A stretch of DNA of 64,000 nucleotides, taken from positions 62,001 through 126,000 of the forward strand of contig JAGFNW010000022.1 of assembly GCA_017592665.1 (NCBI GenBank), written 5' to 3'. Source of the stretch: Streptosporangiaceae bacterium NEAU-GS5. GTDB lineage: Bacteria; Actinomycetota; Actinomycetes; Streptosporangiales; Streptosporangiaceae. Numbering within the stretch: the stretch's first letter is position 1; every line of letters starts with the position of its first letter. Positions 1 through 64,000 of the stretch are shown in pieces. Below the pieces are notes generated by a model that was not told the DNA's origin, made no database searches, and was given only the letters and a program-made list of their open reading frames with translations. The position numbers and the translations under genes are program-made.

Positions 1-64
1 TGGTCTCGTAGCGCGGCGGCGTGTCAAAGGCGCTGACGACGGCGGCATAGGTGGTGGGGGACAT
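1..64 (-). CDS. Zinc-type alcohol dehydrogenase / quinone oxidoreductase, N-terminus only
   Basis: Only the first 21 codons lie in the window; the gene runs off the left edge. It starts at an ATG (64..62) and begins MSPTTYAAVVSAFDTPPRYE, the usual opening of the first GroES-like strand in zinc-containing alcohol dehydrogenases and quinone oxidoreductases. It is divergent from a MarR regulator, and a long inverted repeat (88-124) sits in the gap, so the MarR protein probably controls this gene. The family call rests on the first 20 residues and the common MarR/oxidoreductase pairing; substrate and cofactor are unknown. Confidence 0.5.
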   Translation of the reverse strand, partial: MSPTTYAAVVSAFDTPPRYET

Positions 65-87
65 GGCGGCCTCCAGAGAACAGAATA

Positions 88-124
88 GTTGGTGACACAA
101 ACCAAATTAGTTTGTGGCACCAAC
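88..124. promoter_or_regulatory. MarR operator (long inverted repeat)
   Basis: Two 15-bp arms, GTTGGTGACACAAAC (88-102) and GTTTGTGGCACCAAC (110-124), are inverted repeats matching at 14 of 15 positions, with a 7-bp AT-rich spacer. The repeat fills most of the gap between the divergent oxidoreductase gene (start 64) and the MarR gene (start 146), so one bound dimer could repress both promoters. Confidence 0.8.
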
Positions 125-145
125 CATGTCAACTAGACTGCCGCC

Positions 146-586
146 ATGACCGCGCAACCAGGCTCCCCCGGCCCCGGGCTGGACATCGTCGACGGGATCG
201 TGCAGTTGTCGTTCCGGGTGCAGGAGATCCTGGCCGAGACGGGCGCCGAGCATGACCTGTCGATGACCCAGCTGCGCCTGCTGGGCATCCTCCGCGACCG
301 GGACGCCGAGATGCTGCAGCTCGCCGCCTACCTCGGCCTGGACAAGTCGAGCGTCACCGGCCTGGTCACCCGCGCCGAGCGCCGCGACCTGCTGCGACGC
401 CTGCCCTCCCCCCGCGACCGCCGCGCGACCCTGGTCACCCTCACCGCCCACGGCCGCGACCTCGTCGCCGACGGCGAACGCCGCATAAGAGCCCAGATCG
501 CCGCCCTGACCGCCCCCCTCACGGCCCCCCAGCAAGACGCCCTCACCGCCCTCCTGGCCCAGATCCTCGGCACCCCCGCGCCGTAG
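146..586 (+). CDS. MarR family transcriptional regulator
   Basis: 146 aa, the usual MarR length. A dimerisation helix at the N-terminus is followed by a winged helix-turn-helix (about residues 45-105): LSMTQLRLLGIL, then LAAYLGLDKSSVTGLVTRAE as recognition helix and RLPSPRDRRATLVTLT as wing, with the conserved D-x-R of the wing. A C-terminal helix closes the dimer interface. No clear Shine-Dalgarno precedes the ATG. The operator at 88-124 lies 22 bp upstream, implying autoregulation and control of the divergent oxidoreductase. MarR proteins of this kind often sense phenolics or oxidants; the ligand here cannot be read. Confidence 0.9.
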   Translation: MTAQPGSPGPGLDIVDGIVQLSFRVQEILAETGAEHDLSMTQLRLLGILRDRDAEMLQLAAYLGLDKSSVTGLVTRAERRDLLRRLPSPRDRRATLVTLTAHGRDLVADGERRIRAQIAALTAPLTAPQQDALTALLAQILGTPAP

Positions 587-685
587 CCGGCTGTGGCGCG
601 GCCGATTCATTGGACCACCGGGGGGCAGAGCGGAACGGAGGCAGTTCGGCCAGGCCAGTGACGATGAGACCGAGAGGGAACGGCA

Positions 686-1012
686 ATGGCGAAGTTCATG
701 ACCATTGGATACGGAGACCAGGCCGGCTACGAGCGCACGAACCAGGCGGTACGGGACGCGGCGCACGAGCATGACGCCCGGCTGCGCGAGCGTGGGGTCG
801 AAATGGGCATCGCCGGTCCGCCCGTGCAGGTGCGCAACCACGACGCGGCCGAGGTGACCACGGAGCGCGGCTCGTTCATGTCGGCGTCGCTGCCCGTGGC
901 CGGGTTCGCCGTCATCGAGGCGGCGACGCTTGAGGAAGCCATCGACATCGTGTCGCGTACGCCCTGCGCCGTCGCGCACGGCGTGGTCGACGTGTGGCCG
1001 CTGCAGGATTAG
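686..1012 (+). CDS. YCII-related domain protein
   Basis: 108 aa with the YCII/DGPF fold pattern: an N-terminal strand (AKFMTIGYGD), two helices (QAVRDAAHEHDARLRERGVE), a strand of the type ATTERGSFM, and a C-terminal helix in which TLEEAIDIVSRTPCAV corresponds to the usual EAxxxxxxxP segment, ending in the GVVDVWPL strand. Such small proteins occur beside ECF sigma factors and oxidoreductases but mostly have no defined reaction. A purine-rich GAGAGGGAA precedes the ATG. It stands alone between the MarR gene and the pseudogene at 1043-1742. Confidence 0.75.
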   Translation: MAKFMTIGYGDQAGYERTNQAVRDAAHEHDARLRERGVEMGIAGPPVQVRNHDAAEVTTERGSFMSASLPVAGFAVIEAATLEEAIDIVSRTPCAVAHGVVDVWPLQD

Positions 1013-1042
1013 CCCCGGGAACCCCGACATGCGCGCGGCCGG

Positions 1043-1742
1043 TCACGAGCGGCAGCGCTTGAGGCCGTCGGGCGTGTAGCAGGGCAGATGCCCGAAGGCC
1101 TTCAGCACGTCCTGGCCGCCGCCCCTGACCACGTCCTGCGGGGCGTTCTTGTCGACACAGTCGCGTGAGGTGAAGGCGGGCTCTCCCGGCCCGTCGAGAA
1201 TGCGGCGGCGGAACAGGTCGCGGGTGCCCGAGTTGGCATCCCGGCTCACCAGCCGGACCGGCAGGTCAGGGCCGCCGAGATCCTTCCAGTTGACGACGTC
1301 GCCCCGGTAGATCCGGCGGATCTGGTCGAGGGTCAGGCCGGGGCGAAGGCGGTGGAGCCGATCACCCGCAGCTCGCCCGTGGCGCAGCCCATGGGGGCCG
1401 TGGGCCGGAAGACGATGATGCCGGCCAGCACGAACAGGCGGAGGGCGAGGCCGCCGCTGAGCAGCACGAGCAGCTTGAAGTGCTCGTCCTCGTTCATCGG
1501 CACGCGCGGCAGGCGGATGACGTGGTCCTTGTACTGCGTGCCGCCCGTGCCGTCGACCGGGTCGAAGTGCGGCAGCAGATGCGGCGCCTTCGGGTCGGCG
1601 ATGACCTCGACGGCCCACACCACGCGGTCGGTGAAGAGCACGTTGAGGCCGTGGTCTTGTCCGGGTTGGTGTAGTCGGTGTCGGTGATGCTGCCCGTGCC
1701 GTCGTTCTCGACCCGGATGAGCACAAGCGTGAGGTTGGACAT
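1043..1742 (-). pseudogene. PstS-like substrate-binding-domain protein, broken
   Basis: The reading passes through three frames. It opens MSNLTLVLIRVENDGTGS, shifts frame near 1655, continues with VLFTDRVVWAVEVIADPKA, one hydrophobic segment (LLVLLSGGLALRLFVLAGII) and the start of a phosphate-binding-type domain (LRVIGSTAFAP), then hits a stop near 1335. In the third frame it resumes with LTLDQIRRIYRGDVVNWKDL and SRDANSGTRDLF, a later part of the same domain. About 80-100 residues that normally separate these blocks are missing, so the gene carries one indel plus an internal deletion. Intact, it would be a membrane-anchored PBP-like domain protein. Sequencing error could explain the first shift but not the missing block. 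Confidence 0.7.
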
Positions 1743-1772
1743 GCTCGGCTGATCGGGGCCGCCGGCAGGCGG

Positions 1773-2492
1773 TCAAATGTTCATCTCGGCGGCCAGCGCG
1801 GCCTCGGCGTGCGCGAGCAGGGCGCTCAGCGCGGCCGCGCCGTCGAGCAGGGCCCTCGATCGGGCCGCGATGGCGGCGTCCCGCGCGGCCAGCGCCGCGG
1901 CGACGTCGTCGAGCCGGCGGGCGCCCCGCAGCTGCGGCATGAGGGCCCGCAGCGGGGCCAGGCCGTAGCCGGCCTTGCGCAGCTGGTGGACGATCCGCGC
2001 GTCCCGGACCTGGGCCGGTGTGTAGCGCCGCGCTCCCCGCGCCGGGTCGCGGTCGGGGACGACAAGGCCCTCCGCATCCCAGTGCCGCAACGTCGAAGCG
2101 CGTACGCCGAGGGCGGCCGCCAGTTCGGAGACGGCCATCGCGTCCGAGGCGCGCACGTCTTCGATCGGCTCTCCGGCGATGGCACGGACGGCCTCCTGCG
2201 CCTGCCGCAGGTCCCGGCGCTCGGCGTCAAGGCGGGCATGGGCCGCGTCGAAAAGGGCGAGCGCACGTGCGGCTGGGAATCGATGAAAGGCCCGGAGGAT
2301 CTCCTTGGCCTCGATCGGTCCCGCGCCCGCGGCGAGCGCCCGATAGGCAAGCGCCGACTGGAGGTGCGGCTCGCCGTAGACGCGATAACCCGAGCCCGTA
2401 CGCGTCGCCGGCGGCAGCACGCCGTCACGCTCGAGGTTGCGCACCTGCTGCACGGAGTATCCGGCCCGCCGCGCCACGTCGCCCGTGCGCAT
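1773..2492 (-). CDS. MerR family regulator with two HTH domains
   Basis: 239 aa with two MerR-type helix-turn-helix modules. The first is at residues 1-70 (RTGDVARRAGYSVQQVRNLE ... GYRVY) and the second at about 130-200 (AVSELAAALGVRASTLRHWD ... RRYTPAQVRDARI); most MerR proteins have one. The start is the ATG at 2492, directly before the first HTH; the long open frame further upstream is not coding. It is divergent from a DUF6194 gene with only 45 bp between starts, and that gap holds a direct repeat CTTGAA at 2516-2521 and 2529-2534 (13-bp period) as a possible binding site. No effector-binding domain is recognisable. Confidence 0.85.
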   Translation of the reverse strand: MRTGDVARRAGYSVQQVRNLERDGVLPPATRTGSGYRVYGEPHLQSALAYRALAAGAGPIEAKEILRAFHRFPAARALALFDAAHARLDAERRDLRQAQEAVRAIAGEPIEDVRASDAMAVSELAAALGVRASTLRHWDAEGLVVPDRDPARGARRYTPAQVRDARIVHQLRKAGYGLAPLRALMPQLRGARRLDDVAAALAARDAAIAARSRALLDGAAALSALLAHAEAALAAEMNI

Positions 2493-2537
2493 CAGCTCCA
2501 AAGCCTCCACAAGGACTTGAATGAAACGCTTGAACAC

Positions 2538-2999
2538 ATGACCGTAGACGAGATCATCGGATTTGTGGACGGCCTCGACGGCGTCCTCACCCTCAGACCG
2601 GGGCCCGGCGACGGGACTCCGGAGATCGCCTGGAGCGACGTGTTCTTCTACTACGCGCCCGACGGCGTCGTCCCGGCGACGACCCAACCCTTCGCGACCG
2701 TCGTGACCAAGGACTATCCCGGCGACGAGACCTCGCGCCTCGACCGGCCGGGCGCCTTCCGCGTGAACCTCGCCCCCGGGAGGCAGGAGTTCATCCGGTG
2801 GACCGGTCACGCGCCCGGCGAGACGACGGCCGTCGAGGCCGCTTCCGACGACACCGTGATCGCGCATCCGGTCTACGGCTCGGCCGGGTGGCTGGCCGTG
2901 GTGAACCCGGGCGGTGGCACCGAGGCCACGGTCCGCGAGCTGCTCCGTACGGCCCATGACCTTGCCCGCGCCCGCTACGAACGGCGCGCTGCCCTTTGA
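2538..2999 (+). CDS. DUF6194 family protein
   Basis: 153 aa, matching the actinobacterial DUF6194 family: an N-terminal helix (TVDEIIGFVDGL), GVLTLRPGPGDGTPEIAWSD, FFYYAPDGVVPATTQPFATV, VTKDYPGDETSRLDRPGAFR, then IAHPVYGSAGWLAVVNPG near the C-terminus. Many homologues are annotated as luciferase-like or hypothetical; no activity is established. The ATG at 2538 was chosen because the domain begins there; no strong ribosome site is present. Divergent from the double-HTH MerR gene, which may regulate it. The stop codon lies inside the first copy of a 17-bp repeat. Confidence 0.85.
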   Translation: MTVDEIIGFVDGLDGVLTLRPGPGDGTPEIAWSDVFFYYAPDGVVPATTQPFATVVTKDYPGDETSRLDRPGAFRVNLAPGRQEFIRWTGHAPGETTAVEAASDDTVIAHPVYGSAGWLAVVNPGGGTEATVRELLRTAHDLARARYERRAAL

Positions 3000-3034
3000 C
3001 GAAAGCCCCCCTTTGACGAAAGGCCCCCTTTGAC
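2995..3034. repeat. 17-bp direct repeat, three starts
   Basis: TTTGAC occurs at 2995, 3012 and 3029, each exactly 17 bp apart. The repeat unit is TTTGACGAAAG followed by a C-rich stretch, and the third copy is cut short. The first copy contains the TGA stop of the DUF6194 gene. Confidence 0.8.
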
Positions 3035-3039
3035 GCCGG

Positions 3040-3072
3040 GAGTCCCCCCACCCGCGCGCGGTGGAGGGACTC
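3040..3072. terminator. Bidirectional hairpin terminator
   Basis: GAGTCCCCCCACC (3040-3052) pairs with GGTGGAGGGACTC (3060-3072) at 12 of 13 positions around a 7-base CG-rich loop. It sits between the convergent ends of the DUF6194 gene (2999) and the repeat-protein gene (3086), so it can serve both. There is no T tract, as is common in actinomycetes. Confidence 0.7.
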
Positions 3073-3085
3073 GGGGGTCGGCGCG

Positions 3086-3988
3086 TCAGCTCGGCGGGAA
3101 CTGACCGTTCTTGGCGACCGGCAGCGCCAGCTGGGTGGCGCCGGACAGCACGGCCTGCTCCGGCGGCAGCCCGGCGAGCACCGGGTTGATGTGCCGCAGC
3201 ACGAGCGAGACCGTCGGCAGGGCGGAGGTGGTGACCTGGTCGAACTTCTCCAGGTCGATCCACCGGATGATGTTGAACACCGCGGCCGAGAAGGTGTCTC
3301 CGGCCTTCTGGACCGGGACGCACAGCTGGCGTGCGTAGAGGACCTGCACGCCGTGCGTCGGGATCAGCGGCGTCAGCACCGGGTTGAGCTGGCGCAGCGC
3401 CACCGCCTGGTTCAACGGGTTGTTGGGCGTGATGGCGTAGCACTTGAGGTCGATGTGCCTGACCAGATCCAGCACCTCGGGCGGCGGAACCACGTTGTTC
3501 TTGATGACCGGCACGCAGAGCTGCTGTGGCGTGGTCATGCCGACCTGCGTGCGCGGCAGCGGCGCGAAGAGCGGGTTGAGGTGGCTCAGCACCAGGCCCG
3601 TGTTCACGGTGATGCCGGAGATCTTGTAGCAGGACAGGTCGATGAACCTCAGGAAGTCGAGCGCGGGCGACGGGGGCACCTGGTTGTTCTTGGCGACCGG
3701 GACGCACAGCTGCTCGCGCTGGCCGAGGGTGACCGTTTCGATCGGCAGGTTCGCGAGCACCGGGTTGAGGTGCCGGATGGTGAGCGAGACGGCCGGCGGC
3801 TGATACGGATTGGTCCGGAAGCATTCCAGATCGAGGAACGCGGTCAGGTCCTTCGGCGTCGGCAGTGTGACGGCGGCGGCGGGCGGCGCGCAGAGGAACG
3901 CGATGGCGAGCACTCCGAGCACGGCCGAGGACAACCGCCGGAGAATCGATTTTCTCGCCCCATGAATGGTTATTAACGGTCGGTTCAC
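3086..3988 (-). CDS. Secreted protein with four ~63-residue repeats (DUF7450-like)
   Basis: 300 aa from a GTG (3988) preceded by GGAGG at good spacing; earlier ATGs lack a ribosome site. A signal peptide (basic start, hydrophobic residues 20-34, cut near AAA-V) leads into four tandem repeats at about 51-105, 113-167, 176-230 and 241-300. The consensus is L-x2-IDL-x-CY, LNPVL-x2-LP, then QLCVPV-x-KN. Each of repeats 1-3 has two cysteines (56/95, 120/158, 183/223), plausibly one disulfide per repeat; repeat 4 has lost both. The pattern resembles DUF7450-type repeats (CY ... LCNPV-K) of secreted proteins. Function unknown; expected outside the membrane. It stands alone. Confidence 0.7.
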   Translation of the reverse strand: MNRPLITIHGARKSILRRLSSAVLGVLAIAFLCAPPAAAVTLPTPKDLTAFLDLECFRTNPYQPPAVSLTIRHLNPVLANLPIETVTLGQREQLCVPVAKNNQVPPSPALDFLRFIDLSCYKISGITVNTGLVLSHLNPLFAPLPRTQVGMTTPQQLCVPVIKNNVVPPPEVLDLVRHIDLKCYAITPNNPLNQAVALRQLNPVLTPLIPTHGVQVLYARQLCVPVQKAGDTFSAAVFNIIRWIDLEKFDQVTTSALPTVSLVLRHINPVLAGLPPEQAVLSGATQLALPVAKNGQFPPS

Positions 3989-4150
3989 AATACCTCCGTT
4001 CGCAGGGGTCAGGCCTACTTCTCCCGAGTGTGTGCCGCCGTCCGCGCCCTGACAATATCGCTGATATTTTTTGCCGCCGGCCGACCGTGAAACCGCGCGT
4101 TTATTCGCGGACATTATTTGAAAATTTCAGCCGAATATGCCGGGGAATGG

Positions 4151-6064
4151 TCAGTCTTCGGCGAGGACGATGACCCGGTCCAGCGGGCCGAAGGTCACCT
4201 GGTCGTCCTTGCCCGGGTTGAGCACGACGCCGTACGCCGGCGGCTCCTTGGCGCCCGCCTGCAGCCGATATCCGATGGCGCTCTCGCCGCGGATCCGCGC
4301 CGACTCGATGACGGTGGCGAAGTTGACCGTCTGCCCGGCCTGGATGTACTCGACGGCCGGCTTGAGATAGATCTCCGATCCCTCGGCCTCGAAGAGTTGC
4401 TGGAACACCAGCCCGAGGTGCTGGTTCTCGGACAGCTGGGTCATCAGCAGGCTGATCAGCTTGTCGCCGACCACGAAGTCGTCGGCCTTGGTGACCTGGG
4501 CCAGCCGCCGGTTCCTGTCGTCGTTCATCTCGCTGACGATGGAGAACCGGTGCCCCGACCGCGCCTCCATGTCGCGGAGGTGCAGCAGGGTCACCAGCGT
4601 CCGGGAGTCGGCATGCTGCGGCTCGAGGTCGCTGTCGGCGAGCACCACGATGTGGTCGTATGTCCCGATGTCCAACGACTCCAGGGCGAACCGATCGGTC
4701 GTGTCGCATTCCTTGAAATTCACCGTCAGCGCGCGCAGCCCCACCGCGGCCTCGTCGATCCGCTCCTGCCCGTCCTCGCGCCGCGCGACCGCCTGCAGCA
4801 CCGAGCCGGGCGCCACGTAGTTGTCCAGCTCCCGCACGATCCGCGCGGCCCGGTTGTTCCAGCCCAGCAGCAGCGTGCGCTCGGGGGCCTCGGGCCGCCG
4901 GTAGGGCCGCGCGATGGCGTGCCCCACGACGGACGGCTTGCGGCGGACCAGCGAGATCTTCGAGTCGTCCTCGGCGAGCACGATGAGGTTGTCGCCCTGC
5001 ACGATCTCGGTCTCCATGGGCGGGTTCAGAATCACCGAGCCGTCGGGCCGCTGCAGCCCGATCAGCGAAGCGGTCTCGAACGCGAACAGGGCCTCGCCGT
5101 ACGGGAAACCGGTAAGCCGCGGCTCGGCGTGCAGATAGATCTCATCGCCGCCGAAGTCGAGCAGGTCCGTGCAGACGACCGACAGCCCCGACTGGCGTGA
5201 GGACTGCACGACGAGCCGCGCGGTGATGTCGTCGGCGTCGACCACCTGGGTCTGCTGGCCGCCGGCGAGCCGGGCCGCGGCGAGGTTGGCGGTGTCGACG
5301 ACGGAGGCCACGATCGGCGGGCGGCGCCGCCGCCAGGTGCGGTTGCTGAGCGCGAGGAGGGTCTTCACCACGTGGGCGTCCGGGTCCTCGCCGGACGGGG
5401 TCAGCACCATGATCGAACGCGCGGTGTCGAGGCTCAGGATGTCCATGTCGGTCGGCTCGATGGGGCTGCCGGTCCGGCAGACGATCCGGGTCTTGCCGGT
5501 GTCGCCCAGCCGTGAGCGCAGCTCCTCCTCCATCTCGACCTTGTCCCGGTCGGCCAGGATGGCGATGCAGGAGTCCCGCTCGCTGGCGTTGGCCTCGACG
5601 AGCTCCGGGATGATCGTGAAGATCTGGTCGGACCAGCCGATCACGGCCGTGTGCCCGTTCTCCACCACCTTCGACCGGCCCTTGCGCAGATCCTGCAGCT
5701 TGTTGTCCAGTCCCGTGGTGAGCACACCGACCAGGGCACTCACGATGAACAGGCCGCCGAGCGTGACACCGAAACCGAGCACCAAATACAAGGGACTGTC
5801 GGCGCCGTCGCCGGCGACCGTGCCGGCGTCCATGGCGTGCATGAGGGCGGTCCACATGGCACCGACGAAGTTCTGCTCGCCGTCCGGCAGGCTGTCATGG
5901 GTGAGCGCCAGCACCAGGAGGCCGAAGACCACCACCAGCAACGCGGACACCAGGCCCAGCCAGCCGATCAGCGCGGGCGTCCCCTTGGACATGGAGTTGT
6001 CGAACCAGTAACGCAGCCGTTCACGGAAGGTGGCGGCGGACCGGGCGCTGGTCGATCGGGACAT
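4151..6064 (-). CDS. CASTOR/POLLUX-related putative ion channel
   Basis: 637 aa, the usual length of actinobacterial CASTOR/POLLUX homologues. Two membrane helices (about 33-57 and 92-116) flank a pore-like stretch (FVGAMWTALMHAMDAGTVAG), followed by KLQDLRKGRSKVVENGHTAVIGWS, the signature where the first RCK/TrkA-N-like domain starts. A second nucleotide-binding-like segment begins near 390 (TLLLGWNNRAARIVRELDNY). The plant relatives are nuclear-envelope cation channels for symbiosis; bacterial function is open, with conductance gated by cytosolic RCK domains being likely. The ATG at 6064 has GGGGAGA at proper spacing. Monocistronic. Confidence 0.9.
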   Translation of the reverse strand: MSRSTSARSAATFRERLRYWFDNSMSKGTPALIGWLGLVSALLVVVFGLLVLALTHDSLPDGEQNFVGAMWTALMHAMDAGTVAGDGADSPLYLVLGFGVTLGGLFIVSALVGVLTTGLDNKLQDLRKGRSKVVENGHTAVIGWSDQIFTIIPELVEANASERDSCIAILADRDKVEMEEELRSRLGDTGKTRIVCRTGSPIEPTDMDILSLDTARSIMVLTPSGEDPDAHVVKTLLALSNRTWRRRRPPIVASVVDTANLAAARLAGGQQTQVVDADDITARLVVQSSRQSGLSVVCTDLLDFGGDEIYLHAEPRLTGFPYGEALFAFETASLIGLQRPDGSVILNPPMETEIVQGDNLIVLAEDDSKISLVRRKPSVVGHAIARPYRRPEAPERTLLLGWNNRAARIVRELDNYVAPGSVLQAVARREDGQERIDEAAVGLRALTVNFKECDTTDRFALESLDIGTYDHIVVLADSDLEPQHADSRTLVTLLHLRDMEARSGHRFSIVSEMNDDRNRRLAQVTKADDFVVGDKLISLLMTQLSENQHLGLVFQQLFEAEGSEIYLKPAVEYIQAGQTVNFATVIESARIRGESAIGYRLQAGAKEPPAYGVVLNPGKDDQVTFGPLDRVIVLAED

Positions 6065-6369
6065 GGTGTCTCCCCGTCAAGTGAGTGAAGTGATGACCCC
6101 CCGCCCGAAGTCACCCAAAAGGCCAGAATGCCATCGGCCCCCCGGAGTCGCACCCGAAACCCTGACGCCAAATATCACGATAAGTCCGCTATTGCCCTCG
6201 CCGCCGTTGGCCCCAGGCCGCCCACTCCGGCGACAGCGCCGCGGTGTAGACCCCGTCCGCGCCCGCCACGGCCGCGTCGATCGCCAGATCGCCCCTGCGG
6301 CGATGCCAAAGCGGCGTTTCCGGCATTCTCGAACGGTTTTCTCCGGCCGAGGATGGATAGCGTGCTGGA
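6065..6369. other. Intergenic region between divergent genes, no gene seen
   Basis: 305 bp between the channel gene and the DUF1990 gene, which are divergent. It must hold both promoters, but I see no strong -35/-10 pair, hairpin or repeat. A short AT-richer patch lies around 6170-6190. Open frames here are shadows. Confidence 0.5.
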
Positions 6370-6912
6370 GTGGGATTCGACGCGACACGCACACTGGCGG
6401 CGCTGGCCAAGGCCGATCTGACCTACGAGCGGCCGGGCGCCACCCGTGACGGCACGCTGCCCGCCGGCTATGACCACCTCGACCGCGAGGTGCCGATCGG
6501 CCACGGACGCGAGGCCTTCGAGCGCGCCGCCGAGGGGCTGCTCGGCTGGGAGATGCACCGCGGCGCCGGGCTCAAGGTCGTCGCCGGCGCCGGCCGCGCG
6601 GCCCCTGACGTCGTCGTGATCCTCCGCCCCGGCGTGGGCCCGCTGCGCATGACCGTCCCCTGCCGCGTCGTGTACGTCGTGGACACCGACGACCGTCAGG
6701 GCTTCGCGTACGGCACGCTGCCCGGGCACCCCGAGCGAGGAGAAGAGGCCTTCGTCGTGCGGATGACGGGCGACGGCGACGTGCTGCTCCACATCCGGGC
6801 GTTCTCGCGGCCCGCGACCCTCATGGCGCGCGCGGGCGGCCCGCTGACCCGGCTGACGCAGCGCTACATCACCGACCGCTGCATCCAATCCCTGCGCCGC
6901 CTCGCCCAGTGA
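6370..6912 (+). CDS. DUF1990 family protein
   Basis: 180 aa with the DUF1990 pattern: LTYERPGATRDGTLPAGYDH near the N-terminus, IGHGREAFERAAEGLLGWEMHR, a strand of the type DVVVILRPGVGPLRMTVPCRV, then FAYGTLPGHPERGEEAFVV and IRAFSRPATLMARAGGPLTR. Members are thought to adopt a lipid/ligand-binding fold but no reaction is established. The start is taken as GTG (6370), two codons before FDATRTLAAL; there is no strong ribosome site, so a nearby start is possible. Divergent from the channel gene. Confidence 0.85.
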   Translation: MGFDATRTLAALAKADLTYERPGATRDGTLPAGYDHLDREVPIGHGREAFERAAEGLLGWEMHRGAGLKVVAGAGRAAPDVVVILRPGVGPLRMTVPCRVVYVVDTDDRQGFAYGTLPGHPERGEEAFVVRMTGDGDVLLHIRAFSRPATLMARAGGPLTRLTQRYITDRCIQSLRRLAQ

Positions 6913-7112
6913 CCCGGCGGCTAGTACGCTGCGGGCAGGGTGCCGCCCTGCGCCCAACCTCCTGATCGGCGGTCCACGCCCGCCGGCGTCGCGGGGGCAA
7001 AGGGGACTCGTGTTCTCGGGGCCGGAGATGTCGGCTGCGCAGACGTCAGACCAGACGGCCGCGGCGGCGCGTGGAGCCGGTCGCGCGCACGTCTTGGGAC
7101 GGACGCAGTTCG

Positions 7113-8396
7113 ATGACTGACAACAAGGCGTTCAAGCGCAGGGTCCGCGAGCGCATGGCACGTACGGGCGAGTCCTACACGACGGCCCGGCGGCACGTCC
7201 TCGCCAAGTCCGGCCGGCGGCCGGCGGAGCAACCGATCACCGTCCTGCCCGGCTATCCCGCTCCCGGCGGCGGCGAGCACCACGACTCGGCCCTGCTCGG
7301 CCACGTCCTCCAGCAGGCCGGGGTCGCAGTCGGCGAGGCCGTGGTGGCGGGCCTCGGTGGCGGGATCGGGTTCATGTACGCCGTGTTCGAGTACGCCACG
7401 GTCACCACGACGACGATCGTCACCCAGCATCATCCGGAGCCGTTCATCCCGGCCGCGCTGGCCCGGCTGGCCGTGCCGTACGAGGTGAAGAACACCGGCA
7501 GCGCCGCGGTCGCCGAGAAGAACCTGCGCGCGGCGATCGACCGGGGGCGCGCCCCGATCCTGCGGGTGGACCGCTTCGCGCTGCCGTGGCATCCGGGCCT
7601 GCCGTTCGGCGACGCGTACGAGGTGGCCGTGATGGGGCTGGACGGCGCGACGGCGTACGTCGACGACGAATGCGGCCGTCCCAACCCGATCGCCCTGGAC
7701 GCCCTCGAGGCGGCCTGGGCGGCGCACAAGAAGGGCAGGCACCACCAGATCACCGTGACCGGCACGCAGGCACCGGGGTACGACCTCGCCGCGGCCGCCC
7801 GCGACGCCATCGCGACCACGGCCGCGCACCTCACCGGCCCGGTGCTCGGGCACGCGTTCGACGTGAACTTCGGCCTGTCCGGCATGCGCAAGCTCGTCCG
7901 CGACCTGTCCGATCCAAAGAACAAGCGGCTGATGGACCCGCGCACCTTCTTCTCCACGCTGACCCGGATCCATCACTGCCTCGAGATCGAGTACGGCGCG
8001 CCGGGCGCCATGCGCCCCCTCTACGCCCGGTTCCTGGACGAGGTGGCGCCGCTCGTGGACGGCGGGCTGACCAGGGCGGCCGAGCTGTATCGGGACGCGG
8101 GCGAGAGCTGGTCAGCCCTCGCTTCCGCCGCCGTGAGCACGCATCTGATGGCCCGCTACGACGAGCTGACCGAGCAGGCCCTCGCCGTGCAGCTGACCGA
8201 AGGCGCGGCCGGCGCCGACCGGCTCGCGGCGCTCGCCGCCGAGGCGAACGGCCTGGGCGAGGCCTACGCGGCCGGACCGCTGGACGAGCCGGAGCGGCGC
8301 GCCCTGCTCGACACCATGGCCGGGCATGCGGCCAGGGCGCTGGCGCTCGAAGAGTCGGCCGTCGAAATCCTCCAGGCCGTGCACCACGCCGTCTGA
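7113..8396 (+). CDS. BtrH N-terminal / DUF4872 domain protein with basic N-terminal motif
   Basis: 427 aa. Residues 1-30 form a basic module, FKRRVRERMARTGESYTTAR, also found in altered form in the unrelated gene at 27744. Residues 45-210 match the BtrH N-terminal domain (GGEHHDSALLGHVL, GLGGGIGFMY, GDAYEVAVMG), a papain-like fold whose characterised member BtrH is an acyltransferase acting on an ACP-bound side chain in butirosin synthesis. Residues 225-420 match DUF4872. The H-C-G-S start of the catalytic block in the family reads H-H-D-S here, so the nucleophilic Cys appears absent. ATG at 7113, after GGGACGGA. No biosynthetic genes adjoin it. Confidence 0.75.
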   Translation: MTDNKAFKRRVRERMARTGESYTTARRHVLAKSGRRPAEQPITVLPGYPAPGGGEHHDSALLGHVLQQAGVAVGEAVVAGLGGGIGFMYAVFEYATVTTTTIVTQHHPEPFIPAALARLAVPYEVKNTGSAAVAEKNLRAAIDRGRAPILRVDRFALPWHPGLPFGDAYEVAVMGLDGATAYVDDECGRPNPIALDALEAAWAAHKKGRHHQITVTGTQAPGYDLAAAARDAIATTAAHLTGPVLGHAFDVNFGLSGMRKLVRDLSDPKNKRLMDPRTFFSTLTRIHHCLEIEYGAPGAMRPLYARFLDEVAPLVDGGLTRAAELYRDAGESWSALASAAVSTHLMARYDELTEQALAVQLTEGAAGADRLAALAAEANGLGEAYAAGPLDEPERRALLDTMAGHAARALALEESAVEILQAVHHAV

Positions 8397-8428
8397 CGTG
8401 GCGTGGGCGGGCGGGGGGAAGGGGGTCG

Positions 8429-9586
8429 CTAGAGGAGGCCGCGGGCGTGGAGGTTGCGCATGAGGTCGCGGATGCCGAAGCGCCAGTCGGGGGCGTCCTC
8501 TGCGGTGGTCACGGTGTTGAGCAGCGTGCCGAGGGCGGGCGCCGAGATCTCGACGACGTCGCCGCGCTTGTGCGTGAAGCCCATGCCGGGCGTGTCACGG
8601 TCGTGAGTCGGCGCGAACAGGGTGCCGGTGAACAGGGCGAACCCGTCCGGATAGCGGTGGTGCGGCCCGACCGCGTGGCCGACCAGGTCTTCGAACTCGC
8701 GGCTCATCTCGGCGACCAGGCTGCGCTCACGCAACACGTAGCCGTCGTCGCCGGTCACGGTCAGGGCGAGCTCGAGCCGCCGCACGTGGTCGAGGGTGAA
8801 GTGGTCGTCGAGCAGCCGGATGAACGGCCCGATGGCGCAGGAGGCGTTGTTGTCCTTCGCCTCGCCGAGCAGCAGGGCGCTGCGCCCCTCGAAGTCGCGG
8901 AGGTTGACGTCGTTGCCGAGGGTCACCCCGCCGATCCGGCCCGCCGACGAGACCACCAGGACGACCTCTGGCTCAGGGTTGTTCCAGATGGACCGGGCGA
9001 GGACGCCGACCTCGGCCCCCACGCCGACCGCGGACAGCACGGGCGCCTTCGTGAAGATCTCCGGGTCGGGGCCGATGCCGACCTCGAGGTATTGCGACCA
9101 CAGCCCCTCGGCGATGAGGATCCGCTTGACCTCGGCGGCCTCGGGGCTGCCGGGCCGTACGCCGGAGATCGCACGGCCGACGGCGGCGTCAATCCGCGCG
9201 CGGATCGCCTCGGCCCGCTCGGGGTCGCCCGCCGCGCGCTCCTCGATGACCCGCTCGACCATGCTCTTCGCGAACGTCACCCCAGCGGCCTTGATCACCT
9301 GTAGGTCGACGGGAGCGACGAGCCGCACCGCATCGGGGTCTCGCGCGAGCGTCGCCGCCAGCACCTGGCACAGCGGCCAGGCGCGCTCCCCCGCCGCCGC
9401 GCGGGCCGCCGCGAGTGGATCGGGCTCCTCGAAAAGATCCGACACCGTGGGGAAGGCCGGCGTGATGTCGGCGAGCTCGTCGCCGCGTACGACGACGACG
9501 CTGGGACCACCGTCGGCCGGATCGACCACGCGGCCCACGAGCGTGGCGGCATCCCGGTCATCGGGCAGAAGTGCGAAGAGCTCCAC
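8429..9586 (-). CDS. Fumarylacetoacetate hydrolase family protein
   Basis: 385 aa, in the range of FAH-type dehydratases/hydrolases acting on 2-keto-3-deoxy acids or acylpyruvates. The C-terminal FAH domain is seen from about residue 95: VTFAKSMVERV, WSQYLEVGIGPDPEIFTKAP, GVGAEVGVLARS, WNNPEPEVVLVVSSAGRIGG, LGNDVNLRDFEGRSALLLGEAKDNNASCAIGP (given here only as landmark blocks). The E-x-E metal-binding pair is represented by NNPEPEVVLVV and the later D by GNDVN. The closest well-known type is 2-keto-3-deoxy-L-arabinonate dehydratase-like FAH proteins, but no pentonate pathway genes flank it. Convergent with the BtrH-like gene. Confidence 0.85.
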   Translation of the reverse strand: MELFALLPDDRDAATLVGRVVDPADGGPSVVVVRGDELADITPAFPTVSDLFEEPDPLAAARAAAGERAWPLCQVLAATLARDPDAVRLVAPVDLQVIKAAGVTFAKSMVERVIEERAAGDPERAEAIRARIDAAVGRAISGVRPGSPEAAEVKRILIAEGLWSQYLEVGIGPDPEIFTKAPVLSAVGVGAEVGVLARSIWNNPEPEVVLVVSSAGRIGGVTLGNDVNLRDFEGRSALLLGEAKDNNASCAIGPFIRLLDDHFTLDHVRRLELALTVTGDDGYVLRERSLVAEMSREFEDLVGHAVGPHHRYPDGFALFTGTLFAPTHDRDTPGMGFTHKRGDVVEISAPALGTLLNTVTTAEDAPDWRFGIRDLMRNLHARGLL

Positions 9587-9692
9587 GCCTACAGTCTTAC
9601 TTCATCAGCGGAGCCGGTCGCCGGCGACGTCGCGTGGCTGAGGTTTTCAGGGTCCCGCCGGCCTCCGAGGGCCTGATCAGCGAGCCGCCGGG

Positions 9693-9893
9693 TTGCTGGC
9701 CGGCATCGGAGCCACAGCACCGGCCGCCTCCGCCGCCGAGTGGCGGGTGTTCGGCATCTACTACACCGAGCAGGTCTGCCACATGTACGGCGACAGCCTC
9801 ATCGCCGCGCACATGTGGCAGTACTACAACTGCTACTACGACTACTACGCAGGCGACAACCAGTACCACTGGTATCTCTGGGTCTACGGGTGA
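9693..9893 (+). CDS. Small aromatic-rich secreted peptide, start uncertain
   Basis: Open frame of 66 codons from a TTG. It begins with the end of a signal peptide (LLAGIGATAPAASAA) and continues as a 50-residue mature part very rich in Tyr and Trp, with two Cys (EQVCHMYGD, WQYYNCYYDYY) and a WYLWVYG end. The pattern WxxFGxY...QxC...W..Y.C resembles small secreted actinomycete proteins with one disulfide. The upstream frame stays open to 9642 but has no ATG or GTG and no ribosome site, so the gene may be 5'-truncated or start at the TTG. Confidence 0.4.
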   Translation: MLAGIGATAPAASAAEWRVFGIYYTEQVCHMYGDSLIAAHMWQYYNCYYDYYAGDNQYHWYLWVYG

Positions 9894-9989
9894 GTCGTAC
9901 TTTTCGCAATTCAGGTTGATGTGGGGGTTGATGACTACTCTTGCATGATCGGGTCCAGCCGGGCCTGATCCGCCGCGGGAGGATCGTTA

Positions 9990-11378
9990 ATGCCGGTCAA
10001 CCTGACCAACACCCAGCCGCTCGCCTGGGATTCGGCGAACCTGGACGCCGACACCAAGGCCATGCTCGACAACCTGCAACCCAACATTCTGCAGCCGCAT
10101 GTCCGTGAGCACCTGTCCGTGCTGTTCCTGCACTTCGGCGACGCGGCTGACGGCAAGCGGCTGCTCAAGGCGCTGGTCCCGCTGATGAAGTCGGCCAGGA
10201 AGCACCTGGAGGAGGTGCGCGCGTTCCGGCAGTCGCAGGCGGCCGGCACGCCGTACGTCGGGGTGGGGATCAGCAAACCGGGCTACCTCAAGCTGGGCCA
10301 CGCGACGAACGCGTTCTCCGACAACGCGTTCAAGTCGGGGATGAAGCACCGCAAGGACACGCTCAGCGACCCGGCCGTCAGCAGCTGGGACAAGCACTTC
10401 CAGGAGGAGATCCACGCCGTCGTCCTGATCGGCGACGCCACCGAGCCCGTGGTCGCCGCGACCCGCGCCAAGGTCCTTGGGCTGTTGCCGGCGAGCGTCA
10501 AGGTGGTCGGCGAGGAGACGGGGCTCGGCCAGCGCGACGCGCAGGGCAAGGGCATCGAGCATTTCGGGTACGTGGACGGGCGCAGCCAGCCGCTGTTCCT
10601 CGCCGACCAGGTCACGGAAGAGGGGAAGGGCACCAACTGGAACCCGTTCTTCCCGCTCAGCCACGTGCTGGAAGCCGACCCGCTGGCGCCCAAGCCGAAG
10701 CAGCACTTCGGCAGCTACCTGGTCTTCCGCAAGCTTGAGCAGAACGTGCGGGCCTTCCGGCAGGCCGAGCAGGATCTCGCCGACCATCTGGGGCTGAAGG
10801 GCGACGACCGCAAGCGCGCCGGCGCCATGCTCGTCGGCCGCTTCCGCAACGGGACGCCGCTGCGCCTGCACGGCAAGGCCAGCGCGGACACCTTCCCCGT
10901 GCAGAACGACTTCAGCTACCGCGACGACACGGGCGCGAAATGCCCTGTCAGCGCGCACATCCGCAAGACCAACCCCCGTGACTCCCGCGACGGCGGCCTG
11001 GAGCGCTCGCTCGGCGTCATGATGGCCAGGCGCGGTCAGACGTACGGCACGCGCGCCGATCACCCGTGGGACGACGCGCCGCCGGAGACGCGGCCGACCG
11101 GCGGGGTGGGCCTGCTGTTCATGGCGTTCAATTCGAGCCTGCAGAACCAGTTCGAGTTCATGCAGTCGGCCTGGGCCAACACCCCGGGCTTCCCCGCGGA
11201 CGGCACGGGGCACGACCCCGTGATCGGCCAGGGCAAGCGGACCGGCAAGGTGCGCTTCCCCGAGTCCTGGGGCGCGACCAAGCTCAGCCCGTCGCAGGTC
11301 CAGGTCCCTCAGACGGTGACGATGAAGGGCGGCGAGTACTTCTTCATGCCCTCCCTCGCCTACCTCAAGAATCCCTGA
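9990..11378 (+). CDS. Dyp-type peroxidase
   Basis: 462 aa haem peroxidase of the larger DyP subclass (C/D-like, no Tat signal, so cytosolic). The GxxDG motif is GYVDG at 193-197 with catalytic Asp196, followed by RSQPLF; the proximal haem His lies in CPVSAHIRKTNPR near residue 330; the C-terminal ferredoxin-like half ends QTVTMKGGEYFFMPSLAYL. DyP enzymes use peroxide to oxidise dyes, phenolics and lignin-like compounds. The ATG has a strong ribosome site (GGGAGGATC). No encapsulin gene is nearby. Convergent with the membrane-protein gene at 11400. Confidence 0.93.
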   Translation: MPVNLTNTQPLAWDSANLDADTKAMLDNLQPNILQPHVREHLSVLFLHFGDAADGKRLLKALVPLMKSARKHLEEVRAFRQSQAAGTPYVGVGISKPGYLKLGHATNAFSDNAFKSGMKHRKDTLSDPAVSSWDKHFQEEIHAVVLIGDATEPVVAATRAKVLGLLPASVKVVGEETGLGQRDAQGKGIEHFGYVDGRSQPLFLADQVTEEGKGTNWNPFFPLSHVLEADPLAPKPKQHFGSYLVFRKLEQNVRAFRQAEQDLADHLGLKGDDRKRAGAMLVGRFRNGTPLRLHGKASADTFPVQNDFSYRDDTGAKCPVSAHIRKTNPRDSRDGGLERSLGVMMARRGQTYGTRADHPWDDAPPETRPTGGVGLLFMAFNSSLQNQFEFMQSAWANTPGFPADGTGHDPVIGQGKRTGKVRFPESWGATKLSPSQVQVPQTVTMKGGEYFFMPSLAYLKNP

Positions 11379-11399
11379 CCTGAGTCACGCGTCAGGCCG

Positions 11400-12092
11400 T
11401 CACCCCGGAAGGTCGAGCTTCCGCTTGGCTTCGAGGGGCGTGGCGGGCGTGCCGGTGGGGGTGGGGAATTTCGCGGCGATGTAGCCGGCGTGGCTGATCC
11501 CGAAGAGGGTGAGAAAGCCGGGCGAGAAGCCGGGCAGCGCCACGTCGGCGGCCGTCTTCGCGTTGGCGACGGCGTTGCCGAACAGGACGGCGTACGCGCC
11601 GACGAGGAACAGGGTGATCCAGAAGTTCTGGAACTTGCCCACGTCGACGATCTTGTCGGCCATGGCGCCTTCTTCGCGCATCAGCATCTGGCTGACACGG
11701 GGCGGGTTGCCGATTCCACTGGCGGCGACCTGTTCTCCGCGGGTGGCGTCGTTACCCGACTTCACCGCGGTGGCCAGGGCGGCGGATCCGGCGCTGATGC
11801 CCATCGCCCCGAGCAGCTCGGGCGGGATGGGGAACGACATGGCCGTCGCGGCGGAGCCGCCGAGCAACCGGCCGACGACGAGTCCGGACAGCAGAGACAG
11901 GACGAGGATCGTCCATAACGTGATCTGGAATCGGGTGAGGCTGAACCTCCCCCGGTCGTCGATGAGAATGCCGAGCGACTTCGCCGGCCCGTGAAGACCC
12001 GCTTCGGCGGCGACCCGGCGCCAGCCGATCAACCCGGCCGCGGCCACGAGAACCGCAGCGGAAATCCCCCATGCCCAGCCGATGGCGTACAT
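11400..12092 (-). CDS. Multi-pass membrane protein of unknown function
   Basis: 230 aa. About four or five hydrophobic segments: 5-22 (AWGISAAVLVAAAGLIGW), 56-75 (LWTILVLSLLSGLVVGRLL), 85-105, 155-178 (NFWITLFLVGAYAVLFGNAV) and a weaker one near 200 (FLTLFGISHAGYIAA). A cytoplasmic-looking stretch between the third and fourth holds GNPPRVSQMLMREEG. I do not recognise the family. The ATG at 12092 was chosen for its GAGGGAG ribosome site; the frame is open 14 codons further. Divergent from the LuxR-type regulator (179-bp gap). Confidence 0.65.
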   Translation of the reverse strand: MYAIGWAWGISAAVLVAAAGLIGWRRVAAEAGLHGPAKSLGILIDDRGRFSLTRFQITLWTILVLSLLSGLVVGRLLGGSAATAMSFPIPPELLGAMGISAGSAALATAVKSGNDATRGEQVAASGIGNPPRVSQMLMREEGAMADKIVDVGKFQNFWITLFLVGAYAVLFGNAVANAKTAADVALPGFSPGFLTLFGISHAGYIAAKFPTPTGTPATPLEAKRKLDLPG

Positions 12093-12271
12093 CGTGGCTC
12101 CCTCGCATCCGTCCGCGAAATCCTTGCGTTCCACCAGAGAGCCACGTCCGGCGTTGGATACGGGGTGGGGTCCGCGAATTTCGCCCGCAATGTATCAGTC
12201 GGGCGCGCCATACGGAGAAGTACGTATTCGAGGGGCCGCGACAGGACCGGGAGTCGAGCCATACTCCTGGC

Positions 12272-15241
12272 ATGAAGCGGACCGTGTCGTGCCCGCGGCT
12301 GATCGGCCGGGCCGGCGAACTGGGCCTGCTCGAGGGGGCCTTACGCAGAATGCTCGACGGCGGGGCGCCGGCCGTCGTGGTGTCCGGTGAAGCCGGCATC
12401 GGGAAGAGCCGCCTGCTGCGGCATTTCCTGTGGTCCGCGCGGGATCAGCGGGTGCGCGCGTGGGTGGGACACTGCGTGCCGATCGGCGACGCCGCCCTGC
12501 CGTACGCGCCGCTGCTGGAGATCCTGGGCGAGGCGGCGAGCGAGCTCGGCGCGGAGCGGATGCGCGAGCTCGCCGGGCCGGGCGGGAGCTGGCTGGCCGC
12601 GCTCGTGCCCGAGCTGGGGTGGGACGCGACGCCGGGCCGGACGGAGCCGCAGGCGCATCAGCTGACCAGCCTGTCCTACCTGCTCGACCGGCTCGCCCAC
12701 GAGCCCGCCCTGATCGTGGTCGAAGACCTGCACTGGGCCGACCAGGGCACGCTCGACCTGCTCGGCCTGCTGGTGCGGGCGCGCAGGCGGGGCCGGCTGC
12801 TCATCGTGTGCACGTTCCGCGACGACGAGCTGCGCCGCGGCCATCCCGTACGGACCATGCTCGCCGAGTGGCAGCGCTGCGGCGTCGAGCGCATCGCCCT
12901 GCGCCGGCTGGATCGCGCGGCGACCGCCCAGCAGATCTCCGGGATCCTCGGCCGCACGGTCGACCCCGCCATGGCCGACCGGCTGTACGCGCGGTCCGGC
13001 GGCAATCCATTCCTGGCCGAGGAACTGGTGGCGGCCGAGGGCCGCACCGCGATCACCGAAGACCTGAAAGACTTGCTGCTGCTGCGTTTCCACGAGCTGC
13101 CCGCCGCCGCCCAGCAGGCCGGGCACGTGGTGGCCCTGGCCGGCACCGGCACGGGGCACGGCCTGCTGGAGCAGGTGACGACTTGTTCGACAGAGGAGCT
13201 GTCGGCCGGGCTGGCGGCCGCCGTCGACCGGCACGTCCTGGTGCATGACGCCGACGCGTACGCCTTCCGGCACGCCCTGGTGGCCGAGGCCGTCGCCCAG
13301 GACATGCTCCCCGCCGACCGGCGGCACCTGCACCGGTGCGTGGCGCGGGCGCTGGCGGCGGGGCTGCCGGGCGAGGTGACGCCGCGATCTTCCGTACGGG
13401 CGTCGCGGCTGGCGCAGATCGCGCATCACTGGTACGCGGGACGGGACGCCGAACAGGCGCTCTCGGCCGCGGTCGAGGCGGCGCTCGCGGCCGAGGAGAT
13501 CATGGCGTTTCCGCAGGCCCAGCTGCACTACCAGCACGCGCTCGCGCTCTGGCCGGACGTGCGGCGGGCCCGCGCCGAGTCCCGGCTCGACCTGGCCGGC
13601 CTGTGCGAGCACGCGGCCGAGGTGGCGTACCAGATGGACGACATCGACGGCGCGCTCGAGCTGATCGGCCAGGCCTTCACGCACCTCGACGCGCACCGCG
13701 ACAAGGGCCGCGCGGGCCTGCTGCACGAACGCCGCGGCCGTTACATGCTCGGCCGCGGCGACGCGCGCCCGGCCGTCCTCGCCGAATACCAGGCCGCCGT
13801 ACGGCTGACGCCGCCCGAGCCGAGCCTCGCACGCGCCCAGGTGCTCGCGGGTCTCGCCGGCGTCCTGATGATGGACACGCGCTACGCCGAGGCCGAGTCG
13901 TGCGCGGCCGACGCCGTGGAGGTCGCGGGCCGGCTGGGCGCGGCACGCGAGCACGAGGCGAGCGCGCTCGGCACTCAGGGCGCGTCGCAGGCCATGCTCG
14001 GCCGCACCGACGAAGGTCTGAAGCACCTGCGCGGGGCGCGCCGGCTGGCCATCCAGATCGGCGGGTTCGACGCGCTCTGGCGGGCCCACCTCAATCTGTC
14101 GGACGTGCTGCACTACAACGGGCTGCTACGGGAGTCCGTCGAGGTCGCGACCGACGGCATCGAGCGGCTCGACCGGCTCGGCGCGGCCGACTACGACTCC
14201 GGCCACTTCCGCACCCAACGGGCGTGCCTGCTGGGCAACCTCATGCAGTCGCTGTTCTATCTCGGCCGCTGGGACGAGATGCGGCCGCACATTCCCGAGC
14301 CGGACAGCCGGCCCGCCAACAACAAGATCCACCTCAATCTCTGGCTGACCAGCACGTCTGTCCTCGTCGCACGTGGCGAGCACGACTGGGCGCGGGCCGC
14401 GCTCGACCACTGCCACGATCTCGTGGACTGCGTATTCACCGAGTTGTCGGCGCTGTTCCACGTGGAAAGCGCGGAGCTCGCGGTGTGGCGGGGCGACCTC
14501 GAGTCCGCGCGCGACTCGGCGGCCCGCGCGGCGAAGGCGCTCGAACGCAGCGACCACGTCCCGCTCATGGCCCGGGCGGAGGCGATCGCCGTACGGCTGC
14601 TCGCCGATTCGGCGCAGCGCGACCCGCGGCAGGTCCCCGACATCACCCCTCACCAGGAGCGGATCGCCTGGCTTGGGCGGTTGCCCCTGACCCGGCTGGC
14701 GGCCGCCCATCTGCGTGTGGCCGACGCCGAGCTGGCGCGTATCACCGGCGACGGCCGGACCGCGTCATGGACGGAGGCCGTCGCCGACTGGGCGGATCTG
14801 GAGGCGCCCTACTACGCCGCCTACACCCGGTGGCGGCTGACCGAATCGATGCTGGCCGAGGGCGGCCGGCGCGAGACCGCGGCCCGCGCGTTGCGGACCG
14901 CGCACGGCGAGGCCGTACGGCTCGGCGCGGCCCCGCTGGCCGGCGAGATCGAGGCGCTCGCCAAACGGGCGCGATTCGACCTCGCGGAAGGCGACGACAC
15001 GGCGCCGAAATCCGGCGAGCCGGACGGCCCGTTCGGCCTCACCCCCCGCGAGGCCGAGGTGCTCGACCTGCTGGGCGAGGGCCACACCAATCGGCAGATC
15101 GCCCGGAAACTGTTCATCAGCGAGAAGACGGTCAGCATTCACGTCTCACGGATCCTCGCGAAAATGAACGTCCCCAATCGGTCGAAGGCCGCGGCCACGG
15201 CCCACCGCCTCCGGCAGAGCACATCGTCGTCCGAAAACTGA
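12272..15241 (+). CDS. Large LuxR-family ATP-binding regulator (LAL)
   Basis: 989 aa, a typical LAL regulator. An N-terminal AAA/NACHT-like ATPase has Walker A GEAGIGKS (39-46) and Walker B LIVVEDLHWAD (near 150), with RSGGNPFLAEEL as the sensor-type motif. A long TPR-like helical middle (about 400-880) follows, and a C-terminal LuxR HTH is at about 920-985 (LTPREAEVLDLLGEGHTNRQ, SEKTVSIHVSRILAKM). Such proteins are ATP-dependent activators, often of catabolic or antibiotic genes. The ATG at 12272 begins just before the ATPase; the open frame upstream is not coding. Nothing adjacent is an obvious target. Confidence 0.92.
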   Translation: MKRTVSCPRLIGRAGELGLLEGALRRMLDGGAPAVVVSGEAGIGKSRLLRHFLWSARDQRVRAWVGHCVPIGDAALPYAPLLEILGEAASELGAERMRELAGPGGSWLAALVPELGWDATPGRTEPQAHQLTSLSYLLDRLAHEPALIVVEDLHWADQGTLDLLGLLVRARRRGRLLIVCTFRDDELRRGHPVRTMLAEWQRCGVERIALRRLDRAATAQQISGILGRTVDPAMADRLYARSGGNPFLAEELVAAEGRTAITEDLKDLLLLRFHELPAAAQQAGHVVALAGTGTGHGLLEQVTTCSTEELSAGLAAAVDRHVLVHDADAYAFRHALVAEAVAQDMLPADRRHLHRCVARALAAGLPGEVTPRSSVRASRLAQIAHHWYAGRDAEQALSAAVEAALAAEEIMAFPQAQLHYQHALALWPDVRRARAESRLDLAGLCEHAAEVAYQMDDIDGALELIGQAFTHLDAHRDKGRAGLLHERRGRYMLGRGDARPAVLAEYQAAVRLTPPEPSLARAQVLAGLAGVLMMDTRYAEAESCAADAVEVAGRLGAAREHEASALGTQGASQAMLGRTDEGLKHLRGARRLAIQIGGFDALWRAHLNLSDVLHYNGLLRESVEVATDGIERLDRLGAADYDSGHFRTQRACLLGNLMQSLFYLGRWDEMRPHIPEPDSRPANNKIHLNLWLTSTSVLVARGEHDWARAALDHCHDLVDCVFTELSALFHVESAELAVWRGDLESARDSAARAAKALERSDHVPLMARAEAIAVRLLADSAQRDPRQVPDITPHQERIAWLGRLPLTRLAAAHLRVADAELARITGDGRTASWTEAVADWADLEAPYYAAYTRWRLTESMLAEGGRRETAARALRTAHGEAVRLGAAPLAGEIEALAKRARFDLAEGDDTAPKSGEPDGPFGLTPREAEVLDLLGEGHTNRQIARKLFISEKTVSIHVSRILAKMNVPNRSKAAATAHRLRQSTSSSEN

Positions 15242-15261
15242 GGCCGATCCCGTCTGGGACT

Positions 15262-15849
15262 CTACGCGGCGAGCTTGATCACGTAGGTGACGAAGGTCAG
15301 CCGGGCCGAGCCGACCGAGCCGGTGATCTGCCAGCAGCCGGCGGCCGGGAAGTAGACGCCGGTGGCCTGGAAACCACGGTCGCCGTAGCCGGTGGGGATG
15401 TCGGCGCGCAGCGGCGCGGCCGTCCCGTCGATCCGGCGGCCCGTGATGCGCAGCTGCCCGGGGACGCCGCGCCACCAGCCGAACTTCATGCCGATCGAAC
15501 CGTCTTCGCGGATGAACTCCGGCCCGGCCTTGATGACGCCGCCCGGCCATATGCCGCCCACGATGAGGCGCTCGTCGCCGTACGCGCTCCCCGAGCCGAA
15601 CATCGACTCGTCCGCGATCGACGGCGGCACCTTCCCCGGCAGCGTCACGGGGCACCCGGCGGGCGCGGACGCGGACGCGCCGGATGCCGACGGGACCGGC
15701 ACAGGCGACGAAGGCACGGGCGACGAAGGCACGGGTGAGGCAGGGGCCGGTGACGGGCCGGCCGCCGAATTCGTGGCCGTACAGCCCACGGCCAGCAGCG
15801 CCATCCCGGTGAGAGCCGCCGACGTGATCGCTCTGCCGATGCCCGTCAT
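15262..15849 (-). CDS. Putative lipoprotein, unknown function
   Basis: 195 aa. Signal peptide with lipobox LLAVGC, lipid-carrying Cys at 23. A low-complexity linker of Ser, Pro, Ala and Val follows (SPVPSSPVPSSPVP, repeated at DNA level), then a globular part (about 70-195) with GGIWPGGVIKAGPEF, KFGWWRGVPGQLRITGRRID, GYGDRGFQATGVYFPAAGCW and an Ig-like ending. The GYG-x-GFQ-x-TGVYFP-x-GCWQITGSV block resembles extracellular beta-sandwich domains seen in many actinobacterial lipoproteins. Expected on the outer face of the membrane. ATG at 15849 follows AGGACAGG. Convergent with the LAL regulator and divergent (39 bp) from the kinase gene. Confidence 0.75.
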   Translation of the reverse strand: MTGIGRAITSAALTGMALLAVGCTATNSAAGPSPAPASPVPSSPVPSSPVPVPSASGASASAPAGCPVTLPGKVPPSIADESMFGSGSAYGDERLIVGGIWPGGVIKAGPEFIREDGSIGMKFGWWRGVPGQLRITGRRIDGTAAPLRADIPTGYGDRGFQATGVYFPAAGCWQITGSVGSARLTFVTYVIKLAA

Positions 15850-15888
15850 ACCTGTCCTACCGGCCTGCCAGGCCATAGGTTCCCGGTC

Positions 15889-17030
15889 ATGGTCGACCAT
15901 CGCGCCGGGCAGCCGCCGTACGACCGGCTGGTGATCCGCGTCCACCTCCTGCTGCGCGTCGCGATGCTCGTGCAGGTCGCCTTCAGCGTGCCGAGCGCGT
16001 GGAGCCGCGCGACCCGTCCCGCCGTGCTGGTCGTCACGCTGGCCGTGCTGGTCGCCAGTACGGCGGTCGCGGTGTGGCGCAGCTATCGGCGCGGCCGATT
16101 AGGCGGCCCCGTGGCGGTCGCGATCGACGTCGGGCTCGCCATGGCGGCCCTCGCGGCCGGGTCATGGCTGCTGCCGCCGGGCACCGATCCCGCCACGGAC
16201 AACGCGTTCTATCCGTACACCGTCGGGGTGATGGCGGCCGCGGGGCTCGCGTCGCGCTCGCTCGTCCCGGCCCTGGTCGCGCCCATCATCGCGACCACGC
16301 TGTACGTGACGCTGACCGTCGTCAGCCGTGGCGCCTCCTGGACGCTGCTCCAGAACTCGATCACCTATTGGGCGTTCGCGCTGGTGGGGTGGGTCCAGGC
16401 GCGGGTGTACGCCCGGCTGTTCGGCGACCTGCAGCAGGCCAGGGCGAGCGCCATCGAGCAGGAGCGCCTCCTGACGGCCGAGCGGGAACGCGGGCGCTAC
16501 GCCCTCGAGCTGCACGACCGCGTGCTGCAGACGATGGAGTTCCTGGCGGCGGGCCCGTGGATCGGCGACGGCGACGTGCGCGCCCACGTGGCCAGGGAGG
16601 CCGAGTGGCTGCGGGGCTTCATCCGCGGGGACGACCCGTCGACGACGACGGAGCTGCGCGCCGCGCTGTCCGCGGTCATCGTCCAGCAGACGGCCGTGGG
16701 CATGATGATCGCCTCGAACCTCGCCGGGCTGGGCCGTGAGGAGCCGCCCACGACGTCGTCCATGCGCTCGCGGGAGCCGTACACGAGGCGCTGACCAACG
16801 TGCGCAAGCACGCGGGGGTGACACGCGCGACCGTGTGGGCCAAGTCGGCCACCGACCACATCGTGGTGACCGTGACCGACCACGGCGGCGGCTTCGACGC
16901 GTCGGAGCCCGGCGCCGGCTTCGGGATCCGGGAGTCGATCGTGGGACGGCTGCGGCAGGCCGGCGGATCGGCGGAGGTCACCAGCGCGCCCGGGGAGGGG
17001 ACGCAGTGGACCCTGTCCGTGCCGCTGTGA
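15889..17030 (+). pseudogene. NarL-type sensor histidine kinase, frameshifted
   Basis: The first frame (15889-16794) gives five or six N-terminal membrane helices, a coiled linker and a HisKA_3 dimerisation helix with ALELHDRVLQTMEFLA (His near 209). Around 16735-16760 the kinase reading moves to another frame: VHALAGAVHEALTNVRKHAG (N box), TVTDHGGGFD (G1), GAGFGIRESI (G2), ending at 17030. As written, the first frame stops at 16794 without an ATPase domain. A single indel explains this. The convergent response regulator at 17034-17675 is the natural partner, only 3 bp away. Either a young pseudogene or a sequencing indel. Confidence 0.8.
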
Positions 17031-17033
17031 GCC

Positions 17034-17675
17034 TCAGACGGGCGGCGTCCGCCGGTCGTGGCCCAGGCGTTCGAGGGCCGCGCGGGTGAGCTCGGCCTTG
17101 TTGCCGACCTGCAGCTTCGACCGGATCCGCTCCAGATAGGTGTCGACGGTCGCCTTGCTCACCCCCATCCGGGTGGCCACCTGCGTGTGAGTGAGGCCCT
17201 GCGCGATCAGCTCCAGGGTCTGCTCCTCACGCACCGACAGCGGCACGACCTGCGGCTCGGGCAGCCGGCTCTGCAGGATGTCGGCGAGCGACGGCGACAG
17301 GGCGAAGCCGCCGGCCGCGACCGTGCGGACCGCCGCCACGAGCATGGCGGGATCGGCGTCCTTGGTCACATAGCCGCAGGCCCCGGCGCGGATCGCGTCG
17401 ACGACGTCGGTCGGTCGTCCCGAGGCGGAGACGATCAGCACCTTCGTCGTCAGCCGCAGCGCCTCGATGACCGTGAGGCAGGGCTGCTGCCCGCCGCCCG
17501 GATACAGGTCGAGCAGGACCAGGTCGGGCACCTCGTTGGACGGCCAGACGGCAAGGTCGAAGGGGGTGGCGACCGACTCGGTGACGGTGACGTCGCCCGC
17601 CTCCGCCAGGAAGGCGGCGAGCCCGCGGCGGGCGATCGGATGATCGTCCACAATCGCTACCCGGATCATCTGCAT
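17034..17675 (-). CDS. NarL/FixJ-family response regulator
   Basis: 213 aa. Receiver domain (1-120): acidic pair in VAIVDDHPIARRG, phospho-acceptor Asp in VPDLVLLDLYPGG, Ser/Thr position in VLIVSASG, Lys in YVTKDADP. LuxR HTH at about 145-205: LSVREEQTLELIAQGLTHTQ, then VSKATVDTYLERIRSKL. The receiver is less canonical near the Asp (YPGGGQQ instead of M-P-x-x-xG). Two starts are possible: ATG 17675 and the second ATG at 17669, the latter better spaced from GGAG. It faces the broken kinase gene tail to tail; if that kinase is dead this regulator is an orphan. Confidence 0.9.
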   Translation of the reverse strand: MQMIRVAIVDDHPIARRGLAAFLAEAGDVTVTESVATPFDLAVWPSNEVPDLVLLDLYPGGGQQPCLTVIEALRLTTKVLIVSASGRPTDVVDAIRAGACGYVTKDADPAMLVAAVRTVAAGGFALSPSLADILQSRLPEPQVVPLSVREEQTLELIAQGLTHTQVATRMGVSKATVDTYLERIRSKLQVGNKAELTRAALERLGHDRRTPPV

Positions 17676-17743
17676 CGCTCCATCTCGCCGTCGCCGCCAC
17701 AGTAGCCGTCAATACCGGGACGCGGGACCCGGCGTCGTGTCGG

Positions 17744-18178
17744 CTATGTGCCCGACACGCCCTGTCCCGTCTTCGCCGGACAAGCCCGCCCCCGCGATCG
17801 CAGCACCGCCACGGCGAGGGTGAGCCAGACGGCGCCTTCGATCAGGGGGCCGGCCTGGCCGACGGCCATGGTGAGGGGCAGGGCCGCGGCGAAGGCCACG
17901 GCGAGCGTGCGGGGGACGCGGCCGGCGCGGAACATGGCAACGCCGAGCCCGACGCCGCCGAGCAGCCACAGCGCGATGCCGGGCAGGAACAGCGGGTCCA
18001 GCCGGTTGTCGCTGGCGACGAAGGTCGCGCCGCCGGCGAGGCCCAGCAGAGCCTGGCCGGCGGCGTAGACCACGGCCGCGACGCGAGCGAACCGGCCCCA
18101 GGTCGGCGACGTGCGGTGGACGCGGTCGAGGACGACGATCGCCACGATCGAGAGCCACGTGGCGGCCGAATAGGAGCC
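17744..18178 (-). pseudogene. Membrane protein remnant lacking its N-terminus
   Basis: The frame encodes about 144 residues from GSYSAATWLSIVAIVVLDRV to AKTGQGVSGT, with four hydrophobic segments (AAVVYAAGQALLGLAGG, LPGIALWLLGGVGLGVAMF, LAVAFAAALPLTMAVG, GAVWLTLAVAVL). It has no start of its own: at about 18172-18178 it abuts, in another frame, a truncated response-regulator receiver. The gene therefore appears to have lost its 5' part in a deletion that also removed the 3' part of the regulator. A GTG at 18145 could in principle start a shorter product, without a ribosome site. Family not recognised. Confidence 0.6.
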
Positions 18179-18369
18179 TCGACGCCGCCCACGCGCGGCA
18201 TGGCGAGATCCATCAGCACGACGTCCGGCCGGTGCTCGGCGGCCATCGCGACGGCCTCGGCCCCGTCGGCCGCCTCGCCCACCACGGTGTAGCCCTCGAC
18301 GGTCGCGAACAGCGCCAGCAGCCCGCTGCGCACGACGGGATGATCGTCCGCGATCAGCAGGCGGATCAT
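18175..18369 (-). pseudogene. Truncated response-regulator receiver domain
   Basis: From ATG 18369 the frame reads 65 residues of a canonical receiver: IRLLIADDHPVVRSGLLALF, then VLMDLAMPRVGGVEA with the phospho-acceptor Asp at 54. After residue 65 homology stops abruptly and the frame runs into antisense-like sequence over the membrane-protein remnant. The Thr/Ser and Lys positions, the output HTH and half the fold are missing, so it cannot work. The start overlaps the stop of the kinase remnant by 4 bp, the normal coupling of a kinase-regulator operon. Confidence 0.75.
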
Positions 18370-18467
18370 GCGGGCTCCCTGACGATCAGGTGGACGCGGA
18401 CCTGGGCGCCGCCGGTGACCAGCGCGCACGCCACACCGAACACCAGCCAGCCCCAGGCGTTCCGCAT
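18366..18467 (-). pseudogene. Histidine kinase remnant (both ends joined)
   Basis: A 33-codon frame from ATG 18467: MRNAWGWLVFGVACALVTGG, like the first membrane helix of a NarL-type kinase, then AQVRVHLIVREPA, like the last strand of a HATPase domain, and a TGA overlapping the ATG of the receiver remnant. I infer an internal deletion of nearly the whole kinase that kept both ends. GGGAG lies 11 bp before the ATG. Upstream (18468-18647) holds no gene; GGTCCC (18566-18571) and GGGACC (18580-18585) form a small hairpin that may end the ArsR transcript. Confidence 0.5.
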
Positions 18468-18647
18468 GCACTGATGCTCTCCCGCCCCGAGTCCCAACGG
18501 AACGGGACAACCTTCCCTGTGCACCAGGACCGTCCGCCGAGCCCGCACTCCGGCTCCCTGGGCGGGGTCCCTGAGCGCGGGGACCTCGCTGCGGAACCGC
18601 GGGCCGGGTCCGCGGGCGAGGTCCTTCGCGCGCGGGGGCTTCGTGGG

Positions 18648-19007
18648 TCAGCGGTCGAGGTGGGACTTCAGGGCGTCGAGCGGGCTGTCCCAGTCGCGGG
18701 CCAGGGCGGCGAGGAACTGCTGCGCCACGCGCATGGGGGCGGATCGGAGGCGGTAGCGCACGCGGCGCCGCTCCCCCGGCTCGGCGGTCACCAGGCCGGC
18801 CTCGGCCAGCAGGGCCAGGTGCTTGGCGATCGCCTGCCGGGTGATCGGCAGCCGGGCGGCCAGGTCGGTCGCGGTGGCCGGACCGGCCGAAGCCAGCGCG
18901 GCAAGGATGCCGCGCCGGCTCGGGTCGGCGAGGGCCGTGAAGACCTGCTCCGCGATGGCCTCGACGTCGTCGGGCCCTATGTCGGCGGGTCTCGGGTCAG
19001 GCCACAT
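18648..19007 (-). CDS. ArsR family transcriptional regulator
   Basis: 119 aa winged HTH: EQVFTALADPSRRGILAALA, ATDLAARLPITRQAIAKHLA as recognition helix, LLAEAGLVTAEPGERRRVRY as wing, and a short C-terminal helix ending LDALKSHLD. This matches the ArsR subgroup usually paired with AHSA1/SRPBCC proteins, with no metal-binding Cys. It is the second gene of a two-gene operon; its ATG (19007) lies 11 bp inside the upstream SRPBCC gene, so translation is probably coupled. The usual order is regulator first; here it is reversed. Confidence 0.9.
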   Translation of the reverse strand: MWPDPRPADIGPDDVEAIAEQVFTALADPSRRGILAALASAGPATATDLAARLPITRQAIAKHLALLAEAGLVTAEPGERRRVRYRLRSAPMRVAQQFLAALARDWDSPLDALKSHLDR

Positions 19008-19428
19008 CGAGGTAGTCGCACAGCTCGCCCAGCTCGCTGATCCAGCCTTGGCCGTGCGCGTCGTACGCCTTGGTGTAGGACTCGTCGGACAGCTGGGCGA
19101 AGCCGGTTTCGACGACCCGGAGCAGCGTGCCCGTGTCGGTCGGCTCGAGGGTGAACTCGACGTAGGTCCGGCGCGGGTCGTCCTTCGGCAGCTCGTAGAG
19201 ATGCCAGGTGAAGCCGAACACGGTCGGCTCCTGGACCCGCTCGACCCGCATGTCGACGCTCGACCCGTCGCTCCAGCGCAGCTGGGCCGCGCCGCCCGGG
19301 CGCAGGTCGATCGTCGCCTCGTTGCCGAACCAGGCGCCGAGCCCTTCGGCCGTGGTGAGCGCCGACCACACCTTGACGGGCGGATGCGCGATCTCGACGG
19401 TCCGCTCGATTCGATCAGGGAAACCCAT
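18997..19428 (-). CDS. SRPBCC (AHSA1-like) domain protein
   Basis: 143 aa with the START-like AHSA1 pattern: RIERTVEIAHPPVKVWSALT, GLGAWFGNEATIDLRPGGAA, RVERVQEPTVFGFTWHLYEL, then TYVEFTLEPTDTGTLLRVVE and a C-terminal helix GWISELGELCDYLD. Such proteins have a hydrophobic cavity; the actinobacterial ones paired with ArsR have no defined ligand. The ATG at 19428 has GGAGGT four bases upstream, preferred over a TTG five codons earlier. Operon with the overlapping ArsR gene. Confidence 0.9.
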   Translation of the reverse strand: MGFPDRIERTVEIAHPPVKVWSALTTAEGLGAWFGNEATIDLRPGGAAQLRWSDGSSVDMRVERVQEPTVFGFTWHLYELPKDDPRRTYVEFTLEPTDTGTLLRVVETGFAQLSDESYTKAYDAHGQGWISELGELCDYLDVA

Positions 19429-19475
19429 GACAACCTCCAACACTAGTTTCTCGTGGACTGCGGCTTCGCCGCGAA

Positions 19476-20846
19476 CTACGCGCCGCGTGGGCGCAACCGG
19501 AGCCAGATCAGCACGACGGCGGCCAGCGTCACGGCCACATCCACCACCACTGCGAGGTGGATGCCGGTCAGCTGGGCGCTCTGCGTCGCGGCGATCGAGC
19601 CCAAGACAGGGATGCCGACGGTGATGGCGACCTGCTGGGTCATCGAGGTCAGGCCGGTCGCCAGGCCCTGCTCGTGGTCGGCCACGCCGGAGGTGCCGGT
19701 CACGGTGTACGCCACGATGGCCGCCACGTGCCCGAAGAACCCGACGAACAGCGCGGGGACGAGGATCGCGAGCGCCATCCGGTCAGGGCCGAGCAGCAGC
19801 AGCGGCAGCGTCGCTAGCGCCTGCACCGTCATGCCCGCGACGAGGACCGTACGGCTGCCGAATCGGCCGATGAAGCGGCCGGCCACGACGCCGGCGAACA
19901 CGGACGCCAGGCCCGGCAGGCCGTAGATCAGGCCGGTGGCCAGCGGGGACAGACCCAGGACCCGCTGCAGGTAGAGCGTCACCAGGAAGATGATGGCGGG
20001 CTCCATCACGAAGATCACGAACCCGCCGAGGTTCCCCCACTTCACCGAGGGCCGCGCGAGGATGCGGACGGGGGCGAGCGGGGCCGGTGAACGCAGCTCG
20101 ATCACCCAGAAGGCGGCCAGCAGCGCGACGCCGGCGACGGCCGCCAGGACGTTCTTCTCGATGATCGCGTAGATGACGGCGAGGAGACCGCCGGTCACGG
20201 TCACCGCGCCCGGCACATCCAGCCGCACCCGGTTCGGCACCCGGCTCTCACCGACCACGAACGGCGCGACCAGCAGGATGGCCACGGCGACCGGGACGTT
20301 GATGAAGAACGCGGCCCGCCAGCCCAGCAGGCTGACCAGCGCTCCGCCGACCAGAGCGCCGGCGGTGAAGCCGCCCGACAGCAGGGCGCCGTTGAGCCCG
20401 AGGACGCGCTCACGTAGCCCGCCTTCCGTGAAGGTGGTCGTGAGCAGCGACAACGACGCCGGGGTCGCCATCGCGGTGGCCAGGCCCTGCAGCGCGCGTG
20501 CGGTCAGCAGCACCTCCGGACTGGAGGCGAAGCCGCCCAGCAGAGAGGCCCCGGTCAGCAGGATCACGCCGGTCAGGAACAGCCTCCGGCGGCCGAAGAA
20601 GTCGGCCAGCCGCCCGAACAGGAGGGTGAAGCCGGCCGCGGGGAGCGCGTACGCCGAGGTGATCCACGGGAACCCGGCCGGGCTCAGACCCACGCCGGCG
20701 CCGGCCTCCGGCAGCGCGACGTTCAGGATCGAAAAGTCGACAGCCAGCATGAATCCGGCGCCGAGCAGCACTAACAGGATCACCCGTTGGCGGGCCGTGA
20801 AACGCGCGGAAACGGGAGCGGGAGCGGTGTCGATCGTGACGGCCAT
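19476..20846 (-). CDS. MFS drug-efflux transporter (DHA2-like)
   Basis: 456 aa with 13-14 hydrophobic helices. The first helix carries the DHA2-type motif AVDFSILNVALPEAG, loop 2-3 the signature GRLADFFGRRR, and LQGLATAMATPASLSLLTTT matches antiporter motif C-like helix 5. Likely a proton-driven exporter of toxic organic compounds in the cytoplasmic membrane. The ATG at 20846 has a strong GAGGAGGA site. Divergent from a MarR gene across a gap with two pairs of palindromes, so it is probably a repressed, inducible exporter. Shorter than many DHA2 members, but no block looks missing. Confidence 0.9.
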   Translation of the reverse strand: MAVTIDTAPAPVSARFTARQRVILLVLLGAGFMLAVDFSILNVALPEAGAGVGLSPAGFPWITSAYALPAAGFTLLFGRLADFFGRRRLFLTGVILLTGASLLGGFASSPEVLLTARALQGLATAMATPASLSLLTTTFTEGGLRERVLGLNGALLSGGFTAGALVGGALVSLLGWRAAFFINVPVAVAILLVAPFVVGESRVPNRVRLDVPGAVTVTGGLLAVIYAIIEKNVLAAVAGVALLAAFWVIELRSPAPLAPVRILARPSVKWGNLGGFVIFVMEPAIIFLVTLYLQRVLGLSPLATGLIYGLPGLASVFAGVVAGRFIGRFGSRTVLVAGMTVQALATLPLLLLGPDRMALAILVPALFVGFFGHVAAIVAYTVTGTSGVADHEQGLATGLTSMTQQVAITVGIPVLGSIAATQSAQLTGIHLAVVVDVAVTLAAVVLIWLRLRPRGA

Positions 20847-20865
20847 GCCATCCTCCTCAGATGTC

Positions 20866-20906
20866 GCAACTGACTGGTTGCGATATTATGGCAACCGATC
20901 GGTTGC
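20866..20906. promoter_or_regulatory. Paired palindromic operators, GCAAC-N6-GTTGC type
   Basis: GCAACTGACTGGTTGC (20866-20881) and the perfect palindrome GCAACCGATCGGTTGC (20891-20906) are two copies of GCAAC-N6-GTTGC with centres 25 bp apart. They lie 20-60 bp upstream of the MFS start, so a repressor bound here would cover that promoter. They differ from the TTGAC-type sites next to the MarR gene. Confidence 0.75.
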
Positions 20907-20924
20907 GTCAAATGCCAGGAATAG

Positions 20925-20962
20925 TTGACACGTCAATCAGTGCTATGTGGTTGACACGTCAA
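20925..20962. promoter_or_regulatory. Paired operators TTGACACGTCAA in front of marR
   Basis: TTGACACGTCAA occurs identically at 20925-20936 and 20951-20962 (26 bp apart). Each is an inverted repeat TTGAC-N2-GTCAA. The second ends 18 bp before the MarR ATG, so these are likely the MarR protein's own sites, and TTGACA may double as a -35 element. Confidence 0.75.
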
Positions 20963-20980
20963 CGAAATGGTGGAGACCCG

Positions 20981-21454
20981 ATGGCCCAGGAGACGACGGC
21001 GCGGCGCACGATGACGTCGCGCGAGCTGGCCGTGTGGCGGTCGCTGATGGACACGACGACCGACCTGCGCCGGGTGCTCGGCGCCGAACTGCAGGAATCG
21101 GGGCTGTCGCCGGGCGACTACGCGGTCCTGCTGGCGCTGAGCGAGGCGCCCGGGCGGCGGCTGCGCTCCTCGGCGCTGGCCACCGAGATCGACTGGGAGC
21201 GCAGCCGGCTCTCCCACCACCTCGGGCGGATGAACCGGCGCGGCCTGATCCGGCGGGAGAGCTGCGTCACCGACAACCGCGGCGCCGAGGTCGTCATGAC
21301 CACCGCCGGCGCGAGCCTGTTCCGGCAGGCCAGCGTGCTCCACCTGCGCGCGGTCAAGGCACGCTTCGCCGACGCGCTGACCGGCGGCCAGCTCACCGCG
21401 CTCGCCGAGATTCTGCAGGCGCTACGCGATCACTTGGAAGGAAGCGAACCGTGA
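20981..21454 (+). CDS. MarR family transcriptional regulator
   Basis: 157 aa. Helical N-terminus (LAVWRSLMDTTTDLRRVLGA), wHTH at about 50-115 (SPGDYAVLLALSE, LRSSALATEIDWERSRLSHH as recognition helix, RLIRRE-type wing with TDNRGAEVVMT), and a C-terminal dimerisation helix. The recognition helix with DWERSRLSHHL matches the subgroup controlling divergent MFS exporters or flavin/NADPH enzymes. ATG at 20981, preceded by GGTGGAGA. It heads a run of four genes (oxidoreductase, LLM, GNAT) and is divergent from the MFS exporter; the stop overlaps the next start. Confidence 0.9.
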   Translation: MAQETTARRTMTSRELAVWRSLMDTTTDLRRVLGAELQESGLSPGDYAVLLALSEAPGRRLRSSALATEIDWERSRLSHHLGRMNRRGLIRRESCVTDNRGAEVVMTTAGASLFRQASVLHLRAVKARFADALTGGQLTALAEILQALRDHLEGSEP

Positions 21455-22098
21455 TGTCCATCGAGCGCATCGCCGTGCTGGGCGCGGGACACGTCGGACC
21501 GGCCATCGCGCGGGTGGCCATCGACGCTGGGTATGAGGTGGCCATCGCCGCCTCCGGCGATCCCGCCGACATCGAGCTGATCACCGGGGTTCTGGTTCCC
21601 GGCGCGACGCCGCTGTGGGCCGCCGACGCGGTCGCCGGCGCGGATCTGGTCGTGCTGGCCATCCCGTTGCACCGCTTCCCGGTTTTCGATCCGGCGCTGG
21701 TGGCGGGCCGCCTGGTCGTCGACGTCATGAACCACTGGGCTCCGATCGACGGCCACGTGGCGATGTTCGAGGACCCGGCGTACGGCAGCAGCGAGATCGT
21801 CGCGCGCCGGCTCGCCGGAGCCACCGTCGTCAAGACCCTCAACCACCTCGGCTACCACGAACTCGAGGACGACCGCAGGCCGGCGGACGCGGCCGACCGG
21901 CGGGCGCTCGGCGTCGCCGCCGACGACCCCGCCGCCGCGGCCCTGGTCGCCGAGGTCGTCGAGCGCATCGGCTACGACGCCGTACGCCTGCCGAGCCTGC
22001 GGGCCGGCCGCCTTCTCCAGCCCGGCGGTCCCGTCTTCGGCGCGGCCCTCGAACGCGCCGCCTTCGAAGACGCCGTCGGCGTCCGCCAAGCCGCCTGA
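21454..22098 (+). CDS. F420/NADP-oxidoreductase-like NAD(P)-binding protein
   Basis: 214 aa Rossmann protein: dinucleotide motif AVLGAGHVGPAIARVAIDAG at the N-terminus, VVLAIPLHRFPVFD, LVVDVMNHWAPIDG and a helical C-terminus. This is the fold of F420-dependent NADP oxidoreductase (NADPH-F420 transhydrogenase); many actinobacterial homologues are only NADP-binding reductases. The ATG at 21454 overlaps the last base of the MarR stop; a GTG one codon earlier is possible. GGAAGGAAG upstream. If it reduces F420, the downstream LLM enzyme could be its consumer. Confidence 0.8.
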   Translation: MSIERIAVLGAGHVGPAIARVAIDAGYEVAIAASGDPADIELITGVLVPGATPLWAADAVAGADLVVLAIPLHRFPVFDPALVAGRLVVDVMNHWAPIDGHVAMFEDPAYGSSEIVARRLAGATVVKTLNHLGYHELEDDRRPADAADRRALGVAADDPAAAALVAEVVERIGYDAVRLPSLRAGRLLQPGGPVFGAALERAAFEDAVGVRQAA

Positions 22099-22125
22099 AA
22101 ACCACACCACCTGAAAACCACACCA
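22094..22125. repeat. Perfect 16-bp tandem duplication
   Basis: CCTGAAAACCACACCA occurs at 22094-22109 and again directly at 22110-22125. The first copy contains the stop codon of the reductase gene; the second lies before the ribosome site of the LLM gene. Confidence 0.85.
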
Positions 22126-22138
22126 AAGGAGATCCGAC

Positions 22139-23197
22139 ATGACCACGTTCCCGCTCGTACTCGGCCTCGACACCTTCGGCGACACCACCGACGACGCCCA
22201 GGGCCGCCCGCTCTCGCACGCCCAGTCGATCCGCGACGTGGTCGAGCAGGGCGTGCTGGCCGACCATGTCGGCGTCGACCACATCGGGATCGGCGAGCAC
22301 CACACTCCCGACATGCCCATGCCGGCCGCCGACGTCGTGCTGTCCGCGATCGCGGCCCGCACGTCCCGCATCCGGCTGGGCTCCGCCGTCACCGTGCTGA
22401 GCTCCGACGACCCCGTCCGCGTGTTCCAGCGGTTCTCGACGCTCAACGCCATCTCGGGCGGCCGCGCCGAGGTCATCCTCGGCCGCGGGTCGAGCGTCGA
22501 CTCCTTCCCCCTGTTCGGATACGACCTGGCCGACTACGAAGACCTCTTCGAGGAGAAGACCGCGCTGTTCGCCGAACTCCTCAAGGGCGGGCCGGTCACC
22601 TGGCAGGGCAAGACCCGGGCCGCGCTGTACGAGCAGGACGTCGTGCCGTACGCGGAAAACGGGGCCTTCCCCGTGTGGATCGGCGTGGGCGGCAGCCCGC
22701 AGTCGGTGATCCGGGCGGCCCGGCACGGCATGTCGCTGATGCTGGCCATCATCGGCGGCGACCCCGCCCGCTTCACCCCGTTCTCCGACCTGTTCCAGAA
22801 GGCGCTGCAGCGGTTCGGCCGCGACCCGCTGCCGGTCGGCGTGCACGCCCCCGGACACGTGGCCGCCACCGACGAGCAGGCCCGCGCCGAGTTCTGGCCG
22901 TACTACCTCAAGGTCCTGCGCCACTACAGCAGGATCCGCGGCTTCGCCGTGCCGAACGAGGCGTCGTTCCGCCGCGAGATCGGCCCGCACGGCGCGCTGT
23001 ACGTCGGCTCTCCCGAGACCGTCGCCCAGAAGATCGCCGTAAACATGACCCGGCTTGGCGCCACCAGGTTCGACCTCAAGTACGGTATGGGCGGCTTGGC
23101 CCACGAGAAGCTGATGACCTCCATCGAGCTGTACGGGAGCCAGGTCATCCCGCGCGTACGCGACCTAATGGCGTCCCCGGAGGCTCCGGAGGCCTGA
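22139..23197 (+). CDS. LLM-class flavin/F420-dependent oxidoreductase
   Basis: 352 aa TIM-barrel of the bacterial luciferase-like family: GLDTFGDTT at the N-terminus, VDHIGIGEHHTPDMPMPAAD (the typical GEHH motif), RIRLGSAVTVLSSDDPVRVF, RFSTLNAISGGRAEVILGRG, FPVWIGVGGSPQSVIRAARH and VGSPETVAQKIAVN. These use FMNH2 or F420H2 to oxidise or reduce organic substrates. Perfect ribosome site AAAGGAGATCC. Third gene in the run starting with MarR; the reductase upstream fits a role as reductant supplier. Confidence 0.9.
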   Translation: MTTFPLVLGLDTFGDTTDDAQGRPLSHAQSIRDVVEQGVLADHVGVDHIGIGEHHTPDMPMPAADVVLSAIAARTSRIRLGSAVTVLSSDDPVRVFQRFSTLNAISGGRAEVILGRGSSVDSFPLFGYDLADYEDLFEEKTALFAELLKGGPVTWQGKTRAALYEQDVVPYAENGAFPVWIGVGGSPQSVIRAARHGMSLMLAIIGGDPARFTPFSDLFQKALQRFGRDPLPVGVHAPGHVAATDEQARAEFWPYYLKVLRHYSRIRGFAVPNEASFRREIGPHGALYVGSPETVAQKIAVNMTRLGATRFDLKYGMGGLAHEKLMTSIELYGSQVIPRVRDLMASPEAPEA

Positions 23198-23210
23198 AAG
23201 GACATATTTC

Positions 23211-23768
23211 ATGGGCATGCCACTGATCACCGACCGGCTCGTCGTCCGTGAGTGGACGGCCGACGACGCCGACGCGGCGCTGGCCATCTACGGGTCCGAA
23301 GAGGTCACGCACTGGCTCACCCCCGCGATGCTGCAGATCTCGGATCTGGCGGCCATGCGCGCGGTGCTGGACGCCTGGCAGGAGGCGCAGCCCAACCTGC
23401 CCAAGCCGCGCGGGCGGTGGGCCGTTCAGCGGCGTGATGACGGCGTCGTGGTCGGCGGGCTGGGCATCCGGCTGCTCCCGCCGTACGAGGACGACCTGGA
23501 GCTGAGCTGGCAGCTCAACCGGGACTCGTGGGGGCAGGGCTACGCGGTCGAAGCGGCGAGCGCCCTGATCTCCTGGGCGTTCACCCAGGAGATCGACGAG
23601 CTGTTCGCGGTCGCCCGGCCGGCCAATCAGCGCGCCATCGCCACCGCCGAGCGCCTCGGCATGCAGTGGGTCGGCGAGACCTCCAAGTACTACGGCCTCA
23701 ACCTGCAGGTCTACCGGATCCGGAGCGCCGAGGTGCCGGGCCGCCCCCGCCCCGGTGGCGGCCACTGA
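23211..23768 (+). CDS. GNAT family N-acetyltransferase (RimJ/RimL-like)
   Basis: 185 aa. TDRLVVREWTADDADAALAI is the usual N-terminus of Acetyltransf_3-type GNATs; LELSWQLNRDSWGQGYAVEA carries motif A (acetyl-CoA pyrophosphate loop, W-G-Q-G-Y-A); ARPANQRAIATAERLGMQWV is the conserved N-x-A/R-x-x-E-x-x-G-M block. Transfers acetyl from acetyl-CoA to an amine or protein N-terminus; substrate unknown. The ATG lies 13 bp after the LLM stop, so it is the fourth cistron of the MarR-led run. Confidence 0.9.
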   Translation: MGMPLITDRLVVREWTADDADAALAIYGSEEVTHWLTPAMLQISDLAAMRAVLDAWQEAQPNLPKPRGRWAVQRRDDGVVVGGLGIRLLPPYEDDLELSWQLNRDSWGQGYAVEAASALISWAFTQEIDELFAVARPANQRAIATAERLGMQWVGETSKYYGLNLQVYRIRSAEVPGRPRPGGGH

Positions 23769-23954
23769 TGAAGAGCGGACGGACCTAGCCGAACTCGCCC
23801 AAGACGAGATCGCTGAGGGATCCGGCCCGGCGTACACTCGAACGACATTCGCCGGACGCACCGTGGTCGACCTACCAGGTTTCGGTGTGCCCCGCTCCAC
23901 GAGCAACCGCTGACCCTGAACCCCGTGGCCGTATGTGAACCCGTGGAGGAAACC

Positions 23955-24725
23955 ATGACAGGCCTGGACGGCAAGAGGATCGTCATCGCAGGCGGCGCGA
24001 CCGGCATCGGAGCCGCGACCGCCGAGCGACTCGCCGCCGACGGGGCCGCGGTCGTTGTCGGCGACATCAACCTCGAGGGCGCGCAGCAGACGGCCGAGCG
24101 CATCGTCAAAGCCGGAGGCACGGCCTCCGCCGTCGCTTTCGACCTGTCCGACGAGGCCTCCGTGCAGGGGCTGTTCGACCAGGCGGTGACCGCGTTGGGC
24201 GGCGTCGACGGGCTCTACAACGTGGGGGCCGACCTGTCCCCCTCCCTCGTCTCGAACGACGTCGACCTGCTCGGCATGGACCCGGCCGTCTGGCGCCGCA
24301 CCTTCGAGGTCAACCTCCTCGGCTACGCCCTGACCTGCCGGTCGGTCATCCCGCTGCTGCTTGAGCGCGGCGGCGGCGTCATCGTCAACACCTCCTCGGG
24401 CGCGGTCGGGGCCGGCGAGCCCACCCGTCCCGCGTACGCGGCCTCCAAGGCGGGCGTCAACGCGCTGACCCGCCACATCGCCTCACGCTGGGGCAAGGAG
24501 GGGATCCGCTGCAACGCCGTGGCCCCCGGCCTGGTGATGACCGAGGGCGTGCGCGCGGCCAACGACGAGCGCCTGGAGAAATACGCCCTGTCGATCGCCC
24601 GCAGCCCGCGACTCGGCCTGCCGGGCGACCTCGGCAACGTCGTCGCCTTCCTCTTCTCCGACGACGCCGAATGGATCAACGGCCAGGTCTGGGCCATCGA
24701 CGGCGGCATGAGCCTCCACGACTAA
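23955..24725 (+). CDS. Short-chain dehydrogenase/reductase
   Basis: 256 aa classical SDR. Cofactor motif GGATGIG (13-19), Asp after beta-2 (VVGDINLEGA) suggesting NAD(H), active-site Ser in NTSSGAVGAGEPTRP and Y-x3-K in AYAASKAGVN, C-terminal WAIDGGMSLHD. The NNAG motif is altered to YNVGA. Substrate not readable. ATG at 23955 with GTGGAGGA upstream. It has its own 186-bp upstream region (23769-23954), in which I see no operator, and is followed by a hairpin at 24783. Confidence 0.9.
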   Translation: MTGLDGKRIVIAGGATGIGAATAERLAADGAAVVVGDINLEGAQQTAERIVKAGGTASAVAFDLSDEASVQGLFDQAVTALGGVDGLYNVGADLSPSLVSNDVDLLGMDPAVWRRTFEVNLLGYALTCRSVIPLLLERGGGVIVNTSSGAVGAGEPTRPAYAASKAGVNALTRHIASRWGKEGIRCNAVAPGLVMTEGVRAANDERLEKYALSIARSPRLGLPGDLGNVVAFLFSDDAEWINGQVWAIDGGMSLHD

Positions 24726-24782
24726 TCCCCCTGAATCCCCGCGAAGTATTCTCTTATTTCGCCATTTATCATGGAATCCCAG

Positions 24783-24811
24783 AATCCCCGAGGGACTTTC
24801 CCTCGGGGATT
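24783..24811 (+). terminator. Perfect 13-bp hairpin after the SDR gene
   Basis: AATCCCCGAGGGA (24783-24795) and TCCCTCGGGGATT (24799-24811) are exact inverted repeats with a 3-base loop. It lies 58 bp after the SDR stop and can act as an intrinsic terminator. It ends immediately before the TATAAT of the next gene. Confidence 0.75.
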
Positions 24812-24826
24812 TATAATGCGCCCATG
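24812..24826 (+). promoter_or_regulatory. -10 element TATAAT placed for a leaderless mRNA
   Basis: TATAAT at 24812-24817 is followed after 6 bases by the ATG at 24824. Transcription starting about 7 bases after the -10 would begin at or next to the ATG, and there is no ribosome site in between, so the gene is probably translated leaderless. A -35 would fall in the hairpin. Confidence 0.6.
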
Positions 24827-25906
24827 GCAACCAGTGTGATGACTCCCGAGCAGACGTTGCCGAAGACGATATTGCGCGGGCCGTGGCAGGAATGCACCCT
24901 CACCCGGATTAACGAGCTCCGGGCGCTGAGCGAATGGGCGTATAAAGAGAGCGACCAGGCGGCGAAGTGGGAGAGCATTTACCACGCCACCCACAGGCAT
25001 CTGGATCGGGCCCGCGACGCCGTCCAGAAGACCAGGTCTCGCTATCTCTCCTTCAACGGCACCCTGCTCGAGTCGGCCGACAGCAACATCGACGCGGCCG
25101 AGGCCAATCTTCTGCGGATGGCTCCCAAGGATTATCTCATCGGGCAGTTGCCCAGCCTGATCGTGCACGTCAACCGGCATCTGCCGGCCAACGATCCGCG
25201 TCTGCAGGAGTTCCACGCGCTGCTGCGGGAATTGAAGGACCCGGCCAAGTGCACCGACGCGGCACGGACCCAATTGATCGCGGTGGTGCGGGCGGCGAGT
25301 TCCGAGGCGAGCCGGGAGATCATGGCGGTCCGGCAGTTCCGCAACGTGCTCATGGTCGTGGCCATGGCGCTCACCACGATCGCGGTCCTCGTGGCGGCCG
25401 TCGGACTATTCGCCGCCGACTGGGTGCCGATCTGCTTCACGCCGCAGCGTGGCACCGATCTCATGCTGGTCTGTCCCACCGGGGAACAGGTGCTTCAGGT
25501 CAACGGCAAGCCGGCTCAGCTCAATATGAACGAAGCGATCAAATCGACCGCCCATCCGCAGGATCTGCTCATCCTGGAGCTGCTCGGCGCGGTGTCGGGT
25601 GCGGTCGCCGGCGCCGTTTCCCTGCAACGACTGCGGGTCAATTCCGGCTCGCTCGGCCTGCCGGTGGCGCTGGCCATGCTGAAGCTGCCGTTCGGCGCGC
25701 TGACCGCGTTCGTCGGGCTGCTGCTGATGCGCGGCCAGTTCGTGCCGGGGCTCAGCGCGCTCGACAGCTCGGCCCAGATCATCGCCTGGGCCGTGCTGTT
25801 CGGATCGTCTCAGCAGGTCTTCACCCGGCTCGTGGATCAGCAGGCCCAGGCCGTGGTCAGTCGCGTACGAGGAGCTCAGCGAACGGGCCGGACGCGCTCA
25901 CGATGA
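24824..25906 (+). CDS. Membrane protein of unknown function
   Basis: 360 aa. The N-terminal 170 residues are hydrophilic and helical (ESDQAAKWESIYHATHRHLD, TLLESADSNIDAAEANLL), then a membrane helix at about 178-202 (VVAMALTTIAVLVAAVGLFA), an external loop with two Cys (PICFTPQ, LMLVCPTGEQ), and three more hydrophobic helices from 250 to 335 (LGAVSGAVAGAVSL, ALTAFVGLLLMRGQF, AQIIAWAVLFGSSQQ). The end is basic. I do not recognise the family. Start fixed by the TATAAT just upstream. Convergent with the CU044_5270 gene. Confidence 0.7.
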   Translation: MATSVMTPEQTLPKTILRGPWQECTLTRINELRALSEWAYKESDQAAKWESIYHATHRHLDRARDAVQKTRSRYLSFNGTLLESADSNIDAAEANLLRMAPKDYLIGQLPSLIVHVNRHLPANDPRLQEFHALLRELKDPAKCTDAARTQLIAVVRAASSEASREIMAVRQFRNVLMVVAMALTTIAVLVAAVGLFAADWVPICFTPQRGTDLMLVCPTGEQVLQVNGKPAQLNMNEAIKSTAHPQDLLILELLGAVSGAVAGAVSLQRLRVNSGSLGLPVALAMLKLPFGALTAFVGLLLMRGQFVPGLSALDSSAQIIAWAVLFGSSQQVFTRLVDQQAQAVVSRVRGAQRTGRTRSR

Positions 25907-25946
25907 CGCGCCGGGATCAGGCGGGATCCGGCGGGATCCGGCGGGG

Positions 25947-26990
25947 TCAGCCGCCGTCCACGCGGTCGCCCAGGTGGTCGACCCAGCCTTGGGCGATGTA
26001 GGCGACCTGGAGGGTGGGCCGTTTGCCGGGCCAGACCTGATAGGCGAGCAGGGCGGCGGAGTCGTCGTCCACGATCAGCCGGGTTTCCTCCTTCCAGCCC
26101 CCGGACCGCACGGTGTTGCCCAGGGCGACGCCGGTGCGCCCGAGCGGGTCCTTCACTTTGCCGAGGGAGGCGATTCCCGGCTGCTCCGCGAGCAACTTGT
26201 AGAGGGCGGCGCGGGTCGCGGGCTTGGTCGGGCCGCTCAACATGCTCTCGGCCGCATCCCAGACATATTGCGTGAATCTGCCCTTGGCGTGCCAGTAGCT
26301 CGACCGCTCCTGGCGGAACAGCCGCCGCAGTTCGGCGGCGAGCGCGTCCTTCTCCCCCGGCAGCCGCTGCAGCTTGGAAATCGTGAGCATGTGCGTGCCG
26401 AGAACGAAGAGGGGCTGGCGGTAGTAGTCGATCGATCGCGTTCGGCGCCCGATGAAGGGGGAGCCCTCCCGCCGCCATTTCGCCTTGTCGGCCGGGTTGG
26501 CGAAGATGAACTCCACGTCCGTGTCGCCGGTGAAACGGCTGCGCGCGCCCTTCTTCGTCGCGTCCCAGCGCTCATGCGTGCCGGCCATGATGGCGTTGAA
26601 CCGCACGGCCGGGGACCAGACGCGCTCCTTCGAGTACCAGTAGCGGCCGGTCGTGGCCGGCTGACGGGCGGCCGTCTCCGAAGCGGCGAGGAGGATGGAT
26701 CGGGCGTCCAACGGCGTCGCGGACGGCGTCGTCGCCGACGTCGGGGCGTTGGCCGAGGAAGGCGCCGCCACCCGGCCGGACGGCGACGCAGGATGGCTGC
26801 CGAGAGTGACCACCACGCCGAGCGCGGCGGCGGCGAGGCCGGTGACCGCGGCCGCGGCGCGCGTCACGGCGCGGGTTCTGCGGGCGCGCCGCCCCCGGCG
26901 TACCAGGTCCGCGACGGGCGCGGGGGGTATGGGCTCGCGGCGGGCCAGCGTCCGCAACGCATTGGCGAGATCCTCGTGTTCGTCGTTCAT
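25947..26990 (-). CDS. CU044_5270 family protein (sigma-factor partner)
   Basis: 347 aa. A cytoplasmic N-terminus (about 1-40) with many basic residues, one membrane helix (VTGLAAAALGVVVTLG), a Ser/Thr/Pro/Ala linker, then an external domain with DARSILLAASETAARQPATT, GRYWYSKE and a C-terminal GVALGNTVRSGGWKEETRLI. This is the CU044_5270 pattern: single-pass proteins encoded directly after SigE-type ECF sigma factors in actinobacteria. They may act as anti-sigma or sensor partners, but no zinc-binding HxxxCxxC is present. Its ATG overlaps the sigma gene stop by 4 bp. Confidence 0.85.
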   Translation of the reverse strand: MNDEHEDLANALRTLARREPIPPAPVADLVRRGRRARRTRAVTRAAAAVTGLAAAALGVVVTLGSHPASPSGRVAAPSSANAPTSATTPSATPLDARSILLAASETAARQPATTGRYWYSKERVWSPAVRFNAIMAGTHERWDATKKGARSRFTGDTDVEFIFANPADKAKWRREGSPFIGRRTRSIDYYRQPLFVLGTHMLTISKLQRLPGEKDALAAELRRLFRQERSSYWHAKGRFTQYVWDAAESMLSGPTKPATRAALYKLLAEQPGIASLGKVKDPLGRTGVALGNTVRSGGWKEETRLIVDDDSAALLAYQVWPGKRPTLQVAYIAQGWVDHLGDRVDGG

Positions 26991-27490
26991 CGTGCCGCCT
27001 CCTGGCTCTCGCGTAGCGCGGTCCGCAACTGCGCCATGGCTCTGAAATGCTGACTTTTGACCGTGCCGACCGAGCAGCCGAGGATCTCCGCGACCGCCTT
27101 CTCCGTCAGGTCCTCGAAGTGGCGCAGGATGACGATCGCGCGCTGCTGACGGGACAGGGCGTGCAGTGCGCGGCTCAGATCCTCGTACGGCTCTCGCGGC
27201 GCGGCCCGCGGATCGGCGTGGTCGGGCGGCTCCGCGGTCGGCTGCTCCCGCCGGCTGCGCCGCCACCGGCTGACGTTGCCGTTGGCCAGCATGCGCCGCA
27301 GGTAAGCGTGCGGTTCGGTGGCGGCGACCCGGCGCCATCGCGCGTACAGCCGCACCAGGCAGTCCTGGAGCAGCTCCTCGCCCCGGTCACGGTCGCCGGT
27401 GAGGAGTATGGCGGTGGCCAGATGCCGGCCCCAGGCCGCCTCGACGAAGGCGACGAATTCCGCGTCGGCGGCGTCCGCTGATTCGCTCAC
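26987..27490 (-). CDS. SigE-family ECF RNA polymerase sigma factor
   Basis: 167 aa. Region 2: FVAFVEAAWGRHLATAILLT, DRDRGEELLQDCLVRLYARW; region 4: LSRALHALSRQQRAIVILRH with AVAEILGCSVGTVKSQHFRA as HTH. Region 2 PHAYLRRMLANGNVSRWRR matches the actinobacterial SigE/SigM-like (RpoE/SigE family) type. The linker between the regions is rich in Pro/Glu/Arg. First gene of an operon with the CU044_5270 membrane protein. Its promoter lies in the 253-bp divergent gap (27491-27743) shared with the Clp-N gene, where I see no certain -35/-10. Confidence 0.92.
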   Translation of the reverse strand: MSESADAADAEFVAFVEAAWGRHLATAILLTGDRDRGEELLQDCLVRLYARWRRVAATEPHAYLRRMLANGNVSRWRRSRREQPTAEPPDHADPRAAPREPYEDLSRALHALSRQQRAIVILRHFEDLTEKAVAEILGCSVGTVKSQHFRAMAQLRTALRESQEAAR

Positions 27491-27743
27491 ATGGCCCTAA
27501 CGCGGATCGGCCGCGAAAGGTTGGCAACCGGCCCCGGCTTCCTGACGCGCGCGGCGCTCGGGGAGCGATTAGGCTGCGAGTCAGTGGCGGCCGACGTCCC
27601 GCCCGCTCCGAGCCCAGGTGCCTACGCCGCCCGGGCGACGAGGACAAGGTCCATCGGATCAGCGTTTCACTCCCGGCCGTGTGTCTTCCTTGCGGAAACG
27701 TTCCCGGCGGAGGGCGTAGGACGCCGCCCGAGAGGACGAAGAC

Positions 27744-28718
27744 ATGGTCAAGGACTCGGCGCGCAAGAACGCCATCAGAGAGCGCATGGCCCAAACGGGC
27801 AAAAGCTACGCCGACGCCGCCCGCGAACTGACCGAAGAAGCCGCCGCCCGCGAACTGACCGAAGAGGCAGCCGCCCAACCCGCCGCCCAACCTGCTGAGG
27901 CCGCCGCTCGACCTGCCGAGCCCGCCGCCCAACCCGCTGAGGCCGCCGCTCGACCTGCCGAGCCCGCCGCCCAACCTGCTGAGGCCGCCGCGACCGCGCT
28001 AAAGCCAGAGCCGCGACCCGAGCCGGACCTGCAGTCGGAGCCGCAGGTGCGGGCGCAACCCGAGCCGCAGGCGCACGCCCGGCCAGAGCCGCAGGTGCAG
28101 GCGCAACCCGAGCCGCAGGCGCACGCCCGGCCAGAGCCGCAGGTGCGGGCGCAACCCGAGCCGCAGGCCCGGCCAGAGCCGCAGGTGCAGGCGCAACCCG
28201 AGCCGCGGCCGCAACCCCAACCGCACGTGCAAGTACGGGTGAGTTTCGACCTGTTCTCCAGCCAGGCGCTGGATGTGGTCAAACTGGCCCAGCAGTATGC
28301 GCGGGCTCAGTGGCACAGCGCGGTCGGCACCGAACACCTGCTGGTCGCCCTGCTCGACGACCGCGCCGGCGGTCTGGCCTCCGAGATCCTCGAAGACCTG
28401 GCGGGCGGCCTGCCGGTCGTCGAAGCGGCGCTCGCCGCCACGCTGCCCGCGGCGGCGTCCACGGCACCCCCGCCCCAGATCCCCTTCACCGACCACGCCG
28501 CGATCGCCCTCGCCAAGGGCGTCCACCGGCAGGCCGACCGGACCGGGGTGCTCCACATCGGGTCCGAGCACATCCTGCTCGCCCTGCTGGCCCTACCGGA
28601 CAGCCGCGCCTGCCAGGTCCTCGGCGCCCTCGGCATCTCCCTCGCCGCCGTACGCACCGAGGTGACCACCCGCTGGGCCGCCATGAACGTGGTCACCCGC
28701 TACAACAACCCGCGCTGA
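27744..28718 (+). CDS. Clp N-terminal-domain protein with repeat linker
   Basis: 324 aa. Residues 1-30 carry the basic motif IRERMAQTGKSYADAARELT, like that of the gene at 7113. Residues 30-165 are a low-complexity linker of Ala/Pro/Glu/Gln with two repeat types. Residues 170-315 hold two Clp repeats: LFSSQALDVVKLAQQYARAQ, VGTEHLLVALLDD, then DHAAIALAKGVHRQADRTGV, IGSEHILLALLAL. There is no AAA ATPase part, so this is a stand-alone N-domain as in ClpS-independent adaptor or sensor proteins; substrate binding is a guess. ATG after AGGACGAAG. Divergent from the ECF sigma operon. Confidence 0.85.
   Translation: MVKDSARKNAIRERMAQTGKSYADAARELTEEAAARELTEEAAAQPAAQPAEAAARPAEPAAQPAEAAARPAEPAAQPAEAAATALKPEPRPEPDLQSEPQVRAQPEPQAHARPEPQVQAQPEPQAHARPEPQVRAQPEPQARPEPQVQAQPEPRPQPQPHVQVRVSFDLFSSQALDVVKLAQQYARAQWHSAVGTEHLLVALLDDRAGGLASEILEDLAGGLPVVEAALAATLPAAASTAPPPQIPFTDHAAIALAKGVHRQADRTGVLHIGSEHILLALLALPDSRACQVLGALGISLAAVRTEVTTRWAAMNVVTRYNNPR
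27894..28200. repeat. Two in-gene tandem repeat tracts (42 bp and 48 bp)
   Basis: Inside the Clp-N gene. A 42-bp unit starts at 27894, 27936 and 27978 (encoding AEAAARPAEPAAQP). A 48-bp unit starts at 28038, 28086 and 28134, then a 42-bp shortened copy leads to a fourth start at 28176 (encoding PEPQVxAQPEPQAHAR). Units are nearly identical at DNA level, implying recent slippage or recombination, all in frame. Confidence 0.85.
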
Positions 28719-28795
28719 CCAGGATCGCCCGCGCATCCGCCGGGCCGGATGCGCGGGCGGCCGCCCGGACGGGCAGGCATCGTACGATCACATTC

Positions 28796-29572
28796 ATGGC
28801 GGTAAGGGCGGTTGACGGCAGCGCAGGCGACGCGGACTACGGCGCGATCGGGGGCGGCTATTCGCGCTATCGGCGGCCCGATCCCCGGATCGCGCGGGCT
28901 GTGGCCGAGGCGCTGGGCGACGCCCGGACCGTCCTGAACGTCGGCGCGGGGACGGGCTCGTACGAGTCGGCGGACTACGAGATCACGGCCGTGGAGCCGT
29001 CGGCATCCATGCGGGCGCAGCGGCCGGCCCACCTCGCGGAGGCGATCGACGCGGTCGCCGAGAATCTGCCGTTCGCCGACGACTCCTTCGACGCGTCGAT
29101 GAGCTCGTCCAGCGTGCACCAGTGGAGCGACCTCGCCGCCGGGCTCCGCGAGATGCGCCGGGTGACCCGCGGCCCGGTCATCGTGCTGACCGGCGACCCC
29201 GACGCGGTCCGCAAGTTCTGGCTGTACGACTACGCCCCGCAGGTCCTCGAGACCGAGGTCCGCCGTTATCCGCCGGTCGCCGAGATCGCCGGCCTGCTCG
29301 GCGGGGAGGTCACGGTCACGCGGATCCCGATCCCCGCCGACTGCACCGACGGCTTCAACGAGGCCTACTTCGCCCGTCCCGAGATGCTGCTCGATCCCGG
29401 GGCCCGGCTGGCCTGTTCGGCATGGAGCTTCGTCCCCGCCGAAACCGTCGCGGCGTACGTCGAGCACCTGGCCCGCGACCTGGCCGACGGCACCTGGGAC
29501 GCCCGCCACGGCGCCCACCGCGCCCAGCCCGCCTACGAAGGCTCGCTCGTTCTCATCCGCGCGACACCCTGA
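28796..29572 (+). CDS. Class I SAM-dependent methyltransferase
   Basis: 258 aa. GGGYSRYRRPDPRIARAVAE, then motif I VLNVGAGTGSYE, post-I EITAVEPSASM, motif II-like LPFADDSFDASMSSSSVHQW and REMRRVTRGPVIVLTGDP as motif III. This is the UbiE/Methyltransf_11 type acting on a small molecule; the acceptor is unknown. The ATG at 28796 is 7 bases after TACGAT (28783-28788), with no ribosome site, so a leaderless mRNA is likely. Convergent with the carotenoid-oxygenase gene. Confidence 0.88.
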   Translation: MAVRAVDGSAGDADYGAIGGGYSRYRRPDPRIARAVAEALGDARTVLNVGAGTGSYESADYEITAVEPSASMRAQRPAHLAEAIDAVAENLPFADDSFDASMSSSSVHQWSDLAAGLREMRRVTRGPVIVLTGDPDAVRKFWLYDYAPQVLETEVRRYPPVAEIAGLLGGEVTVTRIPIPADCTDGFNEAYFARPEMLLDPGARLACSAWSFVPAETVAAYVEHLARDLADGTWDARHGAHRAQPAYEGSLVLIRATP

Positions 29573-29580
29573 TCCCGCTC

Positions 29581-30879
29581 CTACTCGTCGGCGAGCCAGT
29601 GGCCGTGGAAGCCGGCCGGAACCCGGCGCGGCAGCCGCACCGACGCGACCGATGACAGATCGGCGGCGTCGAGGACGACCAGGTCGGAGCCGTCGAGGGT
29701 GGAGACGATCGACAACAGCCAGCCGTCGTCCTCGGAGCCCGCGCTGTCCGGCTCGCGCGGCACGAAGACGGCTTCGCCCGTGTGGCCGGCGGTCTGACGG
29801 GCCCAGGACTGCCCCGACTTCGTGTCATATTTCACGACCACGGATTCGCCGACCGTGTAGACGTAGCGGCCGTCGAGGCCGGTGTGCGCGTCGTTGATGG
29901 TCGGGAACTCGATGTGGCGGTCGTCGAGGGCCTCCTCCTTGACCGCGGCGCCGTCGATCGTCCAGCGGTGCAGGACCGACCCACCGGTCTCGGCCGCGGG
30001 ATTAGTGCTGCCGCCGATCCGGCCCCAGAGCCCCGCGAAGTCGCCGGCCGTATAACGCACGGCGTCGATCACGACCCGCCCCTGCGCGTCTTCGTGTGCG
30101 TTTCCGACGTGGAAGACGTAGCAGGGGTCGACCTCGGTCCAGCGGACCGGGCCGCCGGCCTTCGGCATGACGCCGATGCGTGCCCCGTAGCCGTCGTCCC
30201 ACCGGTAGGGCATGCCGCCGGTCACCGCGAGGTCGAGGTCGAACACCACCGGCAGGTCGAGCCACACCACGTGATTGGCGGTGACCGCGAAGTCGTGCAT
30301 CATGGTCGGCCCCGGCACCGGGATCTCCCGGCTCTCGACCAGCTCACCGCTCTTCGACAGCCGGTGGTACGTCAGATAGGGCGCGAAGAACCCGTATCCG
30401 AAGAAGTGCAGATCACCGGTGACCGGATCCTCCTTCGGGTGGGCCGTCATCGCCGTCGTCAGCCTGCGCCCGAAGTCGCGCGCGCCGAGCGTTTCGAGGT
30501 CGGGGCTCATCTCGTACGGAAGACCGGCCTCGACCAGCGCGTAGATCCGCCCGGCGTGCCGGATGACGTTGGTGTTGGCCGGGTTGGCGGCCAGATCGAC
30601 CACGCCCTCCTCCGAGACGTACGGCGCGTTGTCGGTGAACTCCGACGTCCTGACCCAACGATTGCGATACCACTCGGCGCGCCCCGAACGCAGCCGGATC
30701 CCGTGGATCATGCCGGGCCCGGTGAACCAGTGCCCTGGATCCTCGCCGGGCCGGGGGTTGGGCCCGTTGCGGAAGTAGCGGCCGGTCAGCTCCGGCGGCA
30801 GGGCGCCGGTGACCGGCAGGTCAAGCGCCTCGATCTCGTCCGGCACAGGGGCCAGATAGCCCGTGAGGTAATCCTTCAT
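29581..30879 (-). CDS. Carotenoid oxygenase family protein
   Basis: 432 aa, RPE65/lignostilbene-dioxygenase fold. The iron-binding His set is visible: H147 (AHPKEDP), H195 (MMHDFAVT), H257 (CYVFHVGNAHED) and H425 (GFHGHWLADE). The N-terminal block ELTGRYFRNGPNPRP and GPGMIHGIRL are also typical. These non-haem iron enzymes cleave C=C bonds in apocarotenoids or stilbenes with O2; substrate cannot be told. ATG at 30879 with GGGAGG. Divergent from a PadR gene across a 76-bp gap with GACATGTC palindromes, suggesting phenolic-responsive repression and favouring a stilbene-like substrate. Confidence 0.92.
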   Translation of the reverse strand: MKDYLTGYLAPVPDEIEALDLPVTGALPPELTGRYFRNGPNPRPGEDPGHWFTGPGMIHGIRLRSGRAEWYRNRWVRTSEFTDNAPYVSEEGVVDLAANPANTNVIRHAGRIYALVEAGLPYEMSPDLETLGARDFGRRLTTAMTAHPKEDPVTGDLHFFGYGFFAPYLTYHRLSKSGELVESREIPVPGPTMMHDFAVTANHVVWLDLPVVFDLDLAVTGGMPYRWDDGYGARIGVMPKAGGPVRWTEVDPCYVFHVGNAHEDAQGRVVIDAVRYTAGDFAGLWGRIGGSTNPAAETGGSVLHRWTIDGAAVKEEALDDRHIEFPTINDAHTGLDGRYVYTVGESVVVKYDTKSGQSWARQTAGHTGEAVFVPREPDSAGSEDDGWLLSIVSTLDGSDLVVLDAADLSSVASVRLPRRVPAGFHGHWLADE

Positions 30880-30899
30880 GACGCCTCCCACATTCCAAC

Positions 30900-30940
30900 T
30901 TCGACATGTCGAAAGTAGAACGTCGCATCCTGACATGTCA
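30900..30940. promoter_or_regulatory. PadR operators (GACATGTC palindromes)
   Basis: TTCGACATGTCGAA (30900-30913, perfect) and TGACATGTCA (30931-30940, perfect) share the core GACATGTC, with centres 29 bp apart. Both sit between the divergent carotenoid oxygenase and PadR genes, so they are the expected PadR binding sites for both promoters. Confidence 0.75.
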
Positions 30941-30955
30941 ACATTGGAAGGTAGA

Positions 30956-31600
30956 ATGGCCGGCATGAGCTTGCGGCATGCGGTGCTGGGGCTGCTGGCC
31001 GAGGCCCCCGGCAGCGGATACGACCTGATGCGGGTGTTCAACCTGTCGCTCGCCAACGTCTGGCCTGCCACGCAGAGCCAGGTGTATGGCGAGCTCAACC
31101 GCCTGGCCGAGGCCGGGCTGGTCGAGGTCGCCGACGAGGGCCCACGCGGCCGCAAGGAGTACGCCGTCACCGACGCCGGCCGGGCCGAGCTGCGCCACTG
31201 GATGATCGACGTCGAGCCCAACCGCGTCCAGCGCAGCGACCTGCTGCTCCGGGTGTTCTTCCTCGGTCAGCTCAGCCGTGCGGAGGCCGCCGCATACCTG
31301 CGGCGTGAGGGCGACCTCGCCGCGCGCGAGCACGACGTGCTGCTGAAGCTCCGCGAGGAGGTCACCAGCGAGAAGGACGCCTGCGACGAGGACGGCGAAC
31401 GAGGGAGCGGCAAGGACGGCGGCAAGGACCCGGACGGGCTCACCACGCACGGCCTGCTGGCTCTCGAATGGGGCCTGCGCGCCACGCGGGCGGCCAAGGA
31501 CTGGGCCGACTGGGCCGTCGAGCAGCTCGACGCCATCGAGCTCCGCGAAGGGTCAGGAGGTGGCCGCGCGGGTGACGCGGGCCAGCTTGACGGCGGCTGA
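30956..31600 (+). CDS. PadR family transcriptional regulator
   Basis: 214 aa. PadR wHTH: SLRHAVLGLLAEAPGSGYDL at the N-terminus, WPATQSQVYGELNRLAEAGL as recognition helix and wing with GRKEYAVTDAGRAELRHWM. The C-terminal part (about 95-200) is the Vir_C-type helical dimerisation domain. The ATG at 30956 was chosen for GGAAGG four bases upstream; a second ATG lies 9 bp on. Repressor of itself and the divergent carotenoid oxygenase is likely. Its 3' end overlaps the convergent NhaA-DsbA gene by 48 bp, giving a low-complexity Gly-rich tail. Confidence 0.9.
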   Translation: MAGMSLRHAVLGLLAEAPGSGYDLMRVFNLSLANVWPATQSQVYGELNRLAEAGLVEVADEGPRGRKEYAVTDAGRAELRHWMIDVEPNRVQRSDLLLRVFFLGQLSRAEAAAYLRREGDLAAREHDVLLKLREEVTSEKDACDEDGERGSGKDGGKDPDGLTTHGLLALEWGLRATRAAKDWADWAVEQLDAIELREGSGGGRAGDAGQLDGG

Positions 31601-33421
31601 CAGGGTGGCGATGTCGTAGGCGCCGTTGTGGCGGCGGCCGTTGATGAAGAAGGTCGGCGTCCCCGACACGCCGCTGAGGTCGGCCGACTCGATGTCCTCG
31701 TCGATATGCACGGCCCCGTCACGCTCGCCGAGCGCCGTGCGGAACTTCTCCACGTCGAGGCCGATCGACCGCGCGTAGCTCTCGTAGTCGGCCGTGTCGA
31801 GCTCGTGCTGGCAGGCCAGCAGCAGGTCGTGCATCTCCCAGAACGCCCCCTGCTCAGCAGCCGCCTCCGCCACCTCGGCGGCCCGCTGAGCGGCCGGATG
31901 CACGTCGCGCAGGGGAAGGTGCCGCCAGACGTAGCGGATGTCGCCATGGTCGGCCAGCAGTTCGCGCACCACCGGCTCGGCCTGGCCGCAGTAGGGACAC
32001 TGGAAGTCGCCGTATTCGACCACGGTCACCGGCGCCTCAATCGGGCCGCGCACATGGTCGCGTTCGTCGTCCACCGGCATGGCGAGGTCGACGACCGTCT
32101 CCGAGGTGCCGAACAGGGCGCGGATGCGCATCCGAGGTGGCAGCAGGGCGGTCGCCCGGGCGAGCGTCCAGGTGAGCAGGGCGGCGCAGACGCCGGCCGC
32201 CAGGATGCCGAACTTGGCCTCGTCCAGCTGCGTACCGTGGAAGGCGATCGTGGCGATCAGCAGCGCCACGGTGAAGCCGATGCCGGCGATCATGCCGGTG
32301 CCGGTGATCGCGGCCCAGCCGACCGGTGGCCGCACCGATCCCCTGCTCAGCCGGGTGACCAGCCAGCTGGAGCCGGCGATGCCCAGCGGCTTGCCCACGA
32401 CGTACGCGACCACGATGGCCAGCGTGATGGGCGAGGTGACGGCCCGCCGCAGGAACTCGCCGTTGATCACGATGCCGGCGTTGGCCAGTGCGAACAGCGG
32501 GACGATCACGTAGCTCGTCCACGGGTGGTACAGCTGCAGCAGCCGGTGGTTGGGCGAGATGGCGTAGGTGAGCCCCGCACGGGCCGACCGGGCGTATTCG
32601 GCGGTCGGCTGCTCGCGGAACAGCACGAACAGATCCGTCGCCCGTTCGAGGTCCTCGCGCGCGGCCGGCGAGGCGTAGGTGAGCAATCCCATGCCGAGGC
32701 CCACCACGACCGGTTCGACCCCCGACTGCGACATGGCCACCCAGGTCGCCAAGCCGAACAGCACGTAGACCACGCCACGCCGGACGCCGAGCCGATTGAG
32801 CACCATCATGGCCGCGAAGATCAGGACGGCGGCGACAAGCGCCGTCATCACGATCTCCCCGCTGTAGAAGACGGCGATCACGAGGAGCGCCACCAGGTCG
32901 TCGACCACGGCGACGGTGAGCATGTACGTGCGGGCCCTGGCCGGGAGCCGCCGGGCCACCAGCGCGAGCACCCCGAGCGCGAACGCCGTGTCCGTCGACA
33001 TGACCACGCCCCAGCCGTATCCGGCGGGGCTGCGCCCGTTGACCACCAGATAGATCACGATCGGGACGATCATCCCGCCCAGGCCGGCCGCCACGGGAAG
33101 CAGCACCCTGCGGCGTTCGCGCAGCTCCCCCATGTCGAACTCGCGGCGCGCCTCCAGCCCGACGACGAAGAAGAAGAACGCCATCAGGCCCGTGTTAACC
33201 CAGGTCCGCAGGTCGTGGGAGATCCCGGCGTGGCCCAGCTGGAGGCTGAACGACGTTTCCCAGACCTTGGCGTACGAGCCCGGACCGACGTTGGCCCACA
33301 CCAGCGCGGCCACGGTCGCCCCCACCACGAAGACGGCGCTCGCCGTCTCGGTGCGCAGAAACTCGCGCACCGGCGTGTCGAACCGGCGAACCCATGCCGT
33401 GTGTCCAGAAAACGGTTCCAT
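31553..33421 (-). CDS. nhaA: Na+/H+ antiporter NhaA fused to DsbA-like thioredoxin domain
   Basis: 622 aa. Residues 1-430 are NhaA with about 12 helices; the ion-binding Asp pair is in AVVDDLVALLVIAVF and the TDTAFALGVLALV segment of helix 4 is intact. Residues 445-620 are a DsbA/thioredoxin-like domain: TVVEYGDFQCPYCGQAEPVV with CPYC near 475, and the cis-Pro loop SGTPTFFINGR. No signal precedes the second domain, so it should face the side set by helix number. Such fusions occur in actinobacteria and other groups. ATG 33421 has GGGGG upstream; a GTG one codon earlier is possible. Overlaps the PadR gene end. Confidence 0.92.
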   Translation of the reverse strand: MEPFSGHTAWVRRFDTPVREFLRTETASAVFVVGATVAALVWANVGPGSYAKVWETSFSLQLGHAGISHDLRTWVNTGLMAFFFFVVGLEARREFDMGELRERRRVLLPVAAGLGGMIVPIVIYLVVNGRSPAGYGWGVVMSTDTAFALGVLALVARRLPARARTYMLTVAVVDDLVALLVIAVFYSGEIVMTALVAAVLIFAAMMVLNRLGVRRGVVYVLFGLATWVAMSQSGVEPVVVGLGMGLLTYASPAAREDLERATDLFVLFREQPTAEYARSARAGLTYAISPNHRLLQLYHPWTSYVIVPLFALANAGIVINGEFLRRAVTSPITLAIVVAYVVGKPLGIAGSSWLVTRLSRGSVRPPVGWAAITGTGMIAGIGFTVALLIATIAFHGTQLDEAKFGILAAGVCAALLTWTLARATALLPPRMRIRALFGTSETVVDLAMPVDDERDHVRGPIEAPVTVVEYGDFQCPYCGQAEPVVRELLADHGDIRYVWRHLPLRDVHPAAQRAAEVAEAAAEQGAFWEMHDLLLACQHELDTADYESYARSIGLDVEKFRTALGERDGAVHIDEDIESADLSGVSGTPTFFINGRRHNGAYDIATLSAAVKLARVTRAATS

Positions 33422-33500
33422 CACACCCCCGAGACATCAGCACCCAAGACGTGGATGGTGTTCCCTGCGGCCGCTCAAGTAACGCTCCGTCACAGGTCGG

Positions 33501-33896
33501 CTAATCGCCGACGGCGATCGCTTCCACCTCGATCAGCCGGCCCGGCTCGGCCAGCGTCGCCACGCCGAGGATCGTGTCGGCCGGCTTGTGGTCGCCGAAC
33601 ACCGCGATCCTGGCCGCGGAAATGAGCGGCAGATATTCCTGGCGGTGGCCGACTACGTAGATCGTGATCCGCGCGACCTGATCGGGCCTGACCGAGGCCG
33701 CGGCCAGAGTGCGGCCGACATTGGCGAACGCCTGCCTGGCCTGCGCTCCGAAGTCGCCTTCTCCAACGAGATCGCCCTGCTGGTCTTCGGCCACCTGCCC
33801 GGCGACGAACACCAGGCGGCTGCCTCTCGCGACCGCGACGTGGGTGTAGCTCTCCGGGATGGGAAGATCCTCGGGGTTGATCATTTCGAGTGACAT
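33501..33896 (-). CDS. RidA family protein (YjgF/YER057c/UK114)
   Basis: 131 aa. SRLVFVAGQVAEDQQGDLVG, GDFGAQARQAFANVGRTLAA, VARITIYVVGHRQEYLPLIS and the C-terminal ATLAEPGRLIEVEAIAV. The Arg that binds the substrate carboxylate in true RidA (in the VRxxG-type loop) appears replaced in AARIAVFGDHKPAD, so imine/enamine deaminase activity is uncertain. ATG at 33896 follows GAAGGGG. Monocistronic, with 75 bp to the NhaA gene ahead of it on the same strand. Confidence 0.88.
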   Translation of the reverse strand: MSLEMINPEDLPIPESYTHVAVARGSRLVFVAGQVAEDQQGDLVGEGDFGAQARQAFANVGRTLAAASVRPDQVARITIYVVGHRQEYLPLISAARIAVFGDHKPADTILGVATLAEPGRLIEVEAIAVGD

Positions 33897-33979
33897 CGAC
33901 GCCCCTTCACCGGCCATGGCGGCCGTACGGCCGCGCCGATGATCAGCCTAGGGCTCGATGTGCGAGCCACGCCCGCGGC

Positions 33980-34264
33980 TCAGGCGGCGAGAGCGACCAT
34001 CTGAATGCACCAGCGCATCCGCGCGCACGCGAGCTCGGGGTTGTCGCCGTAGTCGGCGGCGAGCTGGGCCGTGCACTCCAGCGGCTCATCGTGGTGGGCG
34101 TGCCAGGCGGCCAGCACGGCCGCGCGCACCTGCTGCGGCGTGGGCTGGTCGGAAGGCTGCAGGATGCTGCAGAACAGGACTTCAGCGAGGAGGTTCGCGG
34201 GCAGGACGCTGACCATGCCGTCGAACTGAGATTGAGGTAACTCGTAGACCGCCACTCTTGTCAC
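33980..34264 (-). CDS. Hypothetical protein, 94 aa
   Basis: From GTG 34264 (GAAGG four bases upstream): VYELPQSQFDGMVSVLPANL, then helical LAEVLFCSILQPSDQPTPQQ, VRAAVLAAWHAHHDEPLECT and ACARMRWCIQMVALAA. All-helical, four Cys, no signal or membrane helix. It looks like a small cytoplasmic actinobacterial protein of unknown role. The upstream frame to 34444 is open but has no ribosome site. Divergent from the YbaK-type gene (208 bp). Confidence 0.6.
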   Translation of the reverse strand: MTRVAVYELPQSQFDGMVSVLPANLLAEVLFCSILQPSDQPTPQQVRAAVLAAWHAHHDEPLECTAQLAADYGDNPELACARMRWCIQMVALAA

Positions 34265-34472
34265 CGTACCTTCGGCCGGGGGGCTCTGCTTACTCCCAGA
34301 TTGCGACAGATGTCCGATCACGGACATCCGGGGCACCCCCGAGCCGACCCCTAAGTCGCCCGGAAGCCCGGCCGGGGGTTGCCCCGACCACCCTGGTGGG
34401 GTTAAGCACCCGCTCCTCGCCGGACGCGGAACCACGAACCTCACCGTCCTCGGCTCGCCCTAGGCTGGAAGG

Positions 34473-34973
34473 GTGACCGCTGATGAGACGGATCTGAAGA
34501 TGTACGAGCGACTGCTCGCCGACCTGGACGCGGGCGGCGCCCGCTACCGGATCATCGAGCATCCGCCGGAGGGCCGCACCGACCTGGTCAGCGCCCTGCG
34601 CGGAAACGACGTCGCCCACGCGGCCAAATGCCTGGTCGTCATGGTGAAGATCGGCAAGAAGCAGACCCGCTACGTGCTCGCCGTCGTCCCCGGTGATGCC
34701 CGCCTCGACCTGCAGGCCATCAAGGACCGCCACGCGGGGACGTACGTGAGCTTCGCCGGCAAGGACAAGGCCGAGGAACTGGCCGGCAGCGAGAGCGGCA
34801 CCGTCCTGCCGTTCAGCTATCACCCGGAGCTGGAGCTGATCGCCGACCCGGCCCTGCTCGCGGTGCCGGAGATCTTCTTCAACGCCGCACGCCTCGACCG
34901 GTCCCTCGCCCTGGCCACCGACGACTACATCCGCCTCGCCAAGCCCCACGTCGTCCCCATCGTCGGCGGTTAG
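34473..34973 (+). CDS. YbaK/prolyl-tRNA-editing-domain deacylase
   Basis: 166 aa YbaK fold: RYRIIEHPPEGRTDLVSALR, AKCLVVMVKIGKKQTRYVLA (with the conserved catalytic-type Lys in the AKCL segment), VVPGDARLDLQAIKDRHAGT, GSESGTVLPFSYHPELELIA. Such trans-editing factors hydrolyse mischarged aminoacyl-tRNA. The GTG start at 34473 has GGAAGG directly before it, so the true start may be a few codons later. Its last 4 bases overlap the convergent E1-beta gene. Confidence 0.85.
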   Translation: MTADETDLKMYERLLADLDAGGARYRIIEHPPEGRTDLVSALRGNDVAHAAKCLVVMVKIGKKQTRYVLAVVPGDARLDLQAIKDRHAGTYVSFAGKDKAEELAGSESGTVLPFSYHPELELIADPALLAVPEIFFNAARLDRSLALATDDYIRLAKPHVVPIVGG

Positions 34974-35947
34974 GTCTGCAGCGACTTCTCGACCGTCGCG
35001 GCGATACGGTCCGCGGACGGCAGGACCAGGTCCTCCAGGCTGTCGGCGGCGGGCAGCGGGATGTGCGGCGTGGTGATCCGCTGGATCGGGCCGTCGAGCG
35101 TCCAGAACCCCTCGTCGGCCACGATCGAGGCGATCTCGGCTCCCCAGCCCAGCAGGCGCGGGTTCTCCTCGACCGTGAACAGGTGGCCGGTCTTGGCGAC
35201 GGAGGCCAGGATGGTCCGGGTGTCGAGTGGCACGAGGGAGCGCACATCGATCACCTCGGCGTCGATCCCGCGCGCCGCGAGCTCGTCGGCGGCGGCCAGC
35301 GCGCGCGGCACCATCAGCCCGAGCGCCAGGATCGTGGCGTCGGCCCCGGTCCGGCGTACCACCGCGGTCCCCAGTTCGTCGACCACCTCGCCGTCCGGCA
35401 CCTCGCCCTTCATCGCGTAGAGGCCCTTGTGCTCGAAGAAGAGCACCGGGTCGTCGCAGCGCACGGCCGCGGCCATCAGCCCCACCACGTCGCGCGGCGT
35501 CGACGGGGTGACCACCTTGAGGCCGGGCACCGCCATCGCCCAGTTCTCCACCGACTGCGAGTGCTGCGCCCCGAACCGCAGGCCGCCCCCGTTGCCGGTC
35601 TTCACCACCAGCGGCAGGCTCACCTGCCCGTCGGTCATGTAGCGGGTCTTGGCCATCTCGTTGGCGACCAGGTCCCAGCAGACCGCGAAGAAGTCCGAGA
35701 ACATGATCTCCGCGACCGGCCGGAGCCCGGTCATCGCGGCGCCCATGGCCGCGCCCAGGATGGCCTGCTCGGCGATCGGCGTGTCGATGACCCGGTTGGG
35801 CCCGAACCTGTCGAGCAGGCCCACGGTCGTCTTGAACACCCCGCCCGCTCCGGCCACGTCCTCGCCGACCAGCACCACCCGCTCGTCCCGGGCCATCTCC
35901 TGGGCGATGCCGTGGGCCACCGCGGCCCGATAGGTCAGTTCCGCCAT
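34970..35947 (-). CDS. 2-oxoacid/acetoin dehydrogenase E1 component, beta subunit
   Basis: 325 aa. LTYRAAVAHGIAQEMARDER, VLVGEDVAGAGGVFKTTVGL, RVIDTPIAEQAILGAAMGAA, FADFF-like MFSDFFAVCWDLVANEMAKT, and C-terminal transketolase domain VEENPRLLGWGAEIAS. Glu in the TPIAEQ block is the one that contacts the ThDP aminopyrimidine in the family. With the alpha subunit it forms an alpha2beta2 decarboxylase for pyruvate, branched 2-oxoacids or acetoin. Last gene of the operon starting at 44653; its ATG lies 13 bp inside the alpha gene, after GGAGG. No E2 or E3 gene is in the window. Confidence 0.92.
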   Translation of the reverse strand: MAELTYRAAVAHGIAQEMARDERVVLVGEDVAGAGGVFKTTVGLLDRFGPNRVIDTPIAEQAILGAAMGAAMTGLRPVAEIMFSDFFAVCWDLVANEMAKTRYMTDGQVSLPLVVKTGNGGGLRFGAQHSQSVENWAMAVPGLKVVTPSTPRDVVGLMAAAVRCDDPVLFFEHKGLYAMKGEVPDGEVVDELGTAVVRRTGADATILALGLMVPRALAAADELAARGIDAEVIDVRSLVPLDTRTILASVAKTGHLFTVEENPRLLGWGAEIASIVADEGFWTLDGPIQRITTPHIPLPAADSLEDLVLPSADRIAATVEKSLQT

Positions 35948-37011
35948 TGCGAGCCTCCGTCCGCCCACAGCTGGGTCAGCGCGCTGTCCGGTGACGGCAG
36001 CGGTCCGTCGATGGCCTCCCTGGTCGCCTGTTCCACTTCGGCGGCCACCTCCCGCTCGACGCCGCCCAGCACGGCGTCCTCGACGCCTAGCCGGAGGAGC
36101 CGATCGCGGTACAGCGTGACCGGGTCGTACCCGAGCCACGCCTCGATCTCGCCGGGCGGCCGGTATTTGCCGGGGTCGGCCCGTGAGTGCCCGCCGTGCC
36201 GGTACGTCACGGCCTCCACCAGGGACGGCCCGCCGCCGGATCGGGCCCGCTCCAGCGCGTCAAGGGCCGCGAGATAGCAGGCGTCGGCGTCGTTGCCGTC
36301 GATGACCTGGGGTTCGAGCCGATACGCGGCGGCCCGGTCGGCGGCCGGCCGGGGCACCGCCGTCACGTCGCCGATGGCCGTGTACTCCATGTACAGGTTG
36401 TTCTCGCACACGAACACGACCGGCAGCCGGAAGATGGACGCGTAGTTGAGTGCCTCGTGGAAGGCGCCGATGTTGGTCGTGCCGTCGCCGAAGAAGCAGA
36501 CCGCCACCTGGCCGGAGCCGCGATACTGCGCCGACCACGCGGCGCCGTTGGCAATGGTCAGGTGGGCGCCGATGATCGCGTACGAGCCCATCACGCCATG
36601 CGCCACGCTGGTCAGGTGCATGGATCCGCCCTTGCCGCCGAGCAGCCCGTTGGCCCGGCCGAGCAGCTCGGCGAGGATCGGCGTCATCGGCACGCCGCGG
36701 GCCAGCGTGTGCGCGTGCCCTCGGTAGGTGGCGAAGGTGTAGTCGTCGGCGCGCATGGCCGTGCCGAAGCCGGTGGCGACCGCCTCCATGCCCAGCGACA
36801 GATGCGTGGTCCCCTTCACGAGCCGGCGCATGAACAGGTCGTACGCCCGCTTCTCGAACTGCCGGGTCCGCTGCAGCATCCGATACATGGCCAGCCGGGT
36901 CGCCGGGTCGACGGCGGCGGCGTCGCCCCGGGCCGGGTCGGCCGGTGGCATGGTCGGCGGGTGATCGCCGTACGCGTGGGTGGCCAGCGGCAGTGACATG
37001 CGGCCCGTCAT
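35935..37011 (-). CDS. 2-oxoacid/acetoin dehydrogenase E1 component, alpha subunit
   Basis: 358 aa. The ThDP motif is FFGDGTTNIGAFHEALNYAS through CENN (GDG ... NN); also LFMRRLVKGTTHLSLGMEAV, GKGGSMHL and YRHGGHSRADPGKYRP, the phosphorylation-loop region in this family. Together with the overlapping beta gene it makes the ThDP-dependent E1 enzyme. The GKGGSMH and HSxxDP-x-x-YR blocks fit both pyruvate and acetoin dehydrogenases; the neighbouring butanediol-dehydrogenase-like gene makes acetoin-type cleavage attractive. The ATG (37011) overlaps the stop of the M24 gene (ATGA). Confidence 0.92.
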   Translation of the reverse strand: MTGRMSLPLATHAYGDHPPTMPPADPARGDAAAVDPATRLAMYRMLQRTRQFEKRAYDLFMRRLVKGTTHLSLGMEAVATGFGTAMRADDYTFATYRGHAHTLARGVPMTPILAELLGRANGLLGGKGGSMHLTSVAHGVMGSYAIIGAHLTIANGAAWSAQYRGSGQVAVCFFGDGTTNIGAFHEALNYASIFRLPVVFVCENNLYMEYTAIGDVTAVPRPAADRAAAYRLEPQVIDGNDADACYLAALDALERARSGGGPSLVEAVTYRHGGHSRADPGKYRPPGEIEAWLGYDPVTLYRDRLLRLGVEDAVLGGVEREVAAEVEQATREAIDGPLPSPDSALTQLWADGGSQWRN

Positions 37012-38366
37012 GCGGCGTCTCCCGGGATCGCGGGGGCGGTGTTCAGGTGCGACTGGCTGTCGCGCTGCAGCGGCAGCGGGCCGCCCGTCGTGTGATAGCG
37101 CCGCCCGGCCACCAGCAGCTCCTCGGCCGGGAACTTGGTGATGACCTCGCAGCCGTCGGACGTGACGACCAGCTCCTCCTCGATTCGGGCGGCCCCCCAC
37201 CCGTCGCTGGCCGGCCAGTACGTCTCGAGCGCGAAGACCATTCCCTCCTCCAGCGTCTCCGGATGGTCCAGCGAGACCAGCCGGCTGAAGATCGGCTTCT
37301 CCCAGATGGACAGCCCGACCCCGTGCCCGTACTGCAGGGCGAACGCGGCCTCCTCGTCGGCGAAACCGAACTCCTGCGCGGCCGGCCAGACGCTGACGAT
37401 GTCCGCGGTGGTGGCCCCCGGCTTCACCAGCGCGATCGCCTGGTCCATGTACGCGCGGCAGCGCCGATAAGCCTCGACCTGGGCCCGCGACGCGCTGCCC
37501 ACCGCGAACGTGCGGTAGTAGCAGGTGCGGTAGCCCATGAAGCTGTGCAGGATGTCGAAGAACGCTGGATCGCCCGGGCGGATCAGCCGGTCGCTGTAGA
37601 CGTGCGGATGCGGCGAGCAGCGCTCCCCGGAGATCGCGTTGACCCCTTCGACCTGCTCCGAGCCGAGGTCGTAGAGGACCTTGCTGACCAGCCCGACCGC
37701 CTCGTTCTCGCGCATGCCGGGACGCAGCGCGCCGTACAGCTCGTCGTAGGCGGCGTCCACCATGGACGCGGCCGTGGTGAGCAGGGAGATCTCGTCGGCC
37801 GTCTTGATCCGGCGGGCCTCGAGGAACACCTGCTGCCCGTCGACCACCTCTAAGCCTTTGGCGCGGAGCGCGGTCAGCACCGGCATCTCGATCAGGTCCA
37901 CCCCGATCGGCTCCCGGTGCAGGCCGTACCGCTCCAACTCGGCGTAGATCTTCGCGGCGACGTCGTCGGCGATGCCGGCGTCGGGATGGAACGCGCCGCG
38001 CAGCACCGAGATGCCGGCCCTCGCCCCGCTGGTCCCCCTGGCCGGCTCGGCCACGTCGGTCGCCGTGCGGTAGTCCAGCCACGGGTCGTACAGCTGGTGG
38101 TGGCGTGCGGCCGAGCCGAAGTCCCACAGCACCGGCTCGCCGCCGCGCGGCAGCAGCGCGAAGCGGATGAGCTTGTCCATCGCCCAGGTGCCGATGTGGG
38201 TGGCGGTCATGTAGCGGATGTTGTGGAAGTCGAAGCTCAGCAGCGCGCCGACGGACGACCCGTCGAGGGCGGACTTCAGGCGGGCCAGCCGTTGCGCGCG
38301 CAGCCGCGCGAGGTCGACCCGCTCCTCCCAGTCGACCGCGTTCAGGCCGAACGTCGCGATACCCAT
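37008..38366 (-). CDS. M24 (creatinase/aminopeptidase P-like) family protein with altered metal site
   Basis: 452 aa. N-terminal creatinase-like domain (ALLSFDFHNIRYMTATHIGT) and C-terminal pita-bread domain. Of the usual five ligands, D271 (PAFFDILHSF), H348 (YGHGVGLSIWEKP), E381 (MVFALETYW) and E396-398 (ARIEEELVV) are present. The second Asp (normally D-x-T-R-T-F) is replaced: the block reads YRTCYYRTFAVG with Cys282. Loss of metal ligands is known in creatinase and other non-peptidase members, so this may cleave a small C-N or C-S compound rather than a peptide. ATG after GAGGGAGA; operon with the E1 genes. Confidence 0.85.
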   Translation of the reverse strand: MGIATFGLNAVDWEERVDLARLRAQRLARLKSALDGSSVGALLSFDFHNIRYMTATHIGTWAMDKLIRFALLPRGGEPVLWDFGSAARHHQLYDPWLDYRTATDVAEPARGTSGARAGISVLRGAFHPDAGIADDVAAKIYAELERYGLHREPIGVDLIEMPVLTALRAKGLEVVDGQQVFLEARRIKTADEISLLTTAASMVDAAYDELYGALRPGMRENEAVGLVSKVLYDLGSEQVEGVNAISGERCSPHPHVYSDRLIRPGDPAFFDILHSFMGYRTCYYRTFAVGSASRAQVEAYRRCRAYMDQAIALVKPGATTADIVSVWPAAQEFGFADEEAAFALQYGHGVGLSIWEKPIFSRLVSLDHPETLEEGMVFALETYWPASDGWGAARIEEELVVTSDGCEVITKFPAEELLVAGRRYHTTGGPLPLQRDSQSHLNTAPAIPGDAA

Positions 38367-38390
38367 GCCGGTCTCCCTCTCGCTATAAGT

Positions 38391-38819
38391 TCACTCACGC
38401 TCGTAACCCGCCGCTTCCAGGCTGGCCGCGCCGCCGTAGCACCAGACCATGACGGCGCGCTCGGTCTCGGAGGTGTTGACGAAGCCGTGGTAGTCGTCGC
38501 GTGGCACGAAGACGATGTCGCCCGGGCCCATGATCACGTCGTCGTCGCCGACCCTGGCGATGCCGTGGCCCTCGACGATGTACTCGGTCTCCTCGGCGTG
38601 CGGGTGCCGGTGGATCTCATGCCTGGCGCCCGGTGGGAAGACCGTGATGCCGAAGACCGTGCTGGCCGAGCCCACGGTGTCGGCGGTGATCAGCCATTTG
38701 ACGTTCATGTTGACCCAGCCGTCCTCGGCGCGCAGCGCCCCGTCGGCGGTCACGCCCTCGACGGTCACCTTCATCGGATGCTCGCGCACCGGCTCCCGGC
38801 CGCCGGAGGAGCCGCTCAT
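38391..38819 (-). CDS. Cupin domain protein
   Basis: 142 aa single cupin. Motif 1: PPGARHEIHRHPHAEETEYI (G-x5-H-x-H-x3-E pattern), motif 2: MGPGDIVFVPRDDYHGFVNT, so a metal centre with two or three His and a Glu is likely. WLITADTVGSASTVFGITVF precedes motif 1. Could be an isomerase, a dioxygenase-like enzyme or a binding protein for the imported compound. Its ATG overlaps the stop of the zinc dehydrogenase by 4 bp, and it is followed at 25 bp by the M24 gene: co-translated metabolic partner. Confidence 0.88.
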   Translation of the reverse strand: MSGSSGGREPVREHPMKVTVEGVTADGALRAEDGWVNMNVKWLITADTVGSASTVFGITVFPPGARHEIHRHPHAEETEYIVEGHGIARVGDDDVIMGPGDIVFVPRDDYHGFVNTSETERAVMVWCYGGAASLEAAGYERE

Positions 38820-39877
38820 GCCGCGCTCACCAGGACCTTCAGCTCGTCGCCCGCCGGGTCGACAAGCACGTCGAAGCCCTTCGGCACGACGTCCTCGAGG
38901 CCGATGTGGGAGGTGACGACCCGCTCGATGGGATAGCGGCCGGTGGCGACCAGCCGCATGACCCGCGGCCAGTCTGTGAGGCGGTAGCACCAGGATCCGA
39001 GCAGCGACAGGTCCTTCTCCGACAGCGCCATCGCGTCCACGGTGGCCGGTTTGGTGTGCAGCCCGGTCTGCACGACCGTGCCGGCGCGCCGCGTATGCGT
39101 CACGCAGGCGGCCAGGCCTGCGGTGGTCCCGGAGCATTCGACCGCCACGTCGACGCCCAGCCCTTCGGTCAGCTCGGCGATCGTGCCCGCGAAGGACTCC
39201 TCGGCAGGGTCGAGCACGGGGCCTACGTCGAGCGTCCGGGCCAGCGCGGCCCGCTTCGGGTTGGGCTCGGCCACGATCACGAGGCCGGCGCCGATGGCGC
39301 TCGCGTACAGGGCCGACAACGCGCCGACCGGCCCGGCGCCCGTGACGAGCACGACGTCCCCGCCGCGCACCACGGCCCGATCCACCCCGTACGCGGCGAC
39401 CGCGGCCGGTTCGACCACCGCGGCGGCCACGTCGGACACCGCGTCCGGCACCCGGAAGACCTGATAATCCTTCAGCACGGCGTAGCGGGCCAGGCCGCCG
39501 GTCGCCGCGCTCAGCCCGGTGCAGGCGAAGTTCAGGCACAGGTTGCCCATGCCGCGCCTGCAGTACGGGCATCGGCCGCAGACGATGGCCGGCATGACGG
39601 AGACCCGGTCGCCGACGGCCACGTCCCGGATCAGGTCGCCGGTGGCGACCACGCGGCCGGCGAACTCGTGCCCGAGCGTCTGCGGCAGCGTGGCCCCGGT
39701 CAGCGGGTGCGGCTCGGTCCGGGTGACGATCGGGCCGACTTCGTATTCGTGCAGGTCGGTGCCGCAGATGCCGCAGTGGGACACCTCGACGAGCACCTCG
39801 TCGGGCTCGTGGAGCGTAGGTTCGGCGGTCTCCTCGACTCTGATGTCGTGCCGGCCGTAGTAGCGCGCGGCGCGCAT
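38816..39877 (-). CDS. Zinc-dependent dehydrogenase, (R,R)-butanediol-dehydrogenase-like
   Basis: 353 aa MDR. Catalytic zinc: C38 (HCGICGTDLHEY), H70 and E71 (LGHEFAGRV). Structural zinc: C100, C103, C106, C114 (VCGRCPYCRRGMGNLC). Rossmann motif VLVTGAGPVGALSALYASAI, acidic residue in VIVAEPNPKR suggesting NAD. The HCGICGTDLHEY-type start is usual in 2,3-butanediol dehydrogenases. It would oxidise a secondary alcohol of the imported substrate. Fourth gene of the operon, 9 bp after the ABC fusion gene. Confidence 0.9.
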   Translation of the reverse strand: MRAARYYGRHDIRVEETAEPTLHEPDEVLVEVSHCGICGTDLHEYEVGPIVTRTEPHPLTGATLPQTLGHEFAGRVVATGDLIRDVAVGDRVSVMPAIVCGRCPYCRRGMGNLCLNFACTGLSAATGGLARYAVLKDYQVFRVPDAVSDVAAAVVEPAAVAAYGVDRAVVRGGDVVLVTGAGPVGALSALYASAIGAGLVIVAEPNPKRAALARTLDVGPVLDPAEESFAGTIAELTEGLGVDVAVECSGTTAGLAACVTHTRRAGTVVQTGLHTKPATVDAMALSEKDLSLLGSWCYRLTDWPRVMRLVATGRYPIERVVTSHIGLEDVVPKGFDVLVDPAGDELKVLVSAA

Positions 39878-39886
39878 GTCGTACTC

Positions 39887-42382
39887 CTAACTGACTCGCG
39901 AGCGGCGCCGCGCCTGGGTGTAGGCCGCGGCGGCGACCAGGATCAGCGCACCCTGGAAGAAGTACTGCCAGGTCTGGCTGAGGTTGAGGAAGGTGGTGGC
40001 GTTGAGGATCTGCTGGATCAGCGCGGCGCCGAGCAGGGTGCCGGCGAACGAGCCGCGGCCGCCGAGCAGGCTGGCTCCGCCGAGCACGACGGCCGTGATG
40101 CTGGACAGGGTGTAGCCGACGCCCTGCACCGGGTCGCCGACGCCGATCTGGGCCATCAGCATCACCGCGCCGAGGAACGTCAGCCCCGAGCAGGTCACGT
40201 ACGCGAGGATGTAGGTCCGGTTCACCCGCACGCCGAGCCGGTGCGCCGCCTGCTCGTCCGAGCCGACCGCGCGCAGCCGCCGCCCCCACCCGGTGAACCG
40301 CAGCCGCAGCTCCAGCCCGGCCGCGATGGCCACCGCCACCAGGAACGCGATCGGCACCGGGCCGACCTGTGCGGTGACCAGGGCGCTCACGTCCGAGTTG
40401 ATGTATCCGCCTTGGAACGGCCGCAGCAGCAGCGAGATCCCCTGCAGCGCGATGTAGAGCGTGAGCGTCGCGGCCACCGCGGTGAACCCGCCGTAGCGCA
40501 CGAGCGCGCCGTTGAGCCCGCCGACCGCGAGCGCGGTGAGCAGCGTCAGCGCCAGCGCGCCGAGCATCATCACTCCCGAGCTGCCGTCGTTGACGAAGAA
40601 CGAGGCGACCACGACGAGCAGACCTGCCAGCGGGCCGACGGACAGGTCGATGCCGCCGGTCATGATGACCACGGTCTGGCCCATGCTGATGAACGCGAGC
40701 GCGGCCAGCAGGGTCAGCACCGAGGTGATGTTGAACGCGGCCAGGTAGCGGGTGTTCTGGCCGTAGGTGTACGCGCCCAGGGTGAGGATCACGAGCGCGA
40801 GGATGACGCTCGGCGCGTAGTCGCCGACCGCGAAACGGCGCAGCCCCGGCAGCCATGGCCGCACGCGCCGCTCGTCCTCGGCGCGCCGGTGGACGTTGGC
40901 GCCGACGGCGGCCGCCGTGATGGCCTCCTCGGTGACCGCGTCACCGGTGAGCTCCTCGACGACCGCGCCCCGCGAGAACACCAGCACCCGGTCGCAGAGC
41001 CCTTCCAGCTCCTTGGCGTCGGAGGAGGCCACGACGACCGGCACACCGCCGGACGCGACGTCGCGCAGGATGCGGTAGATCTCGGCCCGGGCGCCGACGT
41101 CGACGCCCTGGGTCGGTTCGTCGGCCAGCAGCAGCCGGGGCGCGGCCAGCAGCGCCCGTGCCATCACCACCTTTTGCTGGTTTCCACCGGACAGGGACAT
41201 CACGTTGCTCTCGATGGACCTGGTCCGTACGGCGAGATTGCCCACCTCGGCCTCGACGGCGGCACGCTCACGCTCACGCGCGACGACCCCGTGGCGCGCA
41301 AGGCCGGGCAGGGCGGCGACGGCGGCGTTCTCCCGCACCGACATCGCGCCCATCAGGCCTTCGGCGTGCCGATCGGCGGGCATGTACGCGATGCGGTCAG
41401 CTGGAGCACGGCCTGACAGCGCGACGCCGTCGAGCCGCACCTCTCCGCTCCGCGTGCCGAGCCCGGCCAGTGCGCGCAGGAACGCGCTCTGCCCGTTGCC
41501 CACGATGCCGGCCAGCCCGACGATCTCGCCGTGGTGCGCCGTCAGTGCCACGTCGTGGAACCCCGTGCCGCCGCACCCGGACACCTGCAGTGCGACCGGG
41601 CCGTCGGCACCGCCGGCATTCTTCGGCGGGAACGCGGAGGCCACTCCACGCCCGACGATCATCCGCAGCAGGTCCTCGTCGGAGAACCCGGCGACCGGCC
41701 CGCTGCCCTGCACCCGGCCGTCGCGCAGCACGGTCACCTGGTCGGCGATCTCCCGCACCTCGGCCAGCCGGTGCGTGATGTAGATGACCGCCGTGCCACG
41801 CTCGGCGGCCTGCCGCACCTGGTCGAACAGCACCCGCACCTGATCCGCGCCGAGCGGCGCGGTCGGCTCGTCCAAGATGAGCACGCGCGGCTCGAGCGCG
41901 ACCGCCTTCGCCACCTCGAGCAGTTGCTTGTCGGCCACGCCGAGCTCGTCCACCCGGTCGCCGAGGCGCAGCCTGGCGCCCACCCGCCGCAGCAGGCCCA
42001 GCATCCAGGCCTTCGCACCGCCGGGGCCGGCGATGCGGCCGGGCGGCAAGGCGAGCCGGATGTTCTCCTCGACCGTCAGGTCAGGCAGGACGGCCGGGTG
42101 CTGGTGCACGATGGCGATGCCGAGCCGGGTGGCCAGGGCCGGGGTCAGCGCGGCCATGGTCTCCCCCGCCACCTCGATGTGGCCGCCGTCCGGCTGAGTG
42201 GTTCCGGAGGCGACCGCCATCAGGGTGGACTTGCCGGCGCCGTTCTCACCGAGCAGCGCGTGCACCACGCCCGCCGGCGCGTCCAGGGACACGTCGGTGA
42301 GCGCGGGCACGCCGGCATAGCTCTTGCCCACCTCGACCAGCCGCAGCAGCGGCGGGGCGGACGGCTCGGGGGTGGCCGTCAT
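39887..42382 (-). CDS. Sugar-type ABC importer: duplicated ATPase fused to RbsC-like permease
   Basis: 831 aa in one frame with no stop or internal start signal between the parts. Residues 1-500 are an RbsA-like ATPase: Walker A ALLGENGAGKST (43-54), VLILDEPTAPLGADQVRVLF as Walker B, a degenerate second half with SLSGGNQQKVVMARALL and LLLADEPTQGVDVGARAEIY. Residues 505-831 are an RbsC-like permease with 8-10 helices (TGGIDLSVGPLAGLLVVVAS, the EAA-type VGSDEQAAHRLGVRVNRTYI, LGGASLLGGRGSFAGTLLGA). Normally these are two genes. ATG at 42382 overlaps the binding-protein stop (ATGA). Confidence 0.92.
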   Translation of the reverse strand: MTATPEPSAPPLLRLVEVGKSYAGVPALTDVSLDAPAGVVHALLGENGAGKSTLMAVASGTTQPDGGHIEVAGETMAALTPALATRLGIAIVHQHPAVLPDLTVEENIRLALPPGRIAGPGGAKAWMLGLLRRVGARLRLGDRVDELGVADKQLLEVAKAVALEPRVLILDEPTAPLGADQVRVLFDQVRQAAERGTAVIYITHRLAEVREIADQVTVLRDGRVQGSGPVAGFSDEDLLRMIVGRGVASAFPPKNAGGADGPVALQVSGCGGTGFHDVALTAHHGEIVGLAGIVGNGQSAFLRALAGLGTRSGEVRLDGVALSGRAPADRIAYMPADRHAEGLMGAMSVRENAAVAALPGLARHGVVARERERAAVEAEVGNLAVRTRSIESNVMSLSGGNQQKVVMARALLAAPRLLLADEPTQGVDVGARAEIYRILRDVASGGVPVVVASSDAKELEGLCDRVLVFSRGAVVEELTGDAVTEEAITAAAVGANVHRRAEDERRVRPWLPGLRRFAVGDYAPSVILALVILTLGAYTYGQNTRYLAAFNITSVLTLLAALAFISMGQTVVIMTGGIDLSVGPLAGLLVVVASFFVNDGSSGVMMLGALALTLLTALAVGGLNGALVRYGGFTAVAATLTLYIALQGISLLLRPFQGGYINSDVSALVTAQVGPVPIAFLVAVAIAAGLELRLRFTGWGRRLRAVGSDEQAAHRLGVRVNRTYILAYVTCSGLTFLGAVMLMAQIGVGDPVQGVGYTLSSITAVVLGGASLLGGRGSFAGTLLGAALIQQILNATTFLNLSQTWQYFFQGALILVAAAAYTQARRRSRVS

Positions 42383-43497
42383 TTGAGCGCCGTGGCCTGC
42401 TGGTCGTGGGAGAGCGAACTGGACAGGAACGCGTCCATGGGAAGCGTCTGGTCGCAGGTCACCTGATTCGGGCTGCCGCCGATGGAGTCCTCGAACGCCG
42501 ACTGCGGATAGATGTTGGAGGACGGGACCTGCCCGCCGGTCGCCTTCGCCACGGCGAAGTCGACGGCCAGCCGGGACATGGCGTTCTGCGAGGAGACCGT
42601 GAACAGCTTGAACTGCGGGTTGCTCGCCTTGCGCTTGTCGTACTCGCAGGCCAGCAGGTTGGCGTCCTCGGTGGCCACCGCCGGGATCTTCCGCTGCGCC
42701 TGGTCGAAGGCGGGGAAGGAGCTGGCCAGCGCCGCGCCGAAGTCCGTGGTGATCGCGTCGATCTGCGGATACTTGGCCAGCGCCGCGGTGATGACCTTCT
42801 GCGTCTGCGCCGGATCCCAGTTGGTCACCTCGAACGGGGTCTGCCCCACGAACTTGATGTCCGGGTAGTCCTTGAAGACGCTCAGCATGCCGTTGTACTC
42901 GTCGAGGCTCTGCGAGTTGGCCGCCGGGCCGCCCAGGTTGAGGATGTTGCCCTTGCCGTTCAACGCCTTCGCGACCCACTGCGCCCACAGCACGCCGGCC
43001 TGCTTGAAGTCGGTGTCGATGAAGTAGTCGTAGTCCGTGCCCGCCTTGCCGCCCGGGTTGACCCGGTAGGGCACGGTCACCACGCCCGCCTTGTACGCGC
43101 TGCGCAACGCCGGCAGCATGGCCGGCCCGGCGTCGGGGAAGACGACCAGGGCGTCCACGCCCTTGGCCACGAAGCCCTGCACATCGGAGATGGCCTTCTG
43201 GGTGTTGCCCTGCCCGTCGGCGTAGGAGAAGGCCGTGACGTTCGGGCACTTGGCCACCTCGTCCTTGGCCTCCGCGGTGGTCACCCGCCGCCAGTTGTTG
43301 CCGCCGAATCCGTCGGTGAGGGCGAGGCTGATCTTCTTTGGCCCGCACCAGGAGGGGGCGCCGGCAGGCGGGTTGCCGGCGGCGGCCGGCTGATCGCCGG
43401 ATCCCGACCCGGATCCCGAGGAGCCGCAGCCCGCGACGAGTACGGCGGCCACGCCTAAGGCGGCGACCAGGTTACGGCGCACGTGCGTGGATGCCAT
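42379..43497 (-). CDS. Sugar-type ABC transporter substrate-binding lipoprotein
   Basis: 372 aa. Signal peptide with lipobox LVAGC (Cys24), a Gly/Ser/Pro linker, then a periplasmic-binding-protein type I domain of the RbsB class: ISLALTDGFGGNNWRRVTTA, AFSYADGQGNTQKAISDVQG, GVDALVVFPDAGPAMLPALR, TDYDYFIDTDFKQAGVLWAQ, then ALAKYPQIDAITTDFGAALA. Anchored outside, it captures the ligand for the two permeases encoded around it. ATG at 43497 with AGAAAGGA. Ligand unknown; the class binds pentoses, polyols and AI-2-like compounds. Confidence 0.92.
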   Translation of the reverse strand: MASTHVRRNLVAALGVAAVLVAGCGSSGSGSGSGDQPAAAGNPPAGAPSWCGPKKISLALTDGFGGNNWRRVTTAEAKDEVAKCPNVTAFSYADGQGNTQKAISDVQGFVAKGVDALVVFPDAGPAMLPALRSAYKAGVVTVPYRVNPGGKAGTDYDYFIDTDFKQAGVLWAQWVAKALNGKGNILNLGGPAANSQSLDEYNGMLSVFKDYPDIKFVGQTPFEVTNWDPAQTQKVITAALAKYPQIDAITTDFGAALASSFPAFDQAQRKIPAVATEDANLLACEYDKRKASNPQFKLFTVSSQNAMSRLAVDFAVAKATGGQVPSSNIYPQSAFEDSIGGSPNQVTCDQTLPMDAFLSSSLSHDQQATALK

Positions 43498-43597
43498 GTG
43501 CGTCAATCCTTTCTGAGCAGCGGACGGCCACGCCGGGCATGCGGAGATCAGGTCCGCGCCCAGGGATGGCGTGTCCGGGGATATCGCTGTGATCGGG

Positions 43598-44653
43598 CTA
43601 TGAGGGGGATGCCTGAGGCGCGGCGGGCCTGACCCAATCCCGCAACCGGCGCCAGTTGACGGTGTAGACGGCGACGCCCAGCGCCAGGGCGGCCGCTTCG
43701 ACGAGGTTCTTGACCGCCGCATTCACCCCGAGGGTCAACACGAACTGGTCGAGCTGGCTGAGGAAGAGGGCGGCCAACGCGCTCGCCACCGGGCTGCCCT
43801 TGCCGCCCAGTAGCGAGGTCCCGCCGAGCACGACGGCGGCGACCGATGGAAGGAGGTAGGTCTCGCCCTGGAACGCGCTCGGCGCCGTGACGATGCCGGC
43901 GAGCAGGATCCCCGCCGTGCAGTACAGCAGCGACGCCCAGACGTACGCGGCGAGTTGGTGGCGCCGGACCGCGAGCCCGGTGGCCCGGGCGGCGGCGGCG
44001 TTCGCGCCGACCGCCTCGAACCGCCGGCCGATGACCGACTGCTTGATGACGAAGCCGACCGCCGCCGTGATCAGGACGGCGAAGTAGACGGCGTGCGGGA
44101 GCGACAGGAATGTCCCGGTCGCGATGTCGTGCAGCACCGAGGTGGTGTTGCGCGGCGTGCCGCCCGAGATGCCGAGGACCCCGGCGTACAGCAGGGCGTT
44201 GGCGCCGAGCGTGGTGACGATGGGCGACATGCCGAGCCGGCTGACCAGGAATCCGATGAGCAGACCGGCGGCGAGCGCGATGCCGTACGCCAGCAGGATC
44301 GCCGCCGGCAGCTTCGCGTTGTCGCCGTTCGGCTCGTGGGTGGCCACGACGACGCTGATGGAGATCATGCCGGGCACCGACAGGTCGATGCCGCCCTGCT
44401 GGACGACCAGCGTCTGGCCGACCGCGATCACCGCGAGCACCGCCGCGAACGGCAGCATGCCGAGGAACGAGCTGCGGCTCAGGCTTTCCGGCTGTAACGC
44501 GAGGCTGACCAGGAAGAGCAGGCCGGTGGCCACGACGATGGTGAGCAGCCCACGCGACGGACGGGCCCGGCCGGGCCCGGGCCGCGCGGGCCTGTCAGTC
44601 ACATCGGCGTCGGTAACGTCGACCGCGCTGTCCTGGTCCACACTCGAACCCAT
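43598..44653 (-). CDS. Sugar-type ABC transporter permease (RbsC-like)
   Basis: 351 aa. A hydrophilic N-terminal tail of about 35 residues, then 8-10 helices with RbsC marks: VAVGQTLVVQQGGIDLSVPG, SRLGMSPIVTTLGANALLYA, EAA-like EAVGANAAAARATGLAVRRH, VLGGTSLLGGKGSPVASALA. It would form a heterodimer with the permease half of the fused ABC protein. First gene of the operon; 100 bp separate it from the binding-protein gene, with no hairpin in between. Confidence 0.92.
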   Translation of the reverse strand: MGSSVDQDSAVDVTDADVTDRPARPGPGRARPSRGLLTIVVATGLLFLVSLALQPESLSRSSFLGMLPFAAVLAVIAVGQTLVVQQGGIDLSVPGMISISVVVATHEPNGDNAKLPAAILLAYGIALAAGLLIGFLVSRLGMSPIVTTLGANALLYAGVLGISGGTPRNTTSVLHDIATGTFLSLPHAVYFAVLITAAVGFVIKQSVIGRRFEAVGANAAAARATGLAVRRHQLAAYVWASLLYCTAGILLAGIVTAPSAFQGETYLLPSVAAVVLGGTSLLGGKGSPVASALAALFLSQLDQFVLTLGVNAAVKNLVEAAALALGVAVYTVNWRRLRDWVRPAAPQASPS

Positions 44654-44706
44654 CGGCTAACCGCCTCCAGCCGTGTCTCACATTGCTCGGCCTCAGGTGT
44701 TTAGTA

Positions 44707-44735
44707 ATGCTGGACGCTGAGCAGTACGGCGTCAA
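44707..44735 (-). promoter_or_regulatory. Candidate promoter of the ABC-E1 operon
   Basis: On the minus strand TTGACG (44735..44730) is followed 17 bp later by CAGCAT (44712..44707), a weak -10. The -35 is preceded by TA, giving TATTGACG, which is also found at the dehydrogenase promoter at 46888. It lies 54 bp before the permease ATG (44653). Confidence 0.4.
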
Positions 44736-44783
44736 TAGATAGAGCACGTTCGGTTAACGGAATGTTGCTTGGAGGGCCATACC

Positions 44784-44810
44784 GTGGACCAGGACCGTAC
44801 AGTGGTCCAG
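44784..44810. terminator. Inverted repeat after the dehydrogenase operon
   Basis: TGGACCA (44785-44791) and TGGTCCA (44803-44809) can pair around an 11-base loop, starting 3 bases after the stop of the dehydrogenase gene (44813). The position suits a terminator of the leftward transcript, though an operator role for the next operon cannot be excluded. Confidence 0.4.
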
Positions 44811-44812
44811 TC

Positions 44813-45880
44813 TCAGCGTGCGGGATCGACCAGGATCTTGCCGCTCGCCCGCCCGTGCAGCAGGGCTTCGAGGCCGTCGCTCACCAGGTCGTCCAGCCCG
44901 ATCACACGGTCCAGGATGAGCCCGGCCGGCCCGTCGCCCTCGAGCAGGCGCAGCGCCTCGGGGAGGTCGTCGGCGCAGACGTGCGCGACGGTCGTGGCCA
45001 GGTCGACCTCGCGCAGCGTGGCCTGGGCGAGTTCCAGCGGCTGAGCCCCGTGCGGGAGCCCGACCTGCAGAATCCGGCCACCGCGCGCGGCCATCAGCAG
45101 CGCGTTCTGGGCGCCCCCCGCGACGCCGGTCGCCTCGATGACGACGTCGGCGCCCTCGGGGCCGATCAGCGCGAGCACGGCGTCCACCACAGGCACGTCC
45201 CGCGTGTTGAGCGTGTCGGTGGCACCAAGCGCGCGGGCCGTGGCGAGCCGTCCGTCGTCCACGTCCACCGCGACGACCCTGGCAGGCGGCCGGGCGCGCA
45301 GGCCGCAGAGGATGAACGAGCCGATCGCGCCGGCGCCGATGAGGACCACCACGTCGTCTGGCCCTGGTGACGCGCGGCGCACCGCGTGCAGGCCGACGGC
45401 CAGCGGCTGGGCCAGGCCGGCCGCGTCGTCGCCGCATCCGGCCGGGATCGGCACGCAGGTCGCGGCCGGAGCGGCCACGTATTCGGCGAGCCCGCCGTCG
45501 GCGTTCAGGCCGAGCGTCCAATAGCGCGCGCACAGGTTGGTGCGTCCCTTCGCGCACCAGCGGCAGCGGCCGCAGGACACGCCCGCGCCGCAGGCCACCC
45601 TGGTCCCTGTCAGGTCAGGTGTGCCCGGGCCGACGGCCACCACCTCACCGGCGAACTCATGCCCGAGGATCATCGGGCCGAGGTGGCCGCTGTGCGGGTG
45701 CCGTTCGCGCAGGGGGATCATGCCGGGGCCGCGCGCGTACTCGGACGCGTCGGTGCCGCAGATCCCGGCCCTGGTCACCCGGATCAGCACGGCGCCGTCA
45801 CCAGGCTCGGGCACGGGCCGCGACTCGACGCGAACATCACCCGGCCCGTAGTAAACGGCCGCGCGCATGCCGTACGTCAT
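44813..45880 (-). CDS. Zinc-dependent alcohol dehydrogenase
   Basis: 355 aa MDR with both zinc sites: catalytic C41 (AGICGTDASEYARG), H74/E75 (LGHEFAGEV); structural C103, C106, C109, C117 (VSCGRCRWCAKGRTNLC). Rossmann VVVLIGAGAIGSFILCGLRA with Asp in VVAVDVDDGR, so NAD is likely. Similar in domain order to threonine/sorbitol/butanediol dehydrogenases. The ATG (45880) overlaps the stop of the upstream dehydrogenase by 4 bp, so the two are co-translated and probably act on the same compound or on successive oxidation steps. Confidence 0.9.
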   Translation of the reverse strand: MTYGMRAAVYYGPGDVRVESRPVPEPGDGAVLIRVTRAGICGTDASEYARGPGMIPLRERHPHSGHLGPMILGHEFAGEVVAVGPGTPDLTGTRVACGAGVSCGRCRWCAKGRTNLCARYWTLGLNADGGLAEYVAAPAATCVPIPAGCGDDAAGLAQPLAVGLHAVRRASPGPDDVVVLIGAGAIGSFILCGLRARPPARVVAVDVDDGRLATARALGATDTLNTRDVPVVDAVLALIGPEGADVVIEATGVAGGAQNALLMAARGGRILQVGLPHGAQPLELAQATLREVDLATTVAHVCADDLPEALRLLEGDGPAGLILDRVIGLDDLVSDGLEALLHGRASGKILVDPAR

Positions 45881-46851
45881 CGAGCGGCCGACTCGAGGTG
45901 GATCTTGACGTGCCGCCCCTCCCGGGCCGCCTCGACCGCCGACGACGCCTCCGCCAGCGGCACCGCGCTCGTCACCAGAGGCGACAGGTCCAGGCCCGTC
46001 CGGTCGAGGAAGCGCAGCGTGCGCGGCCAGACCCCGGGAGAGCCGATGATGCCGCGGATCTGCAGCTCCTTGGACTGAATGAGGCCGAGCGCGGCCGGGG
46101 CCCGATCGCCGACGTTGATGCCGATGTACACCAGCCGGGCACGGAAGCCGGCCGCCTCCAGCGCGGCGGCCATGGCCTGCGGGTTGCCGGTCGCCTCGAA
46201 CACCACGTCGGCGCCGCGGCCACCGGTCGCCGCCATGAACGCGTCCGCGAAGCCGTCAGCCGCCGGATCGAGATGCACTTCGGCGCCCAGACGCAAAGCC
46301 AGTTCGGCACGTTGCGGCGCCGGCTCCAGCACGATCACCCGGGCGCCCTTGGCGGCGGCCGCGGCGACCACGCCGAGGCCGATCGGCCCGGCGCCGAAAA
46401 CCGCGACCGTGTCGCCGGCGTCCAGGTCGTCGGCCCGCAGCGTGGCGTAGTAGCCGCAGCTGAACGGCTCGACCAGAGCGCCCTGCCGCCAGCTCAGGTT
46501 GTCCGGCAGGTGGTGCAGCCACTCGGGTCTGGCCACGAAGTATTCGGCCGCGGCACCGCTGATGCTGAAGCCGAAGTGGTCGGCGCCGATGACGCACTCG
46601 CCCACCACGCGGTCGCCCGGCGCAAGGCCGCGGACTTCCTTGCCCACGTCCACGATCTCGCCGGACCACTCGTGGCCAGGAATAACGGGATAACTGAACG
46701 GGATGATGTAGCGGCCTTCGAGCAACTCGATGTCCGAGTGGCAGATGCCGACGGCGCGGGCGGCGACGAGCACCTCGTCCGGCCCGATTGTGGGAGTGGG
46801 CAGATCGACGACACGTGACGCGGAGTCGCCGACGAACTGGAGCGCCTTCAC
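45877..46851 (-). CDS. Zinc-type alcohol dehydrogenase lacking the structural zinc lobe
   Basis: 324 aa MDR. The catalytic site is intact (C37 in GICHSDIELL, H60/E61 in PGHEWSGEI), but the four-Cys structural lobe is absent: after GDRVVGECVIGAD the sequence goes directly to HFGFSISGAAAEYF. That explains the short length. Rossmann motif VAVFGAGPIGLGVVAAAAAK, Glu in VIVLEPAPQR suggesting NAD. Start is the GTG at 46851, placed 8 bases after a -10 element, so the mRNA is leaderless. First gene of the two-gene operon. Confidence 0.88.
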   Translation of the reverse strand: MKALQFVGDSASRVVDLPTPTIGPDEVLVAARAVGICHSDIELLEGRYIIPFSYPVIPGHEWSGEIVDVGKEVRGLAPGDRVVGECVIGADHFGFSISGAAAEYFVARPEWLHHLPDNLSWRQGALVEPFSCGYYATLRADDLDAGDTVAVFGAGPIGLGVVAAAAAKGARVIVLEPAPQRAELALRLGAEVHLDPAADGFADAFMAATGGRGADVVFEATGNPQAMAAALEAAGFRARLVYIGINVGDRAPAALGLIQSKELQIRGIIGSPGVWPRTLRFLDRTGLDLSPLVTSAVPLAEASSAVEAAREGRHVKIHLESAAR

Positions 46852-46859
46852 AGCCGCAA

Positions 46860-46888
46860 AACGTACGCCTATGGTGAACAGCCGTCAA
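46860..46888 (-). promoter_or_regulatory. Leaderless promoter of the dehydrogenase operon
   Basis: TTGACG (46888..46883), a 17-bp spacer and TACGTT (46865..46860) form a good sigma-70-type promoter. The GTG start at 46851 begins 8 bases after the -10. The -35 overlaps GTCAATAATGAC on the plus strand, a small inverted repeat (GTCA-N4-TGAC) that could be an operator. Confidence 0.7.
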
Positions 46889-46904
46889 TAATGACCGTAC
46901 TACC

Positions 46905-47639
46905 TCAGTGCAGGCCTGTGTGCCTGTCGCGTACGAACCAGATCGCCTCGACCGGCACCTCGCCGACGTTGGCCAGCCGGTGGGGGGTGGCCGAGTCGAA
47001 GGAGATGGCGTCGCCCGGGTGCAGCCGGAACGACTCGAAGCCCAGCGTCACCTCCAGCGTGCCGGAGATGATGTAGCCGTGCTCGATCCCGCTGTGCCTG
47101 GTCAGCCGGTCATCAGGGGTCGAGCTGCCGCCCACGTCGTACGTCACGTACAGGAAGTCGATCGAGGCGTCGTGCATGGACGACAGCTGCTCCCACACGA
47201 CGCCCGAGTCGAGCACGAGGCGCCGCCGCATCGAGGGCGCCACGACTGGCGAATGCGGGTGGTCCGCCCGCTGCGGCGCGGCGGGCGCGGGCGCGACCGG
47301 AGGCACCGGCGCGACCGGCGCGGGCTCGCCGTTGCTGAACAGCTCGTCGAGGGACAGGTCGAGCGCCGTGCAGATCATGTAGAGCGTGGCCACCGATGGC
47401 CGGCCCTTGCCCAGCTCGATCTGGGACAGGAACGAGGCGGAGACCCCCAGTTCGCGGCCGAGCCGCCGGAGAGACATGCCGAGACTCTCCCGCTTGGTGC
47501 GCAGCCGCGCGCCCACGTTGCCGACCACCTCGCGAGCCTCCGCGCTCGCCGCGGCCTCGTCGTCGCCGGCCGGCCTGGCCGCGCCTTGCCGTGCGCCAGT
47601 CCCCCTCGTCCCGTTCGGCAGTGCCGCCAACGAACTCAC
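46905..47639 (-). CDS. XRE-family regulator with C-terminal cupin sensor
   Basis: 244 aa from GTG 47639. Disordered N-terminus (about 1-38), HTH-XRE at about 40-100 (VGARLRTKRESLGMSLRRLG, VSASFLSQIELGKGRPSVAT), an Ala/Pro/Val linker and a cupin_2 domain at about 165-240 (HSGIEHGYIISGTLEVTLGF, LHPGDAISFDSATPHRLANV). This is the PuuR/SutR-like layout: repressors that sense small metabolites. An upstream GTG at 47690 is in frame, but a TTGACT/GATAAT promoter overlaps that region, favouring 47639. Likely regulator of the flanking dehydrogenase and ABC operons and of the divergent reductase. Confidence 0.85.
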   Translation of the reverse strand: MSSLAALPNGTRGTGARQGAARPAGDDEAAASAEAREVVGNVGARLRTKRESLGMSLRRLGRELGVSASFLSQIELGKGRPSVATLYMICTALDLSLDELFSNGEPAPVAPVPPVAPAPAAPQRADHPHSPVVAPSMRRRLVLDSGVVWEQLSSMHDASIDFLYVTYDVGGSSTPDDRLTRHSGIEHGYIISGTLEVTLGFESFRLHPGDAISFDSATPHRLANVGEVPVEAIWFVRDRHTGLH

Positions 47640-47696
47640 CCTTTCGACATATCGACCGGCATGCTGGCGCCTACCGCCATTATCGTTCACTGTTAC

Positions 47697-47710
47697 TTGA
47701 CGACAGTCAA
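47697..47710. promoter_or_regulatory. Candidate XRE operator in divergent promoter region
   Basis: TTGACGACAGTCAA is an inverted repeat TTGAC-N4-GTCAA. It supplies a TTGACT -35 for the leftward regulator gene (GATAAT at 47684..47679, 20-bp spacing) and a TTGACG for the rightward reductase gene, so binding here could control both. Confidence 0.5.
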
Positions 47711-47767
47711 CCGCTGGTCCACGCTAGCGAGACTGAATGATCCGACGCAGAGAGCGAGGCGGCGGCG

Positions 47768-48841
47768 ATGGGGCGAGGCAACGCGCTGGTGGTCGGTGTG
47801 ACCGGGATCTCGGGGCACAACGCGGCCGAGCGGCTGACCAGATCAGGCTGGACCGTCTACGGCCTGTCGCGGTCGGGGACCTGCGCCGCCGAAGGCGTGA
47901 CCCCGATCCAGGCGGACGTCACCGACGCCGAGGCGACGGCCCTTGCCCTCGCGCCGCTCGACGTCACTCACGTCTTCTACTGCACCTGGTCGCGGCAGTC
48001 CGACGAAGCGGCCAACTGCGCCGTCAACGGGGCCATGCTCCGCAACGTGCTGCGCGCCGCCGCGGGCGGCCGGCTGCAACATGTAGCGCTGGTCACCGGG
48101 CTCAAGCACTATCTCGGACCGTTCGAGGCGTACGCGAAGACGCCCATGGAGACCCCGTTCCGCGAGGAGCAGCCGCGCCTGCCGTACCAGAACTTCTACT
48201 ACGACCAAGAAGACATCCTCTTCGAAGAGTCTGAACGGCACGGCTTCACCTGGTCGGTGCACCGGCCGCACACGATGATCGGGTGGGCCCTGGGCAACGT
48301 CATGAACATGGGCGTCACGCTCGCTGTTTACGGGGCGCTGTGCCGGGAGACCGGGCAGCCGTTCGTGTTCCCCGGGTCGCCGCAGCAGTACGAGGGCGTC
48401 ACCGACATCACCGACGCCCGGCTGCTGGCCCGCCAGCTCGACTGGGCCGCCACCACCCCGGAAGCGGCCGATCAGGCCATGAACACCGTCAACGGCGACC
48501 TGTTCCGCTGGCGTCGCATGTGGACGGTCGTCGCCGACGGCCTCGGCCTCGAACCAGCCCCCTATCCCGGCCATCCCGACCCGCTCGAACCGCGCTTCCA
48601 CGACGCGCAGGACGTGTGGGATCGGATCGTCAAGCGGCACAACCTCCAGCCCTATCCGCTCGGCACGCTCGCCTCGTGGTGGCACACCGACGGCGACCTC
48701 GGCCGCACCACCGAAACCTTCGCCGACATGTCCAAGAGCCGCCGCCTGGGTTTCCTCGAATACCAGGACTCGTCCCGATCCTTCCTCGACCTGTTCGACA
48801 CCTTGCGCACGCAGCGGATCATCCCGCCGCTCAACGCCTGA
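47768..48841 (+). CDS. PRISE-type (progesterone 5-beta-reductase/iridoid-synthase-like) SDR
   Basis: 357 aa atypical SDR. Cofactor loop VVGVTGISGHNAAERL, then the PRISE marks HVFYCTWSRQ, VALVTGLKHYLGPFEAY (catalytic Lys113), PYQNFYYDQEDILFE (catalytic Tyr near 145), TWSVHRPHTMIGWALGNVMN, FVFPGS and FHDAQDVWDRIVKRHNLQPY. Plant PRISEs reduce enone double bonds with NADPH; bacterial members reduce small enones or 2-ene carbonyls. A weak GAGG lies ahead of the ATG. Followed after 10 bp by a hydroxyisobutyrate-dehydrogenase-like gene, and divergent from the XRE-cupin regulator. Confidence 0.9.
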   Translation: MGRGNALVVGVTGISGHNAAERLTRSGWTVYGLSRSGTCAAEGVTPIQADVTDAEATALALAPLDVTHVFYCTWSRQSDEAANCAVNGAMLRNVLRAAAGGRLQHVALVTGLKHYLGPFEAYAKTPMETPFREEQPRLPYQNFYYDQEDILFEESERHGFTWSVHRPHTMIGWALGNVMNMGVTLAVYGALCRETGQPFVFPGSPQQYEGVTDITDARLLARQLDWAATTPEAADQAMNTVNGDLFRWRRMWTVVADGLGLEPAPYPGHPDPLEPRFHDAQDVWDRIVKRHNLQPYPLGTLASWWHTDGDLGRTTETFADMSKSRRLGFLEYQDSSRSFLDLFDTLRTQRIIPPLNA

Positions 48842-48851
48842 TCAGGTCCCG

Positions 48852-49742
48852 ATGAGCCCACAACCCGCCATCGCATTCCTGGGCCTCGGCCGGATGGGCA
48901 CGCCCATGGCCACCAACCTCGCCAAGGCCGGATTCCCGCTCGTGCTGCACAATCGCACCCACGCCAAGGCGGAAGCCCTCGCCACGCAGCTGGACGCGAC
49001 CACCGCCGGCACCGCGCGCGAGGCCGCCGCGGCGGCCGAAATCGTGCTCACCATGCTGGCCGACGAGGCAGCCCTGCGTGCCGCCTACGACGGCCCGGAC
49101 GGCGTGCTCGCCGGGCTGCGCCCCGGCAGCGTCGCGGTCGACATGGGCACTACAGGCCCCATCGGCGTCGCCCGGCTCGCCACCGCCGTGGCCGCCCGCG
49201 GCGGCGACCTGATCGACGCCCCCGTCTCCGGCAGCACGGCCGCGGCCGAGGCCGCCGCCCTCACGGTCATGGCCGGAGGCGCGCCTGCCGCCGTGGATCG
49301 GGTCCGCCCAGTGCTCCAAGCCGTCGGCCGAACGGTCTACCACCTCGGCCCCGTCGGCTCAGGATCGGCCATGAAGCTGGCCGTGAACGCCGTCATCTTC
49401 GCGCTCGGCCAGGCCGTCTCCGAAGCCCTCGTACTGGCCGAACGGGCCGGCATCGACCGCGCCCTCGCCTACGACGTCTTCGAGAACAGCGCCGTCGCGG
49501 CCCCGATGGTGAAATACCGGCACGACGCGTTCCTGCGCCCGGACGACACACCGGCCGCCTTCGCCCTGCGCCTGGCCGCCAAGGACCTCCGCCTCATCAC
49601 CACGCTAGCCGCCGACCTCGGAGTCCCCATCCCACAAGCGACCACCAACCTCCAGGTCATCGACGCAGCCATCGAGGCCGGCCTCGCCGACCACGACATG
49701 TCCGCCATCGCCACCTACCTCCGCCATCTCCCCCACCCCTAA
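48852..49742 (+). CDS. 3-hydroxyisobutyrate dehydrogenase-like NAD(P) oxidoreductase
   Basis: 296 aa beta-hydroxyacid dehydrogenase: IAFLGLGRMGTPMATNLAKA cofactor motif, then substrate motif LIDAPVSGSTAAAEAAALTV, catalytic Lys in SGSAMKLAVNAVIF and cofactor-binding LAAKDLRLITTLAADLGVPI. HNRTHAKAEAL after beta-2 (Arg) suggests NADPH. Substrates of the family are 3-hydroxyisobutyrate, tartronate semialdehyde and related acids or imines. Operon with the PRISE reductase: a reductive pair on one substrate is possible. Convergent with the Liv importer genes. Confidence 0.9.
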   Translation: MSPQPAIAFLGLGRMGTPMATNLAKAGFPLVLHNRTHAKAEALATQLDATTAGTAREAAAAAEIVLTMLADEAALRAAYDGPDGVLAGLRPGSVAVDMGTTGPIGVARLATAVAARGGDLIDAPVSGSTAAAEAAALTVMAGGAPAAVDRVRPVLQAVGRTVYHLGPVGSGSAMKLAVNAVIFALGQAVSEALVLAERAGIDRALAYDVFENSAVAAPMVKYRHDAFLRPDDTPAAFALRLAAKDLRLITTLAADLGVPIPQATTNLQVIDAAIEAGLADHDMSAIATYLRHLPHP

Positions 49743-49797
49743 CCCTTCACGGCGCGAGGGCGAGGTAAGGGGGCGAAGTGCAGGGCGGGGGGTGGGG

Positions 49798-50499
49798 TTA
49801 GAGGCCGAGGTAGATGCGGCGGACTTTGGGGTCGCCGCGGAGGGCTTGGGAGGTGCCGGTCATGGCGATTTCGCCGTTTTCCATCACCAGGGACCGCGTG
49901 GTCACTTCGAAGGTGAGCTTGGCGTTCTGTTCGACCAGCAGGATGGCCGTGCCGTCTTCGTTGAGGCGTTTCAGCACGGCCAGGATGTCTTCGACGAGCT
50001 TGGGTGACAGTCCCATCGAAGGCTCGTCCAGCAAAATCAATCGTGGCTGGGACATCAGCGCCCGGCCGATGGCGAGCATTTGCTGCTGCCCGCCCGACAG
50101 GGCGCCCGCGAGGCGGTGCCTCATCTCGGCCAGCACTGGAAACAACCCGTAAACCTGATCAAAGGAGATCCGGCGCCACGACCGGGTGTATGCGCCGAGC
50201 AAAAGGTTGTTCTCCACGGACAGACCCGGGAAGACATGCCGGCCTTCCGGCACGTAGCCGATCCCGGCGCGAACGACCTGGTGGGCTGGAGTCCGATTGA
50301 GGTCGCGCTCCCCGTAGCGTAGGACGGCGGCAGTTCGTGGCGCGAGCCCCATGATGGCCTTCAGCGTCGACGTCTTGCCGGCGCCGTTGGCCCCGATGAT
50401 GCCGACCGCCTCCCCGGCGGCCACGCTGAACGCGACGTCGTGCACGGCGCGCACGCCTCCGTAGCGTAGCCCGAGCCCTTCCACGGTCAGCGTGCTCAT
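49798..50499 (-). CDS. livF: Branched-chain-type ABC transporter ATP-binding protein (LivF)
   Basis: 233 aa. Walker A GIIGANGAGKTSTLKAIMGL, LivF-typical RAGIGYVPEGRHVFPGLSVE, signature ALSGGQQQMLAIGRALMSQP, Walker B RLILLDEPSMGLSPKLVEDI, and H-loop region. Cytosolic; pairs with the LivG half of the adjacent fusion protein to power import of amino acids or carboxylates. Last gene of the operon whose promoter is at 54361-54410. Its ATG overlaps the fusion gene stop by 4 bp. Confidence 0.94.
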   Translation of the reverse strand: MSTLTVEGLGLRYGGVRAVHDVAFSVAAGEAVGIIGANGAGKTSTLKAIMGLAPRTAAVLRYGERDLNRTPAHQVVRAGIGYVPEGRHVFPGLSVENNLLLGAYTRSWRRISFDQVYGLFPVLAEMRHRLAGALSGGQQQMLAIGRALMSQPRLILLDEPSMGLSPKLVEDILAVLKRLNEDGTAILLVEQNAKLTFEVTTRSLVMENGEIAMTGTSQALRGDPKVRRIYLGL

Positions 50500-52292
50500 C
50501 GGCCGGCCTCCTGGGAGACGTCGCCGGGCAGCGACAGGTATGTGGATTCGCCTAAATAGGCCTCGATGACCTCGGGTACGGCGGCGACTTCGCGAGGTGG
50601 CCCGTCGGCGATCACCCGGCCGCTGGACAGGACGGTCACCCGGTCGCAGAGCGACATGACCAGCCCCATGTTGTGTTCGATGATGACGACGGTCACGCCG
50701 GAGTCGCGCAGGGCGCGCACGATTTCGGCGAGCCGGCGCACCTCCTCGCCGTTGAGACCGGCCGCGGGCTCGTCCAGGAGGAGCAGCCGCGGCCCCATGG
50801 CCATGGCTCGGGCGATCTCGACCCTGCGCTGGATCCCGTACGGCAGGGCCCGCGGCTGCGCCGCCGCGAATTCCGCCAGTCCGAACCGCTCGAGCAACTC
50901 GTCAGCCTGTCGCCCCAGGTCACGCGATTGCCGGACCACGGCCAGCGGCCGTACGAGGTAACGCCAGATCCAGGCCGTCCGGGTGCGGTCGAGGGCCACC
51001 AGGATGTTCTCGCGGACGGTGAGGTCGCCGAACAGCCGCAGGTTCTGGAAGGTGCGGGCCACACCGGCCTGCGACAAGCGATATGGCCGGAAACCGGTGA
51101 CGTCCTCGCCCGAAAGCAGCACCCGCCCCACCTCACAGGCGTAGAAGCCGCTGACGATGTTGAAAAGGGTGGTCTTGCCGGAGCCGTTCGGGCCGACGAC
51201 GCCGCGGATCTCGCCGTCCGTCACGGTCATGGAGACGCGGTCGAGCGCGAGCAGGCCTTTGAAACGCTTGCTCACCTCGCGGATCTCCAGCGCGACGCGG
51301 CCGGGCTCGGGGGCGCGGGCCTCGCCGTACGGGACGAAGGAGTGCAACTCCGCGCGGCCCTGAGAAGCCCGGAAACGCCGCAGCCACAAAGCCGGCAGGC
51401 CCGCGAGGCCGGTCGGGGCGAACACGACCATCAGCACCACGACCGTGCCATATCCGAGTTGCGCATAAACCGAGAAGTCGACAAGGACCTCCCGGATCAG
51501 CGACAGCACGACGGCCCCGAGCACGCAGCCGACGATGCTCTGCCGCCCGCCGATGATGACCATGGCGAGCAGCAGGAACATGTTGGCGATGCTGAAGGTC
51601 TCCGGCGCGACATAGCGAATGAGCCCCGCGTAGAGGACTCCGGCCACGCCGCCGTACAGGCCGGACAGGACGAAGGCGGTGATCCGCAGCAGCGGGATCT
51701 CGGCGCCGAGGGCGGCGGCGGCCAGGCTGTCGTCGCGCATGGCCCGAAGCCGCCGCCCCAGCGGCGCCCTGACCACGAACAGCGCGAACGCCAGGGCGAT
51801 CGCGAAGACGATGATCTCGACGTAGTAGAAGAGGTAGTCGCTGGACAGGTCGATGCCGAACATCGGCGGGACCGGCAGGTCGCTGATCCCCTCCGACTTG
51901 CCGGCCACGCCCGCGTTGGTGACCCAGTTGAGGAAGGCGAGCGCCAGGCCGAGCGTGACGATGCCGAGGTAGTGGGACTGCACGCGCAGCGCCGGGATGC
52001 TCACGATCAGGCCGATCAGCACGGCGGCGAGCAGCGCGAGCGCGGCGGCGACCCAGAATCCGAGGCCGGCCCGCGTGGTGAGGATGGCGCAGGTGTACGC
52101 GCCGATGCCGAAGAAGGCCACCTGGGCCAGGTTGACCTGCCCGGCCACCCCCATGACAAGGCCGAGCCCGATGCCGAGCAGGGCGAAGACGACGGCCACG
52201 TCGACGACGTGCATGGCGTAGCCGTCGAGGCCGTACGGCAGCAGCCAGGCCGCGATCCCGAGGCCCAGCCCGAGCGGAAGCAGCCGTTTCAT
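50496..52292 (-). CDS. livM: LivM permease fused to LivG ATPase
   Basis: 598 aa in one frame. Residues 1-325 are LivM: hydrophobic helices with GLVMGVAGQVNLAQVAFFGI, ALRVQSHYLGIVTLGLALAF, RAMRDDSLAAAALGAEIPLL (EAA-type loop) and IIGGRQSIVGCVLGAVVLSL. After a charged linker, residues 345-598 are LivG: Walker A GVVGPNGSGKTTLFNIVSGF, GVARTFQNLRLFGDLTVREN, LPYGIQRRVEIARAMAMGPR and Walker B LLLLDEPAAGLNGEEVRRLA. Such LivM-LivG fusions exist in actinobacteria and other bacteria. ATG 52292 overlaps the LivH stop by 4 bp. Confidence 0.93.
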   Translation of the reverse strand: MKRLLPLGLGLGIAAWLLPYGLDGYAMHVVDVAVVFALLGIGLGLVMGVAGQVNLAQVAFFGIGAYTCAILTTRAGLGFWVAAALALLAAVLIGLIVSIPALRVQSHYLGIVTLGLALAFLNWVTNAGVAGKSEGISDLPVPPMFGIDLSSDYLFYYVEIIVFAIALAFALFVVRAPLGRRLRAMRDDSLAAAALGAEIPLLRITAFVLSGLYGGVAGVLYAGLIRYVAPETFSIANMFLLLAMVIIGGRQSIVGCVLGAVVLSLIREVLVDFSVYAQLGYGTVVVLMVVFAPTGLAGLPALWLRRFRASQGRAELHSFVPYGEARAPEPGRVALEIREVSKRFKGLLALDRVSMTVTDGEIRGVVGPNGSGKTTLFNIVSGFYACEVGRVLLSGEDVTGFRPYRLSQAGVARTFQNLRLFGDLTVRENILVALDRTRTAWIWRYLVRPLAVVRQSRDLGRQADELLERFGLAEFAAAQPRALPYGIQRRVEIARAMAMGPRLLLLDEPAAGLNGEEVRRLAEIVRALRDSGVTVVIIEHNMGLVMSLCDRVTVLSSGRVIADGPPREVAAVPEVIEAYLGESTYLSLPGDVSQEAGR

Positions 52293-53158
52293 GCCCGGTT
52301 CACCGTCCTCTCGCCGAAGATGCCGGTGGGCCTGATCATGATCGCGACCGCGAAGACCACGAAGACGACCAGTTCGGAGTAGCCCTGGAAGGTCCCGGCC
52401 GCGAAGGAGTCGAGGATCCCGAAGGCCAGGCCGCCAAGGATGGCGCCGGGGATGTTGCCGAACCCGCCGATGATGGCCGCGGCGAAGCCTTTGATGCCGA
52501 GCGAGCCTCCCATCGTGGGGCTGACGTACAGCATGGGCCCGATCAGGCCGCCGGCGAGCGCCGCGAGGCCCGCGCCGATGGCGAAGGCGATCGCGTTGCT
52601 CCGCCCGACGTGGATGCCCACGGCGGTGGCGGCCTGCGGATCCATGGCGGCGGCCTGCATGGCGACGCCGCGTTTCGTGCGCTGCAGGAACAGGGCGAGC
52701 AGCACGGTGGCGGCGGCCGCGACGACGATCACCACGAGGCTGTACGTCCTGATCCGGATGCCGAGGATGTCGACGGGCGCGGCGGCGACGGGCGAGGGCA
52801 CCGCGTGGCCCGTGGCCCCCCAGATGAGGATGGCCAGGGCTTCGAGCACCGTGCCGAAGCCGATGGTGCCGATCAGCATCAGGTCGAAGTCGCGGCCTTC
52901 GAGCGGGCGCAGGACCCGCTCGATGATCAGCCCGACCAGGCCCGTCACGACGATGGCGACCGCGATCGCCAGGGGGAACGGCAACCGGCCCGCCATGGAG
53001 AAGGTCGAGGCGGTGTACGCCCCGATCATCACGACGCTGCCGTGCGCGAAGTTGACCAGCCCCATCGTCCGGTAGACGATCGAGAATCCCATCGCGACCA
53101 GGGCGTAGACGGCCCCGAAGCCGATCCCTCCGACGAGGGTCTGCAGAAAGACCTGCAT
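52289..53158 (-). CDS. livH: Branched-chain-type ABC transporter permease (LivH)
   Basis: 289 aa, eight hydrophobic helices. LivH marks: GFGAVYALVAMGFSIVYRTM, GLVNFAHGSVVMIGAYTAST, the EAA loop AAAMDPQAATAVGIHVGRSN and GIKGFAAAIIGGFGNIPGAI. Forms the channel with the LivM half of the fusion protein. ATG 53158 lies 5 bp after the binding-protein stop; second gene of the operon. Confidence 0.94.
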   Translation of the reverse strand: MQVFLQTLVGGIGFGAVYALVAMGFSIVYRTMGLVNFAHGSVVMIGAYTASTFSMAGRLPFPLAIAVAIVVTGLVGLIIERVLRPLEGRDFDLMLIGTIGFGTVLEALAILIWGATGHAVPSPVAAAPVDILGIRIRTYSLVVIVVAAAATVLLALFLQRTKRGVAMQAAAMDPQAATAVGIHVGRSNAIAFAIGAGLAALAGGLIGPMLYVSPTMGGSLGIKGFAAAIIGGFGNIPGAILGGLAFGILDSFAAGTFQGYSELVVFVVFAVAIMIRPTGIFGERTVNRA

Positions 53159-53163
53159 GCCGC

Positions 53164-54333
53164 TCAGCTCGTGGGTTCGGCCACAAGGCCGCCCGCCTTG
53201 ATGAGCCCGATCTGGGTGGCGTGCACGCCGACGCCGGAGTCGTCGTAGGCGAACTGGCCGAGCAGGCCGTTGCGCCCGACTCCGCGAATGGCGTCGGCCA
53301 GGGCCTGGCCGCCGGCGCCGCCGGTCTTCTTGAGCGCTTCGAGCAGGATCTTGGCGCCGTCGTACGCCTTCGCACCGTGCAGTTCGGCCTCCTCGTTGTA
53401 GGCGGCCTTGTACGCGGCGGCGAACGCCTTGGTCGCGTCGTTGACGTCGTTGCCGAGGTACGGCGAGCTGACCACGCTGCCTTCGGCGTTGTCGGCGCCC
53501 GCGGTCGTCACGTAGACGGGCGTGCCCAGCGGGGCGCCTCCGGCGATCACGGCCTTGACGCCCAACTCCCGCGCCTGCTTGACGATCAGCCCGGATTCGA
53601 CCTCTTCGGCGCCGATGAACAGCACCTCGGGGTCCTGCTGCCGGATGGCGGTGAGGTTGGCGCTGAAGTCCTTCTGGTCGGGCGTGACGACCTCGTCCGC
53701 CAGCGGCGTCACGTTGCGGGTCTGCAGGGAGGCCTTGAACGCGTCGTGTTCGCCCGTGCCGTACGTGCCGTTGTTGGAGATCATCGCGATCTTCTTGTAG
53801 CCCTTGGTGTCGACCAGGTACTTGGCGAGGGTCTCGTCGTACGTCACGCTCGTGGGCGCGTTGAGGAACAGGAACGGGCTCTTGAGCGCGGCCAGCTTGG
53901 GTGACTGCCCCGAGGTGATGTTGGGGATCTTGGCGTCCTTGAGTATGGGGGCCATGGCGAGGGTGACGGCGCTCTCGGCGGTGCCGAGCATGGCGACGTA
54001 GCCCTCGCTGGCGATCTTCCTGGCCAGGTTGGTGCCGACGGTGGGGTCGCCCTGGTCGTCGAGGACGTCGAGCTGGATCGTGCGGCCGTTGATGCCGCCC
54101 GCCTTGTTGACCTCCTCGATGGCGAGTTTGACGCCCTTGGTCTCCCACTGGCCGAGCGAGCTGAGCTGCCCGCTCTGCGCGTTCACATTCGCGATCTTGA
54201 TGGGGCCCGTGTCGCTCGCGCCGCCGCCGGTGTCCCCGGGCGCCGAGCAGGCGGCCAGGACGCCGAGGGCCAGGCAGGCCGCGGTCGCGGCCCAGACCCG
54301 GTGCGATCTTCGGTGCGGTTTGTGGGGGGACAT
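53164..54333 (-). CDS. Liv-type ABC transporter substrate-binding lipoprotein
   Basis: 389 aa. Signal peptide with lipobox VLAAC (Cys29) and a Gly/Ser linker, then a type I periplasmic-binding domain of the LivJ class: IKIANVNAQSGQLSSLGQWE, IEEVNKAGGINGRTIQLDVL, DDQGDPTVGTNLARKIASEG, AMLGTAESAVTLAMAPILKD and AMISNNGTYGTGEHDAF. The class takes amino acids, benzoates, phenylpropanoids and other carboxylates. The strong ribosome site AGAGGTGATC fixes the ATG at 54333. The shared promoter-operator with the quinate/shikimate genes points to a cyclic or aromatic acid as ligand (inference). Confidence 0.93.
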   Translation of the reverse strand: MSPHKPHRRSHRVWAATAACLALGVLAACSAPGDTGGGASDTGPIKIANVNAQSGQLSSLGQWETKGVKLAIEEVNKAGGINGRTIQLDVLDDQGDPTVGTNLARKIASEGYVAMLGTAESAVTLAMAPILKDAKIPNITSGQSPKLAALKSPFLFLNAPTSVTYDETLAKYLVDTKGYKKIAMISNNGTYGTGEHDAFKASLQTRNVTPLADEVVTPDQKDFSANLTAIRQQDPEVLFIGAEEVESGLIVKQARELGVKAVIAGGAPLGTPVYVTTAGADNAEGSVVSSPYLGNDVNDATKAFAAAYKAAYNEEAELHGAKAYDGAKILLEALKKTGGAGGQALADAIRGVGRNGLLGQFAYDDSGVGVHATQIGLIKAGGLVAEPTS

Positions 54334-54360
54334 GGATCACCTCTTGGGGGGCGGGTCCGT

Positions 54361-54410
54361 AATGTACGAACAAGTACGTTAGTTATATGCCGCTGCCTTA
54401 CCCGTGGGAA
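54361..54410 (-). promoter_or_regulatory. Promoter-operator of the Liv importer (TetR-type site)
   Basis: On the minus strand: TTCCC (54410..54406), 18-bp spacer, TATAAC (54387..54382), then the operator 54384..54361 with core ACGTACTTGTTCGT, overlapping the -10 and start point. The same arrangement, with 23 of 24 operator bases identical, stands at 61134-61184 beside the TetR gene. Confidence 0.8.
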
Positions 54411-54447
54411 TCTCGAAAGCACAACGGTTGGCAGCGCCGCGCGGAGA

Positions 54448-56169
54448 TCAATCAGGGAAGATTCCGGCGTAGATGTCCTTGATGTTCCAGTGGCCGGGCG
54501 TCGGCACCGGTTCATTGACCATGGGCACGTCGACGACCGCCGGGCGGCGGTTGGCGACCGCCTTGCGGAGCGCGTCGCGGAGATCGGCGGCGGCGCCGAC
54601 GCGATAACCGTCGGCCCCGCAGGCGCGGCCCAACGCGGCGAAGTCGGGGCTGTAGGCCCCACCATCCGGATCTCGGAAGTCGCAGCCGTGACTGCGGCCG
54701 AAGCTCGCGGCCTGCAGGTCGGAGATCGTGCCGTGGGATCGGTTGTTCATCACGACGAAGACGACCGGCGCCCCCTGCTCGACCGCCAGCGGCACGGCGG
54801 GCAGCTGCGCGCTCATGCCGCCGTCGCCGACCAGCGCCACGACCGTGCGATCCGGGGCGGCGAGCTGGACGCCGACCGCGGCCGCCGGGCCGAATCCCAT
54901 CGTGGACGCGCCGCCGGGAGTGATGAAGCGCCCTTCCGGGGGTAGCGCGTAGCACTGGGCGACGCCGTTCTTGTTCCACCCGACGTCCGTCACCAGGACG
55001 GCATCAGGCGGGACGGCCGCGCGAAGGTCGGCGAGGATGCGCTCCGGCCGGAGCGGGAAGGCCGCGCTCCGCCCGCGCTCCCGGCTCGCCGCGAACAGGT
55101 CCGTCCGCGCTTCGCGGATCCGTTCGCGCAGCTCGAGCCGGTGCGCGGGCGGACGCGTCCGGACCGCTCCGGCGATCGCCGACAACGCCGCCGTGACGTC
55201 GGCGACCGCGCCGATCTCGGCCGGGTAGTTGCGCCCGATTTCGGCGGGGTCGATGTCGATCTGGATGAGCCGCCCGGGCGGGACCGCCCACGTGTGGCGC
55301 GGGTCCCATGAGCTGGCGTCCGTCTCGGCGAACCGGGTCGCCAAGGCGAGCACGACGTCGGCCTCGCGCGCGTACGCATTGGTCAGCTCAAGGCCCCAGA
55401 AACCGGTCATTCCGAGGACGAGCGGGTGCTCGTCCGGAATCACGCCCTTCGCCATGAGCGAGTGGGCGAGCGGGATGTCGAGATGCTCGATGATCGACAG
55501 CAGCGCCGCGTGCCCGTCGGGATCCCGGGCGCCGCCGCCGAGATAGACCAGCGGCCGCTCCGCTTTGGCGAGCACATCGGCGATCCGTTCGGCGACGGCG
55601 GCCGGCAGGTCGGGCGGTGCCGGGGACGCCGGACGATGGACGGCCGGCTCGACCTCGCGGGAGAACAGGTCCATCGGCACGTTGACCAGCACCGCGCCCG
55701 GCCGTCCCGAGGTCGCCGTCCAGAACGCGCGCTCCACGGCATGGACGAGGTCGCCGGCCCGGTGCAGCCGCCAGGCCCGCTTGACGAACGGCCGGTAGAT
55801 CGCGGCCTGGTCGGCGTCGGCGTGCAGGTTGATCTCCTGATGCGGATGGCGGCCGTGATAGTACGAGGGCACGTCCCCCGCGATCACCACCAACGGCACG
55901 GAGTCCAGGGCCGCCGTCATCACCCCCGTGACCGCATTGGTCATTCCAGGCCCGACGTGGACCAGCACCACGCCCGGCTTGCCCGACACTCGCGCGTAGC
56001 CATCGGCGGCGTGCGCGGCGGCCTGCTCATGGCGGGCGATCACGAACCGGATCGGGCTGTCGGCCAGCGCGTCGAGCACGGCGATGGTGGTGTGGCCGCA
56101 GGTGCCGAAGACATGGTCGACGCCCAGCGCCTCCAATTGGGCCACCAGGGCCTGGGCCGCGGTCGTCAT
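54448..56169 (-). CDS. ThDP-dependent enzyme (acetolactate synthase / benzoylformate decarboxylase family)
   Basis: 573 aa with the three-domain layout: PYR domain with catalytic Glu48 (FVIARHEQAAAHAADGYARV), central domain (RPLVYLGGGARDPDGHAALL) and PP domain with ThDP motif VALVGDGGMSAQLPAVP through VVMNN. Reactions in the family are decarboxylation or carboligation of 2-oxoacids. The FGTCGHTTI loop is unusual and most like benzaldehyde-lyase/acetolactate-synthase-like members of catabolic clusters. Second gene of an operon with an aldehyde dehydrogenase (4-bp overlap): a 2-oxoacid could be decarboxylated here and the aldehyde oxidised by the partner. Confidence 0.9.
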   Translation of the reverse strand: MTTAAQALVAQLEALGVDHVFGTCGHTTIAVLDALADSPIRFVIARHEQAAAHAADGYARVSGKPGVVLVHVGPGMTNAVTGVMTAALDSVPLVVIAGDVPSYYHGRHPHQEINLHADADQAAIYRPFVKRAWRLHRAGDLVHAVERAFWTATSGRPGAVLVNVPMDLFSREVEPAVHRPASPAPPDLPAAVAERIADVLAKAERPLVYLGGGARDPDGHAALLSIIEHLDIPLAHSLMAKGVIPDEHPLVLGMTGFWGLELTNAYAREADVVLALATRFAETDASSWDPRHTWAVPPGRLIQIDIDPAEIGRNYPAEIGAVADVTAALSAIAGAVRTRPPAHRLELRERIREARTDLFAASRERGRSAAFPLRPERILADLRAAVPPDAVLVTDVGWNKNGVAQCYALPPEGRFITPGGASTMGFGPAAAVGVQLAAPDRTVVALVGDGGMSAQLPAVPLAVEQGAPVVFVVMNNRSHGTISDLQAASFGRSHGCDFRDPDGGAYSPDFAALGRACGADGYRVGAAADLRDALRKAVANRRPAVVDVPMVNEPVPTPGHWNIKDIYAGIFPD

Positions 56170-57614
56170 GCGTCGCTCCACAGCGACAGCCCTCGCAGCA
56201 CGAGGGTCTTGACGACGGTGAAGTCCTCGATCATCCAGCGCGGCGACTCCCGGCCCATGCCCGAGTCCTTGACCCCGCCGAACGGCACGTGATCCAGCCG
56301 GAAGTTGGAGGACCCGTTGATCACCAGACCGCCCACCTCCAGCTCTCGCCAGGCGGTGACGATCCGCCCGATGTCCTGAGTGAACAGCCCGGCCTGCAGG
56401 CCGTAGCGGCTCTGATTGCACACCTGCAGCACCTCGCCGAAGTCGTCGTACGGCAGGACCGCGACAAGCGCGCCGAACACTTCCTCACGGACGAGGGTGG
56501 CATGGGACGGCGGATCGGCGACGACCGTGGGCATCGCGACGGCCCCGGTTCTGCTGCCGCCGGTGGTGACCGATGCGCCCTGGTCCCGCGCCTCGGCGGT
56601 CCACTGGACCACGCGCTCGGCGGCGACCTCGTCGACCATCGAGCCGACATCGGTGAGCGGGTCGAGCGGATCGCCGACGACCAGCGCCTTCGCCTGGCCC
56701 GTCAGCTCCGCCACGAACTCCTCGAACCGGCCGCGCTGTACGTAGACCCGCTGCACGGAGATGCAACTCTGCCCCGAATTGCTGTATCCCGTGCGGGCGC
56801 AGATCCGGGCCGCCTCCTCGATGTCGGCGTCCTCACAGACGATGGTGGCCGCGTTGCCGCCCAGCTCCAGCACCAGGCGCTTCGGCCCGGCCGCCCGGGC
56901 GACGGCCGCTCCTGACGCCGCGCTGCCGGTGAAGCTGATCACCGACACCTCGGGCGCCGCGCACAACGCCGCACCGACACGGCCGTCTCCGTGCAGCACC
57001 TGCACGGCCTCGGCCGGCATGCCGGCCTCCAGCAGCACGTCGACCAGCAGCGCCGACACGGCCGGAGCCTGCGGCGGCGGCTTGACCAGCGTGGTGTTGC
57101 CGGCCGCGAAAGAGGCGCCCAGCTTGTGGGCCAGCAGGTTGGCCGGCGCGTTGAACGGCGTGATCGCGAGGGCGACCCCGGCCGGGGCCCGGTGGCACAG
57201 CGCCACGGTCCCGATCCCCCGCTCCCACCCCTCGGTGGGCAGCACCTCACCGCCGAGCCGGCGCGCCTCCGCGGCGCAGACGGCGAGCGTGTCGGCGACG
57301 CGGAGCATCTCCCCCTGGCCGTCCTTCATGGGTTTGCCCAGCTCCAGTGCGAGCAGCCGGGTGAACTCGGCAGCACGGTCAAGGACTGCGGCCGCGGCCT
57401 TCTCCAGGACCGCGGCGCGGGCGGCCGGCGTGGTCCGGGCGACCTGCCGGGCTGCTCGGCGCGCGTAGGACAGGGCCGCCGCGACGTCCTCCGCCTGCGC
57501 GACGCGGGCCCGGCTCACGGGGCGGCCGAGGTAAGGACCGACGCGCTCGGCCGCGGGGCCGTCGGTCATCCATTCGCCGGCGATCAGGCAACCGGCCTGG
57601 TTGATGGCGATCAA
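56166..57614 (-). CDS. NAD(P)-dependent aldehyde dehydrogenase
   Basis: 482 aa ALDH. Asn155 (ITPFNAPANL), catalytic Glu250 (LVLELGGNAATIV), catalytic Cys284 (NSGQSCISVQRVYV), EEVFGALVAVLPY and FGGVKDSGMGRESPR at the C-terminus. FTGSAASGAAVARAA marks the cofactor site. Closest to the short-chain or aromatic aldehyde (lactaldehyde/benzaldehyde-type) group, to judge from GQSCISVQRVYV; exact substrate unknown. The frame starts with TTG (57614), with GGAAGG 8 bases upstream. First gene of the operon; divergent from the IclR gene. Confidence 0.92.
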   Translation of the reverse strand: MIAINQAGCLIAGEWMTDGPAAERVGPYLGRPVSRARVAQAEDVAAALSYARRAARQVARTTPAARAAVLEKAAAAVLDRAAEFTRLLALELGKPMKDGQGEMLRVADTLAVCAAEARRLGGEVLPTEGWERGIGTVALCHRAPAGVALAITPFNAPANLLAHKLGASFAAGNTTLVKPPPQAPAVSALLVDVLLEAGMPAEAVQVLHGDGRVGAALCAAPEVSVISFTGSAASGAAVARAAGPKRLVLELGGNAATIVCEDADIEEAARICARTGYSNSGQSCISVQRVYVQRGRFEEFVAELTGQAKALVVGDPLDPLTDVGSMVDEVAAERVVQWTAEARDQGASVTTGGSRTGAVAMPTVVADPPSHATLVREEVFGALVAVLPYDDFGEVLQVCNQSRYGLQAGLFTQDIGRIVTAWRELEVGGLVINGSSNFRLDHVPFGGVKDSGMGRESPRWMIEDFTVVKTLVLRGLSLWSDA

Positions 57615-57642
57615 GAGGCGATCCTTCCATCAGGTCTGCTTT

Positions 57643-57681
57643 GTGGTCCACCTAGTGGTCCTTATGGACCGTGGTGTGGAC
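57643..57681. promoter_or_regulatory. GGTCC/GGACC repeat cluster, candidate IclR operator
   Basis: GTGGTCC occurs at 57643-57649 and 57655-57661 (12-bp period); the second is half of GGTCCTTATGGACC (57657-57670, 5-bp arms, TTAT centre), and GGAC recurs at 57678-57681. The cluster sits 30-70 bp upstream of the aldehyde dehydrogenase start and 60-100 bp before IclR. Confidence 0.55.
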
Positions 57682-57743
57682 GTGGTGTTAACGTACGGGG
57701 GCCTGCCGGTTCTGGCAACACCCGGTTCGGGCGAGGAGTGTCT

Positions 57744-58529
57744 GTGGCTGCATCCGAATCCGGCGAGCCCGGCGGTGTCCGCAGCGTGCATCGCGCGTTC
57801 GACATCCTTTCGCTGCTCACGCCCGAGCGGCCGGCCGTGACGATCCGCGACGTGGTCGAGGCGACGGGCCTGGCCAAGACCACGGCGATCCGCCTGCTGC
57901 ACACGCTCGAGGAGATGGGCCTGCTGTGGGCCACGGCCAAGGGCTATTCGGCCGGGCCGGCTCTGTGGAGGTGGGCCCACCTGGCGCGCCGGGCGTGGGA
58001 GCTGCCGCCGGAGACCCGGGAGTTGATGCGCGACCTGGCGGCGCGGCAGCGGGAGACGGTCAACCTCTACCTGCCCCGCGACATCTTCCGGGTGTGCGTG
58101 GCCCAGCAGGAGAGCCCGCAGCCGCTGCGGCACGTCGTCCAGATCGGTGACGAGCTCCCCATGTGGGGCGGCGCGTCGTCCAAGGTCCTGCTGCGGGATG
58201 CGTCCGACGCGCTGCTCGTCCGGATCGCCCGCACCTCACCGTACGGCGAGGCGCATGCCGCGACCATGCGGGAGTGGATCGCGCAGGCGGCGCACGACGG
58301 ATTCGCGGTCAGCCACGGCGAGCGCGAGCCCGGGCTGTCCGCGGTCGCGGCTCCCATCACAGCTCCCAGCACAGCGGCCGCCGGGGCCGGCGGAACGGTG
58401 ATCGCGGCCCTGACCCTGAGTGGGCCGACCCTGCGCTTCGGCGCCGACCGCGTCCAGGAGTTCGCCGCCGACCTCCGCCAGGTCGCCGGACGCATGTCGG
58501 AGCGCGGGTTCGAGCACCCGCTCGCCTGA
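57744..58529 (+). CDS. IclR family transcriptional regulator
   Basis: 261 aa. N-terminal wHTH (about 12-70): VRSVHRAFDILSLLTPERPA, IRDVVEATGLAKTTAIRLLH, TAKGYSAGPALW. C-terminal effector domain (about 85-255): RETVNLYLPRDIFRVCVAQQ, GDELPMWGGASSKVLLRDAS, HDGFAVSHGEREPGLSAVAA and the small-molecule loop. GTG 57744 has GAGGA six bases upstream; a GTG two codons earlier is too near it. First gene of a rightward operon with a CoA transferase and a citryl-CoA-lyase-like enzyme, and divergent from the ThDP/ALDH operon. Confidence 0.92.
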   Translation: MAASESGEPGGVRSVHRAFDILSLLTPERPAVTIRDVVEATGLAKTTAIRLLHTLEEMGLLWATAKGYSAGPALWRWAHLARRAWELPPETRELMRDLAARQRETVNLYLPRDIFRVCVAQQESPQPLRHVVQIGDELPMWGGASSKVLLRDASDALLVRIARTSPYGEAHAATMREWIAQAAHDGFAVSHGEREPGLSAVAAPITAPSTAAAGAGGTVIAALTLSGPTLRFGADRVQEFAADLRQVAGRMSERGFEHPLA

Positions 58530-58557
58530 TTCGAACGCCCTCTGATCTGGAGTGCCC

Positions 58558-59718
58558 ATGGAGGAGCTTCCCCTGTCGGGGATCAGGGTCGTCGACCTGA
58601 CGAACGTCCTGGCCGGCCCCTACTGCGCCTACCAACTCGGCCTGTTCGGCGCCGAGGTGGTCAAGGTGGAACGACCGGGACGCGGCGACCTGGCCCGCCG
58701 CCTCGGCGCCGATCCGGAGCTCAACGCGGCCGGCCTGGGCGCGTCGTTCCTCGCGCAGAACGCCGGGAAGAAGTCCGTCGAACTCGACCTGAAGGACCCG
58801 GCCGACCGGCCGGCCTTCGAGCAGCTCGTCAAGGGCGCCGACGTGCTGCTGGAGAACTTCCGGGCCGGGGTGCTGGCCCGGATCGGCTACGGCTGGGATC
58901 GGTTGCGCGAGCTGAATCCACGGCTCGTCTATTGCGCCATCTCCGGATTCGGGCAGACGGGGCCCATGAGCGCCGCTCCGGCGTACGACCAGATCATCCA
59001 AGGGCTCTCCGGGATGATGAGCATCACCGGCACCAAGGACACGGCCCCGCTGCGGGTCGGGTTCCCGGTCTGCGACACCGTGGGCGGGCTGGTCGCGGCG
59101 GTGGCGATCACCGCGGCGCTCGCCGGGCGCGGCCGCACCGGCCGTGGCTGCTTCCTGGACCTGTCGATGCTGGAGGCGTCGATGTCGGCCATGGGCTGGC
59201 CCGTCTCCAACTACCTCGTCGCCGGCGTGGAGCCGGAGGCGATGGGCGACCAGAACGCCACGGCGGCACCCTCGGGCGTCTTCGAGGCCTCAGACGGTCC
59301 CGTGAACATCGCGGCCAACCGCCAGAAGCAGTTCGAGGCCCTGTGCGCCGTGCTGGCGCGGCCCGACCTCGTCCAGGATCCCCGCTTCGCCGACCGTGAG
59401 GCGCGAAAACGCCACCGTGACGCGCTCAACGAGGAGCTCAACCGGGTGTTGCGCACCCGGACCGCGTACGAATGGGAGGGGTTGCTCTCCCGAGCGGGGG
59501 TGCCGGCCGCCCGGATCCTCACGGTGCCGCAGGCGCTGGCGCTGGATCAGCTCCGCCACCGAGGGTTCGTCACCCGCCTCGACTTCCCCGACGGGTCCGG
59601 CCGCGAGCTCGGCGTCGTGGGCAACGGCGTGCGGATCGACGGCAGGCCGCTGCGCCCGGCGTCGCCGCCGCCGCTCTTGGGGCAGCACAACGACGACCAT
59701 TTGCTGGAGGACGTGTGA
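58558..59718 (+). CDS. Family III (CaiB/BaiF) CoA transferase
   Basis: 386 aa. LSGIRVVDLTNVLAGPYCAY, LGLFGAEVVKVERPGRGDLA, GKKSVELDLKDP, ADVLLENFRAGVLARIGYGW and the catalytic Asp144 in AAPAYDQIIQGLSGMMSITG; C-terminal NRQKQFEALCAVLARPDLVQ and PPPLLGQHND. It moves CoA between carboxylic acids through an aspartyl-CoA thioester. ATG 58558 follows TCTGGAG. Overlaps the next gene by 4 bp (GTGA), so the CoA ester is probably handed to that enzyme. Confidence 0.93.
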   Translation: MEELPLSGIRVVDLTNVLAGPYCAYQLGLFGAEVVKVERPGRGDLARRLGADPELNAAGLGASFLAQNAGKKSVELDLKDPADRPAFEQLVKGADVLLENFRAGVLARIGYGWDRLRELNPRLVYCAISGFGQTGPMSAAPAYDQIIQGLSGMMSITGTKDTAPLRVGFPVCDTVGGLVAAVAITAALAGRGRTGRGCFLDLSMLEASMSAMGWPVSNYLVAGVEPEAMGDQNATAAPSGVFEASDGPVNIAANRQKQFEALCAVLARPDLVQDPRFADREARKRHRDALNEELNRVLRTRTAYEWEGLLSRAGVPAARILTVPQALALDQLRHRGFVTRLDFPDGSGRELGVVGNGVRIDGRPLRPASPPPLLGQHNDDHLLEDV

Positions 59719-60449
59719 ACGAGGTCGCCGACTGGTGGGCGACCGGCGTGTCCCGGATCGCACCCGACGTCATCGAGCTGCGCGGCCATCCCGTCCAGGA
59801 GCTGATCGGGCGGATCGGCTTCGCCGAAGTGCTCTGGCTGATGGTGCGCGGAGAGCTGCCCTCGCCGCGAAGGGCGGCGCTCCTGGAGGCGGCGCTGGTG
59901 GCCGCGGTCGACCATGGTCCGCACGCGCCCTCGATCGCGGTGGCGCGCATGGCGGCGACCTGCGGTGTCGGACTGAACAACGCCATCGCGTCCGGGGTCA
60001 ACGTGCTCGGCGACTCCCACGGCGGGGCCGGCCAGCAGTGCGTGGAGCTGCTCGACGACGTCATAGGCCTGGGCGTGGACCAGGCGCTGGCCGCCTGGCG
60101 GACCAGGAGCCGCTATCTGCCTGGATTCGGGCACCGCCTCCACACCCGCGATCCGCGCCGGGATCCGCTGCTCGCCCTGGTCGAGGCGGCGGTGGCCGAC
60201 GGCGTCGTGCCGGGCCTGCACCTCGCCGCCGCACACGAGGTGGAAGCGGCCATCGCGCCCGTCCCGATGAACATCGACGGCGTGACCGCGGTCGTCTACG
60301 CCGAGCTCGGCTTTGCGGCGCCGCTGGCGAGGGGGTTGTTCGTGCTGAGCAGGAGCGTGGGCATTCTCGCGCACGCCTGGGAGGAGACTCAGCAGGGGCG
60401 CAGGAACAAGGGCCCCATGCCCCCCACGATCATGCCGACCCAGCTGTAG
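59715..60449 (+). CDS. Citryl-CoA lyase / citrate-synthase-like protein
   Basis: 244 aa, the short form of the citrate synthase family. Catalytic triad positions: His102 (LGDSHGGAGQQC), His140 (GFGHRLHTRDPR), Asp188 (MNIDGVTAVVYAELG). Full citrate synthases are near 400 aa; short members cleave or form citryl-CoA-type esters. With the upstream CoA transferase it could activate and then cleave a 3-hydroxy-3-carboxy or similar acid to acetyl-CoA and a keto acid (inference). GTG start inside the CoA transferase stop. Its 3' end overlaps the convergent TetR gene by 20 bp. Confidence 0.82.
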   Translation: MNEVADWWATGVSRIAPDVIELRGHPVQELIGRIGFAEVLWLMVRGELPSPRRAALLEAALVAAVDHGPHAPSIAVARMAATCGVGLNNAIASGVNVLGDSHGGAGQQCVELLDDVIGLGVDQALAAWRTRSRYLPGFGHRLHTRDPRRDPLLALVEAAVADGVVPGLHLAAAHEVEAAIAPVPMNIDGVTAVVYAELGFAAPLARGLFVLSRSVGILAHAWEETQQGRRNKGPMPPTIMPTQL

Positions 60450-61110
60450 GCCCTGCCGCGCCTGCGGGAGCCGTGCCCGTCAGGTAGGCCACCACCATGT
60501 CGCCGACCATGCGGCGGAGCCGGGCGCGATGCTCGGGCGCGGCCATGTCGCGCCCGAACAGCGCCTCGAAGGTGTGCTGGTTGGCGACGCGGAAGAAGCA
60601 GAACGCGCTGATCATCATGTGGATGTCGATCGGATCGGCCTCGACCGTGAAGTCGCCGCTCGCGCGGCCCGCGGCGAGGATGCGCGAGATGACGCCGAGC
60701 ACTGGGCCGCCGAGGTTGGCCAGCATGTCGGACTTGCGGATGTGCTCGGCCTGGTGGATGTTCTCGATGCTGACGAGCTTGATGAAGTCGCGATGCGCGT
60801 CGTGATGGTCGAAGGTCAGCTCCGCGAGCGTGCGGATGGCCTGGACCGGCGCCAGGTGCTCGACGTCGAGCGCCCGCTCGACCGACCTGACCTCGGAATA
60901 GGCTTTCTCGAGCACGGCGATGTAGAGCTGCTCCTTGCCGGAGAAGTAGTAGTAGATCATCCGCTTGGTCGTGCGCGTGAGCGCGGCGATCTCGTCGACC
61001 CTGGCACCCGCATACCCCTTGCGGGCGAACTCCCGCTGGGCGACCTCGAGGATCTCGGCCTTGGTGCGGTCGGCGTCGCGCTGGCGCTCCACTGACGCGG
61101 GGATGGTCAT
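60430..61110 (-). CDS. TetR family transcriptional regulator
   Basis: 226 aa. HTH at about 15-62: RTKAEILEVAQREFARKGYA, ARVDEIAALTRTTKRMIYYY, FSGKEQLYIAVLEKAYSEVR. The C-terminal ligand domain (70-210) matches TetR_C-type catabolic repressors: IENIHQAEHIRKSDMLANLG, VEADPIDIHMMISAFCFFRV. It is divergent from the quinate/shikimate genes, with an operator at 61161-61184; a near-identical operator precedes the Liv importer. It probably represses both and is released by a pathway intermediate. Confidence 0.92.
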   Translation of the reverse strand: MTIPASVERQRDADRTKAEILEVAQREFARKGYAGARVDEIAALTRTTKRMIYYYFSGKEQLYIAVLEKAYSEVRSVERALDVEHLAPVQAIRTLAELTFDHHDAHRDFIKLVSIENIHQAEHIRKSDMLANLGGPVLGVISRILAAGRASGDFTVEADPIDIHMMISAFCFFRVANQHTFEALFGRDMAAPEHRARLRRMVGDMVVAYLTGTAPAGAAGPTAGSA

Positions 61111-61133
61111 GCCTCATCCTAAGGTTCTGCGCC

Positions 61134-61184
61134 TTCCCCTTGGAGGTCTGGCGGTCTATAAACTAACGTACTAGTTCGTACATT
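61134..61184 (+). promoter_or_regulatory. Promoter-operator of the quinate/shikimate operon (TetR-type site)
   Basis: TTCCC (61134-61138), 18-bp spacer, TATAAA (61157-61162), then the operator 61161-61184 with near-palindromic core ACGTACTAGTTCGT. The ATG of the first gene follows at 61199. Same order and spacing as at 54410..54361. Confidence 0.82.
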
Positions 61185-61198
61185 CACGGGGAGACGTG

Positions 61199-62044
61199 AT
61201 GACCTCCTACCTGGTCGGGTTGATCGGCGCCGGTATCGGGGCATCGCTCAGTCCCGCGCTGCACGAGCGCGAGGCCGAACTGCAGGATCTGCGCCTGGTC
61301 TACCGGCTGATCGACATCGCCGCGCTCGGCCTGCCGGCCGACGCGGCGGGAGATCTCGTGCGCACGGCGCGCCGGGTCGGATACGACGGTCTCAACGTCA
61401 CCTATCCCTGCAAGCAGACGGTCATCCCGCACCTCGACGCGCTGTCCGGCGACGCGGCCACGCTGGGGGCCGTCAACACTGTCGTGTTCGAGGGCGATCG
61501 GGCCATCGGGCACAACACCGACTGGACCGGGTTCGCCCAGGCGTTCACGCGAGGCCTGCCCGACGCGCCGACCCGGCGGATCGTCCAGCTGGGGGCGGGC
61601 GGGGCCGGGGCCGCCGTGGCTCACGCGCTGCTCACGCTCGGGGCCGACCAGATCACGCTCGTCGACGCCGATCCCGCGCGTGCCGAACTGCTGGCCGCCG
61701 AACTGTGCGGCCGGTTCGGGGCCGGGCGGGCCGGCCATGCCGTACGGATCGACTCGCTCGCGGCGGCCGACGGCCTGGTCAACGCGACGCCCACGGGCAT
61801 GGTCGGCCATCCGGGGCTGCCGCTGTCCAGCGAGTTGCTGCATCCGGATCTCTGGGTGGCCGACATCGTCTATTCGCCGCTGCGTACGGCGCTGCTGCGC
61901 GAGGCCGAGGCGCTCGGCTGCCGCACCCTCCACGGCGGCGGCATGGTCGTCTTCCAGGCGGCGCACGCGTTCCGGCTGTTCACCGGCGTCGAGCCCGACA
62001 TGGAACGGATGTACGCCCACCTGGCCGACCTCGTGGCCGCTTGA
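61199..62044 (+). CDS. Quinate/shikimate dehydrogenase (AroE family)
   Basis: 281 aa. Substrate loop IGASLSPALHEREAE, catalytic Lys72 (NVTYPCKQTVIPHL) and Asp108 (GHNTDWTGFAQAF), cofactor motif LGAGGAGAAVAHAL (132-138), C-terminal GGGMVVFQAAHAFRLFTG. After beta-2 there is ITLVDADPARA with Asp156 instead of the NRT-x-x-R of NADP-dependent AroE, so NAD is expected: a catabolic oxidase of shikimate/quinate to dehydro forms. ATG 61199 after GGGGAG. Directly followed by the 3-dehydroshikimate dehydratase gene, supporting the catabolic direction. Confidence 0.9.
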   Translation: MTSYLVGLIGAGIGASLSPALHEREAELQDLRLVYRLIDIAALGLPADAAGDLVRTARRVGYDGLNVTYPCKQTVIPHLDALSGDAATLGAVNTVVFEGDRAIGHNTDWTGFAQAFTRGLPDAPTRRIVQLGAGGAGAAVAHALLTLGADQITLVDADPARAELLAAELCGRFGAGRAGHAVRIDSLAAADGLVNATPTGMVGHPGLPLSSELLHPDLWVADIVYSPLRTALLREAEALGCRTLHGGGMVVFQAAHAFRLFTGVEPDMERMYAHLADLVAA

Positions 62045-62054
62045 GGAGGAACGC

Positions 62055-63836
62055 ATGCGCAAGTGCATCGCCACGGTTTCCGTGAGCGGGACGCTGCCGG
62101 AGAAGCTTAGTGCGATCGCCGCGGCCGGATTCGACGGGATCGAGCTGTTCGAGAACGACCTGCTGGCCTGCCCGCTGCCGCCGGAGGAGATCCGCGAGCG
62201 CGTCCGCGACCTGGGGCTGCTGATCGACCTCTACCAGCCGTTCCGCGACTTCGAAGCGGTGCCGGACGAACGGCTGGCCGCCAACCTCCGGCGGGCCGAG
62301 CACAAGTTCCAGCTCATGGAGCGGCTCGGCGCCGACCTGCTGCTCGTCTGCTCCAACGTCTCCCCCCGCGCGATCGGCGACGACGACCTGGCCGCCGAGC
62401 ATCTGCGGCAGCTGGCCGTACGCGCCGCCGAGCACGGGATCCGCGTCGCCTACGAGGCGCTGGCCTGGGGCCGGCACGTGAGCGAATACCTGCACGCATG
62501 GCGGATCGTGCGGACGGCCGACCACCCGAACCTCGGCGTCTGCCTCGACAGCTTCCACATCCTGTCGCGCGGCTCCGACCCGATCGGCATCGAGGCCATC
62601 CCCGGCCAGAAGATCTTCTTCGTGCAGCTGTCGGACGCCCCGCCGCTGGCGATGGACGTGCTGCAGTGGAGCCGGCACTACCGGTGCTTTCCCGGCCAGG
62701 GGAGCTTCGACCTGGCCGGTCTGACGATCCACGCGCTCAACGCCGGCTACACCGGCCCGCTGTCGCTCGAAGTGTTCAACGACGTGTTCCGGCAGGCCGA
62801 CGCGGCACGTACGGCCGTGGACGGCATGCGATCGCTGATCGCGCTGGAAGAGGCTCTGGACGGCCGTACGGCCCTGCCTCCGCCGCCCGAGGGCTTCGCC
62901 TTCGCCGAGCTGACCATGGCCGACCTTCGACCTGTCGGCGAGCTGTTGCGCGCCCTCGGCTTCACGCACGCCGGGACCCATCACTCCAAGCCGGTCGAGC
63001 TGTGGGCGCAGGGCGGGGCCCGGATCCTGCTCAACGCGATCGGCGACGAGGCCGAGCTGTCGGCTATCGGGCTGCAGGTCGCCGACCCGGCGAGTTCGGT
63101 GAAGCGGGCCGAGGCGCTGCTGTCGCCCGTGCTCCCCCGCGAACGCGACCCCGAGGATGCCCGCCTCGACGCGGTGGCCGCACCCGACGGCGCCCAGATG
63201 TTCTTCTGCGGGACCGAGGAACCCCCCGAATGGCTGGCCGAATTCTCCCCGTTCTCCCCGGCGGGCTCGGCGCCCGGGGTCATCACCCACATCGACCACG
63301 TCGCGCTCACCCAGCCCCTGCACTACTTCGACGAGGCCGAACTCTTCTACCGGACCGTCCTCTGCCTGCGCCCCCACGAACGCCTCGACATGCCCGACCC
63401 CTACGGCCTCGTGCGCAGCCGCGCCATGTCCAGTCCCGGCGGAGCCGTACGCATGGTGCTCAACGTGGCGAACGTGGGCGCCCTCGACGTGCCCTGGCAG
63501 CACGTCGCGCTCGCGACCGGCGACATCATGGCCGTCGCGCGCCGCCTCAGGGAGGGGCTCGGCGGGGCCGGTGACATCGTGCTACCCATCCCGGGCAACT
63601 ACTACGACGACCTCGCGGCCCGCTACGACATCGGCCCCGCGCTGGGGCAGCTCCGCGAGCTGGACATCCTGTACGACCGCGACGAGCACGGCGAGTTCCT
63701 GCACCTCTACACCGTCACCATCGGCCGGGTCTTCTTCGAGATCGTGCAGCGGATCGGCGGCTACGACGGCTACGGCGCCGCCAACGCCCCCGTCCGCCTG
63801 GCCGCCCAGCACGCCCAGCACGCAGGTGCCGCCTAG
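62055..63836 (+). CDS. quiC: 3-dehydroshikimate dehydratase fused to HPPD-like domain (QuiC1 type)
   Basis: 593 aa. N-terminal sugar-phosphate-isomerase-like TIM barrel (1-270) with metal ligands E134 (VAYEALAWG), D165 (GVCLDSFHIL), Q191 (FFVQLSDAPP) and E239 (LSLEVFNDVF), the set found in QuiC1-type dehydratases. C-terminal half (280-575) is like 4-hydroxyphenylpyruvate dioxygenase with the iron triad H415 (HIDHVAL), H483 (WQHVALATG), E562 (FFEIVQRIGGYDG). Dehydrates 3-dehydroshikimate to protocatechuate; the second domain's role in the family is unclear. ATG 62055, GAGGAGG, 10 bp after the dehydrogenase gene. No protocatechuate dioxygenase is in the window. Confidence 0.92.
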   Translation: MRKCIATVSVSGTLPEKLSAIAAAGFDGIELFENDLLACPLPPEEIRERVRDLGLLIDLYQPFRDFEAVPDERLAANLRRAEHKFQLMERLGADLLLVCSNVSPRAIGDDDLAAEHLRQLAVRAAEHGIRVAYEALAWGRHVSEYLHAWRIVRTADHPNLGVCLDSFHILSRGSDPIGIEAIPGQKIFFVQLSDAPPLAMDVLQWSRHYRCFPGQGSFDLAGLTIHALNAGYTGPLSLEVFNDVFRQADAARTAVDGMRSLIALEEALDGRTALPPPPEGFAFAELTMADLRPVGELLRALGFTHAGTHHSKPVELWAQGGARILLNAIGDEAELSAIGLQVADPASSVKRAEALLSPVLPRERDPEDARLDAVAAPDGAQMFFCGTEEPPEWLAEFSPFSPAGSAPGVITHIDHVALTQPLHYFDEAELFYRTVLCLRPHERLDMPDPYGLVRSRAMSSPGGAVRMVLNVANVGALDVPWQHVALATGDIMAVARRLREGLGGAGDIVLPIPGNYYDDLAARYDIGPALGQLRELDILYDRDEHGEFLHLYTVTIGRVFFEIVQRIGGYDGYGAANAPVRLAAQHAQHAGAA

Positions 63837-64000
63837 CGTGAGGCCGGGCAGATGCCGGGCATGGGAAGGCCTGTGCCGTAGGCGGCCCATTCTCGCGACG
63901 ACGGCGGCCCGACCCGGGCGCAGAGGGTGGCCACCGGATCGCGGTGTGGCAGGGGATCCCACCGGCGGACACTGCTCTCCCAACTCGAGGAGACCAGGAG
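63833..64000 (-). CDS. C-terminal part of an unidentified protein
   Basis: A frame open from the right edge to a TAG at 63835..63833: 55 residues with WESSVRRWDPLPHRDPVA, TLCARVGPPSSREWAAYG and an ending LPMPGICPASR. Two Cys and several Trp suggest an exported or extracellular domain tail. Its stop overlaps the stop of the dehydratase gene, as for a convergent neighbour. Could be a shadow frame; family not recognised. Confidence 0.35.
   Translation of the reverse strand, partial: LLVSSSWESSVRRWDPLPHRDPVATLCARVGPPSSREWAAYGTGLPMPGICPASR

Follow-up and report, generated by a model that had tools for sequence, protein, structure and literature searches.

Two predicted tandem operator pairs in a divergent gap, assigned to the ArsR- and MarR-family regulators of the flanking operons

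A gap of 134 bp separates the start of an MFS exporter-like gene (20846, minus strand) from that of a MarR-family gene (20981, plus strand) in the 64-kb stretch of Streptosporangiaceae DNA analysed here (the window). We are confident, short of certainty, that two divergent operons meet in this gap, each of which would be repressed by the regulator that it encodes, acting at a tandem operator pair of its own. The features concerned are:

20866-20881, no strand: P1, GCAACTGACTGGTTGC, predicted proximal ArsR operator, over the expected MFS start site
20891-20906, no strand: P2, GCAACCGATCGGTTGC, predicted distal ArsR operator, in the -35/-10 spacer of the MFS promoter
20925-20936, no strand: O1, TTGACACGTCAA, predicted MarR operator
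20951-20962, no strand: O2, TTGACACGTCAA, predicted MarR operator
20883-20911, minus strand: promoter-like site TTGACG-N17-TAATAT of the leftward operon (9 of 12 consensus matches; 1 found versus 0.1 expected in shuffles)
19476-20846, minus strand: MFS exporter-like gene, first in the leftward operon (PF07690, 177 bits, cut-off 33.4)
18997-19428, minus strand: SRPBCC/AHSA1-family gene, second in the leftward operon, with a possible GTG start at 19443 (PF08327, 70.9 bits, cut-off 22.1)
18648-19007, minus strand: ArsR-family regulator gene, third in the leftward operon, proposed repressor for P1 and P2
20981-21454, plus strand: MarR-family regulator gene, first in the rightward operon, proposed repressor for O1 and O2
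21454-22098, plus strand: F420_oxidored-family gene, second in the rightward operon (PF03807, 52 bits, cut-off 21.6)
22139-23197, plus strand: luciferase-like monooxygenase (LLM) gene, third in the rightward operon (PF00296)

Sites and promoter geometry in the gap

On the MFS side, P1 and P2 have the form GCAAC-N6-GTTGC (a tandem GCAACC-N4-GGTTGC), and on the MarR side O1 and O2 are identical copies of TTGAC-NN-GTCAA. A recount in the window places both pairs where the original prediction had put them; the regular 25-26-bp spacing it described holds within each pair (P1-P2 25 bp, O1-O2 26 bp) but not between them, P2 and O1 being 34 bp apart. Each motif has two copies in the 64-kb window, both confined to the gap, against a shuffle expectation of 0.04 and 0.00 copies for the two motifs and two copies in 0 of 100 shuffles. 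The palindromes of the gap are not a product of chance. When the whole 9.96-Mb genome was scanned for GCAAC-N6-GTTGC, the exact motif was found at P1 and P2 and at no other place, hence at no distant regulator gene. Sites with one mismatch number 149, scarcely more than the 129 of a reversed control, so that P looks like a local operator; a genome-wide P regulon was rejected on this comparison. TTGAC-NN-GTCAA has five copies in the genome, of which the three outside the gap are each solitary. A MarR regulon elsewhere in the genome was likewise rejected, as the loci of these three sites gave no match to the MarR, LLM, F420-oxidoreductase, MFS, SRPBCC or ArsR proteins of the window.

Scanning positions 20800-21020 returned TTGACG-N17-TAATAT on the minus strand as the sole promoter-like call. 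P2 starts on the final base of the -35 box and stops two bases short of the -10 box, while P1 begins one base past the -10 box and would thereby cover the expected start near 20876, as estimated from spacing. Judged from the sequence, this placement is the layout predicted for an occluding repressor. The same -35/-10 frame encloses the distal P site at 41 of the 75 P-pair places described below, and repression may therefore work differently at other places; spacing between the P sites over these 75 places was 25 bp in 43, 28 bp in 16, 24 bp in eight, 26 bp in seven and 27 bp in one. The scan of 20800-21020 gave no promoter call for the MarR gene, and an extended -10-like TGCTATGTG, read by eye rather than called by a tool, lies between O1 and O2.

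The GCAACC pair and the ArsR of the leftward operon

The MFS, SRPBCC and ArsR genes all run leftward from the P promoter. The start of the ArsR gene overlaps the end of the SRPBCC gene, the MFS stop lies 32 bp from the SRPBCC gene when the latter is read from its GTG, and neither a promoter-like nor a terminator-like site was called in 18350-19520; the three genes apparently form one operon and would be co-transcribed. The original prediction had taken the MarR gene as the only adjacent regulator gene, a view that finds no support, with an ArsR gene in third place of the MFS operon. The ArsR protein exceeds the cut-offs of PF01022 (36.5 versus 22), PF12840 (55.1 versus 27) and NCBIfam NF033788 (64 bits versus 55). 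It also exceeds that of PF12802 MarR_2 (39.8 versus 27 bits), although HTH_20 and the NCBIfam ArsR model fit better, and no further ArsR match was found in the genome at 1e-15. By position and by linkage, the P pair lies where an autoregulatory operator would, at the front of ArsR's own operon.

The association of P sites with this regulator extends well beyond the window. When the order, represented by 345 genomes, was searched for two P palindromes separated by 7-12 bp, a P pair turned up in at least 72, and a sample of 396 genomes from the phylum yielded at least seven, the window's included; both counts are lower bounds because the pattern misses sites 33-34 bp apart. The reversed pattern gave none in the order. 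The 76 loci examined further reduce to 75 distinct places, L100 and L110 being the same one, in 68 of the 72 genomes. Genomes G336-G339 fall outside this set, and the P pairs of G338 and G339 were covered in the ArsR-locus test described below (L160 and L165). With the window proteins as queries, an SRPBCC and/or ArsR match was found downstream of the P pair at 74 of 75 places, window included. The SRPBCC match is directed away from the pair at 69 of the 75 and an ArsR match is present at 72, of which tblastn gave 71 and the last is the window, where the gene lies outside the locus flank. A MarR match occurs near the P pair at one of the 76 loci, the window's own. In the phylum sample, all six other genomes have both ArsR and SRPBCC matches at the locus, with ArsR identities of 45-82%.

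The sole place with neither match, L118, has a glyoxalase-like gene behind an SRPBCC start that seems broken; at L124 the SRPBCC is shortened and an ArsR match is missing, and L106 stops at the contig end. L118 (about 1947-2520) and L124 (about 2527-3339) share the succession of P pair, damaged SRPBCC start and glyoxalase-like (VOC) gene, and seem to have lost the regulator and retained the operators. Five places with ArsR first lack a match to the window SRPBCC query (L081, L083 and L145-L147), and their ArsR proteins are only 37-51% identical to the window's, which indicates that the operator persists even where the regulator has diverged widely.

The linkage was also followed in the reverse direction. 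All of the best 30 ArsR loci by score carry a P pair at the operon front: in 27 it lies inside the locus, its mismatches totalling no more than two, and in the window, G138 and G183 it lies farther upstream, ahead of an MFS gene. Starting instead from 29 non-self MFS relatives (69-79% identity), we found an ArsR match nearby in 23; P sites are present in all 23 of these loci, and an exact P site in none of the six without. Three of the 23 have an exact pair 25 bp apart and one has such a pair with two mismatches, whereas 15 have two exact P sites 33-34 bp apart and four a single exact site. In 19 loci (L052-L057, L060, L061, L064, L066 and L069-L077) a more distant SRPBCC-ArsR group lies upstream of the MFS relative and is itself preceded by the P sites, which are here 33-34 bp apart or single. 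In G138 and G183 the P pair is followed by MFS-SRPBCC-ArsR, the same order as in the window, with no MarR match, and in G264 (L133) by SRPBCC-ArsR-MFS. The P pair thus keeps its front position while the gene order varies. At L182 (pair at 3274), the gene between the P pair and SRPBCC-ArsR is again an MFS gene, though of lower similarity (41% identity).

A cysteine-based metal-sensing site is typical only of the metal sensors among ArsR proteins. The window ArsR has no cysteine among its 119 residues, which excludes such a site, and we do not file it as a metal sensor; a cysteine occurs somewhere in 10 of 72 aligned P-linked ArsR rows. In the same alignment R57, Q58 and H63 are identical in all 72 rows and K62 in 71, an identity that is descriptive and not an independent test, because the rows were drawn from loci chosen by their P pair. 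As speculation, the signal could be a small molecule, perhaps acting through the SRPBCC protein. The window ArsR is a winged-helix protein like the ArsR/SmtB and SdpR-type regulators, but scores under the cut-offs for CmtR (48 of 150 bits) and SdpR (47.3 of 100 bits).

The nearest described system that we found for the window ArsR, taking the available portion of its source, is Rv2034-Rv2035 of Mycobacterium tuberculosis, where a small ArsR and a polyketide_cyc2-type protein likewise share one operon (PMC3338718). The ArsR of that operon represses itself at a palindrome that has a 4-bp spacer and overlies the promoter. The system differs in having one palindrome with the half-site CCGTAAGT, where the window has two palindromes with the half-site GCAACC; its ArsR gene comes first, with no MFS gene described in the portion of that source available, whereas in the window ArsR is third and MFS first (PMC3338718). 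A GCAACC-type ArsR operator was not named in the open-licence literature searched on ArsR-SRPBCC/AHSA1/polyketide cyclase and on SdpR/ArsR autorepression, and the same kind of search on divergent MarR/ArsR gaps gave nothing relevant.

The MarR-side sites and the rightward operon

The MarR protein scores 40.3 against PF12802 MarR_2 (cut-off 27) and 23.8 against PF01047 MarR, just under the cut-off of 24.6. Its closest solved chains are 3zmd and 3zpl, and 3ZPL is the SCO3205-DNA complex. According to the part of the SCO3205 report available to us (PMC3737563), this regulator of Streptomyces coelicolor binds its operators with affinities of 1.3 nM (O3204) and 2.4 nM (O3205), has the operator consensus TTnAAnnnTCAA and contacts bases through Arg72, Ser73 and His77; as in the window, its two operators lie in a divergent gap. 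With the SCO3205 residue numbering fitted onto the alignment from the residues printed there, all three contact residues are identical in the window MarR, within an ungapped RSRLSH stretch against 3zpl. Also identical are Arg74, Ser76, Arg81, Arg90, Asp96, Arg98 and Gly99, while positions 61, 62, 97 and 100 differ. The SCO3205 pair Trp16/His119, which PMC3737563 names, likewise falls on a Trp and a His of the window MarR. The window O sites share the 12-bp TTGA-N4-TCAA frame with O3204 as given in that part of the report, but TTGACACGTCAA has C at the fifth base where the consensus TTnAAnnnTCAA has A. Given this one-position miss, we do not file the window MarR as an SCO3205 ortholog. The divergent neighbours differ too: that of SCO3205 is SCO3204, which the available text describes with dioxygenases (PMC3737563), and the window's is the MFS gene.

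Among relatives, the O motif goes with the MarR gene. We took as the ortholog set the best-scoring loci, 29 non-self MarR proteins of 57-70% identity. TTGAC-NN-GTCAA, with at most one mismatch, lies within 100 bp upstream in 28 of the 29 (L030 being the ortholog without an O site), and two O sites 26-30 bp apart are found in 20. Exact P sites and MFS matches are both absent from all 29 loci. An LLM match is present in 26, and an F420_oxidored gene lies downstream in all nine orthologs at 64-70% identity. A tandem O pair occurs in 20 of 200 genomes of the family, against 0 for the reversed control. A MarR match adjoins it at 15 of these 20 places (window included), an LLM match only at three and neither at two. 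At L202, L207 and L212 the tandem O pair adjoins an LLM gene with no nearby MarR match; these LLM genes are perhaps controlled in trans.

More remote relatives were also seen. Five loci from soil MAGs labelled Chloroflexi or Dormibacterota (L186-L190) encode MarR relatives 64-68% identical to the window's, with one TTGA-N4-TCAA site each, and L187 retains the MarR-F420_oxidored-LLM order. The presence of MarR and an O-type site in what is, by label, another phylum makes horizontal transfer possible. A MarR relative from Shinella (35% identity) has no O-type site.

Competing assignments and the predicted circuit

From the two operator types the original prediction had deduced two regulators, and the comparison among loci bears this out well, as the pairs separate cleanly between loci in relatives. 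That separation is why we set aside the MarR protein as the ligand of all four sites and the controller of both operons. Such an economy is suggested by the layout, both pairs fitting inside 97 bp with MarR as the nearest regulator gene, yet P sites are absent from all 29 non-self MarR loci, no MarR match accompanies P pairs beyond the window, and the P sites lack the TTGA-N4-TCAA frame read by the SCO3205 contacts; we regard this assignment as extremely improbable. The identity of the second regulator is where we depart from the original prediction, which held that a TetR-family protein encoded elsewhere must bind the GCAACC palindromes and control the MFS gene. MFS genes are often under TetR control, and the GCAACC palindrome has a shape that TetR proteins can bind, both points in its favour. 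Within the order, however, the P pair is tied to SRPBCC-ArsR at 74 of 75 places, and in the phylum sample in six of six genomes, mostly where there is no MFS match; the exact P motif, confined to the gap in this genome, accompanies no distant regulator gene. On this linkage, a TetR-like second regulator seems very unlikely to us, and the GCAACC pair goes with the ArsR gene of the MFS operon. Because each pair of sites can be assigned to a repressor in one of the two flanking operons, a hidden distant regulator is unnecessary.

A recent junction might alternatively have joined two promoter regions and left the sites as relics, with one or both circuits dead. The MFS/MarR junction recurs in none of the 29 other MarR loci, and decayed P loci do exist (L118 and L124), as this explanation would have it; but all four sites have intact arms, P2 is flanked by intact promoter boxes, and each regulator gene is still an open reading frame of the usual length, so we give it hardly any weight.

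We therefore return to two divergent operons with separate repressors. We infer that the ArsR of the MFS-SRPBCC-ArsR operon binds P1 and P2: a dimer on P2 would fill the -35/-10 spacer and another on P1 would cover the start site, so that with both occupied RNA polymerase would be shut out of the MFS promoter. ArsR would in this way hold down the operon that encodes it until released by a signal. On the other side MarR, encoded first in the MarR-F420 oxidoreductase-LLM operon, would bind O1 and O2 and limit its own operon.

No other locus examined combines the two site types. Relative to the MFS promoter, O1 falls at roughly -49 to -60, and if MarR acts there the exporter would answer to both regulators. 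We offer only as a tentative and rather unlikely combination that all of the following hold together: that tandem GCAACC-N4-GGTTGC is an old operator, as yet undescribed, belonging to a widespread ArsR-SRPBCC class of actinobacteria (retained with ArsR down to 37-55% identity), that the SRPBCC pocket protein, and not metal, may carry the signal, and that O1, brought in by a new junction in this genome, places the exporter under dual control.

The arrangement is ordinary in kind and shows no new mechanism. Its value is that a guessed, missing remote regulator gives way to a direct assignment of protein to site, with both proteins encoded next door, and that the locus offers a clean case of two operons, each predicted to be autoregulated, meeting at one promoter region. 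The wide linkage of the P pair provides a usable motif for predicting the targets of an uncharacterised actinobacterial ArsR-SRPBCC family.
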